The notes under the pieces are model-generated. The model had not been told where the DNA came from. It was given only the letters and a program-made list of their open reading frames with translations, and ran no database searches. Source: Streptomyces caatingaensis (lineage in GTDB: Bacteria; Actinomycetota; Actinomycetes; Streptomycetales; Streptomycetaceae). From it: DNA of 64,000 bases. The position numbers were made by a program, and so were the translations under genes. The stretch spans positions 186,001-250,000 of the forward strand of contig NZ_LFXA01000009.1 of NCBI RefSeq assembly GCF_001187435.1, read 5' to 3'. This document shows positions 1 to 64,000 of this stretch, piece by piece; positions within the stretch are counted from its first letter, which is position 1; the number at the start of each line of letters is the position of its first letter.

Positions 1-254
1 AGCGGAAGATCGCGGATCTGGAGACGCGGCAGATCCTGCGCATCAGCCAGGACGATCCCGAGCTGGCCAAGGCCATCCTGGTGGGGATCGTGAGCGAGTA
101 CGCGGACGCCGAGAAGGCGTCGGGACAGGGCGGGGAAATGGACGGCTCCGGCACATTCTCGCGGTTCGTCGACGTGACGGCCAAAGGGGATTCGAACCAT
201 CTGATCGCCAGAACGCTCCACCGGCTGGTGGCGGACGTCGGCGGGGCCCATTGA
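1..254 (+). CDS. Hypothetical protein, C-terminal part
   Basis: Only the last 83 codons are inside the window; the frame starts at base 3 and ends with TGA at 252-254. The visible part is charged and soluble, with no signal peptide, membrane span or motif that I recognise. The stop overlaps the ATG of the next gene by one base (TGATG), so the two are probably translationally coupled and act together. I do not recognise the family. Confidence 0.6.
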   Translation, partial: RKIADLETRQILRISQDDPELAKAILVGIVSEYADAEKASGQGGEMDGSGTFSRFVDVTAKGDSNHLIARTLHRLVADVGGAH

Positions 255-706
255 TGGCGGGCAAGAGAAATCCCGACGAATCGGAGGCATTTGTCGCGCT
301 GCTGGCCGAACTGCGGAAGACCTTCGACGGGATGAGCTCCCGTGATCTGCTCCGTGTGGTCAAGGCGATCAATTCCAGGGCCCGCCACCAGGACCGGAGA
401 ATAGCCTACGACTACGGCGTCGTGGTGCTGGGCCAGCTCTTCTCCTTCGGCGCCCTCGGCCTCTACTGCCTGCTCGGCTACTACATGATCCGGACCGGCA
501 ACGCGGGTTACTGCCTCCTCCTCATGGGAGTCCCCGCCACCTCCATGGCCACCGTCTTCGCACTGCGCAAGGTCCCCGCGACCCAGGCGCTCGCCGGTCT
601 GGTGCAGGCCCTGACGAAGGGCCGCCTGCTCCCCGCGCCCCGCGGCGGCGGACACGACACGGCCGCGCCGGCGGAGGGGGAGGGCGGCGAGGAGGCGACG
701 GTGTGA
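254..706 (+). CDS. Small two-span membrane protein of unknown function
   Basis: A protein of 150 residues. Residues 1-50 are charged and likely cytoplasmic. Two hydrophobic spans follow at about 55-79 and 84-104, forming a helical hairpin, and the tail of about 45 residues is rich in Gly, Ala and acidic residues. The ATG at 254 overlaps the previous stop, which fixes the start; an in-frame TTG at 251 is possible but less likely. It probably forms a two-gene unit with the upstream protein. No family recognised. A GC-rich imperfect hairpin at about 716-741 could end the transcript. Confidence 0.65.
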   Translation: MAGKRNPDESEAFVALLAELRKTFDGMSSRDLLRVVKAINSRARHQDRRIAYDYGVVVLGQLFSFGALGLYCLLGYYMIRTGNAGYCLLLMGVPATSMATVFALRKVPATQALAGLVQALTKGRLLPAPRGGGHDTAAPAEGEGGEEATV

Positions 707-820
707 GCGCCGTGCGCCGGGCCGGAGGGGACGGCCGGCGTCCTCGCGCCCCAACTCACCGCGTCCTCCCGGGCGGTGGCGCGAACCGCACCCCGCTACC
801 GGCCGGCGGGCCGGAAAGAA

Positions 821-866
821 GGCAAGCACGCTTGCCTGTTCGAGGAAGCGCTGCCACGCTCCCAGC
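821..866 (+). promoter_or_regulatory. Palindromic operator and leaderless promoter of the acyl-CoA operon
   Basis: GGCAAGC-AC-GCTTGCC (821-836) is a perfect 7-bp inverted repeat with a 2-bp centre, the usual size of a TetR-family operator. It overlaps a -35-like TTGCCT (832-837), followed after 17 bp by a weak -10 CACGCT (855-860). That would put transcription start at about 867, the GTG of the next gene, which has no Shine-Dalgarno, so the mRNA is probably leaderless. The TetR domain at the end of this operon is the obvious candidate ligand (inference). Confidence 0.55.
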
Positions 867-2549
867 GTGCTGAGAATCGGCAACGCCTCGGGCTTCTACG
901 GTGACCGCTTCAGCGCGTTCGAGGAGATGCTCACCGGTGGGCCGCTCGACGTCCTCACGGGGGACTACCTCGCCGAGCTGACCATGCTCATCCTCGGCCG
1001 CGACCGGGCCAGGGATCCGGACGGGGGCTACGCCCGCACCTTCCTCCGGCAGTTGGAGGCGGGGCTCGGCCTGGCGGCCGACGCCGGGGTGCGGGTCGTC
1101 ACCAACGCGGGCGGGCTCAACCCGGCGGGACTGGCCGCGCGCATAAGGGAGTTGGGCGAGCGGGTCGGCGTCCCCGTCCGCGTCGCGTACGTCACCGGTG
1201 ACGACCTGCTCGGCGAGCGCGACCGGTGGGCCGGGGCCGTCACCGCCAACGCCTACCTCGGGGGCGGCGGGATCGCGGCCTGCCTGCGCGCCGGGGCGGA
1301 CGTCGTCGTCACGGGCCGGGTCACCGACGCCGCGCTCGTCAGCGGAGCGGCCGCCGCCCACTACGGCTGGGGGGACGAGGACCTGGACGCGCTCGCCGGG
1401 GCCGTCGTCGCGGGCCACATACTGGAGTGCGGCGCCCAGGCGACGGGCGGGAACTACGCGTTCTTCGGCGAGCACGACATCCGGCACCCCGGGTTCCCGC
1501 TCGCCGAGATCCACCCCGACGGCAGTGCGGTCATCACCAAACACCCGGGGACCGGCGGGGCGGTGACCACCGGGACCGTCACCGCCCAACTGCTCTACGA
1601 GACCGAGGGCGCACGGTACCCCGGGCCCGACGTCACCGCCCGGCTCGACACCGTCCGCCTCACACCCGACGGGCCCGACCGCGTCCGCGTCCACGGCGTC
1701 CGGGGCGAACCCCCGCCCGCCACGCTCAAAGTGGGCGTCACCCGGGCGGGCGGCTGGCGCAACGAGATCGTCTTCGTCCTCACCGGGCTCGACGTCGTCG
1801 CCAAGGCACGGGTGGTCCAAGGGCAGTTCGAGGACGTGCTCGCCCGCCTGGCCCCGGCCCGCGTGCGCTGGACGCTCGCCCGCACCGACCACCTCGACGC
1901 GTCCGTCCAGGAGGAGGCGAGCGCGCTGCTGCGGCTGGTCGTGCACGACCCCGACCCCGACGTCGTGGGGAGGGCCCTGAGCGGCGCGGCCGTCGAACTG
2001 GCCCTGGCGAGCGTCCCGGGGCTGCACCTGACGGCACCGCCCGGGCCCGGTGCCCCGTACGGGGTCCTGGACTCCGCGTACGTACCGGCGGACGGCGTCC
2101 CGCACGTCGCCGTCCTCCCCGACGGCACCCGCATCCCCGTACCGCCCGCCGCGCCGGCCACGGGCGCCCCCGCGCCCCCGCCGGAACCCGCCCTCCCCGC
2201 GCCGCTCCCCGCCGGGCCCGCCCGGCACGCCCCGCTCGGCCTGGTCGCGGGCGCCCGCAGCGGCGACAAGGGCGGCCGCGCCACCGTCGGCGTCTGGGCC
2301 CGGAGCGAGGACGCCTGGCGGTGGCTGGCCCACGAGCTGACCGTCGAACGCTTCCGGCACCTCCTGCCGGAGACGGCCGGACTGCCCGTCGAGCGCCACG
2401 TGTTGCCCCGCCTGCGCGCCCTCGGCTTCGTCGTCGACGGCCTCCTCGGCCGGGGCGTCGCCGAGAACGTCCGCTTCGACCCGCAGGCCAAGGCGGTGGG
2501 GGAGTGGCTGCGCGCCCGCTACCTGGAGATACCCGAGGTGCTGCTGTGA
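867..2549 (+). CDS. AtuA-like protein (DUF1446), acyclic terpene utilisation family
   Basis: 560 residues, the normal length for the family. The N-terminal DUF1446 domain (about 1-350) begins with the typical LRIGNASGFYGDRFSA. The C-terminal ferredoxin-like AtuA domain starts near residue 455 and carries ARSGDKGG at about 462-469. AtuA of Pseudomonas is needed for growth on citronellol and geraniol, but its biochemical role is unsettled. Here it leads an operon with acyl-CoA carboxylase, dehydrogenase and crotonase genes, and its stop overlaps the next GTG by 4 bp. That context supports a branched-chain or terpenoid acyl-CoA pathway; the substrate cannot be read from sequence. The GTG at 867 is chosen from the conserved N-terminus and promoter spacing. 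Confidence 0.85.
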   Translation: MLRIGNASGFYGDRFSAFEEMLTGGPLDVLTGDYLAELTMLILGRDRARDPDGGYARTFLRQLEAGLGLAADAGVRVVTNAGGLNPAGLAARIRELGERVGVPVRVAYVTGDDLLGERDRWAGAVTANAYLGGGGIAACLRAGADVVVTGRVTDAALVSGAAAAHYGWGDEDLDALAGAVVAGHILECGAQATGGNYAFFGEHDIRHPGFPLAEIHPDGSAVITKHPGTGGAVTTGTVTAQLLYETEGARYPGPDVTARLDTVRLTPDGPDRVRVHGVRGEPPPATLKVGVTRAGGWRNEIVFVLTGLDVVAKARVVQGQFEDVLARLAPARVRWTLARTDHLDASVQEEASALLRLVVHDPDPDVVGRALSGAAVELALASVPGLHLTAPPGPGAPYGVLDSAYVPADGVPHVAVLPDGTRIPVPPAAPATGAPAPPPEPALPAPLPAGPARHAPLGLVAGARSGDKGGRATVGVWARSEDAWRWLAHELTVERFRHLLPETAGLPVERHVLPRLRALGFVVDGLLGRGVAENVRFDPQAKAVGEWLRARYLEIPEVLL

Positions 2550-4144
2550 CCGTCCTGACCTCGCGCCTCGACACCGCCGGCCCCGAGTGCGCGGCCCACC
2601 GCGCCGCGATGCTCGACAAGCTCGCCGGGATCGAGGCCGCCCACGCGCAGGCCGTCGCCGGGGGCGGCGAGAAGTACACCGCCCGCCACCGCGCCCGCGG
2701 GAAGCTGACGGCCCGCGAGCGCGTCGAGCTGCTGCTGGACCCGGACACGCCCTTCCTGGAGCTCTCCCCGCTCGCCGCCTGGGGCAGCGAGTACACCGTG
2801 GGCGCGTCGCTCGTCACCGGCATCGGCGTCGTCTCCGGCGTGGAGTGCCTGATCAGCGCCAACGACCCGACCGTGCGCGGCGGGGCGAGCAACCCGTGGA
2901 CCCTGCGCAAGTCCCTGCGCGCCCACGAGATCGCGCGGGCCAACCGGCTGCCCGTCGTCGGCCTCGTCGAGTCCGGCGGCGCGGACCTCACCGGGCAGAG
3001 CGAGATCTTCGTGCCGGGCGGGGCCCTGTTCAAGGACCTCACGCGGCTGTCGGCCGCCGGGATCCCCACGATCGCCGTCGTGTTCGGCAACTCGACGGCC
3101 GGCGGCGCGTACGTCCCCGGCATGTCCGACCACGTCGTGATGGTCGCCGGCCGGGCCAAGGTCTTCCTCGGCGGGCCGCCGCTGGTGAGGATGGCCACCG
3201 GCGAGGAGGCGGACGAGGAGTCGCTCGGCGGCGCGGACATGCACGCGCGGGTCTCCGGGCTCGCCGACCACTACGCCGTGGACGAGCACGACGCCCTGCG
3301 CCGGGCGCGGCGCATCGTCGCCCGGCTCAACCACCGCAAGCCGTACGCCGATCCGGCCGCCGCGCCGCCGCCCCGGTACGCCGCGGACGAGCTGCTGGAC
3401 GTCGTCCCCGGCGACCTGCGCACGCCCTTCGACCCGCGCGAGATCATCGCCCGGATCGTGGACGACTCGGACTTCGACGAGTTCAAGCCACTGTACGGCG
3501 CCGGACTGACGACGGGCTGGGCGCGGCTGCACGGCTACCCGCTGGGCATCCTGGCCAACGCGCAGGGGGTGCTGTTCAGCGCGGAGTCGCAGAAGGCGGC
3601 GCAGTTCATCCAGCTCGCCAACCAGCGGGACGTCCCGCTGCTGTTCCTGCACAACACCACCGGGTACATGGTCGGCCGCGCCTATGAGCGGGGCGGCATC
3701 GTCAAGCACGGGGCCATGATGATCAACGCGGTGTCCAACTCCCGGGTGCCGCACCTGTCGTTGCTGGTCGGCGCGTCGTACGGGGCCGGTCACTACGGGA
3801 TGTGCGGGCGGGCGTACGACCCGCGCTTCCTCTTCTCGTGGCCGGGGGCCAAGTCCGCGGTGATGGGCCCGCGGCAGCTCGCCGGCGTCCTGTCGCTCGT
3901 CGCGCGGGCGGCGGCGGAGGCGAAGGGGCGGCCGTACGACGAGGAGGCGGACGCGGCGCTGCGGGCGGCCGTGGAGCGGAAGGTCGAGGCGGAGTCGCTG
4001 CCGCTGTTCCTGTCCGGGCGGCTGTACGACGACGGGGTCATCGACCCGCGCGACACCCGGACGGTGCTGGGGATCTGTCTGTCGGCGGTGCACAACGCGC
4101 CGGTCGAGGGGGCGCGAGGGGGGTTCGGTGTCTTCCGGATGTGA
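2546..4144 (+). CDS. Acyl-CoA carboxylase carboxyltransferase (beta) subunit
   Basis: 532 residues, typical of methylcrotonyl/geranyl-CoA carboxylase beta subunits (LiuB/AtuC type). Both crotonase-fold carboxyltransferase halves are visible: the acyl-CoA side with GGAYVPGMSDH and FLGGPPLVRMATGEEADEE, and the biotin side with FLHNTTGYMVGRAYERGGI and SYGAGHYGMCGRAYDPRF. The GTG at 2546 overlaps the previous stop (GTGA) and has GAGG seven bases upstream. It would move carboxyl from carboxybiotin on the next gene product to the gamma carbon of an unsaturated branched acyl-CoA. Its stop lies inside an 18-bp tandem repeat. Propionyl-CoA carboxylase activity is a less likely alternative. Confidence 0.88.
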   Translation: MTVLTSRLDTAGPECAAHRAAMLDKLAGIEAAHAQAVAGGGEKYTARHRARGKLTARERVELLLDPDTPFLELSPLAAWGSEYTVGASLVTGIGVVSGVECLISANDPTVRGGASNPWTLRKSLRAHEIARANRLPVVGLVESGGADLTGQSEIFVPGGALFKDLTRLSAAGIPTIAVVFGNSTAGGAYVPGMSDHVVMVAGRAKVFLGGPPLVRMATGEEADEESLGGADMHARVSGLADHYAVDEHDALRRARRIVARLNHRKPYADPAAAPPPRYAADELLDVVPGDLRTPFDPREIIARIVDDSDFDEFKPLYGAGLTTGWARLHGYPLGILANAQGVLFSAESQKAAQFIQLANQRDVPLLFLHNTTGYMVGRAYERGGIVKHGAMMINAVSNSRVPHLSLLVGASYGAGHYGMCGRAYDPRFLFSWPGAKSAVMGPRQLAGVLSLVARAAAEAKGRPYDEEADAALRAAVERKVEAESLPLFLSGRLYDDGVIDPRDTRTVLGICLSAVHNAPVEGARGGFGVFRM

Positions 4145-4183
4145 GGGCTGCGACGGATGTGAGGGCTGCGAGGGATGTGAGGG
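4136..4183 (+). repeat. 18-bp tandem repeat across the carboxylase gene junction
   Basis: The unit CGGATGTGAGGGCTGCGA occurs twice exactly (4136-4153, 4154-4171), followed by a partial third copy (4172-4183). The first copy contains the stop codon of the carboxyltransferase gene and the last merges into the GAGGGGG Shine-Dalgarno of the biotin carboxylase gene. The unit is a multiple of three, so the downstream frame stays open through it and would encode a Cys/Glu/Gly-rich extension if an earlier start were used. Confidence 0.8.
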
Positions 4184-4190
4184 GGCGGCA

Positions 4191-6137
4191 GTGATCGGGT
4201 CCGTGCTCGTCGCCAACCGGGGCGAGATCGCCCGCCGTGTCTTCCGCACCTGCCGCGCGCTGGGCATCGCGACGGTCGCCGTCCACTCGGACGCCGACGC
4301 GCGCGCCCGGCACGTCCGCGAGGCGGACGCGGCCGTCCGGCTGCCGGGCGACGCGCCCGCCGCGACGTATCTGCGGGGCGACCTGATCGTCGCGGCGGCA
4401 CGCGCGGCGGGGGCGGACGCGGTGCACCCGGGCTACGGATTCCTCTCCGAGGACGCGGAGTTCGCCCGGGCCGTCGTGGCCGCCGGGCTGGTGTGGATCG
4501 GGCCGCCGCCCGCGGCGATGGAGGCGATGGCGTCCAAGACGCGGGCCAAGCGCGTCGCGGCGGAGGCCGGGGTGCCGGTGCTGGCCCCGCTCGACGGTGC
4601 CGCCGCCGTGCGGGCCGCCGGACCCCCGGTGCTGGTCAAGGCCGCGGCGGGCGGCGGCGGCCGGGGCATGCGGATCGTCCGCGACCTGGCCCTGCTGGAC
4701 GCGGCGCGCGACGCCGCGCGCGCCGAGGCGGAGGCGGCCTTCGGGGACGGCGAGGTGTTCGTCGAGCCGTACGTGGCGGACGGACGCCACGTCGAGGTGC
4801 AGGTCCTCGCGGACGCGCACGGCACGGTGTGGACGCTGGGCACGCGTGACTGCTCGCTCCAGCGCCGCCACCAGAAGGTGATCGAGGAGGCGCCCGCGCC
4901 CGGCCTGCCGGAGGGCCTGGAGGAGGCGCTGTGCGGGCACGCCGCGGCGCTGGCGAGACGGGTGGGGTACGTGGGGGCCGGGACCGTCGAGTTCCTGCTC
5001 GACGGGCGGGGCCGCGCCTGGTTCCTGGAGATGAACACCCGCCTCCAGGTGGAGCATCCGGTCACCGAGTGCGTGTACGGCGTCGACCTGGTCGCCCTGC
5101 AACTGCGGGTGGCGGAGGGCGCCCGGCTGCCCGCCCGGCCCCCGGAGCCGGCGGGCCACGCCGTGGAGGCCCGGCTCTGCGCCGAGGACCCCGCCCGCGA
5201 CTGGCGGCCCTGGACGGGCCCGGTGCACGCGCTGGACGTCCCGGAGGGCGACGGGCTGCGGGTGGACGCCGGCGTGGGCGCGGGCGACGAGGTGGGGCCG
5301 CACTACGACGCCCTGCTCGCCAAGGTCGTGGCGCACGCCCCGGACCGCCCCTCCGCCCTGCGCCGGCTCGCCCGCGCCCTGGAACGCGCCCGCGTCCACG
5401 GCCCCGTCACCAACCGGGACCTGCTGGTGGGGTCGCTGCGGCACCCGGAGTTCGCGGCCGGGACGCCGGACACCGGCTTCTACGGGCGGCACCTGCCCGA
5501 ACTCACCGCCGTGGACGGGGAGGTGACCCGCCATGCCGCCCTGGCGGCCGCCCTCGCCGACGCCCAGGGCCGCTCCCGCTTCGGCGGCTGGCGCAACGTC
5601 CCGTCCGGACCCCAGGTCAAGCGCCTGCGCGCCGAGCCCGACGGGACCGAGCACGAGATCCGCTACCGCCTCGGCCGGGACGGCCTGGAGGGCGTGCCGG
5701 GTGTGCGCCTGCTGGAGGCCGCGCGCGACCGCGTGGCGCTGGAGATCGACGGGGTGCGGCGGCCGTTCGCCGTCGCCTTCCACGGCGCGTCCGTCCACGT
5801 CGACTCGCCGCTCGGCGCACGGTCGTTCGCGCTGCTGCCCCGCCTCCCCGAACCCGTCCCCGAGGACGAGCCGGGGTCGCTGCTCGCCCCCATGCCGGGC
5901 ACCGTCGTGCGGATCGCCGACGGCCTCGCGCCCGGCACCCCGGTCGCGGCCGGTCAAGTCCTGCTGTGGGTCGAGGCGATGAAGATGGAGCACCGCGTCA
6001 CCGCCCCCGCCGCCGGGATCCTCACCGCCCTGCACACCGCCCCGGGCCGGCGCGTCGCCACCGGGGACCTGCTCGCCGTCGTCGCCGTCCCGAACGAGGA
6101 GGCCGCACATGAGCGCCGCACCGACCGAACTCCGTGA
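4191..6137 (+). CDS. Acyl-CoA carboxylase biotin carboxylase/biotin carrier (alpha) subunit
   Basis: 648 residues, LiuD/AtuF-like. The biotin carboxylase domain (about 1-440) shows VLVANRGEIARR, the ATP-grasp lid AAAGGGGRGMR, and EMNTRLQVEHPVTE. A BT-like linker follows, then the biotinyl domain with EAMKM, biotin lysine K598. It carboxylates biotin with ATP and bicarbonate and presents it to the preceding beta subunit. GTG 4191 is chosen because it has GAGGGGG just upstream and gives the family start MIGSVLVANRGE; the frame is open back to 4128 through the tandem repeat. The 3' end overlaps the dehydrogenase gene by 29 bp. Confidence 0.88.
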   Translation: MIGSVLVANRGEIARRVFRTCRALGIATVAVHSDADARARHVREADAAVRLPGDAPAATYLRGDLIVAAARAAGADAVHPGYGFLSEDAEFARAVVAAGLVWIGPPPAAMEAMASKTRAKRVAAEAGVPVLAPLDGAAAVRAAGPPVLVKAAAGGGGRGMRIVRDLALLDAARDAARAEAEAAFGDGEVFVEPYVADGRHVEVQVLADAHGTVWTLGTRDCSLQRRHQKVIEEAPAPGLPEGLEEALCGHAAALARRVGYVGAGTVEFLLDGRGRAWFLEMNTRLQVEHPVTECVYGVDLVALQLRVAEGARLPARPPEPAGHAVEARLCAEDPARDWRPWTGPVHALDVPEGDGLRVDAGVGAGDEVGPHYDALLAKVVAHAPDRPSALRRLARALERARVHGPVTNRDLLVGSLRHPEFAAGTPDTGFYGRHLPELTAVDGEVTRHAALAAALADAQGRSRFGGWRNVPSGPQVKRLRAEPDGTEHEIRYRLGRDGLEGVPGVRLLEAARDRVALEIDGVRRPFAVAFHGASVHVDSPLGARSFALLPRLPEPVPEDEPGSLLAPMPGTVVRIADGLAPGTPVAAGQVLLWVEAMKMEHRVTAPAAGILTALHTAPGRRVATGDLLAVVAVPNEEAAHERRTDRTP

Positions 6138-7212
6138 CCTGCGCGCCGCCGTCGCCGCGCTGGGAGCCCGCGTCCGCGACCCCGAGGAGCTGTGGACGGA
6201 GGCGGGGAAGCTGGGCTACCTCGGCGTCAACCTGCCCGTCGCCTACGGCGGGGGCGGCGGCGGGATCACCGAGCTGGCCGTCGTCCTGGAGGAACTGGCC
6301 GCCACCGGGAACCCGTTGACGCTGATGGTGGTCTCGCCCGCCATCTGCGGCACGGTCATCGCCCGCTTCGGCACCGAGGCCCAGCGCAGGGCCTGGCTGC
6401 CGGGGCTGGCGTCGGGGCGCCTGCGGATGTCCTTCGGCATCACGGAGCCCGAGGCGGGCTCCAACTCCCACCGCATCACCACGACCGCGCGCCGCGAGGG
6501 GGACGGGTGGGTGCTCGGCGGGCGCAAGGTCTTCATCAGCGGCGTCGACCGGACCGACGCCACGATGGTCGTCGCGCGCACCGAGGGCGGCGGCCCGTGC
6601 CTGTTCGTCGTGGACCGCGACGCGCCGGGCTTCCGGCGCACCCCGATCCCCATGGAAGTCCACGGCGACCTGCGGCAGTTCGAGCTCGACCTGGAGGACG
6701 TACGGCTGCCGGCCGACGCGCTCGTCGGCGCCCAGGACGCGGGCCTGCGGCAGCTCTTCGCCGGGCTCAACCCGGAGCGCGTCATGACCGCCGCGTTCGC
6801 GCTGGGGCTCGCCCGGTACGCGCTCGGGCGCGCCGTCGACTACGCCCGCACCCGCGCCGTGTGGGACCGGCCGATCGGCGCCCACCAGGCCGTCGCCCAC
6901 CCGCTGGCACGGGCCCACATCGAGATCGAGCTGGCCCGGCTCATGACGGAGCGGGCCGCCCGGCTCTACGACGACGGCGACGAGGCGGGGGCGGGCGAGG
7001 CCGCCAACATGGCCAAGTACGCGGCCGCCGAGGCCGCCGTGCGCACCGTCGACCAGGCGGTGCACACGCTCGGCGGCAACGGGCTGACGACGGAGTACGG
7101 GCTGGCGGCGCTGATCACGGCGGTGCGGGTGGCCCGGGTGGCGCCGGTCAGCCGCGAGATGATCCTCAACTACGTCTCGCACCACACGCTCGGGCTGCCC
7201 AGGTCCTATTGA
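6109..7212 (+). CDS. Acyl-CoA dehydrogenase
   Basis: 367 residues, slightly short for the family (about 380-390). The N-terminal helical part starts at the region before LGVNLPVAYGG, the beta domain includes SFGITEPEAGSN (FAD/substrate contact), and the C-terminal helical domain has the FAD-binding HTLGGNGLTTEYG. In the stretch APVSREMI the Glu lines up with the catalytic base seen as GTSE in medium-chain dehydrogenases (inference from motif spacing). It would oxidise an acyl-CoA to the 2,3-enoyl-CoA that the carboxylase uses. ATG 6109 has GAGGAGG at good spacing and overlaps the upstream gene by 29 bp, so the genes are coupled. Confidence 0.88.
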   Translation: MSAAPTELRDLRAAVAALGARVRDPEELWTEAGKLGYLGVNLPVAYGGGGGGITELAVVLEELAATGNPLTLMVVSPAICGTVIARFGTEAQRRAWLPGLASGRLRMSFGITEPEAGSNSHRITTTARREGDGWVLGGRKVFISGVDRTDATMVVARTEGGGPCLFVVDRDAPGFRRTPIPMEVHGDLRQFELDLEDVRLPADALVGAQDAGLRQLFAGLNPERVMTAAFALGLARYALGRAVDYARTRAVWDRPIGAHQAVAHPLARAHIEIELARLMTERAARLYDDGDEAGAGEAANMAKYAAAEAAVRTVDQAVHTLGGNGLTTEYGLAALITAVRVARVAPVSREMILNYVSHHTLGLPRSY

Positions 7213-7258
7213 GGAACAGGTCCTCTTGAAAGTGGTGATCCGACGAGGTGGTGATCCT

Positions 7259-8539
7259 GTGCTCGTCCGTCGCGCGTCCGACGACGGCGCCGCCGTCCTG
7301 ACCCTCGACTCCCCGGCCAACCGCAACGCGCTCTCCGCCCGGCTCGTCGGCGAGCTGCGCGCCGCGCTGGAGGAGGCGGGCGCGGATCCGGCGGTCCGGT
7401 TCGTCGTGCTCGGGCACACCGGGCCGGCGTTCTGCTCCGGCGCGGACCTGAGCGGGGATCCCCCGCTGGATCCCCGGGAGTTCGTCCGGCTGCTGCGCAC
7501 CGTGGTGGAGCTGCCGAAGCCGGTCGTGGCCGTCGTCGACGGCGCCGTCCGGGCCGGTGGGCTGGGACTGGTGGGGGCCTGCGACATCGTCGTGGCGGGG
7601 GAGGCGGCGGCCTCGTTCGCCTTCACGGAGGCGCGGCTGGGGCTCGCCCCGGCGGTCGTCTCGCTGACCCTGCTGCCCCGGCTCGACCCGCGGGCGGTGG
7701 CGCGGTACTACCTGACGGGGGAGGTCTTCGGCGCGCGCGAGGCGGTGCGGGTGGGGCTCGCGACCGTGGTGGACGGCGAGTCCGGGCCCGTACTGGCCGG
7801 GCTGCGGGCCGCCTCCCCCCAGGGACTGGCCGCGTCCAAGGCGCTGACGACGGAGGGCGTGCGGGCCGGGTTCGCCCGGGACGCGGAGCGGCTCGTAGCC
7901 CTCTCCGCCGAGCTCTTCGCCTCGGACGAGGCCCGGGAGAGGATCGCGGCGTGGCGCGCGATGACCGACCACCGGCTGGCCCGGGGCGCCGCCACGCGGC
8001 GGCGGCTGCTGGACGCGGCGGTGGCGTGCCTGGCGGAACTCGGCTGGTCCGGCTCGACGGTCTCGGTCGTCGCCGAGCGGGCCGGGGTCTCGCGGGGCGC
8101 GCTCCAGCACCACTACCCCACGCGGGAGGACCTGTTCACCTCCGCCGTCGAGCACGTCGCCGAGCGGCAGTCGGCCGCCGTGCGGAGCCTCGCGGGGGCG
8201 GACGTCGCGTGCGTGGTGCGCGCGATCGTGGACCTGTACACCGGCCCCGTCTTCCGCGCCGCCCTCCACCTGTGGGTCGCCGCGACCACCGAACCCCGGC
8301 TCCGGCCCCGCGTCGTACAGCTGGAGGCCCGCATCGGCCGGGAAGCGCACCGGATGGCGGTGGAGCTGCTGGGGGCGGACGAGTCGGTGCCCGGCGTGCG
8401 GGAGGTGGTGCAGGGTCTGCTGGACATGGCCCGGGGGCTGGGCCTGGCGTCCCTGCTGACACCGGATGCGGGGAGGCGGGAGCGGGTGGTGGAGCGGTGG
8501 GCGGGGATCGTGGGCGGGGCGTTGGGGGGTGCGGGGTGA
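7259..8539 (+). CDS. Crotonase (enoyl-CoA hydratase) fused to a TetR-family regulator
   Basis: One open frame with no stop encodes two families. Residues 1 to about 230 are a LiuC/AtuE-like crotonase (SPANRNAL, FCSGADLSG, AVRAGGLGLVGACDIVV, FTEARLGLAP). The first catalytic Glu of classical hydratases is Gly, as I recall for LiuC-type enzymes; the second (FTEARLG) is present. Residues from about 240 are a full TetR regulator with HTH STVSVVAERAGVSRGALQHHY and a ligand-binding C-terminal half. An internal ATG at 7961 could yield a separate TetR protein, but its nearest GGGAGAGG is about 18 bases upstream. The start is uncertain: GTG 7259 with GAGG 10 bases upstream is preferred; TTG 7226 would add 11 residues. 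Likely represses the operon through the palindrome at 821-836 (inference). Confidence 0.82.
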   Translation: MLVRRASDDGAAVLTLDSPANRNALSARLVGELRAALEEAGADPAVRFVVLGHTGPAFCSGADLSGDPPLDPREFVRLLRTVVELPKPVVAVVDGAVRAGGLGLVGACDIVVAGEAAASFAFTEARLGLAPAVVSLTLLPRLDPRAVARYYLTGEVFGAREAVRVGLATVVDGESGPVLAGLRAASPQGLAASKALTTEGVRAGFARDAERLVALSAELFASDEARERIAAWRAMTDHRLARGAATRRRLLDAAVACLAELGWSGSTVSVVAERAGVSRGALQHHYPTREDLFTSAVEHVAERQSAAVRSLAGADVACVVRAIVDLYTGPVFRAALHLWVAATTEPRLRPRVVQLEARIGREAHRMAVELLGADESVPGVREVVQGLLDMARGLGLASLLTPDAGRRERVVERWAGIVGGALGGAG

Positions 8540-8543
8540 GGTG

Positions 8544-8580
8544 GGTGCCCCCGGCCCTCCGGGAGAGGGGCGGGGGCACC
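8544..8580. terminator. Bidirectional terminator between convergent genes
   Basis: A 16-bp stem with one mismatch (8544-8559 with 8565-8580) and a 5-nt loop lies between the stops of the fusion gene (8539) and the minus-strand citrate synthase gene (8613). There is no U tract, as is common in streptomycetes. Confidence 0.75.
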
Positions 8581-8612
8581 CTCGAAGCGAGGGCCCCCGC
8601 CCCGGGAGGGGG

Positions 8613-9707
<1,095 letters not shown>

Positions 9708-10179
9708 CAGGCGGCTCCTCGTGGTGTGTTCGACAAGCGACGGCGACCTGCCGGTGTCCCCTGCCGGTGCGTGCGGTGTCTGCCTCTGCGGTGTCTGCTG
9801 CTGTGCGCCGCCGCCCGGGGCCGCCCTTCCCGCGGCGTCCCCGGCGGCCTGGAGGGTCCGGTGCCCGGACGGTCCACCGGAACGGTTCCGCGGCGGCGCC
9901 GGCGCGGCTCGCGTTCCGTACCGGTCTCCCCGGTCATGCCCCGCACGGGGGCGGTTCACCCGGCCCTTCCGGCCGGAAACGATATCCGGTGGTGCGGTGC
10001 TCCCACATCCGTACGAGCGGCGATTTTGGCGGTTTCGCCACCCGCGGGGAAGAGTGATGTCCGGCACACGCCGCGGGCGGCCGGGGAAAGGGTTGGGCGC
10101 GGGCGTCACGGGGCACAATCATCGTTTCGTCGCCGGGAGATGCGGTGCGGACGCGCCGTGGGTGCTGCAAGATGAGCGG
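9708..10179. other. Divergent intergenic region between citrate synthase and pdxH
   Basis: 472 bases without a supported gene; open frames here are GC-rich shadows. The Shine-Dalgarno GAGGAG of the minus-strand gene is at its left edge. A short inverted repeat TGGCG-GTTT-CGCCA lies at 10027-10040. A CACAAT about 65 bases before pdxH could be a -10 box. The promoters of both genes must lie here but I cannot place them firmly. Confidence 0.5.
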
Positions 10180-10866
10180 GTGTCCGATGCCCACCGCGCC
10201 GTCCGCGCAGCAGACCCCGACAGCCCGCTCGACCCCGCCGCCATGCGCGCCCAGTACCGCACGGCGGGCCTGGCGGAGGAGGACCTGGCGGCCGATCCGT
10301 ACGAGCAGTTCGCGCGCTGGTTCGCCGACGCGGTGGCGAGCGGGCTCCACGAACCCAACGCGATGGTCGTCTCGACCGCGGACGCCGAAGGGCGTCCCAG
10401 CTCACGGACCGTGCTGCTCAAGGCGTTCGACGCGCGCGGCTTCGTCTTCTTCACCAACTACGGTTCGCGCAAGGGCCTGGAGATCGCGGCGAACCCGTAC
10501 GTCTCGGTGCTGTTCCCCTGGCACCCGATCGCTCGTCAGATCATCGTCGCGGGGCGGGCGAAGCGGGTGGCGGCCGAGGAGACGGCCGCGTACTTCCGTT
10601 CGCGGCCGCGCGGTTCGCAGCTCGGCGCGCTGGCGAGCGACCAGTCGACGGTGGTCGCCTCGCGCGCGGAGATCGACGCGGCGTACGCGCGGCTGGCGGC
10701 GCGCTATCCGGAGGGCACGGAGATCCCGGTGCCCACGGAGTGGGGCGGCATCCGTGTGGTGCCCGAGCGGCTGGAGTTCTGGCAGGGACGGGAACACCGG
10801 CTGCACGACCGGCTGCGGTACGTACGGGACGGCGAGGGCTGGCGGATCGAGCGCCTCTGTCCGTGA
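10180..10866 (+). CDS. pdxH: Pyridoxamine/pyridoxine 5'-phosphate oxidase PdxH
   Basis: 228 residues. FMN-dependent oxidation of pyridoxamine- or pyridoxine-5'-phosphate to pyridoxal phosphate, in the cytosol. The family pattern is complete: [10 protein letters not shown] near the N-terminus, [25 protein letters not shown] (FMN site), [16 protein letters not shown], and the C-terminal [24 protein letters not shown] with the conserved end of the last strand. GTG 10180 is chosen because the frame upstream has no family similarity; the ribosome site GAGCGG is weak. A strong hairpin follows about 40 bases after the stop. Confidence 0.92.
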
Positions 10867-10909
10867 CGGGCCCCAACGGGCCGTACGCAGACGGTCCGTG
10901 GGCCACTGA

Positions 10910-10935
10910 CCCGGGTGCCGCGTGCGGCGCCCGGG
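10910..10935. terminator. Terminator hairpin after pdxH
   Basis: CCCGGGTGCCGC (10910-10921) pairs with GCGGCGCCCGGG (10924-10935), 12 bp with one G-T wobble and a 2-nt centre whose inner pairs would open. It starts 44 bases after the pdxH stop. A minus-strand transcript from the promoter at 11108-11136 would also meet it. Confidence 0.65.
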
Positions 10936-10988
10936 TGCCGAGCGGACGACTCGGCGGCCCACGGACCGGGTGACTGCTGGGAATTGGC

Positions 10989-11005
10989 CGACGGCACCGC
11001 CGTCG
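10989..11005 (-). terminator. Hairpin after the 12-codon mini-ORF
   Basis: CGACGGC-ACC-GCCGTCG, a perfect 7-bp stem, lies about 30 bases beyond the stop of the minus-strand mini-ORF and could end a transcript of roughly 110 nt starting near 11101. Confidence 0.4.
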
Positions 11006-11035
11006 ACGCCTGTGCGCTGTGCGCGACGGCGGGCG

Positions 11036-11074
11036 TCAGCCCGCAGTCACCTCACGCGTCCGGACGAAAACCAT
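11036..11074 (-). CDS. Candidate 12-residue peptide with extreme Shine-Dalgarno
   Basis: On the minus strand ATG at 11074 opens MVFVRTREVTAG and stops at 11036. Upstream lies AGAAGGGAGGTGATC, matching the perfect complement of the 16S rRNA 3' end at 14 of 15 bases, and a good promoter. No larger gene follows in this direction, so it is not an obvious leader. It may be a small protein or a ribosome-stabilised small RNA. Unrecognised; translation is inferred from the signals alone. Confidence 0.4.
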   Translation of the reverse strand: MVFVRTREVTAG

Positions 11075-11107
11075 CTGTCCGATCACCTCCCTTCTCGTGT
11101 GCACCAC

Positions 11108-11136
11108 ACCCTAGGGACCCCCGGCGGGCGCCACAA
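11108..11136 (-). promoter_or_regulatory. Vegetative-type promoter of the mini-ORF
   Basis: On the minus strand TTGTGG (11131-11136), a 17-bp spacer and TAGGGT (11108-11113) form a HrdB-like promoter. The predicted start near 11101 leaves a 5' leader of about 27 nt carrying the strong Shine-Dalgarno. Confidence 0.55.
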
Positions 11137-11246
11137 CCGAATTTCCCGGGGCACGGATTTCGCCGAAGACGGTGTGGTGCGGGGCGGTGTCGAGTTGAAT
11201 GGCCCGTCGTGCAGGACATGCAGACGCGTCCAGCTGGGGGTATCTC

Positions 11247-12623
11247 GTGACCGCTCCACACCACTTCGGCCCCGCCCGCCACGAGGCCGGCGCCGACGGC
11301 GAGGACCACGACCTGCTCGTGGCGCTGCTCGACGGCATGGACGCGGCGCTCTGCGCGTTCGACGCCGAGGGCACGGTCACCCACTGGAACCGGGAGGCCG
11401 AGCGCATCCTCGGCTGGACCGCGGAGGAGGCCGTCGGCCGGCCCGGCCTGGCCGGCTGGGCCGTGCGCGAGGCGGACGCGCCGGAGGTCACCGCCCGGCT
11501 GCTGGGCGCGATGCAGGCCCAGGGCCGCCAGGTGGACGAGTTCGCGCTGCTGACCAAGGAGGGCGGGCGGGTCCTGGTGCGGGTGCAGTCCTCGGCCGTG
11601 CCCGGCGCGGACGGCAGCCCGGCCGGCGTCTACTGCGCGTTCAGCGAGGTGCACACGCAGATCGACCTGGAGCGGTCGGTGGCGCTGAGCGAGGCGCTGT
11701 TCGGCGACGCCTCCTGGGGCGTGCTCCTCGTCGACGCCGACCTGCGCCCGGCGCTCGCCAACGCGCACGCCGCCCGCGCGCTGCGCACCAGCCGGTCCGC
11801 GCTCCTCGGCCGCCCGCTGGGCGACCTGCTGGAGCAGGGGCTGGAGGACGTGGAGAGCGCCCTCCAGCACGTCCTGGCGTCGGGCGCGCCGCCGGCGCCG
11901 ACGGAGCTGTGGGTGTCGGTGAAGGGTGCGGGCGAGGGCGGGGAGGGCGCCGGGGCGGGGGAGCGGCGCTGCTGGCGCAGCGGGTTCCTGCGGCTGTCCA
12001 CACCGCTGGTGGAGGAGCCCGTCCCGCTGGGTGTGGCGTGGCTGTTCCTGGACGTGACCAAGGCGCGGCTGGCCGAGCAGGAGAGCGCCCGGCTGCGCTT
12101 CCGGGGCAGCCAGTTGCACAGAGCGGGGCGGGCGGTGGCCGAGTGCGAGGACCCGATGGAGGCCGCGGCGCTCTACATGGACTTCGCCCTCGCAGGTTTC
12201 GCCGACCACGCGCTGATCGACCTGCTGCCCGAGCCGGCGTCCGTGCCGCAGCGGCCGATCCGCCTGCTGCGGGCGGCCGCGACGCCGACGGGCGTCTCCG
12301 GCCCGGGCGCGTCGGTGCCCGGGGGCGGGCTGCCCGTCCCGTACCTGGACGGCCACCCCGCCGTCCAGGCGGTCGAGCGCTGCGGTTCCGTGCGCGCCGT
12401 CTCCGACCGCACGCGGGACTGGGGGCCGGTCCGCAAGTGGCCGGCGGGCACGCAGCACGCGCTCGCCACCGCGCTGCGGTCGCGCGGGCGGACGGTGGGC
12501 GTGGTGACGTTCCTCCGCGGCCCGTCGCGGCGCCCCTTCGACCGCGCGGACGCGACGTACGCGGAGGACATCGCGACGCGGGTCGCGGCGTCGATCGACC
12601 TGGCGGCGGCCGTGGGCGGGTGA
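11247..12623 (+). CDS. PAS/GAF-domain sensory protein
   Basis: 458 residues, soluble. A PAS domain (about 20-130; MDAALCAFDAEGTVTHWNREAERILGW) is followed by a second PAS-like segment (about 145-280; ASWGVLLVDADLRPALANAHAARALR) and a C-terminal GAF-like region ending RADATYAEDIATRVAASIDLA. Related streptomycete proteins often continue into a PP2C (SpoIIE) phosphatase; here the protein stops at that point, so it is an input module without a visible catalytic output. GTG 11247 has GGGGG six bases upstream; 11199 is an alternative start. Signal and partner unknown. Confidence 0.7.
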   Translation: MTAPHHFGPARHEAGADGEDHDLLVALLDGMDAALCAFDAEGTVTHWNREAERILGWTAEEAVGRPGLAGWAVREADAPEVTARLLGAMQAQGRQVDEFALLTKEGGRVLVRVQSSAVPGADGSPAGVYCAFSEVHTQIDLERSVALSEALFGDASWGVLLVDADLRPALANAHAARALRTSRSALLGRPLGDLLEQGLEDVESALQHVLASGAPPAPTELWVSVKGAGEGGEGAGAGERRCWRSGFLRLSTPLVEEPVPLGVAWLFLDVTKARLAEQESARLRFRGSQLHRAGRAVAECEDPMEAAALYMDFALAGFADHALIDLLPEPASVPQRPIRLLRAAATPTGVSGPGASVPGGGLPVPYLDGHPAVQAVERCGSVRAVSDRTRDWGPVRKWPAGTQHALATALRSRGRTVGVVTFLRGPSRRPFDRADATYAEDIATRVAASIDLAAAVGG

Positions 12624-12739
12624 GAGCGGCTCCCTCCGGGGGGGCGGCTCCCTCCGGGGAGAGGGCGGGGCGGGGAGGAGGTCCGTCCGCCGGCACCGGC
12701 ACCGGGAGCCGCCCGGTGGCGACCGGTACCCCGATCCGC

Positions 12740-13495
12740 TCAGTGGCGGAAGAAGATCCGCTCGCCGTACTCGCGCAGCACCCGTCCGTTCCACTCGTGT
12801 CCCCCGTCCACGTTCCCCGAGCGCAGCATCGGCGGTTCGATGCCCCGCTCGACGAGCTCGCCCGCCGCGGAGGCGACGACGGCCTGCATGACGGCGCTCG
12901 TCACCACCGTCGACGCCGGGGCGAACGGTGCCGCGACGCCCTCCGCCGTCAGCTCGGCGTCGCCGACGTCCACCTTGCTGTCGATCACGATGTCGCAGTG
13001 GTCCTTGAGGAACGTCCCGGACGTGTGCCGCGACTTCGTGTGCTCGGCGTAGGCGAGCGAGGTGACGCCGATGACCTTGAGGCCGAGGGCCCGGGCGTTG
13101 AGGGCCATCTCGACGGGCAGCGAGTTGCGCCCGGAGAGGGAGATGACGATCAGCACGTCGCCGGCCCGGGCGGGGCTCGTGTCGAGGACGGCGCCGGCCA
13201 GCCCGTCCACGCGCTCCAGCGCGCTGCCGAGGGTGGCGGGGGTGATGTCGACGCCGACCGTCCCCGGCACGGCGAGCAGGTTCATCAGCGCGAGCCCGCC
13301 CGCCCGGTAGACGACGTCCTGCGCGGGCAGCGAGGAGTGGCCGGCGCCGAAGACGAAGAGCCGGCCGCCCGCCGCGACGGTGTCCGCGAGCATCGCCCCG
13401 GCGGCGGCGATGCTGCCGGCCTCCTCGTCGCGCACCCGTCCCAGCAGCCCGATCGCGGCGTCGAAGAACTGGCCGGCCAGCTTGTTCCCGCTCAT
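12740..13495 (-). CDS. SIS-domain sugar isomerase-like protein (UPF0309)
   Basis: 251 residues with one SIS domain: RLFVFGAGHSSLPAQDVVYRAGG and VLIVISLSGRNSLPVEMALNA are the phosphosugar-binding loops. The family is annotated UPF0309; the substrate is unknown, probably an amino-sugar phosphate. ATG 13495 has GAGGAG upstream on the minus strand. It is divergent from dmdR1, an arrangement I recall from S. coelicolor. Between it and the convergent PAS gene (12624-12739) is a direct repeat of CGGCTCCCTCCGGGG and GC-rich hairpins that probably terminate both. Confidence 0.82.
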   Translation of the reverse strand: MSGNKLAGQFFDAAIGLLGRVRDEEAGSIAAAGAMLADTVAAGGRLFVFGAGHSSLPAQDVVYRAGGLALMNLLAVPGTVGVDITPATLGSALERVDGLAGAVLDTSPARAGDVLIVISLSGRNSLPVEMALNARALGLKVIGVTSLAYAEHTKSRHTSGTFLKDHCDIVIDSKVDVGDAELTAEGVAAPFAPASTVVTSAVMQAVVASAAGELVERGIEPPMLRSGNVDGGHEWNGRVLREYGERIFFRH

Positions 13496-13715
13496 CGCAA
13501 AGGGCTCCTCAGCATCGTCCCGGGGTGGGCGGCGTCGTCGTCGGCGCCGCGGTGGCGCGGCTCACGTTGCGCGGTTGACCTGCGCGCTGTCAATACGGAC
13601 GGCCGCGTGGCGGGGCCGCGGCGGGACGGCGGCGGGACGGTACGCGCCCCCCTTGTCGGTGGTATGCGTCAGAATTGGGTCCAGGGCCAGCGCACTACTT
13701 ATCCGAGGGGCACGC
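13496..13715. other. Divergent region upstream of dmdR1
   Basis: 220 bases. For dmdR1, TTGTCG with TTGGGT 16 bases downstream is a possible promoter. I looked for the iron-box type 19-bp palindrome built on TTAGGTTAGG and did not find it, so autoregulation by iron is not supported here. Confidence 0.4.
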
Positions 13716-14408
13716 ATGTCCGGACTGATCGACACCACGGAGATGTATCTCCGCACCATCCTGGAGCTGGAGGAGGAGGGTGTGGTCCCGATGCGCGCGC
13801 GCATCGCGGAGCGGCTCGATCAGAGTGGCCCGACGGTGAGCCAGACGGTCGCCCGCATGGAGCGCGACGGGCTGGTCACGGTCGCCGGCGACCGCCACCT
13901 GGAGCTCACCGAGGAGGGCCGCCGCCTGGCCACCCGCGTGATGCGCAAGCACCGCCTGGCGGAGTGTCTGCTCGTCGACGTGATCGGCCTGGAGTGGGAG
14001 CAGGTCCACGAGGAGGCCTGCCGCTGGGAGCACGTGATGAGCGAGGCCGTGGAGCGCCGTGTCCTGGAGCTCCTGCGCCACCCGACGGAGTCGCCGTACG
14101 GCAACCCGATCCCGGGCCTGGAGGAGCTGGGCGAGAAGGCCGAGGCGGATCCGTACCTCAACGACAACATGGTCAGCCTCTCGGAGCTCGTCCCCGGCGC
14201 CGAGGGCAAGACGGTGGTCGTGCGCAGGATCGGCGAGCCGATCCAGAGCGACGCCCAGCTGATGCACACCCTGCGTCGCGTGGGGGTGCAGCCGGGTGCC
14301 GTGGTCAGCGTGACGGAGTCGCCCGGTGGGGTGATGGTGGGCAGCAGCGGCGAGTCCGCCGAACTGGCCGCGGACGTCGCCTCGCACGTCTTCGTCGCCA
14401 AGCGCTGA
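13716..14408 (+). CDS. dmdR1: Iron-dependent repressor DmdR1 (DtxR family)
   Basis: 230 residues, the length of S. coelicolor DmdR1. The N-terminal winged HTH (about 20-60; RIAERLDQSGPTVSQTVARMERDGLV) and the metal-binding dimerisation domain with HRLAECLLVDVIGLEWEQVHEEACRWEHVMS (Cys, Glu, His ligands) are nearly canonical, followed by an SH3-like C-terminal domain. With Fe2+ it represses siderophore and iron-uptake genes by binding iron boxes. The ATG at 13716 follows GAGGGG; the open frame upstream is not homologous. Confidence 0.93.
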   Translation: MSGLIDTTEMYLRTILELEEEGVVPMRARIAERLDQSGPTVSQTVARMERDGLVTVAGDRHLELTEEGRRLATRVMRKHRLAECLLVDVIGLEWEQVHEEACRWEHVMSEAVERRVLELLRHPTESPYGNPIPGLEELGEKAEADPYLNDNMVSLSELVPGAEGKTVVVRRIGEPIQSDAQLMHTLRRVGVQPGAVVSVTESPGGVMVGSSGESAELAADVASHVFVAKR

Positions 14409-14450
14409 GCCGCTCCCCGGCCGCTCTTTCCCCCCAACGCCCCCGGCTCA

Positions 14451-14469
14451 CGGGCGGGTTGACCGCCCG
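14451..14469 (+). terminator. Terminator after dmdR1
   Basis: CGGGCGG-GTTGA-CCGCCCG, a perfect 7-bp stem 43 bases after the dmdR1 stop. Confidence 0.6.
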
Positions 14470-14983
14470 CCGGCCGTCCGCCGGCGCCGGGCGGACGCCG
14501 TCGTCCGCCCGCCGCGCGCCCAACCGCCCCCGCTCCGGCCCGAGTCGGCGGAAGTCCGCGGAACGCGTACAGACGCCCCCGGGGCGTGTCACGCTGGCGT
14601 TGTGGCATATGCGCTCGCGCCGCTCGACCTGGGAGGGGGATCCTCGATGAGGCGCCGGTCGCGGTGGGCGGACCGCACGACGGGGATCCCCGCCATCGCG
14701 GCCGCGGCGGAGGCTCCGGGCATGACAAGGGCCCCGGCGTCCTCGCGGATCGCCGGGGCCCCGCCTCCCCGTATTTCCCCCTCGGCGACCCGGGGCCCCG
14801 AGCTCCCAGGGTGCGCCTCGCGGACCTTCTTCCCCGAGCGGTCCGCGCCCGAGTCGATTTCTCCCCTTGACGACGACGGTCAATCCTCGGCTCCCGTCAC
14901 TCGAACGAGGGGTGTTGCGTGCGACGGCCGGCCCATTCGAAAGGGGGTTCCATAAGGTGGAGCTGTCCGGGGGTGAAGTGGGG
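14470..14983. other. Long intergenic region with mini-ORFs and an orphan hairpin
   Basis: About 510 bases with no convincing gene. ATG 14608 opens a 13-codon frame whose stop overlaps ATG 14647 (ATGA); that second ATG has GGGAGGGGG eight bases upstream and opens a 102-codon low-complexity frame to 14955. A perfect 10-bp stem (14730-14739 with 14751-14760, 11-nt loop) lies inside that frame. TTGAC-GACGACG-GTCAA (14867-14883) is a possible operator before the hydrolase gene. The 102-codon frame has no family features and I do not call it a gene. Confidence 0.4.
14730..14760. terminator. Orphan perfect hairpin
   Basis: GGCCCCGGCG and CGCCGGGGCC form a 10-bp stem with an 11-nt loop, followed some bases later by GTATTT. 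It is too far from dmdR1 (another hairpin is closer) and may end a short transcript from the 14600 region. Confidence 0.5.
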
Positions 14984-15874
14984 GTGTCAGGAGTGATGGC
15001 GCGGCGTATCGATGTCAGTGGGAGCGGTGGAGTGCGGCTTGCCGCCTGGGAGTTCGCCGACCGGCCGGAAGCGGCCGTCCCGCCCGGCCGGGCCCGGGAG
15101 GCGGGCCCGGCCGGCGTCCTGCTGCTGCACGGGCTGATGGGCCGCGCCGCGCACTGGGCGGAGGCCGCCCGCTGGCTCTCCACGCGGTACCGCGCGGTGG
15201 CGCTCGACCAGCGGGGCCACGGCCGCAGCGAGAAGCCGGTCGGCGGCCCCTACGACCTGGACGCGTACGTGGCCGACGCGGAGGCCGTCGTGGAGCAGCT
15301 CGGGCTGGCGCCGGTCACGCTGATCGGCCACGCGATGGGTGCCCTGACGGCCTGGCGGCTGGCGGCCCGCCGGCCCGATCTCGTCCGGGCGCTGGTGATC
15401 TGTGACATGCGGGCGTCGGCGCTGGGCGCGGCGACGCAGCGCCGGTGGGGCGAGTGGTTCAAGTCCTGGCCCGTCCCGTTCGCCACGCTGGCGGACGTGC
15501 GCCGGTGGTTCGGCCAGGAGGATCCCACGCTGGAGCGCCCGGCCCCCGCCCGCGGCGACTTCTACGCGGAGGTGATGGCAGAGCGCGCGGACGGCTGGCG
15601 GCCGCTGTTCTTCCGCCGCCAGATGCTCCTCGCCCGCGAGGCGTACGCGCACGACGCGCACTGGGAGGAGCTGGCCCTGGTCGAGTGCCCCACCCTCGTG
15701 GTGCGCGGGCTGGACGGCGAGCTTGGCCGTGCGGAGGCCCAGGAGATGGTGCGGGTCCTGCCCCGCGGGCGCTATGCGGAGGTCGCCGACGCCGGCCACT
15801 TCCTCCACTACGACCAGCCCGGCGCGTGGCGGCGGGTGGCCGAGCCGTTCCTGAGGGACGCGGTGCCGGTGTGA
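14984..15874 (+). CDS. Alpha/beta-hydrolase fold protein lacking the nucleophile Ser
   Basis: 296 residues. The fold signatures are in order: oxyanion loop LLLHGLMG, DQRGHGRSEKP, nucleophile elbow LIGHAMGALTAW, acid region VRGLDGELGR and His region DAGHFLHYDQP. At the elbow the expected GHSMG reads GHAMG; the codon at 15332-15334 is GCG, so residue 117 is Ala. Either the protein is not a Ser hydrolase or it uses another chemistry or role. The start is uncertain: GTG 14984 has GGGGG upstream and ATG 14996 or TTG 14867 are also in frame. The operator-like repeat at 14867-14883 would sit upstream of the chosen start. Confidence 0.75.
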   Translation: MSGVMARRIDVSGSGGVRLAAWEFADRPEAAVPPGRAREAGPAGVLLLHGLMGRAAHWAEAARWLSTRYRAVALDQRGHGRSEKPVGGPYDLDAYVADAEAVVEQLGLAPVTLIGHAMGALTAWRLAARRPDLVRALVICDMRASALGAATQRRWGEWFKSWPVPFATLADVRRWFGQEDPTLERPAPARGDFYAEVMAERADGWRPLFFRRQMLLAREAYAHDAHWEELALVECPTLVVRGLDGELGRAEAQEMVRVLPRGRYAEVADAGHFLHYDQPGAWRRVAEPFLRDAVPV

Positions 15875-15910
15875 CGGCCGTGGGGGAGGCCGCCGGGGCG
15901 GGGATTTAAT

Positions 15911-15950
15911 TCAACGGGCGTTGACATCCCTGCCCGGGCGGGTGTGCACT
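15911..15950 (+). promoter_or_regulatory. MarR/TetR-type operator over the monooxygenase promoter
   Basis: TCAACG-GG-CGTTGA (15911-15924) is a perfect 6-bp inverted repeat that overlaps a consensus -35 TTGACA (15921-15926). TGCACT (15945-15950) is the likely -10 at 18 bp. A repressor bound there would block the monooxygenase promoter. No MarR gene is nearby. Confidence 0.6.
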
Positions 15951-16001
15951 GGAGGTGGGCCGGCCGTCGGAATCGAGCCTTGAGCCGCACAGGAGGCTGT
16001 C

Positions 16002-17513
16002 ATGCCTGCCGTCACTCCCCACCCGCACGCCACAGATGTGATCGTCGTCGGGGCCGGGCCCACCGGTCTCCTCCTCGCCGGTGACCTGGCCGCCGCCGGC
16101 GTCCGCACGGTCCTGCTGGAGCGGCGCTCCCAGGAGTCCAACCTCACCCGGGCCTTCGCCGTCCACGCCCGCACCCTGGAGGCGCTCGACAGCCGCGGCC
16201 TCGCCGAACGGCTGCTGTCCACCGGGTACTTCGTGCACGACGTCCGGCTCCTCGGGCGCGCCGTGATCGACCTCGGCCGGTTGCCGTCCCGCTTCGCGGG
16301 CGTCCTGATGACCCCGCAGTACAACGTCGAGGGCCTCCTGGAGGAGCGCGCCGTCGCGGCCGGCGCCGAGCTGCGGCGCGGGGTGCGGTGCACCGGGCTG
16401 CGGCAGGACGCGGAGGGCGTCTCGGTGGACGTCACCGAGGCCCCGGCCGGTGAGGGGGCCGGGGGCGGCGCCGTCACCGGCACCCTGCGGGCCCGCTACG
16501 TCGTCGGCGCGGACGGGGTGCGCAGCACCGTGCGGCAGGCGATCGGGATGCCGTTCCCCGGGCGGGCCGTGCTGGACTCCGTGATGCTCGCGGACGTCCG
16601 CCTCGACGCCGTGCCGGGGGAGGTGCCGGCCTTCCGGGGCGGACGCGAGGGCTTCGCGTTCGTCGTCCCCTTCGGGGACGGCTGGTTCCGCGTCATCGCC
16701 TGGCGGCGGGGGACGGCGCTGCCGGCCGAAGCGCCCGTGGACATGGAGGAGTTGAAGGACGTCACCCGCGCCGTCTTCGGCACCGACTTCGGCATCCGGG
16801 ACGCGCGGTGGACCTCGCGCTTCCACAGCGACGAGCGGCAGGTGCCCGCCTACCGGGACGGGCGCGTCCTCCTCGCCGGGGACGCCGCCCACGTCCACTC
16901 GCCGGCCGGCGGCCTCGGGATGAACGCGGGCCTCCAGGACGCGGCCAACCTCGGCTGGAAGCTGGCGGCGGTGCTCCGGGGGCGGGCGGATGACGCGCTG
17001 CTGGACAGCTACCACGCCGAGCGGCACCCCGTCGGCAGGCAGGTGCTGCGGGTCAGCGGGGCGATCGTGCGGGCGGTGCTGGCCGAGTCGCCCGTCGTGC
17101 GGGGCGTGCGGGGCGCGGGGGCCGCGGCGCTCCGCTTCACGCCCTCCCTGGTGGACCGGGCCGCCCTGACCGTCTCCGGGCTCTCGGTCGCCTACCCGGC
17201 GCCGCCGGGGGCGCATCCGCTCGTCGGGCGCCGGGCCCCCGACCTGCCGCTGGCGGAGGAGGGGCCGGGGCGGCCGGTGCGGCTCTACGAGGCGCTGCGG
17301 GCGGGGGAGTTCGTGCGCGTGGTGCCCCGGGGGGCGGACGCGGTGCGGGTGGCCGGGCCCGGGCTCCGGGTGGTGCGGGCCGACTCCTGCCGCACCATGC
17401 TGCTCGTCCGGCCGGACGGGTATGTGGGGGAGGCGGAGGAGGTTCCCGCGGCGTGGAGTGGGGGCGGGGTGGGGGCGGTGGCGGCTGCGGTGAGCGGGGC
17501 GCAGCCCGGCTGA
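16002..17513 (+). CDS. FAD-dependent aromatic monooxygenase
   Basis: 503 residues, group A flavoprotein hydroxylase. The dinucleotide fold VIVVGAGPTGLLLA is at about 10-23, the DG motif VGADGVRSTVR near 170, the GD motif LLAGDAAHVHSPAGGLGMN near 290, and a thioredoxin-like C-terminal domain follows from about 400. Such enzymes hydroxylate phenols or polyketides with NAD(P)H and O2. AGGAGG six bases before ATG 16002 fixes the start. It has its own regulated promoter and no pathway partners nearby, so a detoxification or aromatic catabolism role is possible; the substrate is unknown. Confidence 0.85.
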   Translation: MPAVTPHPHATDVIVVGAGPTGLLLAGDLAAAGVRTVLLERRSQESNLTRAFAVHARTLEALDSRGLAERLLSTGYFVHDVRLLGRAVIDLGRLPSRFAGVLMTPQYNVEGLLEERAVAAGAELRRGVRCTGLRQDAEGVSVDVTEAPAGEGAGGGAVTGTLRARYVVGADGVRSTVRQAIGMPFPGRAVLDSVMLADVRLDAVPGEVPAFRGGREGFAFVVPFGDGWFRVIAWRRGTALPAEAPVDMEELKDVTRAVFGTDFGIRDARWTSRFHSDERQVPAYRDGRVLLAGDAAHVHSPAGGLGMNAGLQDAANLGWKLAAVLRGRADDALLDSYHAERHPVGRQVLRVSGAIVRAVLAESPVVRGVRGAGAAALRFTPSLVDRAALTVSGLSVAYPAPPGAHPLVGRRAPDLPLAEEGPGRPVRLYEALRAGEFVRVVPRGADAVRVAGPGLRVVRADSCRTMLLVRPDGYVGEAEEVPAAWSGGGVGAVAAAVSGAQPG

Positions 17514-17592
17514 CGCCCCTCCCGCCCTTCCTCCCCCGGAGGGGCCGCCCCCGGTTCCCTGGGGGCTCCGCCCCTTCCCCCTCCCCCCGCAC

Positions 17593-17607
17593 CGCGGCGA
17601 AGCCGCG
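17593..17607. terminator. Terminator between convergent genes
   Basis: CGCGGC-GAA-GCCGCG, a perfect 6-bp stem with a 3-nt loop, directly before the minus-strand stop at 17621. A second GC stem (GCCCCC 17547-17552 with GGGGGC 17561-17566) serves the plus-strand gene. Confidence 0.6.
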
Positions 17608-17620
17608 TTCTCCGCGCGGG

Positions 17621-19239
17621 CTACGCCTTGCTCGCCGCCGCCAGGATCTCCGGCAGACGGGGCACCATGCGGTGGGCGGCCGCGTGGAGACCGATGCGGG
17701 CGGCGAGGGCGCCGTAGGCCGGGCCGAGCGGCAGGAGGATCCAGGAGAGGGAGGACGCGCCGGCGAGGTGGAGCCAGACCGTCAGACCGATCAGGGGCGC
17801 GCAGACCGCCGCACCCGCGAGCGCCCAGAGCAGGCCGAGCCACGCTATGCCCGTCTGGCTGGGGGCGACGTTCTTGAAGGCGTGGTCCTGCGGGACGGAG
17901 TAGGGCAGGAGGACGGAGGCCACGGCCCCCGTCCCGAGGAGACCGCCCAGCAGGGCCAGCATCAGCCCCAGCACCTCCGCGAACTCCCCCCAGGCGCCGG
18001 TGAGGAGGCCGAGGAGGGCGACCGCCAGCGTCAGATACGGGCCGGTGACCAGCGTCAACGCCAGGGCCCGGCCGCGCAGTTCGGCAAGGGCCTCGCGGCG
18101 GGAGCCGATCGTCTGGAGGACCATCCAGAACGCGGACCCGTCCTGCCCGAGCTGGTTGAACATCTGGCCGGTGACCATCGCGGCGGCGACGAACGCGAAG
18201 TACAGGCTGTGCCCGCCCTGGAGGACGTTGAACAGGGGCACCACCGCACCGATGGCCAGGGCGGATCCCCAGGACATCCTGGTCTTGGGGTCGCGCCGGG
18301 CGTACCGCAGCGACCGCTCCGCGGCCGTGCCCACCCGGCCCGCCGGCAGCAGCCGGGAGAGGCCGGTGCCCGACGGGCGCTCCCGGTCCCGCGTCGGCTC
18401 CGCCGCGGCCAGGGTGGAGGAGTCGGGCGAGACCATCACCTTCGTCAGCGTCCGCTGCCACCAGAACAGCAGGGCGGCCAGCACCCCGGCGGTCAGGGCG
18501 ATTTCGGCGGAGGCCAGGCCGTACTCGCCGTCGCCCGCGGCCCGGACGGCGTCCAGCGCGGAGCCCGGCGGGATCCAGCGGGCCACGTCCGCCACGGGTT
18601 CGAGCTTCGCCAGGCCCGACTGGGAGAGCTTCTGCACGGCGAAGTTGACGACCTGGAGGCCCACACCGATCACCACGCCGCTGAGCAGGGCGAGATCGCG
18701 GCCCTTGCGGCTGGACAGCAGCCGTATGTTGGCCGTCGCCACGGCCCGGGCCAGGGCCACGCACACCAGCAGCGCCAGCGGCACCGCGAGCACCGCGACG
18801 GCCGCCGCCCCGGCCCCGTACGCCGTGGCGATCACCGAGCCGAGGAGGATCAGCACGGTGAACGCCGGGCCCATCCCTATCAGGGAGCTGATCAGCAGGG
18901 CCACGGCCAGCGGCGCCGGCCGCAGGGGCAGCATCGCGAGCCGGGCCGGGTTGAGTGTCTCGTCCCCGCCGGGGTGGAACAGCGGGGCGACCGCCCAGCC
19001 GAGGGCCAGCAGCACGGCCAGCGGCACGGTGAACGCCGCGGCGTGCGCGGTGCCGCGCAGGGCGCACAGACCGAGCAACTGGAGCGCGCCGAAGAGGGCG
19101 ACGAGAACCAGGGAGACGATGTAGACGGCCTTGCGTTTGCTGGATTGGCGCAGCCCGTTGCGCAGCAGGGTGAGCTTGAGGCGGGCGAAGACCGGCGCCA
19201 GGGAGAGCGGGCCGGCGGACGGGACGGACGGCGCGGCGC

Positions 19240-19243
<4 letters not shown>
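17621..19243 (-). CDS. ABC transporter membrane protein
   Basis: 540 residues with about 12 hydrophobic segments in two groups separated by a hydrophilic loop near residues 255-300, which fits a fused ABC-2-type permease. The N-terminal SLAPVFARLKLTLLRNGLRQ is typical of streptomycete exporter permeases next to a single ATPase. ATG 19243 overlaps the stop of the ATPase gene by 4 bp (ATGA), so the two are coupled. Together they likely export a lipid, peptide or drug; no substrate clue. Confidence 0.85.
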
Positions 19244-20028
<785 letters not shown>

Positions 20029-20171
20029 CCCTCGTTCCTGCTGGTGCCTGAGGGCGGCAGGCCCCGCCCCCGGAACCAGCGTAGGTTCGGGCGGGGGCGG
20101 GCACAGGTGACAAACGTCAGGGATTCGCCGGGACCTCCCGGCCCGGGGCGGGGCGTCCCCGCCGCGCGCCC

Positions 20172-20849
20172 CTACCGTGCGCGGGCGTCCGCCGGCTGCC
20201 GCCCGCCGCACGCGTAGGCGAGGGCGCTGACCAGCTCCTCCGCGTCCGGCAGCCAGCGGTTGGCGGCGGTGGGCTGGCGCGCCCACTGGACGGCGCCGCG
20301 GTTGCCCACGCGGCTCGGCGGCGCCACCACGTAGTCGCCCTCGCCGCGGGCGACCAGGTCCAGCGAGGAGGGCCGCCAGCCCAGCTTGCGGGCCGCGTCG
20401 GCGACCTTGAGGGCGCCGCCCGGCAGCACGAAGAACAGCATCCGGCGGAACGGGGTGGAGGTGATCGGCCCCAGCTCGATGCCCATCCGCTCCATGCGGG
20501 CCAGCGCCAGGCAGCCGGCGGACTCCGAGACGTCCAGCGCGTCGAAGGTGCGGCCGGTCGGCAACAGGACCGAGGCGGTGGGGTGTTTCGCCCACATCCG
20601 GCGCGCGCCGGCCGCGCTTCCGGTGGCCTGCTCGGCCCAGTCCGGCCGGGCCGGATGGGCGCCCGGGGCGGGGCAGTCGGGCTCGCCGCACGAGCAGCGC
20701 TCCCGGCCGTCCACGGCCTCCAGCCAGGTGCCTGCGAAAACGTGCCAGTGCCGTTCCTCCGCATACCGAACGGCGGCGTCGAGCACGCGCTCACCGCGTT
20801 GTTGGGGAATGCGCGGGGTCCCTACTCCGATCGTCTCTTCCACGTTCAT
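20172..20849 (-). CDS. Bifunctional DNA primase/polymerase-like protein (degenerate)
   Basis: 225 residues matching the prim-pol N-terminal domain family as found in streptomycete chromosomes (AAVRYAEERHWHVFAGTWLE, CSCGEPDCPAPGAHPA with a Cys/His cluster, LLPTGRTFDALDVSESAG). In active archaeo-eukaryotic primases the strand after LPTG carries a D-x-D metal motif; here it reads DALDVS, so one Asp seems missing. It is far shorter than plasmid primase-helicases and has no helicase part. It lies divergent from a sporulation-type regulator, a pairing I recall from other streptomycetes. ATG 20849 has GGGAG upstream. Function unknown; catalysis is doubtful. Confidence 0.7.
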   Translation of the reverse strand: MNVEETIGVGTPRIPQQRGERVLDAAVRYAEERHWHVFAGTWLEAVDGRERCSCGEPDCPAPGAHPARPDWAEQATGSAAGARRMWAKHPTASVLLPTGRTFDALDVSESAGCLALARMERMGIELGPITSTPFRRMLFFVLPGGALKVADAARKLGWRPSSLDLVARGEGDYVVAPPSRVGNRGAVQWARQPTAANRWLPDAEELVSALAYACGGRQPADARAR

Positions 20850-21165
20850 CACAACTCCCGCTGTCACCAAGGGTTACGGGCCCGGCGGGGGCCCGCCGCC
20901 CCCGCCGGTGAACTGCACACGGGGCGCACGGATGCATGTGCGGGGGCGCAGGGGCGGCTTCGCCCCGGTGAAGGGGTAGCCACTGCCAGGCGGAAGCCGG
21001 GCACAGCCGACGCATTCACGACCGCTCTGGCATCAATACGGGAAAGTCCCGCATTCTCAGGACATCAGGGGGGAAAGATCACAGAGGAAGGCGTCACCGG
21101 CCGGCTTGGCTTCTCCGCACTTCGCGAGGCAATTCGCGAACGCATAGCAGTCTCAGGGGGTACAG
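20850..21165. other. Divergent regulatory region with repeated palindromes
   Basis: 316 bases. CGGGA-AAG-TCCCG (21039-21051) sits between two CGCATTC copies. TTCGCGAG (21121-21128) and the self-palindrome TTCGCGAA (21133-21140) are 12 bp apart, so on the same helix face, shortly before the regulator start. TTGGCT (21106-21111) is a possible -35. GGGGG five bases before ATG 21166 is the ribosome site. Confidence 0.5.
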
Positions 21166-22554
21166 ATGGCCGCACGGCCACTCGTCGCGCGGCAGCCGAA
21201 CGAACGGCTGCAGGCGCTCATTCAGGAAGCCGGCTGCTCCAATGCCGGACTGGCACGCCGCGTCAACATGTGCGGCGCCGAGCACGGTCTCGATCTCCGT
21301 TACGACAAGACGTCGGTGGCCCGCTGGCTGCGCGGCCAGCAGCCGCGCGGCCGCGCCCCGGCCGTCATCGCCGAGGCGCTCGGCCGCAAGCTCGGCCGGA
21401 CGGTCACCATCGACGAGATCGGCATGGCCAACGGAAAGAACCTCGCCTCGGGCGTGGGCCTGCAGTTCTCCCCGACCGTCATGGGGGCGATCGAGCAGGT
21501 CTGCGAGCTGTGGCGCAGCGACGTCGGCCGCCGGGACTTCCTCAGCGGCACGTCGGTCGCCTCGTCCGCGCTGGTCGAGCCCAGCCGCGACTGGCTGATC
21601 ACCGGGGCCGACCCGCAGGTCGCGCGGAGCGCGGGCGCCCGGGTGGGCGTCTCCGACGTCGAGGCCGTCCGCTCGACGACGGACGCGCTCGTCGAGCTCG
21701 ACCACCGGTACGGCAGCGGGCACGTGCGGCCCGTCGTCGTGCACTACCTCAACAGCGTCGTCTCCGGGCTGCTCGCCGGCTCGTACCGCGAGGCGGTCGG
21801 GCGGGAGCTGTTCGCGGCCGTCGCGCGGCTGACCGAACTGGCCGGCTACATGGCCGTCGACACCGGCCAGCCCGGTCTCGCCCAGCGGTACTACATCCAG
21901 GCCCTGCGGCTCGCCCAGGCCGCCGGCGACCGCGGGTACGGCGGGTACGTCCTGGCCGCCAGCATGAGCCACCTCGCCGCCTCCCTCGGCAACCCGCGCG
22001 AGATCGCCCAGCTCGCCAAGGCCGCCCAGGAGGGGGCGCGGGGGCAGGTCACCCCGCGGGTCGAGGCGATGTTCCACGCCGCCGAGGCGCGCGGGCACGC
22101 GCTGCTGGGCGACGCCCGGTCGTGCCAGACGGTGGCGGCCCGGGCCGTCGCCAAGCTCGAACAGGCCGACGGGGGAATGGATTCCGGTGACGACCCGCCG
22201 TGGATCCGGCACTTCGACCGGGCCTACCTGTCGGACGAACTGGCCCACTGCCACCGCGATCTGGGCCAGGCCGAACCGGCACGGCGGCACGCCGAGGACG
22301 CCCTCGCCCACCATCCGCAGGGCCGTGTCCGCCGCCGCGCGATCGGGCTGCTGGTGCTCGCCACCGCGCACCTCCAGCAGCGCGAGGTCGAGGAGGCCTG
22401 CGCGACCGGGACCCGGGCGCTGGAACTGCTGGGGACGCTGCGCTCCAACCGGGGCGCGGAGTACCTGGAGGACTTCCAGCAGCGGCTGCAGCCCTACCGC
22501 GACGAACCGGCGGTGCGGGACTTCGGGGTGAGGATGGAGATGCAGGCGGCGTAG
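21166..22554 (+). CDS. HTH/TPR regulator of the ORF1590 sporulation-associated family
   Basis: 462 residues. The N-terminal Xre-like HTH (about 10-65; NERLQALIQEAGCSNAGLARRV and DKTSVARWLRGQQPRG) is followed by a linker and helical TPR repeats over about 150-440 (for example PGLAQRYYIQALRLAQAAGD and ATGTRALELLGTLRSNRGAE). This architecture is that of the S. griseus ORF1590 product and related proteins tied to sporulation, and resembles NsdA-type regulators. It should be a cytoplasmic DNA-binding regulator with a protein or peptide partner. ATG 21166 follows GGGGGTACAG. Confidence 0.8.
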   Translation: MAARPLVARQPNERLQALIQEAGCSNAGLARRVNMCGAEHGLDLRYDKTSVARWLRGQQPRGRAPAVIAEALGRKLGRTVTIDEIGMANGKNLASGVGLQFSPTVMGAIEQVCELWRSDVGRRDFLSGTSVASSALVEPSRDWLITGADPQVARSAGARVGVSDVEAVRSTTDALVELDHRYGSGHVRPVVVHYLNSVVSGLLAGSYREAVGRELFAAVARLTELAGYMAVDTGQPGLAQRYYIQALRLAQAAGDRGYGGYVLAASMSHLAASLGNPREIAQLAKAAQEGARGQVTPRVEAMFHAAEARGHALLGDARSCQTVAARAVAKLEQADGGMDSGDDPPWIRHFDRAYLSDELAHCHRDLGQAEPARRHAEDALAHHPQGRVRRRAIGLLVLATAHLQQREVEEACATGTRALELLGTLRSNRGAEYLEDFQQRLQPYRDEPAVRDFGVRMEMQAA

Positions 22555-22638
22555 GGGAGTCCGCCGCGCGGCCCCTCCGCGGTGCCGGGTGTGGGACCGG
22601 TCGCATCGCGGCCCGTCCCGCCCCCGGCACCGGGCCAC

Positions 22639-22671
22639 CGGGTAGCGTGAGCCGCCGGTTCACGCTACCCG
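22639..22671. promoter_or_regulatory. 12-bp perfect inverted repeat (operator or terminator)
   Basis: CGGGTAGCGTGA (22639-22650) and TCACGCTACCCG (22660-22671), 9-nt spacer. It lies 85 bases after the regulator stop and 20 before the next start. It contains TAGCGT, a streptomycete-like -10, so it may be an operator over a promoter rather than only a terminator. Confidence 0.6.
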
Positions 22672-22690
22672 TACAGCCTGAGGAGTCCCG

Positions 22691-24472
22691 GTGACGCAGA
22701 GCGGACAGGGAAACGAGCCGCAGCTCCCTGCGGCCCCGCCCGCGCACGAGGGCGTCGTGCAGCCCTCCCGCCCCGCCCCGGCGGCCGGGCCCGCCGGCGA
22801 GCGGGTGCCGCCGCCGGGACAGCCCTGGGGCGGGCCGTGGGGCCCTCCGCCGGGGCCGGCCCGGCGCTCCCCGCTGCCGCCGGAGATGCCGCCGGGGGCG
22901 GCCGCGGGCGCGACTCCGCCGCCGTTCGGGCCGGGGGCGCCCGCGCCCGACTCCGAGGCGACGCAGTACCTGCCGCCCATGGGCGGCGCGCCGATGCCGG
23001 GCGCGCCGACGCCGCCCCCGCCGTACGCGCAGCCGCGCGGCGACGCCGGGGCGGACGCCGGCGCGGCCACGCAGTACCTCCCGCCGGTGCCGGCCGCCGC
23101 GCCGGACGCTTCCGCCGCGTCCGACGACGGCGGTGCCCCCCAGTACCTCGCGCCGTCCCCGCTCCCGCCGGCCCCGCCCGTCCCGCCCGCTCCGGCGGCT
23201 CCGCCCGGCGGCGCGCCCGACGGGGAGGCGACGCGGTACCTGCCGCCGGTCGGCGGCGGCGCGCGGGCCGGGGCCCACGCGGGCGGCGGCGACGCCGCCG
23301 CGGCGACCCAGTACCTGCCGCCGGTGCCGGGTGCGGGCGGCCCGCCGTCCGCCGGTGGCGGTGCACCGGCCGGTGCGCCCGACGACGCCGCGGCCACGCA
23401 GTACCTGCCGCCCGTCCGGGGCGAGGCCGCGCCCGCCGCGGGTGCGGGTGCCGACGCGGCGGCCACGCAGTACCTGCCCCCGGTCGGCGGCGGGGCGCGG
23501 GGGGCGGCCCCCGCGGGCGGTGCGGGTGACGAGGCGGCGACGCAGTACCTGCCGCCCGTGCCCGGGGCGGGCGGCCCGTCGGCCGGTGGCGGGCCCCACG
23601 GCGCGGCCGCCGCGCCGTACGCGCCGCCCGTCGCCGGGGCGGGGGCGGCCGCCGGGGAGCGGACGCCGCCGCGCGAGTTCGACACGCTGTTCCGGCAGAG
23701 CGCCGCCGCCGCGGGGACGGGCGCGCCCGGCGGGCCGCGCATACCCGCGGCGGGTGCGGCGTACGCGCCCGCCGCCCCGCCCGTTCCCGCCGCGCCGGGC
23801 GGGCGGGGGAGCGGGCGGGGCAGGAGCCTCGTCGTCATCGGGGCCGTCGTCGCCGGCTGTGCCGTCGCCGGGCTCGCGGCGGGAGCCCTGTTCTGGGGCA
23901 AGGACGACGGCGGGGACAAGGAACAGGAGCCCCGGAAGGCCGCCGCGGCCACGGCCGGGCCGAGCGCCCCGGCCACGCCGGGGCCCGCCGGGAGCAAGGA
24001 GCCGAAGCCCGCCGACCCGGCCGAGGGTCAGGCCAAGGCGCTGGACGCCCTCCTGAAGGACAGCGGCAGCAGCCGGGACTCCGTCATCCGGGCCGTGGAC
24101 GCGACCCGGAACTGCAAGGACCTCGGCAGGTCCGCCGCCGATCTGCGCGACGCGGCGAAGGACCGCAACGGGCTCGTCGACCGGCTGCGGAAGACGGCCG
24201 TGGACAAGCTCCCCGGCCACGACGGCCTGACCGCGCAGCTGACCAGGGCGTGGCAGGCGTCCGCCGCCGCCGACAGCCACTACGCGGCCTGGGCCGACAC
24301 CGTGGACGGCAAGCACGGCTGCCACAAGGGGCACGCCCGTCCCACCAAGGACGCCCTCGCCGGCGACCGCGCCAGCGGTGAGGCGACCGCGGCCAAGAAG
24401 CGGGCCGCCGAACTGTGGAACCCGATCGCGAAGAAGTACGGGCTGCCCCAGCGCCAGTGGACGCAGCTCTGA
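22691..24472 (+). CDS. Pro/Ala-rich membrane protein with TQYLPP repeats
   Basis: 593 residues. The first 375 are low-complexity Pro/Ala/Gly and carry the octapeptide (A/E)ATQYLPP about seven times, plus degenerate GAPQYLAP and AAAPYAPP copies, spaced 25-40 residues. One membrane span (about 380-402; LVVIGAVVAGCAVAGLAAGAL) is followed by an acidic linker and a 150-residue extracytoplasmic helical domain with two Cys. The Thr-Gln motif in a cytoplasmic disordered tail is a plausible Ser/Thr kinase and FHA target (inference). GTG 22691 has GAGGAG upstream. Confidence 0.75.
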   Translation: MTQSGQGNEPQLPAAPPAHEGVVQPSRPAPAAGPAGERVPPPGQPWGGPWGPPPGPARRSPLPPEMPPGAAAGATPPPFGPGAPAPDSEATQYLPPMGGAPMPGAPTPPPPYAQPRGDAGADAGAATQYLPPVPAAAPDASAASDDGGAPQYLAPSPLPPAPPVPPAPAAPPGGAPDGEATRYLPPVGGGARAGAHAGGGDAAAATQYLPPVPGAGGPPSAGGGAPAGAPDDAAATQYLPPVRGEAAPAAGAGADAAATQYLPPVGGGARGAAPAGGAGDEAATQYLPPVPGAGGPSAGGGPHGAAAAPYAPPVAGAGAAAGERTPPREFDTLFRQSAAAAGTGAPGGPRIPAAGAAYAPAAPPVPAAPGGRGSGRGRSLVVIGAVVAGCAVAGLAAGALFWGKDDGGDKEQEPRKAAAATAGPSAPATPGPAGSKEPKPADPAEGQAKALDALLKDSGSSRDSVIRAVDATRNCKDLGRSAADLRDAAKDRNGLVDRLRKTAVDKLPGHDGLTAQLTRAWQASAAADSHYAAWADTVDGKHGCHKGHARPTKDALAGDRASGEATAAKKRAAELWNPIAKKYGLPQRQWTQL

Positions 24473-24482
24473 GACGGGAACG

Positions 24483-24488
24483 TACGAT
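24483..24488 (+). promoter_or_regulatory. -10 box of a leaderless gene
   Basis: TACGAT ends 8 bases before GTG 24497 and no Shine-Dalgarno precedes that GTG. TGGACG (24458-24463) is a possible -35 at 19 bp. Confidence 0.5.
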
Positions 24489-24496
24489 CGACTGCT

Positions 24497-24988
24497 GTGC
24501 AAGGTTCGGAGAAGTCTTCCCGCCGCGGCCGCCGCTCGACCACCATGGACGGCATGCCGCTGAATGACATGCCGTGGTGGCGCTGGCGGGCCAACGTCCG
24601 CTCGGCGCTGCACATGCTCGCGGACGAGGCCTTCCAGCGCGAGTGCTGGCTGGCCGGGCGCGAGGAGTACGGAGACGTGACGGACGCCGTCTACCGTCTG
24701 GTCGAGGACACCTGGCTGGACAACTGGTCGGCCGAGAAGTACGTCGGGACGGTCTTCCGCGACTCGGGCGAGGCCGCCCTGGTGGACACGGCGGTGCTGC
24801 GGGTGCTGAGGATCATGCACCAGGTCGGTGCCGACGCCCCCGTCTCGGCGTACCTGGAGCACCACGGCTGGCCCGAGGTCGTCCGCGCGGCCCGCGAGGC
24901 CCACGTACGGCTGGCGGCGGGGGACGGGGACGACCCGGACGTGCCGCCGCGGTCGCTGCCGGTGCTGGCGATGCTGACCAAGATCTGA
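24497..24988 (+). CDS. Conserved hypothetical protein, likely leaderless
   Basis: 163 residues, soluble, helical, rich in Trp (PWWRWRANVRSALHMLADEAFQRECW; DTWLDNWSAEKYVGTVFRD). No catalytic motif recognised. The GTG at 24497 fits a leaderless transcript from TACGAT; ATG 24545 is an alternative start and would remove a basic tail of 16 residues. It lies between the TQYLPP protein and purU in the same direction, but with its own promoter. Confidence 0.7.
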   Translation: MQGSEKSSRRGRRSTTMDGMPLNDMPWWRWRANVRSALHMLADEAFQRECWLAGREEYGDVTDAVYRLVEDTWLDNWSAEKYVGTVFRDSGEAALVDTAVLRVLRIMHQVGADAPVSAYLEHHGWPEVVRAAREAHVRLAAGDGDDPDVPPRSLPVLAMLTKI

Positions 24989-25040
24989 CCGGCGCCTCGT
25001 GGTCCGGAGGGGGGCCGCGGATGTGCGACGCTATTGGGCT

Positions 25041-25916
25041 ATGAACGCCTCGCAGCCCCCCGCCCGGACCGACCAGTACGTCCTCACCCTCTCCTGCCCG
25101 GACAAGCAGGGCATCGTCCACGCGGTGTCCAGCTATCTCTTCATGACCGGCTGCAACATCGAGGACAGTCAGCAGTTCGGCGACGGCGACACCGGCCTGT
25201 TCTTCATGCGGGTGCACTTCAGCGCGGAGGCGCCCGTGTCGCTGGAGAAGCTGCGCGCCAGCTTCTCGGCCATCGGCGACTCGTTCCACATGGACTGGCA
25301 GATCCACCGGGCGGACGAGAAGATGCGGATCGTCCTGATGGTGTCCAAGTTCGGGCACTGCCTCAACGACCTGCTGTTCCGGTCGCGTATCGGGGCGCTG
25401 CCGGTCGAGATCGCGGCCGTGGTCTCCAACCACACGGACTTCGCCGAGCTGGTCGGCTCCTACGGGATCCCCTTCCATCACATTCCGGTGACGAAGGAGA
25501 CGAAGGCGGAGGCGGAGGCGAAGCTCCTGGAGCTCGTCCGCTCCGAGAACGTCGAGCTGGTGGTGCTCGCCCGGTACATGCAGGTGCTCTCCGACCACCT
25601 CTGCAAGGAGCTGTCGGGACGGATCATCAACATCCACCACTCCTTCCTGCCGAGCTTCAAGGGCGCGAAGCCGTACCACCAGGCGCACGCGCGCGGCGTG
25701 AAGCTGATCGGTGCCACCGCGCACTATGTGACGGCCGACCTCGACGAGGGCCCGATCATCGAGCAGGAGGTCGAGCGGGTGGGGCACGAGGTCACGCCGG
25801 AGCAGCTGGTGGCCGTGGGGCGCGACGTGGAGTGCCAGGCGCTGGCCCGGGCGGTGAAGTGGCACAGCGAGCACCGCGTGCTCCTGAACGGCAGCCGCAC
25901 GGTCGTCTTCGCCTGA
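25041..25916 (+). CDS. purU: Formyltetrahydrofolate deformylase PurU
   Basis: 291 residues. N-terminal ACT domain (about 8-88; YVLTLSCPDKQGIVHAVSSYL) and C-terminal formyltransferase-type domain. Catalytic N197 and H199 are in NIHHSFLPSFKGAKPYHQA and D235 in YVTADLDEGPII. It hydrolyses 10-formyl-THF to formate and THF, balancing one-carbon units and feeding PurT-type formate use; the ACT domain probably senses Met or Gly. ATG 25041 has no Shine-Dalgarno; a -10-like CGCTAT just upstream suggests a leaderless mRNA. Confidence 0.95.
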   Translation: MNASQPPARTDQYVLTLSCPDKQGIVHAVSSYLFMTGCNIEDSQQFGDGDTGLFFMRVHFSAEAPVSLEKLRASFSAIGDSFHMDWQIHRADEKMRIVLMVSKFGHCLNDLLFRSRIGALPVEIAAVVSNHTDFAELVGSYGIPFHHIPVTKETKAEAEAKLLELVRSENVELVVLARYMQVLSDHLCKELSGRIINIHHSFLPSFKGAKPYHQAHARGVKLIGATAHYVTADLDEGPIIEQEVERVGHEVTPEQLVAVGRDVECQALARAVKWHSEHRVLLNGSRTVVFA

Positions 25917-25950
25917 CGGCGGACCCGCCCCGCCTCTCCCGTCCCCGCGC

Positions 25951-27009
25951 TCACATCCGCGACAGCGACGCCGTCGCGAAGAGGACGTCGCGCACGGCCT
26001 CGCGGTCGCCGTCCTGGCCGGCGGCGGCTTCCTGGGGCGGCATGCGCCCGGCGGCGAGGCGGCAGAACTCGAGGCCGTCCAGGGCGACGTGGGCCACTTC
26101 GGTGCCCGGGGCGGCCTTGGCGGCGGGGGAGTCGAGGGAGATGTACCAGTGGCCGCCGCCGCTGCCCTCGATCTCCAGGTGGAGGGCGCGGCCGGGCGCG
26201 TCCGAGGCGGACAGGGCGTGCGCGGGCGGGGCGAGGCCCGCGCGGCGGCGGCCGGCGATCGCGCGGGGCAGCATCCGCGCCGCGAGGTCGATCATGCGGT
26301 GCAGGTGCGTGGGGGTCGGCGGCGTGTACGGATAGGCGACCGCGTCCGCCACGTCCTCCGCGTGCACCCAGCACTCGAAGGCGCGGTCCAGGAAGGCGTC
26401 CGGCAGGGGCAGGCTGAACCGGCCGTACTTCACGGTGCGTTCGGCCGTCGCCGCCTCGGCGAAGGAGGCGCCCCGTATCAGGGCGCGGCTCTGGTCGCGC
26501 CAGGCCGTGTGCGCCCCCGCCGGGTCGTCGTCGGACGGGACCGCGGGCGGCAGGCCCAGGTGGCCGGCGACCACCGCGTCCACCGCGGTCAGGTGGGTGA
26601 CGACCGCGGCGACGCTGACCTCGCGCTCGGCCGGGGCGCGGCCGTCGAACCAGAGGAGCCGGACCGGGGCGCGCCAGTCCGCGTCCCCGATGTCGCGCAG
26701 GAGGGTGTCGAGGCGGGCCGTCTCGGCCTCGTAGGGCGCGGCCCAGCCGGGCACCGGGATCTTGGCGGGGCGCCGGCCGAGGCAGTGGGCGAGGACCCGG
26801 GAGCGCAGCCCGGGGTCGAGGTCGAGGCTCTCCTCGTGGTGCAGGAGGGAGACGGCGTCCCGCAGGCGGAGGGCCTCCTCGGCGCAGGCGGCGCAGTCGG
26901 TCAGGTGCTCCTCGACGGCGGCGGTCTCCTCGGGCGAGCAGGCGGCCAGCGCCCAGGCGCCGAGCAGGGACTTGAGGACCCGGTGCGGGCGGGCCGCGTG
27001 CGTGGTCAT
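25951..27009 (-). CDS. Zinc anti-sigma factor fused to a maleylpyruvate isomerase-like domain
   Basis: 352 residues. Residues 1-75 form a ZAS anti-sigma domain with HLTDCAAC (H-x3-C-x2-C). From about 95 to the end is a mycothiol-dependent maleylpyruvate isomerase-like (DinB-fold) domain: VAAVVTHLTAVDAVVAGHLG, and AFECWVHAEDVADAVAYPY with metal-type His. There is no membrane span, so it is a cytoplasmic anti-sigma factor, possibly sensing thiol or redox state through mycothiol or its zinc (inference). The ATG overlaps the sigma gene stop by 4 bp, so they are co-translated. Confidence 0.85.
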   Translation of the reverse strand: MTTHAARPHRVLKSLLGAWALAACSPEETAAVEEHLTDCAACAEEALRLRDAVSLLHHEESLDLDPGLRSRVLAHCLGRRPAKIPVPGWAAPYEAETARLDTLLRDIGDADWRAPVRLLWFDGRAPAEREVSVAAVVTHLTAVDAVVAGHLGLPPAVPSDDDPAGAHTAWRDQSRALIRGASFAEAATAERTVKYGRFSLPLPDAFLDRAFECWVHAEDVADAVAYPYTPPTPTHLHRMIDLAARMLPRAIAGRRRAGLAPPAHALSASDAPGRALHLEIEGSGGGHWYISLDSPAAKAAPGTEVAHVALDGLEFCRLAAGRMPPQEAAAGQDGDREAVRDVLFATASLSRM

Positions 27010-27560
27010 CGCGGGCCTCCGCCGACGGGCCGGCGCGGCCCCTGATGGGCGGTGGAGAGGAGCTGGAGCCCCAGCCGGAGCCGGCGGCGCGCCTCGTCCT
27101 CCGTGACGCCGAGGCCGGCGGCGGCCCTGCGGTAGTCGAGGCGGCGGGAGTAGGCGAGGTCGAGGGCCTCGCGCAGGGAGGCCGGCATGGAGGTGACGAT
27201 GTAGTCGGCGCGGGCGGCGGCGGAGGCGGTGCGGACCCGCTCGTCGATCTCCTCGGGATCCGCCTCGCCGTCGCTCTCCGCCCGGCGCAGCCGGGCGACG
27301 GCCTGCCGGTGCGTGACGTCGGCGATCCAGGAGCGCAGCGGGCCCTCGCGCGGGTCGTACGCGTCGGGGTGCTCCCAGACGTAGCCGAAGACGTCGCGGG
27401 TGACGCGGTCGGCGGCCTCCTCGTCGTCGAGGACGCGGTGGGCGAGGCCGTGGACGAGGGAGGCGAAGCGGTCGTAGAGCTCGCCGAGCGCGGCGGCCTC
27501 GCCGTGCGCGAGCCGCTGCTGCATCCTGCGGTCCCATCGTGGTGGTGCGTCGTGCGTCAT
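27006..27560 (-). CDS. ECF RNA polymerase sigma factor
   Basis: 184 residues. Region 2 (about 20-85: LGELYDRFASLVHGLAHRVL, RVTRDVFGYVWEHPDAYDP) and region 4 (about 125-170: ASLREALDLAYSRRLDYRRAA, GVTEDEARRRLRLGL) are clear, though region 4 departs from the usual ECF consensus. It is controlled by the downstream co-translated ZAS protein. ATG 27560 follows GAGGAGGG at five bases. Regulon unknown; the adjacent STAS gene could belong to the same stress response. Confidence 0.88.
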   Translation of the reverse strand: MTHDAPPRWDRRMQQRLAHGEAAALGELYDRFASLVHGLAHRVLDDEEAADRVTRDVFGYVWEHPDAYDPREGPLRSWIADVTHRQAVARLRRAESDGEADPEEIDERVRTASAAARADYIVTSMPASLREALDLAYSRRLDYRRAAAGLGVTEDEARRRLRLGLQLLSTAHQGPRRPVGGGPR

Positions 27561-28073
27561 GCCGCCCTCCTCCCCGGGTGCTCCGCGCGGCCGGGGGTTT
27601 CCCGTGCCGCCGGGTGCTCCTGGCAATGTAACGGGCGGGTCCGACGGCGGGCGCCGCTTCGTACCGAATTCGGGGAAGATCCCGGGGAGATCGGGCAAGC
27701 GGCCCGCACCGGGCGGGCGGGGGTGCTATGACGGTCGGTCGCGCGGTCGCCGTACGCGGGGGCGCTTTGGGGGCCTACGTCACGATCCGGTCGATCGGTG
27801 TGGATCGGACATGCACGAATGTGCCGATGTGTTATGCGGGTGTGACCGGATCCCAGGGGAGGAACGGCCCGGGCGGGGCATAGGCTCAACGGCGGTGGTT
27901 TATGCCAGACGGCAATTCGCGACGGATCCGGGAGGAGAACCTCCGGATCCCCGGGAGACCGGGCGGCCGTCGCGCAGGGTACGCGCCGGCGGCCACACCG
28001 CGGAAGGGCTCAGTCCGGAAATGCGCCGGAAAGCGCGAAGGACCGGCGGACCGAGTGAGAAGGGCTCGAACGC
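27561..28073. other. Divergent regulatory region between sigma and STAS genes
   Basis: 513 bases; frames here are shadows. GGGTAC at 27977-27982 matches the -10 of SigB-type streptomycete promoters, but I see no matching -35. TAGGCT near 27880 is a possible HrdB -10. Several GATCGG or GATCCGG copies occur between 27780 and 27860. No RNA gene recognised. Confidence 0.4.
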
Positions 28074-28448
28074 GTGACGTTGAAGGTATGGGAGCGCGAG
28101 CAGGGGAACTGGGCCGTGCTCCAGGTCTGCGGCGAGATGGATCTGGTGACCTCGCCGGCGGTGCGCCAGCGGGTCCACGACGCGGTGGCGGACGGCCGGC
28201 GGAGTCTGGTGCTGGACCTCGGCGAGGTCCGCTTCTGCGACTCCAGCGGGGTCGGGGTGCTGATCGCGGCCCGTCGGCTGATGCGTTCCTGCCAGGGGCG
28301 GCTGCGGCTGATCCTGCCCGCGCAGGGCGCCGTCGAGGGCTCGCACGTCAACCGCGTCCTCGCGGCCCTCGGCGTCCGCCGGCTCTTCGAGGTCTACCCG
28401 GACCTGGCGAGCGCGACGGAGGAGGCGTCGGGGCCGCTCTCGGCGTGA
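28074..28448 (+). CDS. Anti-sigma factor antagonist (STAS domain)
   Basis: 124 residues, a single STAS domain: VLQVCGEMDLVTSPAVRQRV and the phospho-acceptor loop VRFCDSSGVGVLIAARR, where the Ser after Asp is phosphorylated by a partner anti-sigma kinase in SpoIIAA/BldG-type switches. No kinase or group-3 sigma gene is adjacent, so the partner is encoded elsewhere. GTG 28074 with AAGGG upstream. Confidence 0.9.
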   Translation: MTLKVWEREQGNWAVLQVCGEMDLVTSPAVRQRVHDAVADGRRSLVLDLGEVRFCDSSGVGVLIAARRLMRSCQGRLRLILPAQGAVEGSHVNRVLAALGVRRLFEVYPDLASATEEASGPLSA

Positions 28449-28473
28449 CGCCCCACCGGGGGTGACCCGCGCG

Positions 28474-29598
28474 TCACCGTCCCCCGGCACCGCGCGGCGG
28501 GAAGTCCGCCACCACCACGAACCCGCCGTCCTCCGTCGCGCCCGCGCGGAGGGTGCCGCCCAGGCTCTGGGCCCGTTCGCGGAGGCCCACGAGGCCGTGG
28601 CCGCCGCCGGGGAGGCCCGGGGCCGGGACGGCCGCGTCCGCCGGGCCGTTGCGGATCTCGACCCGCAGCCCGCCGTCCGGCTCGGTGACGCGCACCCGTA
28701 CCTTCGCCCCCGGGGCGTGCTTGCGGACGTTGGTCAGGGCCTCCTGGACCGTGCGGAACGCCGCCCGCTCGACGGCCTCCGGCCGCTCGGCGTCCGGGTC
28801 GTACGCGTCCTCGTACGTCACGTCGAGCGCGCTGAGCTCCAGCAGCCGGGGCAGGTCGGCCAGCTTCGGCTGCGGGGTCAGCTCCTCGGTGTCGGCGCCC
28901 GCCGCGCGCAGGATGCCGACCATGTGGCGCAGCTCGTCCAGGGTCCGTACGGAGAGCTCGCGGATGGTGCGCGCGCCGGCGCGGGCCTCGGTGTCCTCGG
29001 TGCGCACCTGCACGGCCCCCGCCTGGAGGCTGATCAGGCTGACCTGGTGGGCGACCACGTCGTGCATCTCGCGGGCGAGCCGGGCCCGCTCGGTGGCCAG
29101 CACCTGGTCGGCCAGCAGCCGGTCCTCGCGCTCGCGGCTGCGGGTCAGTTCGTCGAGGCGTCCGGCCAGTTCGCGCCGGGTGCGGGAGAGCAGCCCCACG
29201 GCGATCGGGGCGGCCGCGATGACGACGGCGTTGACGGCGTCCAGGGCCAGCGCCCGGTGGTCGTGCACCGGGAGGCCGGAGACGGGGTACGGCAGGAAGT
29301 GCAGGACGGCGAACGCCGTGCCCGCGAGGGCGAGCACCCGGCGGTCCGGGGGGCGCACGGCGGCCACCGTGTAGAGCGCGATCAGCGGCGCGAACCAGAC
29401 GTAGCCGATGAACATGCCCGCCAGGGTGACGGCGAACACGGTCAGCGGCAGCCGCCGCCGCCACACCAGGGCGGCCGCCGCCGCCAGCGCGAGCGCCAGG
29501 GGGAGTCCCGCGTCGACGCCGTTGACCAGGAAGGCGTCGGCCAGGGCCAGGGCCACGGGCGCGGCGACCGGCAGCCAGGCGGGCGGGCGGCGGGTCAC
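28474..29598 (-). CDS. Two-component sensor histidine kinase (HisKA_3)
   Basis: 374 residues. Four to five N-terminal membrane spans with short loops (about 5-145), then a dimerisation domain with RARLAREMHDVVAHQVSL (phospho-His) and an ATPase domain with VQEALTNVRKHAPGA and GGHGLVGLRERAQSLGG. No large extracellular sensor, so it senses within the membrane. GTG 29598 overlaps the response regulator stop by 4 bp. Confidence 0.92.
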   Translation of the reverse strand: MTRRPPAWLPVAAPVALALADAFLVNGVDAGLPLALALAAAAALVWRRRLPLTVFAVTLAGMFIGYVWFAPLIALYTVAAVRPPDRRVLALAGTAFAVLHFLPYPVSGLPVHDHRALALDAVNAVVIAAAPIAVGLLSRTRRELAGRLDELTRSREREDRLLADQVLATERARLAREMHDVVAHQVSLISLQAGAVQVRTEDTEARAGARTIRELSVRTLDELRHMVGILRAAGADTEELTPQPKLADLPRLLELSALDVTYEDAYDPDAERPEAVERAAFRTVQEALTNVRKHAPGAKVRVRVTEPDGGLRVEIRNGPADAAVPAPGLPGGGHGLVGLRERAQSLGGTLRAGATEDGGFVVVADFPPRGAGGR

Positions 29599-30269
29599 CG
29601 CGGGTCGCCCCCGGGGCCGCCGGCCACGAGCCCGGCGCGGTCCGCGACGATCGCGGCCTGGACGCGGTTGAGGCCGCCGAGTTTGCCGAGGACCGCCCGG
29701 ACGTGGTCCTTGACGGTGCTGGGGGCCAGCCCCATCCGCGCGGCGATCTGCGGGTTGGCCAGGCCGGCGCCCACGTGGGCCAGCACTTCCCGCTCGCGCG
29801 GGGTCAGGGCGCGGACCGCCTCGGCGGCGGCCGCCTCCGGGGAGGCGCCGCCGGAGGCGAGGTAGCCGCCGATCACCGTCCGCGTCACGCCCGGGTCCAG
29901 CACGCTGCCGCCCCCGGCCAGGGTCCGCACGGCCCGGACGAGCTGCTCGGGGTCGGTGTCCTTGAGCAGGAACCCCGCCGCCCCGCCGCTCAGCGCGGCG
30001 GAGAGGTACTCGTCCGCGTCGAAGGTCGTGAGCATGGCGACGACGGGCGGCCGGGGCAGGGCCCGCAGGGCGCGGAGCACGGTCAGCCCCGAGACGTCCG
30101 GCATCCGGACGTCCAGCAGGACGACGTCCGGGGCGGCGGCCAGGACGGTGTCCACGGCCCCGCCCCCGCCGCAGTCCGCGACGACCTCGATGTCCCCGGC
30201 CGTGCCCAGGATCATCCGCAGCCCCGACCTGACGAGCTGTTCGTCGTCCACCACCGCAACACGGATCAC
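29595..30269 (-). CDS. Response regulator, NarL/LuxR type
   Basis: 224 residues. Receiver domain with acidic pocket VVDDEQ, phospho-acceptor Asp in VVLLDVRMPD and conserved Lys in FLLKDTDPEQL; C-terminal LuxR HTH ALTPREREVLAHVGAGLANPQIAARM and VKDHVRAVLGKLG. First gene of the pair; the kinase follows with a GTGA overlap. GTG 30269 has GGGAG six bases upstream; ATG 30284 is an alternative. Confidence 0.9.
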   Translation of the reverse strand: MIRVAVVDDEQLVRSGLRMILGTAGDIEVVADCGGGGAVDTVLAAAPDVVLLDVRMPDVSGLTVLRALRALPRPPVVAMLTTFDADEYLSAALSGGAAGFLLKDTDPEQLVRAVRTLAGGGSVLDPGVTRTVIGGYLASGGASPEAAAAEAVRALTPREREVLAHVGAGLANPQIAARMGLAPSTVKDHVRAVLGKLGGLNRVQAAIVADRAGLVAGGPGGDPR

Positions 30270-30423
30270 CGCCCGCTCCCTCATCCCTTCAACCCCGGGG
30301 ACCTCAGGGGTACCCGGCACCTTCCAGCCTGCCGCACGGGCGGGGGACCCGCCCCACCGGCCGCGGGACGGCGGGAACCGGCACTCCTGCCGGGCGCCCA
30401 CCGGGTGGATTTCCCTCCCTGAC

Positions 30424-30437
30424 CTGCCGTCCGGCAG
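30424..30437. promoter_or_regulatory. Palindrome CTGCCG-TC-CGGCAG before the lipoprotein gene
   Basis: Perfect 6-bp inverted repeat with a 2-bp centre, 10 bases before the predicted ATG 30448 and within the likely promoter of a gene without a Shine-Dalgarno. An operator is plausible. Confidence 0.4.
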
Positions 30438-30447
30438 AGTGCAGTAC

Positions 30448-31317
30448 ATGCTGCACCATGCCGGACCGGGCCCCCGTACGCCGTCCCGCGCGCCCCGCGC
30501 CCGCGCGCCCCGCGCCCGCGCGCCCCGCGCCCGCGCGCCCCGCGCCCGCGCGCTCGCCGTGGCGACGGCGTGCGCCCTCCTGGTGACGGCCTGCGGCGGC
30601 TCGCGCGCGGGCGGGTCCGCGGGCGGGGGCCGGCTCACCGTCTCCTACGAGGCGGCGAAGGCGCGCGATGTGCGCGACCGCGACTTCCTGCGCGGGCGCC
30701 GGCTGGCGGAGCGGGTGGCGGACGACCTCAACAGGGCGCTCCGGCTGCCCCGCGACATCGCCGTCACCGGCCGTTCCTGCCCCGAGGGCGACTTCCCCGA
30801 CTACGACCCGGAGACGGGCCGGGTCACCCTCTGCTACGGCTACGTGGGCGAGGTGCGGTCGATGTTCCAGGACGCCGAGGAGACGCGGGACGACGCCGGG
30901 GAACGCACCGCCGGCGTCGTCACCGAGACCCTCTACCACGAGCTCGCCCACGCCCTCATCCACCGGCTCGACCTGCGCTTCACCGGGCACGAGGAGGACG
31001 TGGCCGACCAGTTCGCGGCCTACCGGCTCATCCCCCGGGGCGCCGCGGGGCGCGCCGCGCTGCGGGCCGCCGCCGACAACTACGCCCAGTACGCCGCCGA
31101 CAGCGACCCCTCGGACGACGACCCGAGCGACGAGCACGCCCCCGACGCCGCCCGCAGCGCCAACTACCTTTGTTATCTCTACGGTTCGGCGCCGGGCCGC
31201 GACAAGAAGCTGGTGGACGGCAAGCGCCTCACCAAGGACCGCGCCGAGCAGTGCGAGGACGAGTACGCCGCCCTGCGCCGCGGCTGGGACGCGCTGCTGG
31301 CGCCGCACGCGCGCTGA
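30448..31317 (+). CDS. Putative metallopeptidase lipoprotein (DUF4344-like)
   Basis: 289 residues. An unusually long basic n-region (RAPRA repeats), a hydrophobic core and the lipobox LVTACGG predict a surface lipoprotein. The mature part has HELAHALIHRLDL, a zinc HExxH motif, and downstream EEDVADQFAAYRLI that could give the third ligand. This resembles DUF4344 putative metallopeptidases. Three or four Cys may form disulphides. No Shine-Dalgarno; GTG 30439 is an alternative start. Confidence 0.78.
   Translation: MLHHAGPGPRTPSRAPRARAPRARAPRARAPRARALAVATACALLVTACGGSRAGGSAGGGRLTVSYEAAKARDVRDRDFLRGRRLAERVADDLNRALRLPRDIAVTGRSCPEGDFPDYDPETGRVTLCYGYVGEVRSMFQDAEETRDDAGERTAGVVTETLYHELAHALIHRLDLRFTGHEEDVADQFAAYRLIPRGAAGRAALRAAADNYAQYAADSDPSDDDPSDEHAPDAARSANYLCYLYGSAPGRDKKLVDGKRLTKDRAEQCEDEYAALRRGWDALLAPHAR
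30487..30546 (+). repeat. Four 15-bp tandem repeats in the signal-peptide n-region
   Basis: CGCGCGCCCCGCGCC occurs four times in a row, encoding RAPRA each time, immediately before the hydrophobic signal core. Changes in copy number would keep the frame and alter the charge of the n-region. Confidence 0.9.
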
Positions 31318-31387
31318 GGCGCGGACTCACGCGGGCCGTACGCCGGGAGGGAACCGCACCGAGGAACGCGTCCCCACTCCCACCCCC

Positions 31388-32569
31388 TCACCCCACCAGC
31401 CTCCGCGGTGGCACCGACGGCGCGGGCCCCAGCGTCGTCGTGCCCGGCGCCGCGCGGTGCCCGAGGCCCGTGCGGTACGCGTTCAGCGCCGCGTCCGTGC
31501 GGCCCGTGCGGCGCAGGAGGTCGCCGAGGAGGCGGCAGAGGTCGGCGAGGTCACCGGCGGCGCCGGTGCGTTCGAGCAGGGAGAGGGCGGCGCAGTAGTG
31601 CTCCTCGGCGGCCTCGTGGTCGCCCCGCTCCTCGGCCATCAGACCGAGCAGCCGGTGCGCGCCCCCCGCGTGCACGGCACCCCGTTCCGCGCCGAGGGCG
31701 GAGGGCGAGAGCAGCGGTGCCAGGAGCGAGGCCGCCTCGTCGGCCCGTCCGCGCCGCCGCAGGACGTCCGCCAGCTCCACCTCGACCTGCACGGTGAAGA
31801 GCGGGGCCTTCTTGGCGGCGAGCATCGCGCGGGCGGTGCGCAGTTCGCGCTCGGCGGCTGCCAGGTTGCCGTCCTGGGCGTGGACGTAGCCGCGCGTCCA
31901 GTGGCAGTGCGCCAGTTCGGTGCGGATGTCGAGCCGGCGGCACAGCTCCTCGGCGCGGGCCAGCGAGGCGTCCGCCTCGGCGAAGCGCCCCTCGGCGACG
32001 AGCGTGCGCGCGACGCCCCGGTGGGCGCCCGCGACCAGCACCGGATCGTCCACCTGTGCCGCCAGCCCCAGCGCCAACTCCGCGGCGCGCGCGGCCCGGG
32101 CGTGCGCTCCCATGTCCATGTACGGCGCGATGGCGGCCGTGTAGAGCAGCAGCAGGGCACCCGGGTCCGGCGGCCCCGAGGCGTTGAGTTCGTCGAGCGC
32201 GGTCTCCAGCAAATAGCAGGAGTAACGGAGTTCGCCGGCGAGCAGATGCGCCGTGGCCCGGCCGCGCAGCGCCGGGGCCCGGCGCGGCAGCGGCTCGTCC
32301 GCCAGCAGCAGCTCCGCCTCCGCGAAGTGGTCGCGCGCCTCGTCCAGTCGGCCGGATTCCAGCGCGCAGTCCCCCAGCCCCACGAGCGTGGCGGCCCGTT
32401 CGCCGACGAGCCCCGGCCCGGCCGCCTCGTCGCGGAGGGCCGCGAAGAGCGCGGCCGCGTCCTGTGCCGCCCCCGAGTTGAGCGTGCGCCGGGCCTCGGC
32501 CAGGCGTGCGGCGATGTCGGCCGGCCCGTGGGCCGGTATCGCATGGGTGCCGTTCCCGTCCACTTCCAC
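31388..32569 (-). CDS. TPR-repeat protein
   Basis: 393 residues, soluble, made of about eight tetratricopeptide-like helical pairs (for example ALRGRATAHLLAGELRYSCYLL, AHCHWTRGYVHAQDGNLAAAERELR, LLGLMAEERGDHEAAEEHYCAAL). No DNA-binding or enzyme domain is attached; such proteins in streptomycetes act as scaffolds or as the sensor half of regulators. GTG 32569 is the likely start. It is separate from the neighbouring genes. Confidence 0.75.
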   Translation of the reverse strand: MEVDGNGTHAIPAHGPADIAARLAEARRTLNSGAAQDAAALFAALRDEAAGPGLVGERAATLVGLGDCALESGRLDEARDHFAEAELLLADEPLPRRAPALRGRATAHLLAGELRYSCYLLETALDELNASGPPDPGALLLLYTAAIAPYMDMGAHARAARAAELALGLAAQVDDPVLVAGAHRGVARTLVAEGRFAEADASLARAEELCRRLDIRTELAHCHWTRGYVHAQDGNLAAAERELRTARAMLAAKKAPLFTVQVEVELADVLRRRGRADEAASLLAPLLSPSALGAERGAVHAGGAHRLLGLMAEERGDHEAAEEHYCAALSLLERTGAAGDLADLCRLLGDLLRRTGRTDAALNAYRTGLGHRAAPGTTTLGPAPSVPPRRLVG

Positions 32570-32661
32570 CCCCCGGTTTCATGACGCCGTGATGCGCGCC
32601 GCGGGTTGCGTCCGCATACGTCACTCATGCCCAGAACGGGAGCTCCCCACAGCGTTCCGCC

Positions 32662-33843
32662 TCATTCCGCCAACGCGCGCTCCAGCGGCGTCCGGTACCG
32701 GGGCGTGACCCGCTGCCCGTCGAGCCACCCGGCCAGCCGTTCCGCCTCCGCCGCGACCGCCGCCTCCGCCTCGCGGCCCGCGTCGGCGAGCAGCCGCCAC
32801 GCCACCTCGCCGTCGGCGCGCAGCGCCCAGCCGCCGACGACGCGGCCGTTCCACCACACCGTGGGGCCCGCGTTGCCCGCGCGGTCGAAGAGCGCGGGGA
32901 CGAGGGCGGGGTCCAGGTACCAGTCGCGCCGGCGCCAGCCCATCGTGGTCGGGTCGAGGCCCGGCAGCAGGGCCGCCCACGGGGCGGAGTCGTCGCGGCG
33001 GTCGAGGTCCTCGGGCAGCGCCCGGCCCTCACCGGCCGTCAGCTCCACGGGCACGGCGCCGGCGTCGGCGAGCGCGGTGCGGACGTCGCCGAGCGACCAG
33101 CCCGTCCACCACTTGAGGTCCGCCTCGGTGCCGGGGCCGAAGGACGCCAGCCAGCGGCGGGCCACCTCGGCCTTCGCCCGCCGCACGGGCACCTCGGGGA
33201 GCGGCGCCACGGCCGCCCAGGCGAACATGCTGCTCGTCCACGAACCGCGCGGCCGGGCCCGGCGGATGTGCCCGTCGGAGGCGAGCTGCCGCAGCACCCG
33301 GCTGCCGACGCTCTGCCGGGCCGCGTACGGCTTGTCCGGCGAGGTCACGATCGACTCGCGCAGGGCGGGGACGTCCTTGTTGAGCTCGGCGGTCGTGGCC
33401 TCGCCCCGGGCGGCGAGCGCGGCGAGGGCGGCGCGTTCGGTCTCGGCGAGGCGCTCCTCGTCCCAGTGCACGCCCCCTTCGCCGTGCTCCGTCAGGTGCC
33501 TGAGCAGGATCCGGCGCTCCCGCTCGGCGACGGCCCGGGCCGTGGACGCGTCGACGTACGGGGCGAGTTCCGTGGTCACCGCGAAGAGGGTGCGCCGCAT
33601 CGAGAGCAGCTTGACCAGCGTGACGTCCTCGTACAGCGCCCGGTCCACGGCCTGTGCCGACGGTTCCGCGAGCCGGGCGCAGACGGACAGGTACACCGTG
33701 GCCGGGTCCGTCGCGTGCAGCGCCACCAGCGCATGGGCGACCTCCTCGGCGGTGCGGGCCCGGTGGGCGGGGGAGAGGAGGTGGCTCCGGCCGAGACGGG
33801 CGCGGCGGGTGGCGTCGGTGATGCGGGGGAGGCGGCTGCTCAT
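32662..33843 (-). CDS. Winged-helix DNA-binding protein (HTH_42, AlkZ-like)
   Basis: 393 residues of the HTH_42 family, which includes the interstrand-crosslink glycosylases AlkZ and YcaQ. Three winged-helix units are expected; MRRTLFAVTTELAPYVDAST, ESIVTSPDKPYAARQSVGSRVLRQLASDGHI and the C-terminal VVGGWALRADGEVAWRLL are typical. In AlkZ the catalytic Q-x-Q lies in a LQAQDP stretch; the matching position here reads LHATDP, so it is not a canonical AlkZ and may lack glycosylase activity or use another residue. ATG 33843. Confidence 0.8.
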   Translation of the reverse strand: MSSRLPRITDATRRARLGRSHLLSPAHRARTAEEVAHALVALHATDPATVYLSVCARLAEPSAQAVDRALYEDVTLVKLLSMRRTLFAVTTELAPYVDASTARAVAERERRILLRHLTEHGEGGVHWDEERLAETERAALAALAARGEATTAELNKDVPALRESIVTSPDKPYAARQSVGSRVLRQLASDGHIRRARPRGSWTSSMFAWAAVAPLPEVPVRRAKAEVARRWLASFGPGTEADLKWWTGWSLGDVRTALADAGAVPVELTAGEGRALPEDLDRRDDSAPWAALLPGLDPTTMGWRRRDWYLDPALVPALFDRAGNAGPTVWWNGRVVGGWALRADGEVAWRLLADAGREAEAAVAAEAERLAGWLDGQRVTPRYRTPLERALAE

Positions 33844-33870
33844 GGCGGGGAGCGTAGGCGGGATGTAGGC

Positions 33871-33967
33871 CGGATCCTGTCCTACAAGCCGGGTCCTGTC
33901 CTATAACCGGTGCCTGTCCATGAGCGGTCCGCCGCCGGTCTCCATGAGCGGTCCGCCGCCGGTCCCG
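33871..33967. repeat. Two families of tandem repeats between divergent genes
   Basis: A 19-bp unit with TCCTGTCCTA is repeated at 33871-33889 and 33890-33908 (16 of 19 identical), with a partial third copy. A 24-bp unit starting ATGAGCGGTCCGCCGCCGG is repeated at 33920-33943 and 33944-33967 (22 of 24). Read on the minus strand the first family gives two TAGGAC boxes upstream of the winged-helix gene, possibly duplicated -10 elements. More AGCAGTCCC copies follow up to about 34015. Confidence 0.7.
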
Positions 33968-34092
33968 GGAGCAGTCCCGTGCGCAGTCCCCTGAGCACCT
34001 GTGAGCAGTCCCGTGCCGGTCCCGCCGGCCGGTCTCCGGCCCGCCCGACGAGGGGCGCACCGCCCTTCCGGCCGGTGGGGCAAGATGTGCCC

Positions 34093-35742
34093 ATGGGGAG
34101 TTTCGCTGCACACGACGGCGTGATCGCGGGGCGCTATCGGCTGGGGCGGCGGATCGGGCGCGGTGGCATGGGCACGGTCTGGCGGGCCACCGACGAGCTG
34201 CTGGGCCGCGAGGTGGCGGTCAAGGAACTGCACCCGGACGACGCGTCGTCCGCCGGCGCCGCGCAGTCCTCCCACGACCGCACCCTGCGCGAGGCCCGCA
34301 CGGTCGCGCTGATCAAGCACCCCAACGTCATCGTGCTGCACGACATCGTCGAGCAGGACGGCCGTCCCTGGATCGTCATGGAGCTGGTGGACGGCCGTTC
34401 GCTGTCCGACCGGCTGGCGGCGGACGGCCCGGTGGACCCCCGCGAGGCGGCCCGCATCGGGCTGGCCATGCTGGGCGCGCTGCGCGCCGCCCACGCGCGC
34501 GGCGTCCTGCACCGCGACATCAAGCCGCCCAACGTGCTGCTGGAGGCCGGCACGGGCCGGGTCGTGCTCACCGACTTCGGCATCGCCCAGGTCTCCGGCG
34601 CCACGACCATCACCGAGGCCGGGGCGTTCGTCGGCTCGCCCGAGTACACCGCCCCCGAGCGGATGGCCGGCGGGCGGGCCGGCCCGGCGTCGGACCTGTG
34701 GTCGCTCGGCGTGCTGCTGTGCACCGCGCTCAGCGGCGCCTCGCCGTTCCACCGGGACTCGCTGGGCGGCATCCTGCACGCCGTCGTCTACGACGAGATC
34801 CGCCCGCCCGAGGCGGCGGGCCCGCTGCTGCCGGTCGTCCGGGGGCTGCTGGAGCGGGACCCGGCCCGCCGGATGGGGACGGATGAGGCGGAACGGCTGC
34901 TGCGCGCGTTCCTGGAGACCGGACGCGTCCCGCCCGCCGCCGTCCACTACACGCCGACGCAGCGGGGGATCCCCACTCCCGCGGGTCTCCCCGCGCCGGT
35001 GCCCGCCGTGCCGCCGCCGGCCCCGCCCGCGGCGCGTCCCCGCTCCGCCCGGGTGCGCACCGCCCTGCTGGGCGGCGTCGCCCTGGTCACCCTCGCCGGG
35101 CTCGGCGCCGGGGTGACGGCGCTGCTGATGCTCCGGGACGAGGCCGAGGAGGGCCGGGACGACCGGCCCGTGCCCCGGGTGACGCGCACCGTGACCCGTA
35201 CGCCCGCCTCCCCGCACACCTCCGCCACCTCCGCGCTGCCCACGGCCACCGCGAGCCCGCCGCCCGCCGCGGCCGACGTCGAGGCCCCGCCGGGCTACCG
35301 GGCCGTCCAGGACCCGGCGGGCTTCGCCATGGCCGTCCCCGAGGGCTTCACCCGCTCCTTCGAACCGCCGCGTGTCTTCTACTACTCGCCCGGCAGGGAG
35401 TTCCGCATCGGCGTGCTGATCCAGGACCCCAAGGACGGCGGCCCGCTCGGCGTCATGCGCGAGTCCGCCGCCCAGGCGCCGGACCGCTACCCCGGCTACC
35501 GCGACGGCCGCGTCGCCCGCACGACCCGCAAGGGGAACGAGGCGGCCTCCTGGGAGTTCACCTGGAACGGCTTCGAGGACTCGGCGGGCCCCCGGCACAC
35601 CCTCGACCTCGCCTGGAACGAGGGCGAGAAGATGTACGACGTGTGGGTCTCCGCGCCGGACGCCAAGTCGGCCGAGGGGAAACGCCATTTCGACACCGCG
35701 CTGGACACCTTCGTCCGTACCCGGCCCTTCTCCGGGCAGTGA
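34093..35742 (+). CDS. Membrane Ser/Thr protein kinase (PknB-like)
   Basis: 549 residues. Kinase domain about 10-270: IGRGGMGTVW, VAVKEL, LHRDIKPPNVLL, LTDFGIAQ and SPEYTAPERM are intact, so it should be active. A Pro-rich juxtamembrane part leads to one span at about 323-346 (ALLGGVALVTLAGLGAGVTAL), a Thr/Pro linker, and an extracytoplasmic domain of about 150 residues (PPGYRAVQDPAGFAMAVPEGF) that is not PASTA. The same plan occurs in the kinase at 44821. ATG 34093 lacks a good Shine-Dalgarno. Confidence 0.92.
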   Translation: MGSFAAHDGVIAGRYRLGRRIGRGGMGTVWRATDELLGREVAVKELHPDDASSAGAAQSSHDRTLREARTVALIKHPNVIVLHDIVEQDGRPWIVMELVDGRSLSDRLAADGPVDPREAARIGLAMLGALRAAHARGVLHRDIKPPNVLLEAGTGRVVLTDFGIAQVSGATTITEAGAFVGSPEYTAPERMAGGRAGPASDLWSLGVLLCTALSGASPFHRDSLGGILHAVVYDEIRPPEAAGPLLPVVRGLLERDPARRMGTDEAERLLRAFLETGRVPPAAVHYTPTQRGIPTPAGLPAPVPAVPPPAPPAARPRSARVRTALLGGVALVTLAGLGAGVTALLMLRDEAEEGRDDRPVPRVTRTVTRTPASPHTSATSALPTATASPPPAAADVEAPPGYRAVQDPAGFAMAVPEGFTRSFEPPRVFYYSPGREFRIGVLIQDPKDGGPLGVMRESAAQAPDRYPGYRDGRVARTTRKGNEAASWEFTWNGFEDSAGPRHTLDLAWNEGEKMYDVWVSAPDAKSAEGKRHFDTALDTFVRTRPFSGQ

Positions 35743-35820
35743 CGGCACGGCCAACCGCCCGGCGGCAAAAGGCTACTTGCGGGTATCCAAAGGTCGCGCG
35801 GACGCCCTACGCTCGCCCCC

Positions 35821-37431
35821 ATGACCGACTCCAAGGACGCCGCACCGGCCGGCGGAAACCCGGTGGCGGCGGCGACGGACACCCGCACGGCGGCGGACGT
35901 CGTCACCCCCGCCCTCGTCGCCCGCCTCACCCGGGGCGTGACCGGATCCGGCGAGACCGCCGGCCACACCCCCTTCACCGGCGAGGTCCTCGCCCGTCTC
36001 CCCGAGTCCTCCGCCGAGGACGTCGGGGCGGCCTTCGCCCGGGCGCGCGAGGCGGGACGGCGCTGGGCGCGCGTGCCCGCACGGGAGCGCGCCCGGGTGC
36101 TGCTGCGCTTCCACGACCTGCTGCTCGACCGCCAGTCCGAGGTGCTGGACCTGATCCAGCTGGAGACCGGCAAGGCCCGGCTGCACGCCCACGAGGAGGT
36201 GCAGGCGGTCGCCGTCGTGGCCCGCTTCCTCGGCCGCTCCGCCCCGCGGCTGCTGCGCCCGAGGGCGCACACCGGGGTGCTCCCCGTCCTGACGAAGGTC
36301 ACCGAACTCCGCGTCCCGCACGGCGTGGTGGGGCACATCGCCCCCTGGAACTACCCGCTGGAGCTGTCCGCCGGTGACGCCCTCCCGGCGTTCGCCGCCG
36401 GCAACGCCGTCGTGATGAAGCCCGACACCGAGACCGCGCTCACCGCCCTGTGGGCCCGCGAGCTGCTCGTCGGGGCGGGCCTCCCCGAGGACGTCTGGCA
36501 GGTCGTCCTCGGCGAGGGGCCCGTCGTCGGACCGGAGGTCGTCGCCCGCGCCGACTACGTCACCTTCACCGGCTCCACCCGCACCGGCCGCGAGGTCGCC
36601 CGCGCCGCCGCCGGCCGGCTCGTCGGCTCCTCGCTCGAACTCGGCGGCAAGAACGCCATGCTGGTCCTCCACGATGCCGATCTCGACAAGGCCGCCGCCG
36701 GGGCCGTCCGCGCCTGCTTCTCCTCCGCCGGCCAGCTGTGCATCTCCATCGAGCGGCTCTACGTCCACGCGTCCGTCGCCGACCGCTTCCTCGAACGCTT
36801 CGCGGCCCGCACCCGCGCGATACGGCTCGGCCGCTCCCTCTCCTACGGCGCGGACATGGGATCGCTCGCCTCCGCGCGGCAGTTGGAGACCGTCGTCCGG
36901 CACGTCGGAGAAGCCGTGGCCAAGGGCGCCACCGTCGTGGCGGGCGGCCGGGCGCGGCCGGACGTCGGCCCGTTCTTCCACGAACCGACGATCCTGGAAG
37001 GCGTCGAGCCGCCCATGGCGGTCTGCACGGAGGAGACCTTCGGGCCCGTCGTCTCCGTCTACCGCTTCGACGACGAGGCCGAGGCCGTCGAACGCGCCAA
37101 CGCCACGCCCTACGGCCTCAACGCGAGCGTCTGGACCCGCGACGGCCGGCGCGGCCGAGCCCTCGCCGCGGCGCTGCGGGCGGGGACGGTCAACGTCAAC
37201 GAGGGGTACGCGGCGGCGTACGGGAGCGCGCACGCGCCGATGGGGGGCGTGGGGGACTCGGGGCTCGGGCGCCGGCACGGTGCCGAGGGCCTGCTCAAGT
37301 ACACCGAGGCCCGGACGGTCGCACAGCAGCGGCTGGTGCCGCTGGGGCCGTCCTTCGGCCTGGACGACGCGGCGTACGCGCGTGTCATGACCGCCGGGCT
37401 GCGCGCCCTCAAGTCCCTGCGCGTGCGCTGA
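35821..37431 (+). CDS. NAD(P)-dependent aldehyde dehydrogenase (succinate-semialdehyde type)
   Basis: 536 residues. VVGHIAPWNYPLE (NAD region), VTFTGSTRTGREV, general base Glu in SLELGGKNAMLV and nucleophile Cys in FSSAGQLCIS are all present. Most like succinate-semialdehyde dehydrogenases, but the substrate is not certain. The N-terminus is about 30 residues longer than usual. ATG 35821 comes 7 bases after TACGCT (35808-35813) with no Shine-Dalgarno, so probably leaderless. The GMC oxidoreductase follows 32 bases later and may form the aldehyde it oxidises (inference). Confidence 0.9.
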   Translation: MTDSKDAAPAGGNPVAAATDTRTAADVVTPALVARLTRGVTGSGETAGHTPFTGEVLARLPESSAEDVGAAFARAREAGRRWARVPARERARVLLRFHDLLLDRQSEVLDLIQLETGKARLHAHEEVQAVAVVARFLGRSAPRLLRPRAHTGVLPVLTKVTELRVPHGVVGHIAPWNYPLELSAGDALPAFAAGNAVVMKPDTETALTALWARELLVGAGLPEDVWQVVLGEGPVVGPEVVARADYVTFTGSTRTGREVARAAAGRLVGSSLELGGKNAMLVLHDADLDKAAAGAVRACFSSAGQLCISIERLYVHASVADRFLERFAARTRAIRLGRSLSYGADMGSLASARQLETVVRHVGEAVAKGATVVAGGRARPDVGPFFHEPTILEGVEPPMAVCTEETFGPVVSVYRFDDEAEAVERANATPYGLNASVWTRDGRRGRALAAALRAGTVNVNEGYAAAYGSAHAPMGGVGDSGLGRRHGAEGLLKYTEARTVAQQRLVPLGPSFGLDDAAYARVMTAGLRALKSLRVR

Positions 37432-37463
37432 GCCTGTCCGTCCACCCGCACACGGAGGCACCT

Positions 37464-39248
37464 GTGGCAGCAGAGTTCGACTACGACGTCCTCGTCATAG
37501 GCTCCGGCTTCGGCGGCGCCGTGGCCGCCCTCCGGCTCACCGAGAAGGGCTACCGCGTCGGCGTCCTGGAAGCCGGCCGCCGCTTCACCCGCGACACCCT
37601 CCCGAGAACCTCCTGGGACCTGCGCAACTACCTCTGGGCGCCGGCCCTGGGCCTCTACGGGATCCAGCGCATCCACCTCCTCGGCCACGTCATGGTGCTG
37701 GCGGGGGCCGGGGTCGGCGGCGGTTCGCTCAACTACGCCAACACCCTCTACGAACCACCGCGTTCGTACTTCGAGGACCCGCAGTGGGCGGACATCACCG
37801 ACTGGCGCGCGGAACTGGAGCCGTACTACGGGCAGGCCCGGCGCATGCTCGGCGTGCGCCTCAACCCGACGACGACGCCGGCGGACCTCCACCTGAAGGC
37901 GGCGGCCGACCGCATGGGCTACGGGCACACCTACCATCCGGCCCCCGTCGGCGTCTTCTTCGGCGACGGCCGGGACGCGGCCGGGGACGGGGCCGGGGAC
38001 GGTCCGCGCGCGGCCCCCGGCACGGAGGTGCCCGACCCGTACTTCGGCGGCGCCGGCCCGTCCCGCACCGCCTGCACCGAGTGCGGCGAGTGCATGACCG
38101 GCTGCCGGCACGGCGCGAAGAACACCCTCAACGAGAACTACCTGTACCTCGCCGAACGGGCCGGCGCGGTGATCCACCCGCTCACCAAGGCCGTCGCCGT
38201 GACCGAACTCCCCGGCGGGGGCTGCCGGGTGGTCACCGTCCCCACCGACCGGCCCCGCGCCCGCCCCCGCCCGCTGCGGGCGCGGCACGTCGTCCTCGCC
38301 GCCGGCACGTACGGCACGCAGACGCTGCTGCACACGATGAGGGACCGGGGCCTGCTGCCCCGGATCTCCGGCCGCCTCGGCCACCTCACCCGCACCAACT
38401 CCGAGGCGCTGGTGGGGGCCCAGACCGACGGGCGCCGCTACCGCAGGGCGCACGGCGCCGCCCCGGACTTCACCCGCGGCGTGGCGATCACGTCCTCCGT
38501 CCACCCCAACGCGGACACCCACATCGAGCCCGTGCGCTACGGCAAGGGCTCCAACGCGATGGGGCTGCTGACGATCCCGCCGGTCCCGTTCGGCACCCGG
38601 GCGCCGCGTGCGCTCGCCTTCGCGGCGGCGTGCGCCCGCCATCCGGTGGTGCTGCTGCGGTCGTTGTCCAAGCGCCGCTGGTCCGAGCGGACGATCATCG
38701 GGCTGGTGATGCAGTCCGTCGACAACTCCCTGACGACGTACCGCCGCAGGAGGGGGCCGGGCAAGGGGCTGCTCACCGCCCGGCAGGGGCACGGGGCGCC
38801 CAATCCGGTGCAGCTGCGCGAGGCGTCGGAGGCCGCGGCCCGGCTCGCCGAGGAGATCAACGGCTTTCCGGGCAGCAACGTGGGCGAGTTGACGGGCAAC
38901 CCCCTCACCGCGCACTTCCTCGGCGGATGCCCGATCGGCTCCGGCCCGGACCGCGGGGTCATCGATCCGTACCACCGCCTCTACGGCCATCCGTCCCTCT
39001 CCGTCGTCGACGGCTCCGCCGTCACCGCGAACCTCGGCGTCAACCCGTCCCTGACGATCACGGCGCAGGCCGAGCGCGCGATGTCCTTCTGGCCCAACAA
39101 GGGCGAACCGGACCCGCGTCCGGCCCAGGGGAGCCCCTACGTCCGCACGGCGCCCGTGGCGCCGCGCCGGCCGGCCGTGCCGCACGGTGCGTTCGGGGAG
39201 CTGCGGTTGCCGCTCCTGCCGGTGCCGCCGGTGCCGCCGGCGTCCTGA
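37464..39248 (+). CDS. GMC-type FAD oxidoreductase with a 4Cys cluster motif
   Basis: 594 residues, cholesterol-oxidase-like. FAD-binding VLVIGSGFGGAVAALRL at the N-terminus, GVGGGSLNYANTLYEPP (FAD contacts), and the C-terminal LTAHFLGGCPIG and DGSAVTANLGVNPSLTITAQAERAM are canonical. Cys 204, 207, 210 and 214 form C-x2-C-x2-C-x3-C, the spacing of a [4Fe-4S] ferredoxin site. No signal peptide, so cytoplasmic. It likely oxidises a sterol, alcohol or lipid and is transcribed with the upstream aldehyde dehydrogenase. GTG 37464 has GGAGG six bases upstream. Confidence 0.87.
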   Translation: MAAEFDYDVLVIGSGFGGAVAALRLTEKGYRVGVLEAGRRFTRDTLPRTSWDLRNYLWAPALGLYGIQRIHLLGHVMVLAGAGVGGGSLNYANTLYEPPRSYFEDPQWADITDWRAELEPYYGQARRMLGVRLNPTTTPADLHLKAAADRMGYGHTYHPAPVGVFFGDGRDAAGDGAGDGPRAAPGTEVPDPYFGGAGPSRTACTECGECMTGCRHGAKNTLNENYLYLAERAGAVIHPLTKAVAVTELPGGGCRVVTVPTDRPRARPRPLRARHVVLAAGTYGTQTLLHTMRDRGLLPRISGRLGHLTRTNSEALVGAQTDGRRYRRAHGAAPDFTRGVAITSSVHPNADTHIEPVRYGKGSNAMGLLTIPPVPFGTRAPRALAFAAACARHPVVLLRSLSKRRWSERTIIGLVMQSVDNSLTTYRRRRGPGKGLLTARQGHGAPNPVQLREASEAAARLAEEINGFPGSNVGELTGNPLTAHFLGGCPIGSGPDRGVIDPYHRLYGHPSLSVVDGSAVTANLGVNPSLTITAQAERAMSFWPNKGEPDPRPAQGSPYVRTAPVAPRRPAVPHGAFGELRLPLLPVPPVPPAS

Positions 39249-39284
39249 ACGCGGCGTCCTGAACGCCCGGGAGGGCGCACGGCG

Positions 39285-39335
39285 AAGGGCCCCGGACCGT
39301 CTACGCGGGGGCGTGCGGACGGCCGCGGGGCCCTT
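39285..39335 (+). terminator. Terminator after the GMC oxidoreductase gene
   Basis: AAGGGCCCCG (39285-39294) pairs perfectly with CGGGGCCCTT (39326-39335); CCGTC and GACGG inside extend the stem. It starts 37 bases after the stop. Confidence 0.75.
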
Positions 39336-39739
39336 GACTGCCGGCACCGGGATCAGGGCGGTCCGGTGCCGCGGAGCGGCGCCGGGGGGAGCGCCGCGGG
39401 TCAGGTGGTCCGACCAATGGCGGTACGGAGCCGGTGCGTTGGTGTCCTCTTCGCATCGTGGGGCATGACCCCCGCCGGGCGCAACCGCCCGCCGCGGACG
39501 CGGCCGGTCCCGGGCGTCCCCGGGACCGGCCGGCCCGACGGGCGGCCGGGCTGCTGTCCCCTGCCGGCCGGCCGCCCGCCACCGGAGCGAGGTCCCACGA
39601 CGCGCGCCTTCGGCGTCTCGCACTCCGGTGGCCCGCGGGGCAACGACTCCAACGAAGGCGGCCGAGAGGCGGTCACGCGCCGTACGGGTGACGGGGCGGG
39701 CGCCGGGTTCCCGCCCGCGTCCCCGCCCGCGGCGCGGGG
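39336..39739. other. Intergenic region without a supported gene
   Basis: About 400 bases. The open frames on both strands are low complexity with no start signals. GGGCGGG (39694-39700) and CCCGCCC (39710-39716) with a 9-nt loop form a terminator 24 bases beyond the minus-strand chorismate mutase stop. Nothing else recognised. Confidence 0.5.
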
Positions 39740-40027
39740 TCAGACGCGGCCCCGGCACAGGTCCAGCAGCGTCATCGCCAGCACCGTGCCGTTCTTGCCG
39801 AGCTGGTCGCTGTAGTGGGTGAGGATCTCCATCTCGCGGGAGAGGTTGACGCGGCGGCCGCCGGAGGCGATGCGGGCGCGCTGGATCTGTTCGGAGACGG
39901 CGATCCGTTCCTGGACGAGGCCGATGATGCGGCCGTCGAGGTCGTCGATGCGCTCGCGGGCGCCGGCGATCAGGCGGGCGGCCTCGTCGGTGCGGGCGCC
40001 GGTGTCGGTGGTGGTCGTCGTGGCCAT
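39740..40027 (-). CDS. Chorismate mutase, AroQ class
   Basis: 95 residues, single-domain AroQ fold: ERIDDLDGRIIGLVQERIAVSEQIQRAR (first long helix), GGRRVNLSREMEILTHY and the last helix AMTLLDLCRGRV. Conserved Arg of helix 1 and the Arg/Glu of SREMEIL are present; the substrate-contacting Lys of the E. coli enzyme appears replaced by Arg. It turns chorismate into prephenate for Phe and Tyr synthesis in the cytosol. ATG 40027 has GAGGAG about 11 bases upstream. The leader region at 40090-40218 suggests attenuation by Phe/Tyr supply. Divergent from guaA. Confidence 0.85.
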   Translation of the reverse strand: MATTTTTDTGARTDEAARLIAGARERIDDLDGRIIGLVQERIAVSEQIQRARIASGGRRVNLSREMEILTHYSDQLGKNGTVLAMTLLDLCRGRV

Positions 40028-40089
40028 GGTGGGTGTTCTCCTCGGGGCTGCCGGGCCCCGGTGCCGCCGCCCGCCCGGAGGGTGCACGC

Positions 40090-40127
40090 ACGAGCGCCCC
40101 GGGCCTTGGCCGGCCCGGGGCGCTCGT
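40090..40127 (-). terminator. Attenuator terminator before chorismate mutase
   Basis: ACGAGCGCCCCGGGCC and GGCCCGGGGCGCTCGT form a perfect 16-bp stem with a 6-nt loop, between the leader peptide stop (40141) and the structural gene (40027). It is the strongest hairpin in the leader. On the RNA, CGGGCCGG from its first arm and loop can instead pair with CCGGCCCG inside the leader ORF, giving an alternative fold. Confidence 0.8.
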
Positions 40128-40140
40128 GGAAGTCGCTGTT

Positions 40141-40218
40141 CTATCGCTGAGCAGCACGACCATGGCAGCCGGACGGGCCGGTGCCATAGGTAAAGACGAA
40201 GGTCGAGTGCTCGCGCAT
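40141..40218 (-). CDS. Phe/Tyr leader peptide of chorismate mutase
   Basis: 25 codons, [18 protein letters not shown] then HGRAAQR, ending TAG. Residues 7-11 are Phe-Val-Phe-Thr-Tyr, two Phe and one Tyr in five codons. The ORF uses TTT, TAT, CAT, GGT, CGT, GCT and CGA, codons very rare in this genome, which suggests that RNA pairing constrains the sequence. From the Thr10 codon, 40159-40191 folds into a bulged 13-bp hairpin (ACC(T)ATGGCACCGG with its complement). Stalling at Phe/Tyr codons would block that hairpin and free CCGGCCCG to pair with the terminator arm. ATG 40218 lies 7 bases after the -10, probably leaderless. Confidence 0.7.
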
Positions 40219-40225
40219 GGCGGAC

Positions 40226-40255
40226 AGTATGGCCCCGGAGCGGGCCCGGGGCCAA
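40226..40255 (-). promoter_or_regulatory. Promoter of the chorismate mutase leader transcript
   Basis: On the minus strand TTGGCC (40250-40255), 18-bp spacer, CATACT (40226-40231). The predicted start coincides with the leader ATG at 40218. Confidence 0.55.
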
Positions 40256-40298
40256 CCGCATTCGGATGGTGAGACAAAAGCGGCCACCCCCGTCCCGG

Positions 40299-40304
40299 TA
40301 GAAT
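40299..40304 (+). promoter_or_regulatory. -10 box of guaA
   Basis: TAGAAT, near-consensus for HrdB, 47 bases before GTG 40352. The -35 is unclear. It is 68 bases from the divergent leader promoter, so the two could share regulation. Confidence 0.5.
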
Positions 40305-40351
40305 CGACAAACAGAGACCCCCCACCCTCGATCGCCGGAAGGGCCGCTCCC

Positions 40352-41953
40352 GTGTCAGCAGCACCACCTCCCGCCGCCCACGACCACACCGCGGAACCGG
40401 TGCTCGTTGTCGACTTCGGCGCCCAGTACGCCCAGCTCATCGCCCGCCGTGTGCGCGAGGCGCGGGTCTACAGCGAGATCGTTCCCAGCACGACGCCCGT
40501 CGCCGAGATGCTCGCCAGGAACCCGAAGGCGATCATCCTGTCCGGCGGCCCCTCGTCCGTGTACGAGGAGGGCGCGCCGCTCCTCGACGACGCCCGCGCG
40601 CTGTTCACGGCCGGCGTCCCGGTCTTCGGCATGTGCTACGGCTTCCAGCTGATGGCCACGACCCTCGGCGGCACCGTCGACAACACCGGCGCCCGCGAGT
40701 ACGGCCGTACCGCGCTGTACGTCTCGAAGGCGTCCTCGACGCTCTTCGAGGGCACCCCGGCGGAGCAGTCGGTGTGGATGTCGCACGGCGACGCCTGCTC
40801 GGCCGCGCCGGAGGGCTTCGCCGTCACCGCCTCCACCGACCTGGTGCCGGTCGCCGCCTTCGAGAACGACGAGAAGCGGCTGTACGGCGTGCAGTACCAC
40901 CCCGAGGTGATGCACTCCACGCACGGCCAGCAGGTCCTGGAGCACTTCCTCTACCGCGGCGCGGGCATCGAGCCGACCTGGACCACGGGCAACGTGATCG
41001 AGGAGCAGGTCGCGGCCATCCGTGAGCAGGTGGGCTCGAAGCGGGCGATCTGCGGCCTGTCCGGCGGCGTGGACTCCGCGGTCGCCGCGGCGCTCGTCCA
41101 GAAGGCCATCGGTTCCCAGCTGACCTGCGTCTACGTCGACCACGGCCTGATGCGCAAGGGCGAGACCGAGCAGGTCGAGAAGGACTTCGTCGCCGCGACG
41201 GGCGTCCGGCTCAAGGTCGTCGACGCGCAGGAGCGCTTCCTGTCCGCCCTGGCCGGCGTGACCGAGCCGGAGGAGAAGCGGAAGATCATCGGCCGGGAGT
41301 TCATCCGGGTCTTCGAGCAGGCCCAGGCCGAGATCGTCGCCGAGGCGCCGGACGACCAGCCCGTCGAGTTCCTCGTCCAGGGCACCCTCTACCCGGACGT
41401 CGTGGAGTCCGGCGGCGGCACGGGCACGGCCAACATCAAGTCGCACCACAACGTGGGCGGGCTCCCGGAGGACCTGGAGTTCGAGCTCGTCGAGCCGCTG
41501 CGGCAGCTCTTCAAGGACGAGGTCCGCATGGTCGGTTCGGAGCTGGGCCTGCCGGACGAGATCGTCCAGCGCCAGCCCTTCCCGGGCCCGGGCCTGGGCA
41601 TCCGCATCGTCGGCGAGGTCACCCGCGAGCGCCTGGACCTGCTGCGCGAGGCCGACGCCATCGCCCGCGAGGAGCTCACCGCCGCCGGTCTGGACCGCGA
41701 GATCTGGCAGTGCCCGGTGGTCCTGCTCGCCGACGTCCGCTCGGTCGGCGTCCAGGGCGACGGCCGCACCTACGGCCACCCGATCGTGCTGCGCCCGGTC
41801 TCGTCCGAGGACGCGATGACGGCCGACTGGACGCGCATGCCCTACGAGGTGCTGGCCCGCATCTCCACCCGCATCACCAACGAGGTGCGGGACGTCAACC
41901 GCGTGGTGCTCGACGTGACGAGCAAGCCGCCGGGGACGATCGAGTGGGAGTGA
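40352..41953 (+). CDS. guaA: GMP synthase (glutamine-hydrolysing)
   Basis: 533 residues. Class I glutamine amidotransferase domain ([18 protein letters not shown]; nucleophile C95 in [16 protein letters not shown] with catalytic His/Glu), ATP pyrophosphatase domain with P-loop [13 protein letters not shown] at about 236, and C-terminal dimerisation domain ending [10 protein letters not shown]. It aminates XMP to GMP with glutamine and ATP. GTG 40352 is preceded by GGAAGGG; the frame upstream to 40217 is non-homologous. Followed by a very strong palindromic terminator. Confidence 0.96.
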
Positions 41954-41962
41954 CGGCTCCCT

Positions 41963-42022
41963 GACGAACGACGGCCGGCCCCTCGTCCACAGCTGTGGAC
42001 GAGGGGCCGGCCGTCGTTCGTC
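41963..42022. terminator. 60-bp perfect palindrome after guaA
   Basis: Two 30-bp arms (41963-41992 and 41993-42022) are exactly complementary with no spacer. It starts 10 bases after the guaA stop and would form an exceptionally stable cruciform or RNA hairpin. Confidence 0.9.
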
Positions 42023-42033
42023 GTGGGGGCACG

Positions 42034-42059
42034 GCACCCCCGCCGACGGGCGGGGGTGC
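42034..42059. terminator. Second hairpin after guaA
   Basis: GCACCCCCGCC-GACG-GGCGGGGGTGC, perfect 11-bp stem, 11 bases after the 60-bp palindrome; a tandem terminator. Confidence 0.75.
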
Positions 42060-42165
42060 GCTCGTCCCGAGGGCCCCATAGCGGCGTATTTGTGCGCATT
42101 ACGATGGTCCGACGCCGGGGCGCGGTCGCCCCGGCGGTGTCACGTCCGGACCCGTAAGGAGCACG

Positions 42166-43188
42166 ATGCGCCGCCTCGCCCGCCCCCTCGGGGTGTCCGC
42201 CGCCCTGGCCCTGGCCGGACTGGCCGCCGCCGGCTGCGGCGGAGCCGCCGACGCCGAGGAGAAGAAGGAGCCGGCCCGTACGGCGTCCCCGTCCGCGTCC
42301 GCGAAGCCCACCCCCGTCGTCGGCGAGAGGCCCGCGCCCCCGGCCGCCCTGCTGCCGGGCGCCGCCCGCGTCGTCCGGCCGGAGATCGCCCCGGCGAACG
42401 GGGAGACGGTCGGCGTCGGGCAGCCGGTCGCGATCGTCTTCAAGCAGCAGAAGGTGGCGAAGGAGCTGCGGGCCGGCATCGAGGGCCGGCTGAAGGTGTC
42501 CACGTCCCCGAAGGTCCCGGGCGCCTGGCACTGGAACGAGACGAAGGGCGACACCCGCGTCCACTTCCGGCCCGAGAAGTTCTGGCCCGCGGGGACGAAG
42601 GTGACGCTGGACGCGCGGCTCGCCGGCGTGAAGCTCGGCCCCGGCGCCGCGGCCGACCGCGACCGCACCGTCTCCTTCACCGTCGGCGACTCCATGGTCA
42701 ACACCGTCGACCTGGAAGCCCACACGCTCACCGTCGTCCGCAACGGGAAGACGCTGCGCACGATCCCGGTCAGCGCCGGCGACGAGTCGAAGGGCTTTGG
42801 CACCCGGCAGGGCATCAAGACGATCCTCGCCAAGGAGGGCCGGGTCGTCATGGACTCGCGCTCCATAGGCATCCCGCGCAACCACCCCGACGGGTTCTAC
42901 GGCTCGTACGACTTCAGCATGCGCGAGACGGTCAGCGGCGAGTACGTGCACGCCGCGCCCGACAACGCCGAGTCCTTCGGCAAGGAGAACGTCAGCCACG
43001 GCTGCATCGGCATGTCCACCGCCGACGCCAAGTGGCTCTACGGGCTGAGCCGCAAGGGCGACGTCGTCGAGGTCAAGGGCGGGAGCAGGCCCAAGCCGAT
43101 GGACCGTTTCGGCAACGGCTACGGCGACTGGAACCTCTCCTGGCAGGAGTGGCTCGAGGGCAGCGCGCTGGGGCTGCGCACCGGCTGA
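42166..43188 (+). CDS. L,D-transpeptidase lipoprotein (YkuD)
   Basis: 340 residues. Lipobox LAGLAAAGC at about 18-26, a Ser/Pro linker, one or two Ig-like domains (about 65-165; VVRPEIAPANGETVGVGQPV), then the YkuD domain with catalytic SHGCIGMS, nucleophile C280. It forms 3-3 cross-links in peptidoglycan at the outer face of the membrane. Length and layout match mycobacterial LdtMt2-type enzymes. ATG 42166 has AAGGAG at six bases. TACGAT (42100-42105) is a likely -10. Confidence 0.93.
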   Translation: MRRLARPLGVSAALALAGLAAAGCGGAADAEEKKEPARTASPSASAKPTPVVGERPAPPAALLPGAARVVRPEIAPANGETVGVGQPVAIVFKQQKVAKELRAGIEGRLKVSTSPKVPGAWHWNETKGDTRVHFRPEKFWPAGTKVTLDARLAGVKLGPGAAADRDRTVSFTVGDSMVNTVDLEAHTLTVVRNGKTLRTIPVSAGDESKGFGTRQGIKTILAKEGRVVMDSRSIGIPRNHPDGFYGSYDFSMRETVSGEYVHAAPDNAESFGKENVSHGCIGMSTADAKWLYGLSRKGDVVEVKGGSRPKPMDRFGNGYGDWNLSWQEWLEGSALGLRTG

Positions 43189-43189
43189 G

Positions 43190-43405
43190 TCACCGCCCGG
43201 TCCGGCGCCGGCCGCCGCGCCGGCGCACCAGGTACGTGACGCTGGGGACGGCCCCGGCCAGGCACAGGCCGCCCACGAGGGCGGGCAGCAGGGCGTACGC
43301 CGGGAAGTGCCAGCGGCCCGCCGCCTCCAGCAGGTAGGCCAGGCCGCCGCCCAGCAGTACCAGGCCCACGATCAGCCGGCCGGGCTCGAAGTCATGCCGC
43401 CGCAC
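43190..43405 (-). CDS. Small membrane protein downstream of PspC gene
   Basis: 71 residues with two spans (about 10-28 and 34-58) and a very basic tail. GTG 43405 has GGAGGTGACCC upstream and overlaps the PspC gene end by 14 bp, so it is coupled to it. Unnamed family; likely works with the PspC/toast-rack protein in the membrane. Confidence 0.7.
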   Translation of the reverse strand: MRRHDFEPGRLIVGLVLLGGGLAYLLEAAGRWHFPAYALLPALVGGLCLAGAVPSVTYLVRRRGGRRRTGR

Positions 43406-44666
43406 GGGTCACCTCCACCTCGCCGATCCCGGCCTTGAGCCGCAGCTCCACCGTGCCGCGCGCGCTGTGGCCGGGGGCCGGGCCGAGGACCGCGTGCCGC
43501 GTCTGCCGGGGCTTCACGTCCACGTCACGGGGGTTCTCGTCCGGCAGCCGGATCGCCCCGACGCCGACCTCGGCGGTGATGTCCGCGGTGACGTCCGGGG
43601 GGAGGACGACCTCGATCCGTCCCGCGCCGGCCTCGGCGGCCGTGGCGAGGCGGACGGAGCCGGAGCGGGGCAGGCGGGTGAGGTCGAGCGTGCCGACGCC
43701 GCTGCCCACCTCGTAGCGCGGCCGCAGGTCGGCCGCGGCGGCCGGGCGCCAGGAGACCGTCCGCCAGTGGGCCGTGACCGAGTCGGGCAGGGCCGCCGCG
43801 CCCGTCAGCAGCAGGCCCGTGAGCACCGCCAGGGTGACCGTGCCGCCGCCGGTGCGCCCGAAGCGGGAGCTGAGCGCGATGCCCGCGCCGAAGACGGCGA
43901 GCGCGGCGCCGAGGCCGATCTCCAGCGTGGTGCCCAGCGGGTGGTCGTGCCGGGTGAGGGCGATGCCGGCCGCGCACGCGGCCACGGCGAGCAGGAACGT
44001 CCAGCCGCCGAGCCGCCGGCCCTCGCCCGCCGGGCGCCCGCGCTCCCGGGCCACCGCCTGCGCCGCCGCCGCGGGGGCGTGCGCGCCGTCGTCCGGGCCC
44101 CACAGGTAGCCGGCCTCGCGCGGGGCGGCGACCGGGGCGCGCCACCAGGACGGGGCGCCCGGCGGGGGCGGCGCCTGCGTCTCCGGCGGGGCGTCCATCG
44201 TCTTCTGCGCCGCCGGCGCCTCCGCCGGCGCGCCGTCCGCCCCGCGCCGCTGCCGCGACCAGTGGGCCGCACCGATCACGGCCAGGGTCAGCATCAGGGA
44301 GAACGCCATCGCGCCGCTGTTGTTGAGCATCGACAGGAACAGGCCGGAGCCGACCAGCGCGCACAGCACCGCCGTGAGCGCCGGGCCCTCCACGCGGCCC
44401 GACAGCATCCGGCGGCCCTCGTTCTCCTCCTCGCCCTCCAGCGGGACGAGCAGCCACGCGAAGCCGTAGACGATCAGTCCCAGGCCGCCCGTGACGGCCA
44501 GCACCCCGAGGACCACCCGGAAGATCACCGGGTCCAGGTCGCAGAAGCGGCCCAGGCCGCCGCAGACGCCGGAGATCATCCTGTGGTCGCGGCTGCGGCG
44601 CAGCGGCGTCCCGCCCCGCTCGGGAGGGGCGGGCCGCTCGGCGCGGGCCGGTGGGGCGTGAGTCAT
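43392..44666 (-). CDS. PspC-domain protein with LiaF-like toast-rack C-terminus
   Basis: 424 residues. The PspC domain (about 25-85) has RMISGVCGGLGRFCDLDPVIFRVV and a following span; further spans lie at about 95-135 and 225-285. The C-terminal 100 residues (VGTLDLTRLPRSGSVRLATA, IEVVLPPDVTADITAEVGVGAI, ELRLKAGIGEVEV) are beta-rich like LiaF toast-rack domains. Such proteins sense envelope stress and regulate LiaSR-like systems; a PspC-histidine kinase pair lies 2 kb away. ATG 44666. Confidence 0.83.
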   Translation of the reverse strand: MTHAPPARAERPAPPERGGTPLRRSRDHRMISGVCGGLGRFCDLDPVIFRVVLGVLAVTGGLGLIVYGFAWLLVPLEGEEENEGRRMLSGRVEGPALTAVLCALVGSGLFLSMLNNSGAMAFSLMLTLAVIGAAHWSRQRRGADGAPAEAPAAQKTMDAPPETQAPPPPGAPSWWRAPVAAPREAGYLWGPDDGAHAPAAAAQAVARERGRPAGEGRRLGGWTFLLAVAACAAGIALTRHDHPLGTTLEIGLGAALAVFGAGIALSSRFGRTGGGTVTLAVLTGLLLTGAAALPDSVTAHWRTVSWRPAAAADLRPRYEVGSGVGTLDLTRLPRSGSVRLATAAEAGAGRIEVVLPPDVTADITAEVGVGAIRLPDENPRDVDVKPRQTRHAVLGPAPGHSARGTVELRLKAGIGEVEVTRAAA

Positions 44667-44820
44667 GGGCCCATGGTGTCAACCGGCGCCGCCGGGCGGC
44701 ATCCGTGGTGACCCTGGCCCTTCCCTGAGAGCGTCCCCGAGGGGGCTCCGGCCGTTCCGGCCGCTCCGGTTAGGGTGTGGCCGATCGAACACGTGGCAGA
44801 AAAGGGCGGAGGTGCGCAGG

Positions 44821-46641
44821 ATGTCCGACACGTCGACCCCCGGGCACCTGCTCGCCGGCCGCTACCGGCTGGCCGAACGCATCGGCCGCGGCGGGATGGG
44901 CACCGTCTGGCGCGCCAAGGACGAGCTGCTGGGGCGTCACGTGGCCGTCAAGCGGCTGCGCGTGCCGCACGGGACGGACGGGGACGAGCTCGCCACCCTC
45001 TGCGAGCGCATCCGCCGCGAGGCGCGCAGCGCGGCGCGGATCAGCCACCCGAACGTGGTCGTCGTCCACGACGTCGTCGAGGACGACGGGATGCCGTGCA
45101 TCGTCATGGAGTACGTGCCCTCCCGGACCCTCGGCGAGGTCCTGGCGGAGCAGGGCCCCCTCGCCCCCGCCGAGGCGGCCCGCGTCGGGTGCCGCATGGT
45201 CGCCGCCCTGCGCGCGGCCCACGCGGCCGGGGTGCTGCACCGGGACGTCAAGCCGGGCAACGTCCTGCTGGGACACGACGGGCGGGTCGTCCTCACCGAC
45301 TTCGGCATCGCGCGCCTCGCCGGCAACTCCACACTCACCAAGACCGGCGAAATGGTCGGCTCCGTCGACTACATCGCCCCCGAGCGCGTCCGCGGCGCCG
45401 GTCCCGGCCCGGCCGCCGACCTGTGGGCGCTGGGCGCCACCCTCTACGAGGCGGTCGAGGGCCGTCCGCCCTTCCGCCGCGACACGGCGATCGAGACGGC
45501 GTACTCGATAGCCGTCGACCCCCTCGAACCCCCGCGCCACGCGGGCCCCTTGACCCGCCTCATCGAAACCCTCCTCACCCGCGACCCCGCCCTGCGCCCC
45601 CCGGCCGAGCTGGTGGAGCAGATCCTCCAGGATGCGGAGGCCGCGGGCGCGCCCGCCCCGCAGGGGCGCACGGCGGCGGGCGCGCCCGGCGCGTCCACCG
45701 CCGTGGGCGCCGTGGGCGCCGCCCCGGAGGCGCTCCCCGGCCCCGAGGCCACGACCCGCGTCGCGGGGGCGCCGTACACGGCGCCCACAGCGGTGGACGC
45801 GCCGGCCGGGACGGCCGTACCTGACGGCGCTGCGCCCCCTCGGCCGGGGGCCGGCCGGGAGGCGGGTGCCGGGGGGTCGGACGCCGTCGCGGCCGGTGCG
45901 GCCGGAGCGGTCACCGCGAAAGGCCCCGGCGCCGTGCCCCCGCCCGCCCCACCGCGGGCCTCCGCCCCGGGCGACGGGCCCGGCGACGGGCCCGCCCCCG
46001 TCCGCCGCCGCTTCCGCCGGTGGGCCGTGCTCGGCGGTGTCGCCGGTGTCCTGTCGGCCGCCGCCGTGGCGTTCGTCCTCGTGCCGGACGGGGGAGGAGG
46101 GGACGACGATGCCGTCGCGCCGCGGCGTACGGGCACCGGCGCGCCGTCCCCGAGGAGCACCGCCCCGTCCGGGCAGCCCGCCCTGCCCCGCGGCTATCAC
46201 TGGGTGGAGGAGAAGCACCTCGGGGTGGGACTGCCCGTGCCGGACGGGTGGCGCCGGAGGCAGAAGTCCGCGGTCGAGGTGGACTACATCGATCCGACCG
46301 GGCGGGTGGACCTCAAGGTGAACGTGCTCGACCTCGCGAGCCCGGACCCCCTGCGGCACTGGCAGGACGTGGAGCGGGAGCTCAGGACGAAGCTCACCGG
46401 CTACCGGCGGCTGCGGATGCAGGCGACCGCCTTCCGGGGCGGCCCGGCCGCCGTCTGGGAGTTCTCGTTCGAGGGCCGGGCCCGCCCGTACCGCGCCATC
46501 GACCTGGGCTTCGGCAGGGCGGGCGGCGACGAGTACGCCGTGTACCTCTCCGCGCCGGCCGAGCAGTGGGACCGCCACCGGCCGGTCTTCGACGCCGTGC
46601 GCGACGGGCTGCGCACCCGGGCCGGGGCCGGCCACGGCTAG
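44821..46641 (+). CDS. Membrane Ser/Thr protein kinase (PknB-like)
   Basis: 606 residues. Kinase domain about 10-275: RIGRGGMGTVWRAKDE, HVAVKRLRV, LHRDVKPGNVLLG, LTDFGIARL, SVDYIAPERV. An Ala/Pro/Gly-rich segment of 120 residues, a span at about 401-422, then an extracytoplasmic domain (PRGYHWVEEKHLGVGLPVPDGW) clearly similar in plan to that of the kinase at 34093; not PASTA. ATG 44821 has GGAGG at eight bases. It sits between two PspC-type genes, which suggests an envelope signal. Confidence 0.92.
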   Translation: MSDTSTPGHLLAGRYRLAERIGRGGMGTVWRAKDELLGRHVAVKRLRVPHGTDGDELATLCERIRREARSAARISHPNVVVVHDVVEDDGMPCIVMEYVPSRTLGEVLAEQGPLAPAEAARVGCRMVAALRAAHAAGVLHRDVKPGNVLLGHDGRVVLTDFGIARLAGNSTLTKTGEMVGSVDYIAPERVRGAGPGPAADLWALGATLYEAVEGRPPFRRDTAIETAYSIAVDPLEPPRHAGPLTRLIETLLTRDPALRPPAELVEQILQDAEAAGAPAPQGRTAAGAPGASTAVGAVGAAPEALPGPEATTRVAGAPYTAPTAVDAPAGTAVPDGAAPPRPGAGREAGAGGSDAVAAGAAGAVTAKGPGAVPPPAPPRASAPGDGPGDGPAPVRRRFRRWAVLGGVAGVLSAAAVAFVLVPDGGGGDDDAVAPRRTGTGAPSPRSTAPSGQPALPRGYHWVEEKHLGVGLPVPDGWRRRQKSAVEVDYIDPTGRVDLKVNVLDLASPDPLRHWQDVERELRTKLTGYRRLRMQATAFRGGPAAVWEFSFEGRARPYRAIDLGFGRAGGDEYAVYLSAPAEQWDRHRPVFDAVRDGLRTRAGAGHG

Positions 46642-46701
46642 GGGGCACGTCAGGGACGACCCCGATGCCGAGCGCACCCGTCCCGTGTGACGATCGACGT
46701 C

Positions 46702-48018
46702 ATGACCGGCGCACCGACGACGCAACCACGCCCCGGCGCCGCCTACGCGCCGGCCGGACCCGACCCCGCCCCCCTGCGCAAGCTCTACCGCAGCGCCGAG
46801 GGCCGGATGCTCGGCGGCGTCGCCCGCGGCCTCGCCGGTCACCTGGGCGTGCCCGTCGCCTGGGTGCGGCTGGTCTTCCTGGCCCTGCTGATGGCGCAGG
46901 GCATGGGCGCCCTGCTGTACGCGGTCTTCTGGTTCGTCGTGCCGCTCGGCGTCGGCGGCGTGGAGGCGCCGCGCCCGGCCGCCGTGCCGGAGGACGGGGT
47001 CGCGGCGGACGGCCGCCGCCACCTCTTCTCCCGCAAGCCCGACCGCGGCCAGATCCTCGCGTTCCTCGCGCTGATCGTCGGCGCCGCGATCCTCCTCGAC
47101 CGGCTCCACCTCGGGCGGGCCAACGTCTACGTCTGGCCGCTGGTGCTGATCGGCGCCGGCGTCGCCCTGGTCTGGCGGCAGGCGGACAACGCCCGCCGCG
47201 CCCACTGGATGGAGGTCGGCCGCAGCAAGCGCGTCCTGCCGCTGGCCCGCGCCGCGGCCGGGGTCCTGCTCGTCGTCGTCGGCGTCACCGGCATCGTCGT
47301 GCTGCAGAGCTCGGCCGAGCACCTGGGCACCGTCCTCCAGGCGTCGCTCGCCGTCCTGGTCGGCATCGCCCTGCTGGCGGGCCCGTCGGTCGTGCGGATG
47401 ACGCAGGACCTCTCCGCCGAGCGCACGATGCGCATCCGCGCGCAGGAGAGGGCCGAGGTCGCCGCCCACGTCCACGACTCCGTCCTGCACACCCTGACCC
47501 TGATCCAGCGCAACGCCGAGGACGCCCGCGAGGTCGCCCGCCTGGCCCGGGCGCAGGAACGGGAGCTGCGCGCCTGGCTCTACGACCCGGAGGGGCACGG
47601 CAAGGAGGAGTCAGAGGAGCCGGAGACCCTGGCCGAGGCCGTGCGGGCGGCGGCCGCGGAGGTCGAGGACCACCACGGCGTCCCCCTCGAAGTGGTCGTC
47701 GTGGGCGACTGCCCGCTCGACGACCGGCTGCGGGCGCAGCTCCAGGCCGCGCGGGAGGCCATGGTCAACGCCGCCAAGTACGGTGGCGAGGGCGGCGCCG
47801 TCCAGGTGTACGCCGAGGTCGAGGGGCGTACGGTCTTCGTCTCGGTCCGCGACCGGGGCCCCGGCTTCGCGATGGACGAGGTCCCGGAGGACCGGATGGG
47901 CGTCCGCGAGTCGATCATCGGCAGAATGCAGCGCAACGGAGGAACGGCCCGTCTGCGGTCCGCCCCCGGCGAGGGGACCGAAGTGGAGCTGGAGATGGAG
48001 AGGGCGGAGAACGCGTGA
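46702..48018 (+). CDS. PspC-domain sensor histidine kinase
   Basis: 438 residues. N-terminal PspC domain (about 25-90; KLYRSAEGRMLGGVARGLAGHLG), two to three further spans, then a HisKA_3-like domain with VAAHVHDSVLHTLTLIQ and an ATPase domain with AAREAMVNAAKYGGEGG and VRDRGPGFAMDEV. Type found in actinobacteria as PspC-kinase of LiaSR-like stress systems. Start uncertain: ATG 46702 lies 7 bases after GACGAT and may be leaderless; GTG 46687 adds five residues. The stop overlaps the response regulator start. Confidence 0.88.
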   Translation: MTGAPTTQPRPGAAYAPAGPDPAPLRKLYRSAEGRMLGGVARGLAGHLGVPVAWVRLVFLALLMAQGMGALLYAVFWFVVPLGVGGVEAPRPAAVPEDGVAADGRRHLFSRKPDRGQILAFLALIVGAAILLDRLHLGRANVYVWPLVLIGAGVALVWRQADNARRAHWMEVGRSKRVLPLARAAAGVLLVVVGVTGIVVLQSSAEHLGTVLQASLAVLVGIALLAGPSVVRMTQDLSAERTMRIRAQERAEVAAHVHDSVLHTLTLIQRNAEDAREVARLARAQERELRAWLYDPEGHGKEESEEPETLAEAVRAAAAEVEDHHGVPLEVVVVGDCPLDDRLRAQLQAAREAMVNAAKYGGEGGAVQVYAEVEGRTVFVSVRDRGPGFAMDEVPEDRMGVRESIIGRMQRNGGTARLRSAPGEGTEVELEMERAENA

Positions 48019-48710
48019 TGACCATGAACGGGACGACGGACGACCCCGGGCGCCGGGTGCGCGTGGTGCTGGTGGACGACCACCGGATGTTCCGCACCGG
48101 CGTCCAGGCCGAGATCGGCGCCACCGACCGCACGGGCGTCGAGGTCGTCGGCGAGGCCGCCGACGTCGACCAGGCGGTCACCGTGATCACCGCGACCCGC
48201 CCGGAGGTCGTCCTGCTGGACGTCCACCTCCCCGGCGGCGGCGGGGTCGAGGTGCTGCGCCGCTGCGCGGGGCTGACGACCGCCGCCGACGCCCCGGTCC
48301 GCTTCCTGGCGCTGTCGGTCTCCGACGCCGCGGAGGACGTCATCGGCGTCATCCGGGGCGGCGCCCGCGGCTACGTGACGAAGACGATCACCGGTACGGA
48401 CCTGATCGACGCGGTCTTCCGCGTCCGGGACGGCGACGCCGTCTTCTCCCCGCGCCTGGCCGGCTTCGTCCTCGACGCCTTCGCCTCCACCGACGCCCCG
48501 CCCGTGGACGAGGACCTCGACCGCCTCACCCAGCGTGAGCGCGAGGTCCTGCGGCTGATCGCCCGCGGCTACGCCTACAAGGAGATCGCCAAGCAGCTGT
48601 TCATCTCCGTGAAGACGGTCGAGTCCCACGTCTCGGCGGTGCTGCGCAAGCTCCAGCTCTCCAACCGGCACGAACTCACCCGCTGGGCCACCGCCCGCCG
48701 CCTGGTGTGA
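48018..48710 (+). CDS. Response regulator, NarL/LuxR type
   Basis: 230 residues. Receiver with VLVDDHRMFRTGV, phospho-Asp in VVLLDVHLPG and Lys in YVTKTITGTD; LuxR HTH RLTQREREVLRLIARGYAYKEIAKQL and VKTVESHVSAVLRKLQ. ATG 48018 overlaps the kinase stop by one base (TGATG); GTG 48015 is an alternative. Partner of the PspC kinase, LiaR-like. Confidence 0.92.
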   Translation: MTMNGTTDDPGRRVRVVLVDDHRMFRTGVQAEIGATDRTGVEVVGEAADVDQAVTVITATRPEVVLLDVHLPGGGGVEVLRRCAGLTTAADAPVRFLALSVSDAAEDVIGVIRGGARGYVTKTITGTDLIDAVFRVRDGDAVFSPRLAGFVLDAFASTDAPPVDEDLDRLTQREREVLRLIARGYAYKEIAKQLFISVKTVESHVSAVLRKLQLSNRHELTRWATARRLV

Positions 48711-48731
48711 GGGACCGCACGTTCCGTCACA

Positions 48732-48757
48732 TCCGGGAACCCTGAGGAGGTCCCGGA
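48732..48757 (+). terminator. Hairpin after the response regulator gene
   Basis: TCCGGGAACC and GGTCCCGGA pair with one bulge, starting about 22 bases after the stop. Confidence 0.45.
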
Positions 48758-48833
48758 CATCTAACAGTGGCGGAAGGCTCTCAAGAGAAGGGCCGGGGCC
48801 GAGAGGCCGCAGACCGAAACGAGAGCCGACTCG

Positions 48834-49952
48834 ATGAGCTTGATGGGGACGCCCTTCTTCGTGACCACGATCGTCCTGGTCGTGGTCGCCCTCGCCCTGC
48901 CGCTGCTGCTGTGGAGCAGGATCGGGGGCCCCCGGATCGTCCGGTACGTCGCGCGGCTGCTGATGCTGCTCTTCGCCCAGGCCACGGCGATCACCATGGT
49001 CTTCGTGGTCGTCAACAACGCGAACGGCCTCTACGACAACTGGGACGACCTGCTCGGTACCGGCGACCACGTCGCGGCCGCCGCCGACCTCGGCAAGGAC
49101 GGCACGGGCGGCAAGCAGATGAAGGACCTGCCCCGGGTCGTCCAGAAGTTCACGGCCGTCTCCGACGGGCGCATGGGCGAGGGCGTCCGCAAGACCCAGC
49201 TCAAGGGCCGCGTCTCCGGCGTCAACGGCGAGGTCTACGTCTGGACGCCGCCGCAGTACGACGACCCCCGGTACAAGAAGAAGAAGTTCCCCGTCGTCGA
49301 GGTCCTCCCCGGCTTCCCCGGCTCCGCCAAGGCCTGGTTCGGCACGCTGAAGGTCAACGAGCAGCTCAGGCCGATGATGGAGAAGGGCGAGATCCAGCCC
49401 TTCATCATCGTCGCGCCGCGCACCACCCTCCTCGGCTCCAAGGTCGACACCGGCTGCGCCAACACCCCCGGCACGATCAACGCCGACACCTGGCTGAGCT
49501 TCGACGTCCGCAAGATGGTCGTCGACAACTTCCGCGTCAGCGAGAAGCCCGAGGCGTGGGGCGTCGCCGGCTACTCGGCGGGCGCGCACTGCGCCGCCAA
49601 GCTGACCATCGCCCACCCCGACCGCTTCCACGCCGGCGTGAGCCTCTCCGGCTACAACGACCCCATCGGCGTCCGCGCCTCGCTCACCGCCAAGACCCCG
49701 GCGCTGCGCAACGAGAACAACCCGCTGAAGATGCTCAAGCGGGCCAAGACCCCGCCGCCGGTGGCGCTGTTCTTCTCCGGCAGCGAGCGCGACGGCTACC
49801 GGTCGGGCCTGGACGTCAAGAAGGCCGCCAAGCTGCCCACCACGGTCGAGGTCAAGGAACTCCCGGCGGACGCCGGCGGCCACAACACGGCCGTCTGGAA
49901 GGAACAGGTCCCCGAGATCTTCCAGTGGCTCACCAAGCAGCTCACCGCCTAG
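48834..49952 (+). CDS. Membrane-anchored esterase (alpha/beta fold, Esterase D/antigen 85-like)
   Basis: 372 residues. Two N-terminal spans (about 5-27 and 38-60), then an extracytoplasmic domain: FPVVEVLPGFPGSAKAWFG, nucleophile elbow AWGVAGYSAGAHCAAKL, acid in the region SGSERDGYRSG and His in ADAGGHNTAVWKEQVP. Esterase D-type hydrolases and acyltransferases act on acyl or trehalose esters; here a role on surface lipids or cell-wall esters is possible. ATG 48834. Confidence 0.82.
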   Translation: MSLMGTPFFVTTIVLVVVALALPLLLWSRIGGPRIVRYVARLLMLLFAQATAITMVFVVVNNANGLYDNWDDLLGTGDHVAAAADLGKDGTGGKQMKDLPRVVQKFTAVSDGRMGEGVRKTQLKGRVSGVNGEVYVWTPPQYDDPRYKKKKFPVVEVLPGFPGSAKAWFGTLKVNEQLRPMMEKGEIQPFIIVAPRTTLLGSKVDTGCANTPGTINADTWLSFDVRKMVVDNFRVSEKPEAWGVAGYSAGAHCAAKLTIAHPDRFHAGVSLSGYNDPIGVRASLTAKTPALRNENNPLKMLKRAKTPPPVALFFSGSERDGYRSGLDVKKAAKLPTTVEVKELPADAGGHNTAVWKEQVPEIFQWLTKQLTA

Positions 49953-49973
49953 GCCCCGGGACCGCCTGGGGCC
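49952..49973. terminator. Terminator between convergent esterase and NlpC genes
   Basis: GGCCCC (49952-49957) and GGGGCC (49968-49973) with a 10-nt loop, starting at the stop codon of the esterase gene. Confidence 0.5.
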
Positions 49974-50011
49974 CGGGCGAGGGGACCGCGCACGGCCGCC
50001 GGACGGGCCGT

Positions 50012-51049
50012 CTAGACGGGCCGCGTCGCGCCGGCGAACGGCATCGTGTCGATGGACGAGACGCTCACCGGCGCCCCCGGATGCGGCGCGTGGATCATCT
50101 TCCCGTCCCCGACGTAGATCCCGACGTGGCTGACGCCCGAGTAGAAGAACACCAGATCGCCCGGCGCCAGCCGGTCCCGCGCGACCCGGTGCCCGGCGTT
50201 GATCTGCGTGTACGTCGTGCGGGGCAGCGAGACGCCGGCCGCCTGCCAGGCCGCCTGCGTCAGCCCCGAACAGTCGTAGCCCGACGGCCCGGTGGCCCCC
50301 CAGACATACGGCTTGCCGAGCGCCCGGTAGGCGAAGGCCACGGCCTGCGCGGCGCGGCCGCTCACCGGCAGCCGGGCCGGCACGGCGTGCTCCGCGGACC
50401 CGTCCGCGTGCTCCCGGTGCGGCGCCTGCGCCGGCGGCAGCGAGTGGAGCAGCTCCCGGGCCGCCGCCAGTTTGGTCTCCACCGTGCGCTTGTGCCGGGC
50501 CAGCGCACGCTGCTCCCGCTCCAGCTCGCCGAGCTTCGCCTCGGCGCTGCTGCGCACCTCGCGCACCTCGCGGATCTCCCGCCGCACCCGGGCCACCTCC
50601 GACGCCTGCCGGGCGCCGCTGCGCTCGGCCAGCGACGCCTGGTCGAGGAAGCGCTGCGGGGACGAGGAGAGCAGCAGCCGCACGGAGGAGGGCACTCCGC
50701 CGGTGCGGTACTGGGCGGCGGCGTACGAGCCGAGGGCGTCCCGGGCCGCGTTCAGGCGCTCGGTCTTCCGGGCGGCCTCGTCCTGGAGCCGGTCGAGCGC
50801 GGCGCGGGCCCGGTCGGTGCGCTCCTTGGCCCCGTTGTACTGCTCGGTCGCCGTCTCGGCCTGCCGGTAGTAGCGGGCGACCTGGGCCTTCACCTCGTCC
50901 GGCGTGGCCCGCGGGGCGGCGTGGCCGGTGCCGCCCGCGGCGGTGGCGGTGGCGGCGCCGGCCAGGGCGAGGCCGGCCGCGGTCCGTGCGGTGCCGCCGA
51001 CGAGCGGGTGCTGCTTGGGCTTGCGGTGCGACGCCACGGTGGCCGTCAC
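50012..51049 (-). CDS. Secreted NlpC/P60 cell-wall hydrolase
   Basis: 345 residues. Signal peptide about 1-45 (basic start, GLALAGAATATAAGG). A coiled coil (about 50-200; many Glu/Arg, e.g. VARVRREIREVREVRSSAEAKLGELERE) is followed by the C40 domain with catalytic GYDCSGLTQ (Cys near 258), GVSHVGIYVG (His) and IHAPHPG. This RipA/CwlO-like layout cleaves peptide stems of peptidoglycan and is normally self-inhibited by the coiled coil. Start GTG 51049, with GGAAGGAAG upstream. Confidence 0.92.
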   Translation of the reverse strand: MTATVASHRKPKQHPLVGGTARTAAGLALAGAATATAAGGTGHAAPRATPDEVKAQVARYYRQAETATEQYNGAKERTDRARAALDRLQDEAARKTERLNAARDALGSYAAAQYRTGGVPSSVRLLLSSSPQRFLDQASLAERSGARQASEVARVRREIREVREVRSSAEAKLGELEREQRALARHKRTVETKLAAARELLHSLPPAQAPHREHADGSAEHAVPARLPVSGRAAQAVAFAYRALGKPYVWGATGPSGYDCSGLTQAAWQAAGVSLPRTTYTQINAGHRVARDRLAPGDLVFFYSGVSHVGIYVGDGKMIHAPHPGAPVSVSSIDTMPFAGATRPV

Positions 51050-51082
51050 TTCCTTCCGGTCCGGAGGGAGGCGGTAGCAGTG

Positions 51083-51124
51083 CGGCGGTGGCCCGTACGA
51101 GGGGGAGAGGGCGGGCCACCGCCG
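51083..51124 (-). promoter_or_regulatory. Strong hairpin in the 5' leader of the NlpC/P60 gene
   Basis: A perfect 13-bp stem (51083-51095 with 51112-51124) and 16-nt loop lies 34 bases before the start GTG 51049. It could be an attenuator or an mRNA stability element. Confidence 0.6.
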
Positions 51125-51136
51125 TCTGGGGACAGG

Positions 51137-51164
51137 ACGCTAAACCGCGAGGTGCCGCGGTAAC
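51137..51164 (-). promoter_or_regulatory. Possible promoter of the NlpC/P60 gene
   Basis: On the minus strand GTTACC (51159-51164), 16-bp spacer, TAGCGT (51137-51142), which would start the RNA just before the hairpin. Confidence 0.4.
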
Positions 51165-51359
51165 GCGCATGACTGGTACTGGACGGAAAATGGCCGCAAT
51201 CGGCGGTGAATCGACCGGGGGCGGCCGGAAGCCTCCGGGCGACTCGGAGTGATCCGGCCCACATCTGACCGAAATGGTGATCTTCCCCCGGTTCAGGGCG
51301 AGTTGGTGGTACAGCCCCAATTTCGGTGCGAACCGGGCGCCGGGCTAGGGTCGGTGTCC

Positions 51360-51713
51360 ATGGACGCACTGATTCACGCCATCGTCGGCCTGCACATCGT
51401 CGGCATCGCCTGCCTGCTCGGAGGCTTCCTGACCCAGATGAGGGCCATGGGCCACGGCCGGGCCCGGATGACCCCCGCGATGCTGCACGGAGCGCTCACG
51501 ATGCTGGTCACGGGCGTGGCGCTGGTCGGCCTCCACCAGTCCCAGGGCCACACCCTGAACACCGTGAAGATCGGCCTGAAACTTGCGCTCCTGGTCGTCG
51601 TCCTGGGACTCGTGTACGTCAAGCGCGACGAGGAGCGGGTCGAGGCCGCCGCGTTCGGCACGGTCGGCGCCCTGACCACGGCCAACGTCTTCATCGCCGT
51701 CCTCTGGGTGTGA
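51360..51713 (+). CDS. Small four-span membrane protein
   Basis: 117 residues with four predicted spans (about 3-20, 38-56, 66-84, 95-115) and a short polar loop after span 3 (KRDEER). No recognised motif. ATG 51360 comes 8 bases after TAGGGT with no Shine-Dalgarno, so the mRNA is probably leaderless. It precedes pcrA in the same direction, but pcrA seems to have its own promoter. Confidence 0.72.
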   Translation: MDALIHAIVGLHIVGIACLLGGFLTQMRAMGHGRARMTPAMLHGALTMLVTGVALVGLHQSQGHTLNTVKIGLKLALLVVVLGLVYVKRDEERVEAAAFGTVGALTTANVFIAVLWV

Positions 51714-51785
51714 CCCGGCCCCGGGCCGGCCGGATCCGGGAAGCCGGGACCGGCTGTCGGCGGGTCCGCCTAGACTCGGACAACG

Positions 51786-54236
51786 ATGAGCAGCCTCTTT
51801 GACGACAGCTTCCTGGCGGATCTCGTCCCCTCCGACGAGGAGCCCCCGCCGCCGCCGGAGGACGACGCGGCCCCCGAGCCCCTGCCGGACGACCTCTTCG
51901 GCGGGGCCTTCGACGCACCCGCCCCCCGGGACGCGTACTACCGCGACGGCGCCCCGCGCCCGGTCGTCGACCCCGCCGCGCTGCTGGACGGGATGAACGA
52001 CCAGCAGCGCGAGGCCGTGCTGCACTCCGGCTCCCCGCTGCTCATCGTCGCGGGCGCCGGCTCCGGCAAGACCCGCGTGCTCACCCACCGCATCGCCCAC
52101 CTGCTGGGCGCCCGCGGCGTCCACCCCGGCCAGATCCTCGCGATCACCTTCACCAACAAGGCCGCCGGGGAGATGAAGGAGCGCGTCGAGCAGCTCGTCG
52201 GCCCCCGCGGCAACGCGATGTGGGTGCTCACCTTCCACAGCGCCTGCATCCGCATCCTGCGCCGCGAGAGCAAGAAGCTCGGCTTCACCTCGTCCTTCTC
52301 GATCTACGACGCCGCCGACTCCAAGCGTCTGATGGCGCTGGTCTGCCGCGACCTGGACCTCGACCCCAAGAAGTTCCCGCCGAAGTCCTTCAGCGCCAAG
52401 ATCTCCAACCTGAAGAACGAGCTCATCGACGAGGAGGCGTTCGCCGCCCAGGCCGCTGGGGGCACCTCCCAGACGGAGTCCGGGGGAGGCTTCGAGAAGA
52501 CCCTCGCCGAGGCGTACACGATGTACCAGTCGAGGCTGCGCGAGGCCAACGCGCTCGACTTCGACGACATCATCATGACCACGGTGCACCTGCTCCAGGC
52601 GTTCCCCGACGTCGCGGAGCACTACCGGCGCCGCTTCCGCCACGTCCTCGTCGACGAGTACCAGGACACCAACCACGCCCAGTACACCCTGGTGCGCGAG
52701 CTCGTCGGCAGCGGCGACGAGGCCGCCGAGCTGTGCGTCGTCGGTGACGCCGACCAGTCGATCTACGCCTTCCGCGGCGCCACCATCCGCAACATCCTCC
52801 AGTTCGAGGAGGACTACCCGGACGCCACCACGATCCTGCTGGAGCAGAACTACCGCTCCACACAGACCATCCTCAACGCCGCCAACGCCGTCATCGAGCG
52901 CAACCAGAACCGCCGCGCGAAGAACCTCTGGACCCAGTCCGGCGCCGGCACCCCCATCACCGGCTACGTCGCCGACACCGAGCACGACGAGGCCCAGTTC
53001 GTCGCCGACGAGATCGACCGCCTCACCGACGCCGGCGACGCCAGGGCCGGGGACGTCGCCGTCTTCTACCGCACCAACGCCCAGTCCCGCGTCTTCGAAG
53101 AGATCTTCATCCGCGTCGGGCTGCCCTACAAGGTCGTCGGCGGTGTGCGCTTCTACGAGCGCAAGGAGGTCCGCGACGTCCTCGCCTACCTGCGCGTCCT
53201 CGCCAACCCCGAGGACACCGTCCCGCTGCGCCGCATCCTCAACGTGCCCAAGCGCGGCATCGGCGAGCGCGCCGAGGCCATGATCGACGCACTGGCCCTC
53301 CGGGAGAAGATCAGCTTCGCCCAGGCGCTGCGCCGCGTCGACGAGGCGTACGGCATGGCGGCCCGCTCCGCCAACGCCGTCAAGCGCTTCACCTCCCTGC
53401 TGGAGGAGCTCCGCACGGTCGTCGAGTCCGGCGCCGGCCCGGCCACCGTCCTGGAGGCCGTCCTGGAGCGCACCGGCTACCTCGCCGAACTCCAGGCGTC
53501 CACCGACCCGCAGGACGAGACCCGCATCGAGAACCTCCAGGAACTCGCGGCGGTGGCCCTGGAGTTCGAGCAGGAGCGGGGCGAGGAGGAGGGCGCGGGC
53601 ACCCTCGCGGACTTCCTGGAGAAGGTCGCCCTCGTCGCCGACTCCGACCAGATCCCGGACGAGGACGAGGAGGGCACCGGCGTCATCACGCTCATGACGC
53701 TCCACACCGCCAAGGGCCTCGAATTCCCCGTCGTGTTCCTCACGGGCATGGAGGACGGCGTCTTCCCGCACCAGCGCGCCCTCGGCCAGACCAAGGAGCT
53801 GGAGGAGGAGCGGCGCCTCGCCTACGTCGGCATCACCCGCGCCCGCGAGCGGCTCTACCTCACGCGGGCCAGCATGCGCAGCGCCTGGGGCCAGCCCTCG
53901 TACAACCCGCCGTCGCGCTTCCTGGAGGAGATCCCGGACAAGTACGTCGAGTGGCGCCGCACGGGACCGGCGACGCCGTCGGCGTCGGTGTCGGGCATGG
54001 CGTCCGGCGTCTCCTCGTCGAGAAAGGCCGGCCCGAGCGGTTTCGCCACGCGGCGCGCCAAGGACCGGCCGGTCGTCGCGCTGTCCGTCGGCGACCGGGT
54101 CACGCACGACTCGTTCGGGCTCGGCACCGTCGTCTCGGTCAAGGGCATGGGCGACAACGCCGAGGCCACGATCGACTTCGGGCAGGACAAGCCGAAGCGG
54201 CTGCTGCTGCGCTACGCGCCCGTGGAGAAGCTGTAG
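51786..54236 (+). CDS. pcrA: ATP-dependent DNA helicase PcrA/UvrD
   Basis: 816 residues, SF1A helicase. Motif Q/I region NDQQREAVLHSGSPLLIVAGAGSGKT split as NDQQREAVL and GAGSGKT (about 89-95), motif II VDEYQDTNHAQ, III GDADQSIYAFRGA, IV EQNYRST, V LMTLHTAKGLEFPVVF and VI VGITRARERLYLTRA are all intact. The first 60 residues are an acidic, Pro-rich extension typical of actinobacteria, and the C-terminal Tudor-like part (VGDRVTHDSFGLGTVVSVKG) binds RNA polymerase in PcrA. 3'-5' helicase for repair and replication restart. ATG 51786 lies 9 bases after TAGACT. Confidence 0.95.
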   Translation: MSSLFDDSFLADLVPSDEEPPPPPEDDAAPEPLPDDLFGGAFDAPAPRDAYYRDGAPRPVVDPAALLDGMNDQQREAVLHSGSPLLIVAGAGSGKTRVLTHRIAHLLGARGVHPGQILAITFTNKAAGEMKERVEQLVGPRGNAMWVLTFHSACIRILRRESKKLGFTSSFSIYDAADSKRLMALVCRDLDLDPKKFPPKSFSAKISNLKNELIDEEAFAAQAAGGTSQTESGGGFEKTLAEAYTMYQSRLREANALDFDDIIMTTVHLLQAFPDVAEHYRRRFRHVLVDEYQDTNHAQYTLVRELVGSGDEAAELCVVGDADQSIYAFRGATIRNILQFEEDYPDATTILLEQNYRSTQTILNAANAVIERNQNRRAKNLWTQSGAGTPITGYVADTEHDEAQFVADEIDRLTDAGDARAGDVAVFYRTNAQSRVFEEIFIRVGLPYKVVGGVRFYERKEVRDVLAYLRVLANPEDTVPLRRILNVPKRGIGERAEAMIDALALREKISFAQALRRVDEAYGMAARSANAVKRFTSLLEELRTVVESGAGPATVLEAVLERTGYLAELQASTDPQDETRIENLQELAAVALEFEQERGEEEGAGTLADFLEKVALVADSDQIPDEDEEGTGVITLMTLHTAKGLEFPVVFLTGMEDGVFPHQRALGQTKELEEERRLAYVGITRARERLYLTRASMRSAWGQPSYNPPSRFLEEIPDKYVEWRRTGPATPSASVSGMASGVSSSRKAGPSGFATRRAKDRPVVALSVGDRVTHDSFGLGTVVSVKGMGDNAEATIDFGQDKPKRLLLRYAPVEKL

Positions 54237-54272
54237 TCACGGCAGTTGCGGCAGTCACGTAGGTTGTGGCGG

Positions 54273-55805
54273 TTACGTCGGGTCCAGGTCGTGGCCCCGC
54301 AGCCACGGCAGCGGGTCGACGGCCGAACCGCCGGGCCGTACCTCGAAGTGCAGGTGCGGTCCGGTGGAGTTGCCCGAGTTGCCGGAGTAGGCGATCACGT
54401 CGCCGGCCTTGACCTGCCCCGAGCGGACCCGGGTGCTGCTGAGGTGGCAGTACCAGGTCTCCGTGCCGTCCGGCGCGGTCACTATGGCCATGTTGCCGTA
54501 GGCGACGTTGTATTGGGTGCGCACGGTGCCGTCGGTGGCCGCCATCACGGGAGTGCCGTAACTGACGGGGAAGTCGATGCCGGTGTGCACCGACATCCAA
54601 TTGACGCCCGCCTGGCCGTAGTAGGCGCTCAGCCCGTGCTGGTTGACCGGGAGCGCGAACTTGGGGCGGGCGGCCTCCTTGCGGGCCGCCTCCTCGGCCT
54701 TCCGCTTGCGCTCCTCCTCCTGGCGCAGGCGCAGGTCGATGCGCTCCTGGGTGCGGTTCGCGCGGGTGGCGAAGTCGTCCGCGCCCCGGCTGAGCCCGGC
54801 GAGCTGGCTGTCCAGCGCGTTGTTGGCGGCGGAGAGCTTGACGCCCGCGCCGCTCGCGGTGTCGGGGGCGGAGGCGGCCTGTGCGTGCCGGCCGTCCTGC
54901 TGGCCGCCGTTGCCGGCGACCGCCGCGGCCGCCACTCCCGCCACTCCCATCACGGCGACGGACGGGACCGCCACGGTGAGCAGGGCCTTGCGGCGCGGAC
55001 GGTAACCGGAGCGCGGCGCACCGCCCTTGCGGCGGTTGGGCACGCGCCCGGCGGCCGGGGCGGTCCCCTGGGCGGAGGCGCCCCCGGAGCCCTCGTCCTC
55101 CGGGCCGCTCCTGTCGTCCTGGGCGCCGGTCCCCTCCGGGGGGACGGAGACGGCGAGCATCGTCCGGGTGCCGGCCTCCTGCCCGGGGGCGGGCGGCCCG
55201 TCCACCGTGTCCAGCGGCACGGAAAGCATCGTCGGGTCGTGCGGGGCCTCCTCGTGCCGGGGCGCCTCCGCCGCCGTGTACGAGGAGGTGTCCCACGTCT
55301 GCGTGGGGGCGGCGTGGTCCATGGTCCAGGAGGAGGTGTCCCAGGTCTGGGTCATGGCGTGGGACGCGGCTGCGGCCGCTGCGGCGTCCTGGCCGCCGGT
55401 GGTGTCCCACTGCGCGCCCGTGTCCCACTGGCCGCTGGTGCCCCACTGCCCGGAGGTGTCCGCGTAGTCCCAGCCGCCGGTGTCCCACTGCCACTGCCCG
55501 GCCGGGCCGCTGCCGCCGCTCCAGGAAGGATCCTGCACCTGGCCCCAGCCGGACTGCTGCGCCTGGTGCTGACCGGTGTCCAGGGCGCCGAAGTCCCAGA
55601 CCTGGGTGTGCCCGGTGGCCGCGCCCCACTGGCTCGTGCCGTCCCAGGCGCCCGTGTCGTAGGTGCCGGGGCCGTACGCCCCGGCGGCGTATCCGGAGCC
55701 GGTGTACTGCTCGTAGGACGGGTGGTGTCCGAATGCGGCATCGGGAGCGGGAACCGACGGGTCCGGCGCCGCCGAGGGGTGACGGTCGTTCACCACCACT
55801 TCCAT
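54273..55805 (-). CDS. Membrane-anchored M23 (LytM) peptidase with W/Q/T-rich cytoplasmic tail
   Basis: 510 residues. The first 265 are low complexity, rich in Trp, Gln, Thr, Asp and Gly, with repeated motifs WDTG, QWDT and (T)QTWDTSS. One span follows (about 272-293; LLTVAVPSVAVMGVAGVAAAA), then a coiled coil (ERIDLRLRQEEERKRKAEEA) and the LytM domain with HTGIDF (near 406) and HLHFEVRPGG (near 483), zinc ligands present. It cleaves peptidoglycan cross-bridges or activates an amidase. ATG 55805 has AAGG upstream. Converges with pcrA. Confidence 0.88.
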   Translation of the reverse strand: MEVVVNDRHPSAAPDPSVPAPDAAFGHHPSYEQYTGSGYAAGAYGPGTYDTGAWDGTSQWGAATGHTQVWDFGALDTGQHQAQQSGWGQVQDPSWSGGSGPAGQWQWDTGGWDYADTSGQWGTSGQWDTGAQWDTTGGQDAAAAAAASHAMTQTWDTSSWTMDHAAPTQTWDTSSYTAAEAPRHEEAPHDPTMLSVPLDTVDGPPAPGQEAGTRTMLAVSVPPEGTGAQDDRSGPEDEGSGGASAQGTAPAAGRVPNRRKGGAPRSGYRPRRKALLTVAVPSVAVMGVAGVAAAAVAGNGGQQDGRHAQAASAPDTASGAGVKLSAANNALDSQLAGLSRGADDFATRANRTQERIDLRLRQEEERKRKAEEAARKEAARPKFALPVNQHGLSAYYGQAGVNWMSVHTGIDFPVSYGTPVMAATDGTVRTQYNVAYGNMAIVTAPDGTETWYCHLSSTRVRSGQVKAGDVIAYSGNSGNSTGPHLHFEVRPGGSAVDPLPWLRGHDLDPT

Positions 55806-55835
55806 TTCGCCTTGGGAGCAGGAGAAGTAGCGGCG

Positions 55836-55865
55836 ACTGTACCGGGCGGTATGCGACGGCCACAA
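55836..55865 (-). promoter_or_regulatory. Promoter of the M23 peptidase gene
   Basis: On the minus strand TTGTGG (55860-55865), 18-bp spacer, TACAGT (55836-55841), leaving a leader of about 25 nt before ATG 55805. The rest of the 240-base gap to the lipase gene shows nothing further. Confidence 0.55.
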
Positions 55866-56045
55866 TCTTCCTCACGTTTATGCGCCCCGGAGCCTGGGGA
55901 ATTGGCCGCCTTTCGGTGGACCGGACGCCGTCGAGTCGCTTCGGCGTTCGAAAATCGTTCGACATTTATCGGGCAAGTGGGGTCCGATCGAGGGTTGGCC
56001 CTCTGCGCCGGGGTCACACGAACGAGCCCCCTCCCGCCGTCTGTT

Positions 56046-57176
56046 TCACGCCACGGACGCCGTGCCGTGGGCGTCGTCCGTCCCGCCCCACGAGAGCAGG
56101 GCCTGCCGGACGCCCGCCGCCACCGTGCCGTGCACCGGCAGGGCGAGGTGCCCGACCCCCGTGACGCGGATGTTGCGGACCACCAGGTCGGGATGGTCGA
56201 TGCGCGCGGTCTCGACGGGGGTCATGATCTGGTCCAGGTCGCTCCAGAAGCTCACGAAGCGGGTCCGGCAGCCCGGCGCCGGGCGGGCCAGCTCCGCGAT
56301 GACGTCGGAGTCCGGCCGCATCTGGCGCACCACGGGATGGACCGACGCGAGCGGCGCGACGCGGGTGCCGGCGTGCGGTGTGCCCAGGGTGACCAGGGTG
56401 CGGACGCGGGCGTCCCCGCCCTGCCGCTGGACGTGGTACCGGGCCATCAGCCCGCCCAGGCTGTGCCCCACGACGTCCACCCGCGGGGCACCCGTGCGGG
56501 CGCAGAGCTCCTCCACGTGCCGGCCGAGCGCGGTGGCGGCGGCGCGCAGGTCGCGGGTGAACGGCGAGTAGTTCAGCGACGCCACCTGCCCCCAGCCGTG
56601 CCGGCGCAGCGAGTGCCGCAGCAGGACGAAGACCGAGCGGTTGTCGAGGAAGCCGTGGAGGAGCAGAACGGGTGGCCGTTCTTGGGGCGGGTCCGGGGGT
56701 GCTGGGGCTGCTGGAATTGTTGGGGTTGCCGGAGTGGTTGGGGCCGCCGGGGTTGCTGGAGTGGACAGGAGCGTCAGGGGTTTCAGTGGTGGCTGGGGTG
56801 GGTGAGGTGCCTTGGGCGTCCGGCGTGCTGGAATCGGCTTGGCCGGTGGGGGAGTTGGGACGGCTGCTATTCCTGGGGGGCGCGGGTTCCCCTGGGCGCC
56901 CGGGGAACCCGGGGCACACGCCGGCCCCGGCTGGTCCGTCCGGTCCGGCTGGTCCGTCCGGTCCGTCCGGTCCGGCGGGGCGGGCCCGTCCGGGTGGGGT
57001 GGAGGGCCCGGCGGGGCGGGGGTGACGGGTGCGGGGCGTCGCTCCTGGGTCACGCCCGTCGGGTAGAGGAGGACGTGGCAGGTGAGAATCGCCAGCTCCA
57101 GCGCCGTGGACCGCATCAGGGCGGCCGAGGGGCGCGTGGCGCCGGAAAACACGGATAAGACGGGCAAGGCCCCCAT
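56046..57176 (-). CDS. Exported lipase/acyltransferase with Pro-rich linker
   Basis: 376 residues. An N-terminal hydrophobic anchor (about 22-42; STALELAILTCHVLLYPTG), a linker of about 110 residues rich in Pro, Asp, Arg and Thr with repeats such as DRTDQP, then the lipase domain: VLLLHGFLDNRSVF, nucleophile VDVVGHSLGGLMARYH, TLGTPHAGTRVAPL, and His in GVGHLALPVHGTVA. Like streptomycete GHSLGG-type lipases with a nearby TPH motif. ATG 57176 with GGAGG at six bases. It is in the same direction as the M23 gene but 240 bases away. Confidence 0.82.
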   Translation of the reverse strand: MGALPVLSVFSGATRPSAALMRSTALELAILTCHVLLYPTGVTQERRPAPVTPAPPGPPPHPDGPAPPDRTDRTDQPDRTDQPGPACAPGSPGAQGNPRPPGIAAVPTPPPAKPIPARRTPKAPHPPQPPLKPLTLLSTPATPAAPTTPATPTIPAAPAPPDPPQERPPVLLLHGFLDNRSVFVLLRHSLRRHGWGQVASLNYSPFTRDLRAAATALGRHVEELCARTGAPRVDVVGHSLGGLMARYHVQRQGGDARVRTLVTLGTPHAGTRVAPLASVHPVVRQMRPDSDVIAELARPAPGCRTRFVSFWSDLDQIMTPVETARIDHPDLVVRNIRVTGVGHLALPVHGTVAAGVRQALLSWGGTDDAHGTASVA

Positions 57177-57480
57177 GGCCGACCTCCGGTACGGCACACA
57201 GCCGAAGCCTTGTCCCCCGTGTGCCTCTCGACCGGGGAGCCGGGTGCTGCCTGCCGCACCGCTGTGCCGTGCGGCTGCCGGCGCGGCGGTGCGGCGGACT
57301 CGTTCGCGGCTCCCCTCGCGACCGGCCCGTCCCTCCCGGGAGGCGGGAGGCGGGAGCGGTGCGCGGCGAACGTGGTGTCCCACGAGTGATGTCCCCTTCG
57401 GCCGCCACCGCGAAACGGCGGCTTGCGCGATGCTGGGGAACCGGGGATAGCGTTCGTCCACGCCTACATGGAGGGCAGCG
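57177..57480. other. Divergent region between lipase and icmB
   Basis: 304 bases, no gene. TAGCGT (57448-57453) is a likely -10 for icmB, with TTGCGC (57423-57428) as a poor -35 at 19 bp. No operator recognised. Confidence 0.45.
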
Positions 57481-57897
57481 ATGGAAGTGACCGGTCCGAT
57501 TCGCGTGGTGGTGGCCAAGCCGGGGCTCGACGGGCACGATCGCGGGGCCAAGGTCATCGCGCGTGCGCTGCGCGACGCGGGCATGGAGGTCATCTACACC
57601 GGGCTGCACCAGACGCCGGAGCAGATCGTGGACACCGCGATCCAGGAGGACGCCGACGCGATCGGGCTGTCCATCCTCTCCGGCGCGCACAACACCCTCT
57701 TCGCCAGGGTGATCGAGCTGCTGCGGGAGCGCGACGCGGAGGACATCAAGGTCTTCGGCGGCGGGATCATCCCCGACGAGGACATCCCGCCGCTGCGGGA
57801 GCTGGGCGTCGCCGCGATCTTCACCCCCGGGGCGACGACGACGTCCATCGTGGACTGGGTCCGCACCAACGTCCGTCCGGCGGAGGAGAAACGGTGA
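57481..57897 (+). CDS. icmB: Isobutyryl-CoA mutase small subunit, B12-binding (IcmB)
   Basis: 138 residues, nearly the full length of Streptomyces IcmB. The cobalamin motif D-x-H-x2-G is in [13 protein letters not shown] (lower-axial His), followed by [10 protein letters not shown] and [14 protein letters not shown]. With IcmA it interconverts isobutyryl-CoA and n-butyryl-CoA, linking valine breakdown to polyketide starter units. IcmA is not in this window, and in streptomycetes the two genes are usually apart. ATG 57481 has GGAGGG at five bases. Confidence 0.93.
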
Positions 57898-57906
57898 CAT
57901 GGGGGT

Positions 57907-57925
57907 GCCCCTCCGGGGGAGGGGC
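57907..57925. terminator. Terminator between icmB and DUF5691 gene
   Basis: GCCCCTCC-GGG-GGAGGGGC, perfect 8-bp stem, between two convergent stops. Confidence 0.65.
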
Positions 57926-57933
57926 GGGGAGAC

Positions 57934-59469
57934 TCACCCTTCCAACTCCCGCATCATCAGCGCCCGCAGCCGCAACGTCCCCTCCAGCCTCGCGAACGCC
58001 TCCGTCCAGTGGTCGGGGCCCGGACCCGGCCCCGCCCCGGCCAGCCGGTCCGCTTCCGCGGGATCGGCGCACCGCTCCGCCAGCCCCATCACACCGCTGA
58101 AGCTCCACGGGTAGCCGCCCGCCTCCCGCGCGGCCACGAGCGCGTCCACGACCGCCCGCCCGAGCGGTCGCGCCCAGGGCGCCTCGCAGACCGCGAGGAG
58201 CCGGAACGCCTCCGAGAGCCCGTGCGCCGCCACGAACCGCCCGGCCCACGCGGCCCGTTCGGACGGCGGGAGGACGGAGAGCAGCCGCGCGGGATCCCGC
58301 CCCGGCGAACCGTCCGGCACGGGCGGCGCCGTGGCCGGGCCGAGCAGGGCCCGGGCCCACTCCGCGTCGCGCGAGCGGACCGCGGCCCGGCACCACGCCG
58401 CGTGCAGGTCGGCGCGCCGGCCGCCGGCCACGGGCAGGGCGACCGCATCGGCCGCTCCGGCCACGCCGAGCCGGCCGGGCCAGAAGCCGAGAGGCGTCAT
58501 CTCGACGATCCGGCCCAGCCACCACGAGCCGCGGTCGCTCCCGGACGGCGGGTCGGCGGATATCCCGTCGCGCCGCATGGCCGCGTCGCAGGCGTGCGGG
58601 GCCTCGACGGTGACCAGCGGACCGGGGCGCGAGACGCAACGCCGGGCCCGTCCGGTCATCCTGGCCGCCAGCGCCGACCCGGGCAGGGCGGCGAGGAGTT
58701 CGGCGGCCAGGGCCCGTACGTCACGGGACCGGTCGTCCAGGGCCTGTTCCAGGAACGGCTCGTCGGCGGCCGAGAGCCCCTCCCGGAGGAGCCCGACGAA
58801 CGCCGCCCGGTCCTCGGCCCGCTCCGTCGCCCATGTGCCGGCCAGCAACGCCCGCCCCGCCGCCGGGTCGTGGCGGCGCAGCGTGGCCAGGACGGCCGAC
58901 CGCTCGGCGAACAAGCCCTCGGCCCAGGTGCGTTGCGCGTCCCCGGGGGCCGGCGGCGGGCCGCCCGGTGCCGGGGTGCGGAGGGCGTACGCCCACTGGG
59001 GGTTGAGCCGGGCGAGCCAGAGCCCGCGCGGCCCGGCCAGGGTCAGCGCCCCCGGGCGCAGACCCGTCCGGGCGCGGGCCGCGTCGAGCAGGCCGGGCAG
59101 CAACTCGTCCTGGGCGCGGTAGCCGTGGCCGTTGGCGGCCGCCAGCCACTGCGGCAGCAGCTCGACGAGGTCCGGGCCGGCGGCCCGCCGCCCGCCGGCG
59201 GGGCCGGCCCGGTCGTCGAGGATCCCGGTCAGCCGCCGCCGCGCGGCGGGCGGGAGCGGCGGCCGGGGGTCGTCCGGGGCGGGCCCCGGCCGCCGCCGCG
59301 CGCGGCCGGGCAGGGCTCCGGCGCGGCGCCGCACGGTGTGCACGGCCGCCGCGTCCAGCAGCGCCTGCGCGGCGTCCTGGCCGGGCCGGCAGGGGACCGG
59401 CGAGCCGCGCCGCCCGGTCCCGAGCAGGGCGGTGGCCACGAGGTCGGGCCAGGAGACGTCCGTGTCCAT
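57934..59469 (-). CDS. DUF5691-family protein
   Basis: 511 residues, soluble. Starts MDTDVSWPDLVATALLGTGRR, typical of the family that is found beside MoxR/DUF5682 genes in actinobacteria. The rest is alpha-helical, Ala/Arg/Leu-rich, perhaps HEAT-like (RDVRALAAELLAALPGSALA). No catalytic motif. It is 48 bases downstream of the next gene and probably in one transcript with it. Part of a divergent MoxR-type module; role unknown. Confidence 0.8.
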   Translation of the reverse strand: MDTDVSWPDLVATALLGTGRRGSPVPCRPGQDAAQALLDAAAVHTVRRRAGALPGRARRRPGPAPDDPRPPLPPAARRRLTGILDDRAGPAGGRRAAGPDLVELLPQWLAAANGHGYRAQDELLPGLLDAARARTGLRPGALTLAGPRGLWLARLNPQWAYALRTPAPGGPPPAPGDAQRTWAEGLFAERSAVLATLRRHDPAAGRALLAGTWATERAEDRAAFVGLLREGLSAADEPFLEQALDDRSRDVRALAAELLAALPGSALAARMTGRARRCVSRPGPLVTVEAPHACDAAMRRDGISADPPSGSDRGSWWLGRIVEMTPLGFWPGRLGVAGAADAVALPVAGGRRADLHAAWCRAAVRSRDAEWARALLGPATAPPVPDGSPGRDPARLLSVLPPSERAAWAGRFVAAHGLSEAFRLLAVCEAPWARPLGRAVVDALVAAREAGGYPWSFSGVMGLAERCADPAEADRLAGAGPGPGPDHWTEAFARLEGTLRLRALMMRELEG

Positions 59470-59517
59470 GAGGGTGGCCTTTCCGGTGAGGGGAGGGGCG
59501 GGGGCGCGGGTGCGGCC

Positions 59518-60507
59518 TCAGACGCGCAGGGGCACCAGTTCCTCCCCCCAGACGGCCAGGGGCAGGAACCCCCGGTGACCGCACTCGCCGAACACCGTCA
59601 CCGGCCCGCCCCCGGACACCGCCGCGAGCTGCCACAGCCCCCTGCGGTCGTCGCACCGGGCGTCCACCGATATCGCCGAGTCGCCCCGCGCGTCGGCCAG
59701 TTGCCAGCCGAGCCGCGGATCCGGGACCGGGACGACGTCCCGCAGCACCACGGGCCACGAATCCAGCCACGGGTCGTCCCGCAGCGCCTCGCCGTAGGCG
59801 CGGAGGGCGGCGGCCGTGTCGCCGCCCGGCGGGGGAGCCGACCGCCGCACCGGCGCGGCGTGACGTGCGGCGAGCGTGGCGCGCAGGGGGCGGGCCGCCG
59901 GGTGGAAGAGGAGGTCCGCGTCCAGCCCCAGGCCCACGTCCAGGGAGAGTTCGGGAGCGCGGCCGCCCCCGCCGTAGGACAGCAGCAGCGCCGTGCGGCC
60001 CGTCTCCCGGCCGTGGAGCCAGATCCGGCGCGTGGCCAACCGGCCGTCCCCGCCGTCCCGTTGGGACAGGACCAGCCAGTGGTCGCGGAGCGGCGGCACC
60101 GACTCCGCCAGGGCCGCGGTGTCCACCGCGACGCCCACCCGGCTGCGCACGGTCGCGGCCAGCCCCTCCGGCAGCCGGTCCACGCGCAGATACGCCTGGC
60201 CGAGCAGGTGCAGCAGCGCGCAGCGCTCCAGCAGCCGGGCCGGCCAGTCGGCACCGACGGCCGCCGTCGCCCCCAACTCCCGCACGGATGCGGCCAGTCC
60301 GGGAGCCTGCGCGTCGACCATGCGGGCGGCGGTCTCCTGCCACGGCCCCCGCCCGCCCTGCGCGGCGGAGGCGAAGCCGCCGTGCAGCAGATCGGCGAGG
60401 CGCCGCTCCAGCTCCGTGACGCCGGCCGCGATTCGCCCCGCCCGCGCCTCGGCCCGGCGGCGCGCGGCCTGTGGGGCGCCCGCGCCCCGTTCCCCCTGTC
60501 GATTCAT
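59518..60507 (-). CDS. SWIM-family protein apparently lacking the SWIM zinc finger
   Basis: 329 residues. The body (RAGRIAAGVTELERRLADLLHGG, ETAARMVDAQAPGLAASVREL, LLERCALLHLLGQAYLR) matches, as I recall, the region after the zinc finger in streptomycete SWIM proteins of these gene clusters. Those have about 110 residues more at the N-terminus, including C-x-C and C-x-H zinc ligands. Here ATG 60507 is followed directly by the body and the frame to 60621 contains no finger. It may be a true loss of the DNA/RNA-binding part. In operon with the DUF5691 gene, divergent from MoxR. Confidence 0.72.
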   Translation of the reverse strand: MNRQGERGAGAPQAARRRAEARAGRIAAGVTELERRLADLLHGGFASAAQGGRGPWQETAARMVDAQAPGLAASVRELGATAAVGADWPARLLERCALLHLLGQAYLRVDRLPEGLAATVRSRVGVAVDTAALAESVPPLRDHWLVLSQRDGGDGRLATRRIWLHGRETGRTALLLSYGGGGRAPELSLDVGLGLDADLLFHPAARPLRATLAARHAAPVRRSAPPPGGDTAAALRAYGEALRDDPWLDSWPVVLRDVVPVPDPRLGWQLADARGDSAISVDARCDDRRGLWQLAAVSGGGPVTVFGECGHRGFLPLAVWGEELVPLRV

Positions 60508-60635
60508 GCCCCCGACGGTAGAGGCCCCCACTGACAACGGCCCTGACCTGCGGGTTCGTTGGGAACGAGGGGCGTTGTCAGTGGTGTGGTGCAGGGTGGT
60601 GGCACATCCCGGAACGCGCACGACGAGGGGGACTT

Positions 60636-61832
60636 GTGACCGTGCCCGGATTCACCGCCGACCAGACCGCCGACCAGACCGCCGACCAGACCGCCGACCA
60701 GACCGCCGACCGCATCACCGACCACGTCACCGACCGCACCGGCGGCCGCGGCCGGGACGTCATCAGGCCGCACGCCGAGGACGCCTTCGCCGCCGAGCTC
60801 GCGGCCCTCGCCGCCGCGGACGACCGCCCCAGACCGGAGCGCTGGAAGCTCTCGCCGTGGGCCGTCGCCACCTACCTGCTCGGCGGAGCGCTGCCGGACG
60901 GCACGGTCGTCACCCCGAAGTACATCGGCCCGCGCCGCGTCGTCGAGGTCGCCGTCAGCACGCTGGCCACCGACCGGGCGCTCCTGCTGCTCGGCGTGCC
61001 CGGCACCGCCAAGACCTGGCTGTCCGAGCACCTGGCCGCCGCCGTCAGCGGCGACTCCACGCTCCTCGTCCAGGGCACGGCCGGCACCACCGAGGAGGCC
61101 CTCCGCTACGGGTGGGACTACGCCCGCCTCCTGGCCCGCGGCCCCGGCCCCGAGGCGCTCGTGCCCAGCCCCGTCCTGCGGGCGATGGCCCGCGGCGCGG
61201 TCGTCCGCGTCGAGGAGCTGACCCGCCTCCCCGCCGACGTGCAGGACACCCTCATCACCGTCCTGTCCGAGAAGACCCTGCCCGTCCCCGAGCTCGGCGA
61301 GGAGGTCCGGGCCGTGCGCGGCTTCAACCTCGTCGCCACCGCCAACGACCGCGACCGCGGTGTCAACGAGCTCTCCGGCGCCCTGCGCCGCCGGTTCAAC
61401 ACCGTGGTCCTGCCGCTCCCCGCCACCCACGCGGACGAGGTCGACATCGTCGCCCGGCGCGTCGACCAGATCGGCCGCTCGCTCGACCTGCCCGCCGCCG
61501 GGGCCGGCACCGACGAGATCCGCCGCGTCGTCACGGTCTTCCGCGAACTGCGCGAGGGGATCACCGCCGACGGCCGCACGCGGGTCAAGTCGCCGTCCGG
61601 CACGCTCTCCACGGCCGAGGCGATCTCCGTCGTCACCGGCGGCCTCGCGCTGGCCGCCCACTTCGGCGACGGCGTGCTGCGCGCCGGTGACGTCGCCGCC
61701 GGCATCCTCGGCGCGGTCGTCCGCGACCCGGTGGCCGACCGCACGGCCTGGCACGAGTACCTGGAGACGGTCGTCCGCGAGCGGGACGGCTGGCAGGACC
61801 TCTACCGCGCCTGCCGCGAGGTGTCGGCGTGA
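60636..61832 (+). CDS. MoxR-family AAA+ ATPase
   Basis: 398 residues. An N-terminal tail holds four DQTA repeats, then a AAA+ core: Walker A LLGVPGTAKTWLSEH (about 120-127), Walker B VVRVEELTRLP, sensor 1 FNLVATANDRDRG, and Arg finger ALRRRFNTV. MoxR ATPases act as chaperones, often with VWA proteins, in assembly or conflict systems. GTG 60636 has GAGGGG at about five bases. Its stop overlaps the DUF5682 start (GTGA). Confidence 0.9.
   Translation: MTVPGFTADQTADQTADQTADQTADRITDHVTDRTGGRGRDVIRPHAEDAFAAELAALAAADDRPRPERWKLSPWAVATYLLGGALPDGTVVTPKYIGPRRVVEVAVSTLATDRALLLLGVPGTAKTWLSEHLAAAVSGDSTLLVQGTAGTTEEALRYGWDYARLLARGPGPEALVPSPVLRAMARGAVVRVEELTRLPADVQDTLITVLSEKTLPVPELGEEVRAVRGFNLVATANDRDRGVNELSGALRRRFNTVVLPLPATHADEVDIVARRVDQIGRSLDLPAAGAGTDEIRRVVTVFRELREGITADGRTRVKSPSGTLSTAEAISVVTGGLALAAHFGDGVLRAGDVAAGILGAVVRDPVADRTAWHEYLETVVRERDGWQDLYRACREVSA
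60660..60707 (+). repeat. Four 12-bp tandem repeats at the MoxR N-terminus
   Basis: GACCAGACCGCC four times in succession, in frame, encoding DQTA; a fifth degenerate unit (GACCGCATCACC) follows. Copy-number changes would not break the frame. Confidence 0.9.
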
Positions 61833-64000
61833 ACGCCCGTGGGACCGGGGCGGGGCCCGGCCCCTTCCTGCTCGGCGTGCGCCACCACGGGCCCGGCTCG
61901 GCGCGGGCCGTACGGGCCGCCCTCGACCGGACGCGGCCGCGCGCCGTCCTCGTCGAGGGCCCGCCCGAGGCCGACGCGATCGTCCACCTCGCCGCCGACC
62001 CGGAGATGCGGCCCCCCGTGGCCCTGCTCGCCCACGTCGCGGACGACCCGGGCCGGGCCGCCTTCTGGCCGCTGGCCGGCTTCTCCCCGGAGTGGGTGGC
62101 CGTCCGCTGGGCGCTGGCCCACGGAGCGGTGGTCCGGTTCGTCGACCTGCCCGCCGCCCACACCCTCGCGCTGCCGCCGGGGGGTTCGGGGCCACCCGCC
62201 CCCGACCCGGTCGAGGCCCTGGCGGCCGCCGCCGGCCGCGACGACCCCGAGCAGTGGTGGGAGGACGCCGTCGAGCACCGCGGGGCCGACCCCGCGCCCG
62301 GCGGCGACCCCCTCGCGCCCTTCCGGGCCGTCGCCGACGCCATGGCCGCCCTCCGCCCCGACCCGGCCGGCGGCACGGCCGGCCACGACACCGGCCCCCG
62401 CGCGGGCCACGACGCCGTCCGCGAGGCCCACATGCGGCTCCGGCTGCGCGACGCCCGCCGCGAGTTCGGCGACGACGTCGCCGTCGTCTGCGGCGCCTGG
62501 CACGTCCCCGCCCTGGCCGCCCGGCGGACCGCCACCGCCGACCGCGGCCTGCTGCGCGGCCTGCCCAGGGTCCGGACGGAGATCTCCTGGGTGCCCTGGA
62601 CGCACCGCCGGCTCGCCCGCCGCAGCGGGTACGGCGCCGGCATCACCTCGCCCGGCTGGTACGGCCACCTCTTCCACGCCACCGACCGGCCCGTCGAGCG
62701 CTGGATGACCACCGTCGCCCGGCTGCTGCGCGCCGAGGGCCACCCCGTCTCGTCCGCCCACGTCATCGAGGCCGTCCGGCTCGCCGACACCCTCGCCGCC
62801 GTCCGCGGGCGCCCCCTGCCGGGGCTCGCGGAGACGACCGACGTGGTCCGGGCCGTGATGTGCGACGGCTCCTCCGGCCCGCTCGCGCTCGTACGGGACC
62901 GGCTCGTCGTCGGTGACGCCCTCGGCACGGTCCCCGACGCCGCGCCCGCCCCGCCGCTGCGCCGCGACCTCACCCGGCTCCAGCGGGCCCTGCGCCTGCG
63001 GCCCGAACCCGGGCCCCGCGAGCGGGAGTTCGACCTGCGCCAGGACACCGGCGCCGCCCGCAGCCGGCTGCTCCACCGGCTCCGCGTCCTCGGCGTCGCC
63101 TGGGGCGAACCCCTGCCCGCCCGCGGCGGCACGGGCACCTTCAAGGAGACCTGGCGGCTGTCCTGGGAGCCCGAACTGGCCGTCCGCCTCGCGGAGGCCG
63201 GAGCCTGGGGCACCACCGTCGAGGCCGCCGCCACCGCCCGCGCCGAGGCGGCCGCCCGCGCCGCCGCCTCCCCGGCCGAGGTCACCGCCCTGGCCGAACA
63301 GTGCCTGCTCGCCGGGCTGCCGGGCGCGCTGCCCGCCGTCCTGCGCTCCCTGGCCGACCGGGCCGCCCTCGACACGGACGTGGGCCGGCTGGCCCGGGCC
63401 CTGCCCGCCCTCGTCCGCGCCGTCCGCTACGGCGACGTGCGCCGCACGGACACCGCCGCCCTCGCCGGAGTCGCCGCCGGGCTCGCCGAGCGCGTCTTCG
63501 TCGGCCTGCCCGCCGCCTGCTCCGGCCTCGGCCACGACGCCGCCCGGGAGGCGCGGGCCGACGTCGACGCCGTCCACCGGGCCGTCGCCCTGCTGGGGCG
63601 GCCGGACGCGCGGGAGCGGTGGGCGGCGGTGCTCTCCGACCTCACCGGCCGGCGCCGCGTCCCGGGGGAGATCCGTGGCCGGGCCACGAGGCTCCTGCTC
63701 GACGAGGGCCGCCTCCCCGACGCGCGGGCCGCCCGCCTCGTCGGTCTCGCCCTCTCGCCCGCCGGGGAGCCCGCCGACGCGGCGTCCTGGATCGAGGGCT
63801 TCACCACCGGGGACGGCGCCGGCGGCCTGCTCCTCGTCCACGACGAACGCCTCCTCTCCCTGATCGACACCTGGCTCACCGGCGTCCCCGCCGCCTCCTT
63901 CCGCGCCGTCCTGCCGCTGCTCCGCCGCACGTTCGCCACGTTCGACCCCGCGGTCCGCCGAGCGATCGGCCGCCGCCTCCGCACCTCCCCCTCGGCGCAC
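61829..64000 (+). CDS. DUF5682-family protein, 5' part
   Basis: The frame is open from GTG 61829 to the window end (724 codons) and continues beyond it. The N-terminus FLLGVRHHGPGSARAVRAAL then RAVLVEGPPEAD resembles, in layout, the G-x2-H and ExP strands of TraB/TIKI/ChaN-type folds (inference). Later, DVAVVCGAWHVPALAAR could supply another His. The rest is Ala/Arg-rich and helical. DUF5682 genes regularly follow MoxR in actinobacteria; a VWA gene is expected next but lies outside. GTGA overlap with moxR supports co-translation. Confidence 0.8.
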   Translation, partial: MNARGTGAGPGPFLLGVRHHGPGSARAVRAALDRTRPRAVLVEGPPEADAIVHLAADPEMRPPVALLAHVADDPGRAAFWPLAGFSPEWVAVRWALAHGAVVRFVDLPAAHTLALPPGGSGPPAPDPVEALAAAAGRDDPEQWWEDAVEHRGADPAPGGDPLAPFRAVADAMAALRPDPAGGTAGHDTGPRAGHDAVREAHMRLRLRDARREFGDDVAVVCGAWHVPALAARRTATADRGLLRGLPRVRTEISWVPWTHRRLARRSGYGAGITSPGWYGHLFHATDRPVERWMTTVARLLRAEGHPVSSAHVIEAVRLADTLAAVRGRPLPGLAETTDVVRAVMCDGSSGPLALVRDRLVVGDALGTVPDAAPAPPLRRDLTRLQRALRLRPEPGPREREFDLRQDTGAARSRLLHRLRVLGVAWGEPLPARGGTGTFKETWRLSWEPELAVRLAEAGAWGTTVEAAATARAEAAARAAASPAEVTALAEQCLLAGLPGALPAVLRSLADRAALDTDVGRLARALPALVRAVRYGDVRRTDTAALAGVAAGLAERVFVGLPAACSGLGHDAAREARADVDAVHRAVALLGRPDARERWAAVLSDLTGRRRVPGEIRGRATRLLLDEGRLPDARAARLVGLALSPAGEPADAASWIEGFTTGDGAGGLLLVHDERLLSLIDTWLTGVPAASFRAVLPLLRRTFATFDPAVRRAIGRRLRTSPSAH

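Follow-up and report, generated by a model that had tools for sequence, protein, structure and literature searches.

The gene for chorismate mutase (CM) in Streptomyces caatingaensis is preceded by the layout of a leader-peptide attenuator, and comparison with related genomes makes it very probable that this leader works by ribosome-mediated transcription attenuation in response to Phe and Tyr. Since CM catalyzes the first step common to Phe and Tyr, and not to Trp, sensing of these two amino acids would suit the gene. The stretch of DNA that we have analyzed, referred to as the window in what follows, comprises 64,000 nt (NZ_LFXA01000009.1, positions 186,001-250,000, assembly GCF_001187435.1) and its relevant features, in window coordinates, are

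40226 to 40255, minus strand: putative promoter read from the sequence, with TTGGCC (40255-40250), an 18-nt spacer and CATACT (40231-40226)
40141 to 40218, minus strand: leader open reading frame (ORF), 25 codons and a TAG stop
40200-40198, 40194-40192 and 40188-40186, minus strand: control codons Phe7 (TTC), Phe9 (TTT) and Tyr11 (TAT), respectively
40161 to 40188, minus strand: hairpin 1:2 (pause hairpin), bulged, TATGGCA.CCGG/CCGG.c.TGCCATG, at the Tyr codon
40160 to 40172, minus strand: region 2, CCGGcTGCCaTGG, which forms the 3' arm of hairpin 1:2 or, alternatively, the 5' strand of the putative antiterminator
40115 to 40129, minus strand: region 3, CCACGAGCGccCCGG, which overlaps the 5' arm of the terminator and provides the 3' strand of the putative antiterminator, with pairing through CCA, GCG and CCGG
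40089 to 40128, minus strand: putative terminator hairpin 3:4, a perfect 17-bp stem (40128-40112 with 40105-40089) and the loop GGCCAA
39740 to 40027, minus strand: CM gene, the predicted regulated gene, 95 amino acids, with GAGGAG upstream at 40043-40038

The original prediction had placed a Phe/Tyr leader-peptide attenuator in front of CM and this remains the best-supported reading, with compensatory changes in both hairpins 1:2 and 3:4. The 25-codon ORF with its Phe, Phe and Tyr codons is found as proposed, as is the bulged hairpin, located at the Tyr codon, and the terminator stem is indeed perfect, its length being 17 bp instead of the 16 bp given earlier. CATACT lies seven bases 5' of the leader ATG (40218), so that the transcript is probably leaderless, in keeping with the promoter suggested at the outset; a generic promoter scan did not call the promoter at this position. 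When the RNA from the leader to the CM start is folded a z score of -3.6 is obtained, with none of 200 shuffles equally stable, and only 3 of the 345 small ORFs of the window, the CM leader ORF among these, have at least three F/Y within six residues. Another ORF, with FFFLY at 49357 (minus strand), is antisense to ORF 48834-49952 and was taken as accidental. The codons described earlier as rare are rare as well in five window ORFs (guaA among them, read from the longest start), where TTT accounts for 1 of 47 Phe codons, TAT for 0 of 32 Tyr, CAT for 1 of 41 His, GGT for 7 of 212 Gly and GCT for 1 of 276 Ala. The CM protein itself matches PF01817 (E = 4.5e-7) and, above cut-off, NCBIfam NF005894 and TIGR01808; the best 80 named of the 265 relatives found are from Streptomyces, one of them filed as [Kitasatospora] papulosa. 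The gene guaA (PF00958, PF00117) is in opposite orientation to CM.

Region 2 has two potential partners, region 1 in the pause hairpin and region 3 in the antiterminator, and region 3 could alternatively join region 4 in the terminator, so that the pairings, as read from the sequence, are mutually exclusive. The probably leaderless ORF places Phe9 and Tyr11 just before hairpin 1:2, both in S. caatingaensis and by comparison with its relatives. From this arrangement we infer translation of the leader, stalling, termination and a response to the amino acids in the following manner. With ample charged tRNA-Phe and tRNA-Tyr the ribosome would reach the stop codon and cover region 2, in which case 3:4 would form and RNA polymerase would stop near 40089. 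With either tRNA uncharged the ribosome would stall at Phe9 or Tyr11, covering region 1, and region 2, CCGGcUGCCaUGG, would then pair with region 3, CCAGGCGccCCGG, leaving no terminator and allowing CM to be transcribed. In the event of no translation at all, an outer helix that extends 1:2 on its 5' side would hold the switch off. Supply of the CM enzyme in streptomycetes and their relatives appears, on the strength of these sequences, to be raised when Phe or Tyr is short.

In order to establish how far the leader is conserved we have compared 245 loci of the genus, taken from two collections with species duplicates kept; CM is present in 147 of 150 genus genomes. The leader core TTTACCTATGGCA, with at most 3 substitutions, precedes CM in 242 of these loci (225 of them exact), the 242 leaders corresponding to 232 distinct sequences. 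The three remaining loci are L017 and L167, which are cut by contig ends, and L166, whose degenerate leader lacks the Phe codon that precedes Tyr. All 242 leaders, located as these were by a search for the core, contain Phe9 and Tyr11, nearly always encoded by the rare TTT and TAT; codon 7 is TTC in 211 cases and TAC in 11. A -10-like TA has its first base 10-14 nt ahead of the start codon in 241 of the 242 leaders, a figure that is partly by construction because in-frame starts with such a motif were preferred and only 14 nt were searched, and TTG[GAC] is found 15-20 nt before the -10 in 164. An uninterrupted stem of at least 11 bp (G-U allowed) follows the core in 230 of the 232 distinct leaders versus 24 of 1160 dinucleotide shuffles.

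In 18 of the 242 genus leaders the frame is shifted by indels downstream of the Tyr codon, such that the same hairpin RNA is read in another frame, bearing out the selection on RNA pairing to which the rare codons had been taken to point. The same indels speak to whether the leader might encode a functional small protein with the RNA structure being secondary. The peptide does end in GCHGRAA or similar in 211 of the 242 genus leaders, but the 18 preserve the nucleotides and abolish a peptide end of this type, and leaders of other families have little in common beyond F/Y-Y-G, so that we consider a functional small protein to be highly improbable.

In fragments that begin with the Tyr codon, hairpin 1:2 folds in each of 286 leaders from nine families, starting within 0-3 nt. 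Trimming in this way favors a hairpin start at that very place and the leaders were therefore refolded with 15 nt of upstream sequence added. In the genus, pairing then involves a mean of 10.8 nt of the 12 that begin with the Tyr codon versus 2.7 of the preceding 15, with corresponding values of 9.6 and 5.0 in the other families, and short upstream pairing often lengthens the hairpin. With the added sequence the first paired base is located at -3 to -1 in 163 of the 242 genus leaders and further upstream in 79; for the 44 other leaders it is at +3 in 5, within four bases upstream in 2 and further upstream in 37. Covariation in related genomes had been suggested as a check of the attenuator, and compensatory changes in both 1:2 and 3:4 do exceed those of shuffled and slid controls, where it is to be kept in mind that all of the covariation shuffles quoted here and below (1:2, 3:4, 2:3, nested and outer helices) ignore the relatedness of the sequences. 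In alignment A1, comprising 51 of the 286 leaders (under 92% identical over 36 nt), 6 of 7 scorable TAC leaders have G opposite, a position occupied by A or G in TAT leaders, and a C-G pair is replaced by G-C in 14 of 50. The outer seven pairs of 1:2 contain 35 double-change cells in these 51 leaders versus 9.5 +/- 2.5 when shuffled, with 0 of 500 shuffles as high and at most 5 such cells in slid versions.

A second alignment, A2, was used for the remaining helices and includes 121 of 240 genus leaders (under 93% identical), 2 of the 242 having been dropped beforehand (stem under 10 bp or short). Terminator 3:4 is paired in 95.1% of the cells of these 121 leaders; 9 of its pairs are doubly changed, in 35 cells versus 9.0 +/- 2.4 for shuffled data (0 of 500 as high), and slid versions give at most 11 cells. 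The predicted antiterminator differs from what was first proposed. The 8-bp pairing of CCGGCCCG with CGGGCCGG put forward earlier is present in S. caatingaensis (40181-40174 with 40117-40110), but it is not conserved, and it was rejected: only 76.7% of its cells are paired and 465 of 500 shuffles do as well. In addition, most of the 5' half of this pairing would be hidden beneath a ribosome that stalls at Tyr. Folding of the RNA that such a ribosome would leave free, using an assumed footprint, gives in its stead the pairing 2:3 of CCGGcUGCCaUGG with CCAGGCGccCCGG, the latter being region 3 in most of the genus, which joins the 3' arm of hairpin 1:2 to the 5' arm of the terminator. This pairing is found in 96.5% of 1331 cells from the 121 leaders versus 27.6-54.5% for slid versions. 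Its own covariation is weak, as expected for a pairing that is nearly invariant, with 2 double-change cells compared to 6 in one slid version, and 14 of 500 and 35 of 500 shuffles reaching its values for two double-change measures.

The controls are mixed for two associated helices, for both of which the slid versions do not match on the covariation score. The nested helix GCUUG/CAAGC, inside 2:3, has 12 double-change cells versus 2.9 +/- 1.6 in shuffles (0 of 500 as high) and 10 in one slid version, and is paired in 91.8% of cells; one slid version with few cells reaches 89.3% of 122 and the others are not close. For the outer helix that extends 1:2, in which the 5' end of the leader meets RNA downstream of that hairpin (A2 columns 6-44 with 97-113), 77.9% of cells are paired versus 27-48% when slid, and there are 28 double-change cells versus 11.9 +/- 3.0 when shuffled (0 of 500 as high) and 32 in one slid version. 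Among 223 distinct leaders with stems of at least 11 bp, all from the genus, folds of the RNA with a ribosome at Tyr pair region 2 with the 5' arm of the terminator in 219, although the fold as a whole is hardly better than that of shuffles (mean z of -0.38). When regions 2 and 3 were exchanged between families, own pairs were not distinguished from foreign ones in the genus, f4 or f18, and stood out only in f35 and f46, with one leader each. The exchange does not discriminate in GC-rich RNA, and terminators were imperfectly detected in f4 and f18; we count its outcome against the attenuator.

The 3:4 stem of S. caatingaensis is not followed by a U-run and a terminator scan based on U-tracts does not call it. 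Past the stem the genus is no more than mildly rich in T, with on average 3.87 T in 12 nt and a longest run of 1-3 T in 188 of the 242 leaders, and this as well as the missing U-run weighs against the attenuator. A further motif, CCGG(A/G)...CCGGGG, is located at 40088-40029 in the window. Of 242 genus loci, 131 have it no more than 60 nt past the terminator stem, versus 0 of 242 shuffles, and its pairing with the arms of the terminator or close to the ribosome-binding site is conceivable. Both the motif and the missing U-run would fit a switch that acts on translation or RNA stability, in which a stalled ribosome alters folding around the CM ribosome-binding site and not termination. We regard such a switch as unlikely, however, since the strongest stem ends 45 nt before GAGGAG and has the geometry of a terminator, and since in L169 and L170, two loci of another family, the final stem ends in a T run.

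Outside the main set 68 loci yielded 62 with a CM match and upstream DNA, 60 from eight other families and 2 (L311 and L312) that are second copies in genus genomes; one of the 62, L275, owes its placement to a match with E = 4.6, and with the CM query CM was found in 91 of 296 genomes of the class. A divergent leader with a like layout, an F/Y motif directly followed by a stable hairpin, precedes CM in 44 of the 62 (families f4, f14, f18, f21, f31, f35, f37 and f46), and no such leader was found at the other 18. As the F/Y motif was defined after inspection of these loci, we used the opposite strand and mononucleotide shuffles as controls, in which motif and hairpin were found together in 0 of 62 and 1 of 310 cases, respectively.

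With model R1 a single full-length element is detected in the genome of S. caatingaensis (128 bits, E = 3.7e-34); the second-best match, of 26.6 bits, covers the terminator part only. Full-length matches of at least 42 bits are found in 46 of 61 family genomes, and four others, of genus g118, have a weak match (31-38 bits) just before CM. In the remaining 11 no match to CM is better than E = 0.001, and matches to the element reach at most 33.3 bits, that one to the terminator only. These 11 genomes, G442, G449, G457, G461, G469, G473, G476, G479, G482, G485 and G487, have no clear CM ortholog. CM is present at each of the 29 loci of the best R1 matches (L345-L373); it was looked for directly in 16 of the 61 genomes, and 15 of the 46 genomes with the element fall outside the CM checks. 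The genus genomes G103 and G426, without CM, have no R1 match above 26 bits, and in G114 and G139 the element adjoins the end of a contig, with CM either truncated or absent there. Co-occurrence of the element with CM holds in the family sample wherever checked.

A symmetrical stem such as this one, for which R1 matches the plus strand too, might also serve as a terminator in both directions, insulating guaA against CM and its convergent neighbor, with the small ORF in front of it being accidental. The recurrence over nine families of F/Y codons, of a hairpin at the Tyr codon and of its compensatory changes would, however, be left unexplained by an insulator, which we find scarcely credible in comparison with an attenuator that responds to Phe and Tyr.

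The closest precedent is the aroR attenuator of Corynebacterium glutamicum aroF, reportedly described by Neshat et al. in 2014. As recounted in the review PMC11802643, a Phe-Tyr-Phe leader peptide controls aroF, whose transcription increases under Phe limitation, with Tyr availability having no effect. Like the leader studied here it is an actinobacterial leader peptide with Phe and Tyr codons in the aromatic amino acid pathway, yet it precedes aroF, in a DAHP synthase operon, and not CM. As aroR does not respond to Tyr, sensing of Tyr by the CM leader is not assured. The pheA leader (pheL) of Escherichia coli, in the account of the same paper, attenuates in response to charged tRNA-Phe ahead of a CM fused to prephenate dehydratase; it is similar in preceding a CM activity, and the present leader differs from it in being leaderless, in having both Phe and Tyr codons and in controlling, as predicted, a stand-alone CM of the high-GC type. 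Attenuators of Streptomyces are on record for trp, leu, ilv, thrS, alaS and met (Seliverstov 2005, PMC1262725; S. lividans, PMC8079986), and these resemble the CM leader in that most are short and leaderless ORFs with hairpins downstream, in some cases lacking a stretch of uridines. A Phe/Tyr or CM case is absent from the abstract of the former paper and from Table 4 of the latter, where the eight leader peptides of S. lividans include none for Phe, Tyr or CM. Seliverstov et al. state for Phe and Tyr operons of Actinobacteria that conserved RNA structures were not observed upstream (PMC1262725).

In the literature searched, open-licence PMC papers, we found no description of a CM attenuator in actinobacteria and no paper with any of five leader peptide strings. 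Rfam 15 gave seven sub-threshold matches, the best of 23.2 bits versus a gathering score of 70, and NCBIfam no match for three leader peptides. The CM-linked attenuator thus seems to work like known switches of its type and not to have been described before for CM. With it, attenuation by Phe and Tyr would extend to the branch point at chorismate, in nearly every Streptomyces locus examined as well as in eight additional families of the class. The element is a candidate for inclusion in Rfam and may offer a means of influencing how antibiotic producers are supplied with aromatic precursors.

Conservation in the genus (A2) is 90% or higher over much of the stretch that begins with the Phe codon and extends, linker included, to the arms of the terminator, which may exceed the needs of an attenuator acting in cis. 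The terminated leader RNA (∼130 nt) or its peptide might conceivably also act in trans. Action in trans is described in PMC7298713 for the Trp leader peptide of Sinorhizobium (peTrpL); for the CM leader we consider it unlikely.

A leader scan that finds its CM control detected none like it before eight other aromatic-pathway matches in the own genome, the negative genes including DAHP synthases on C2, C4 and C17, a prephenate dehydratase, two genes of prephenate dehydrogenase type and the other CM_2; for the four DAHP synthase genes there is no resembling leader within 700 nt of the match. The C9 DAHP synthase is preceded by one ORF that contains F and has two possible starts; no -10 was seen in the 14 bases before this ORF and it was not taken as a leader. 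The second gene with a CM_2 domain (L394, G000:C4:177372-177608) lacks an F/Y leader, and its Pfam score of 81.6 bits is the stronger of the two. Matches to class II DAHP synthase are found at four loci of the own genome, on C2, C4, C9 and C17 (L396-L402), some of which are perhaps involved in secondary metabolism.
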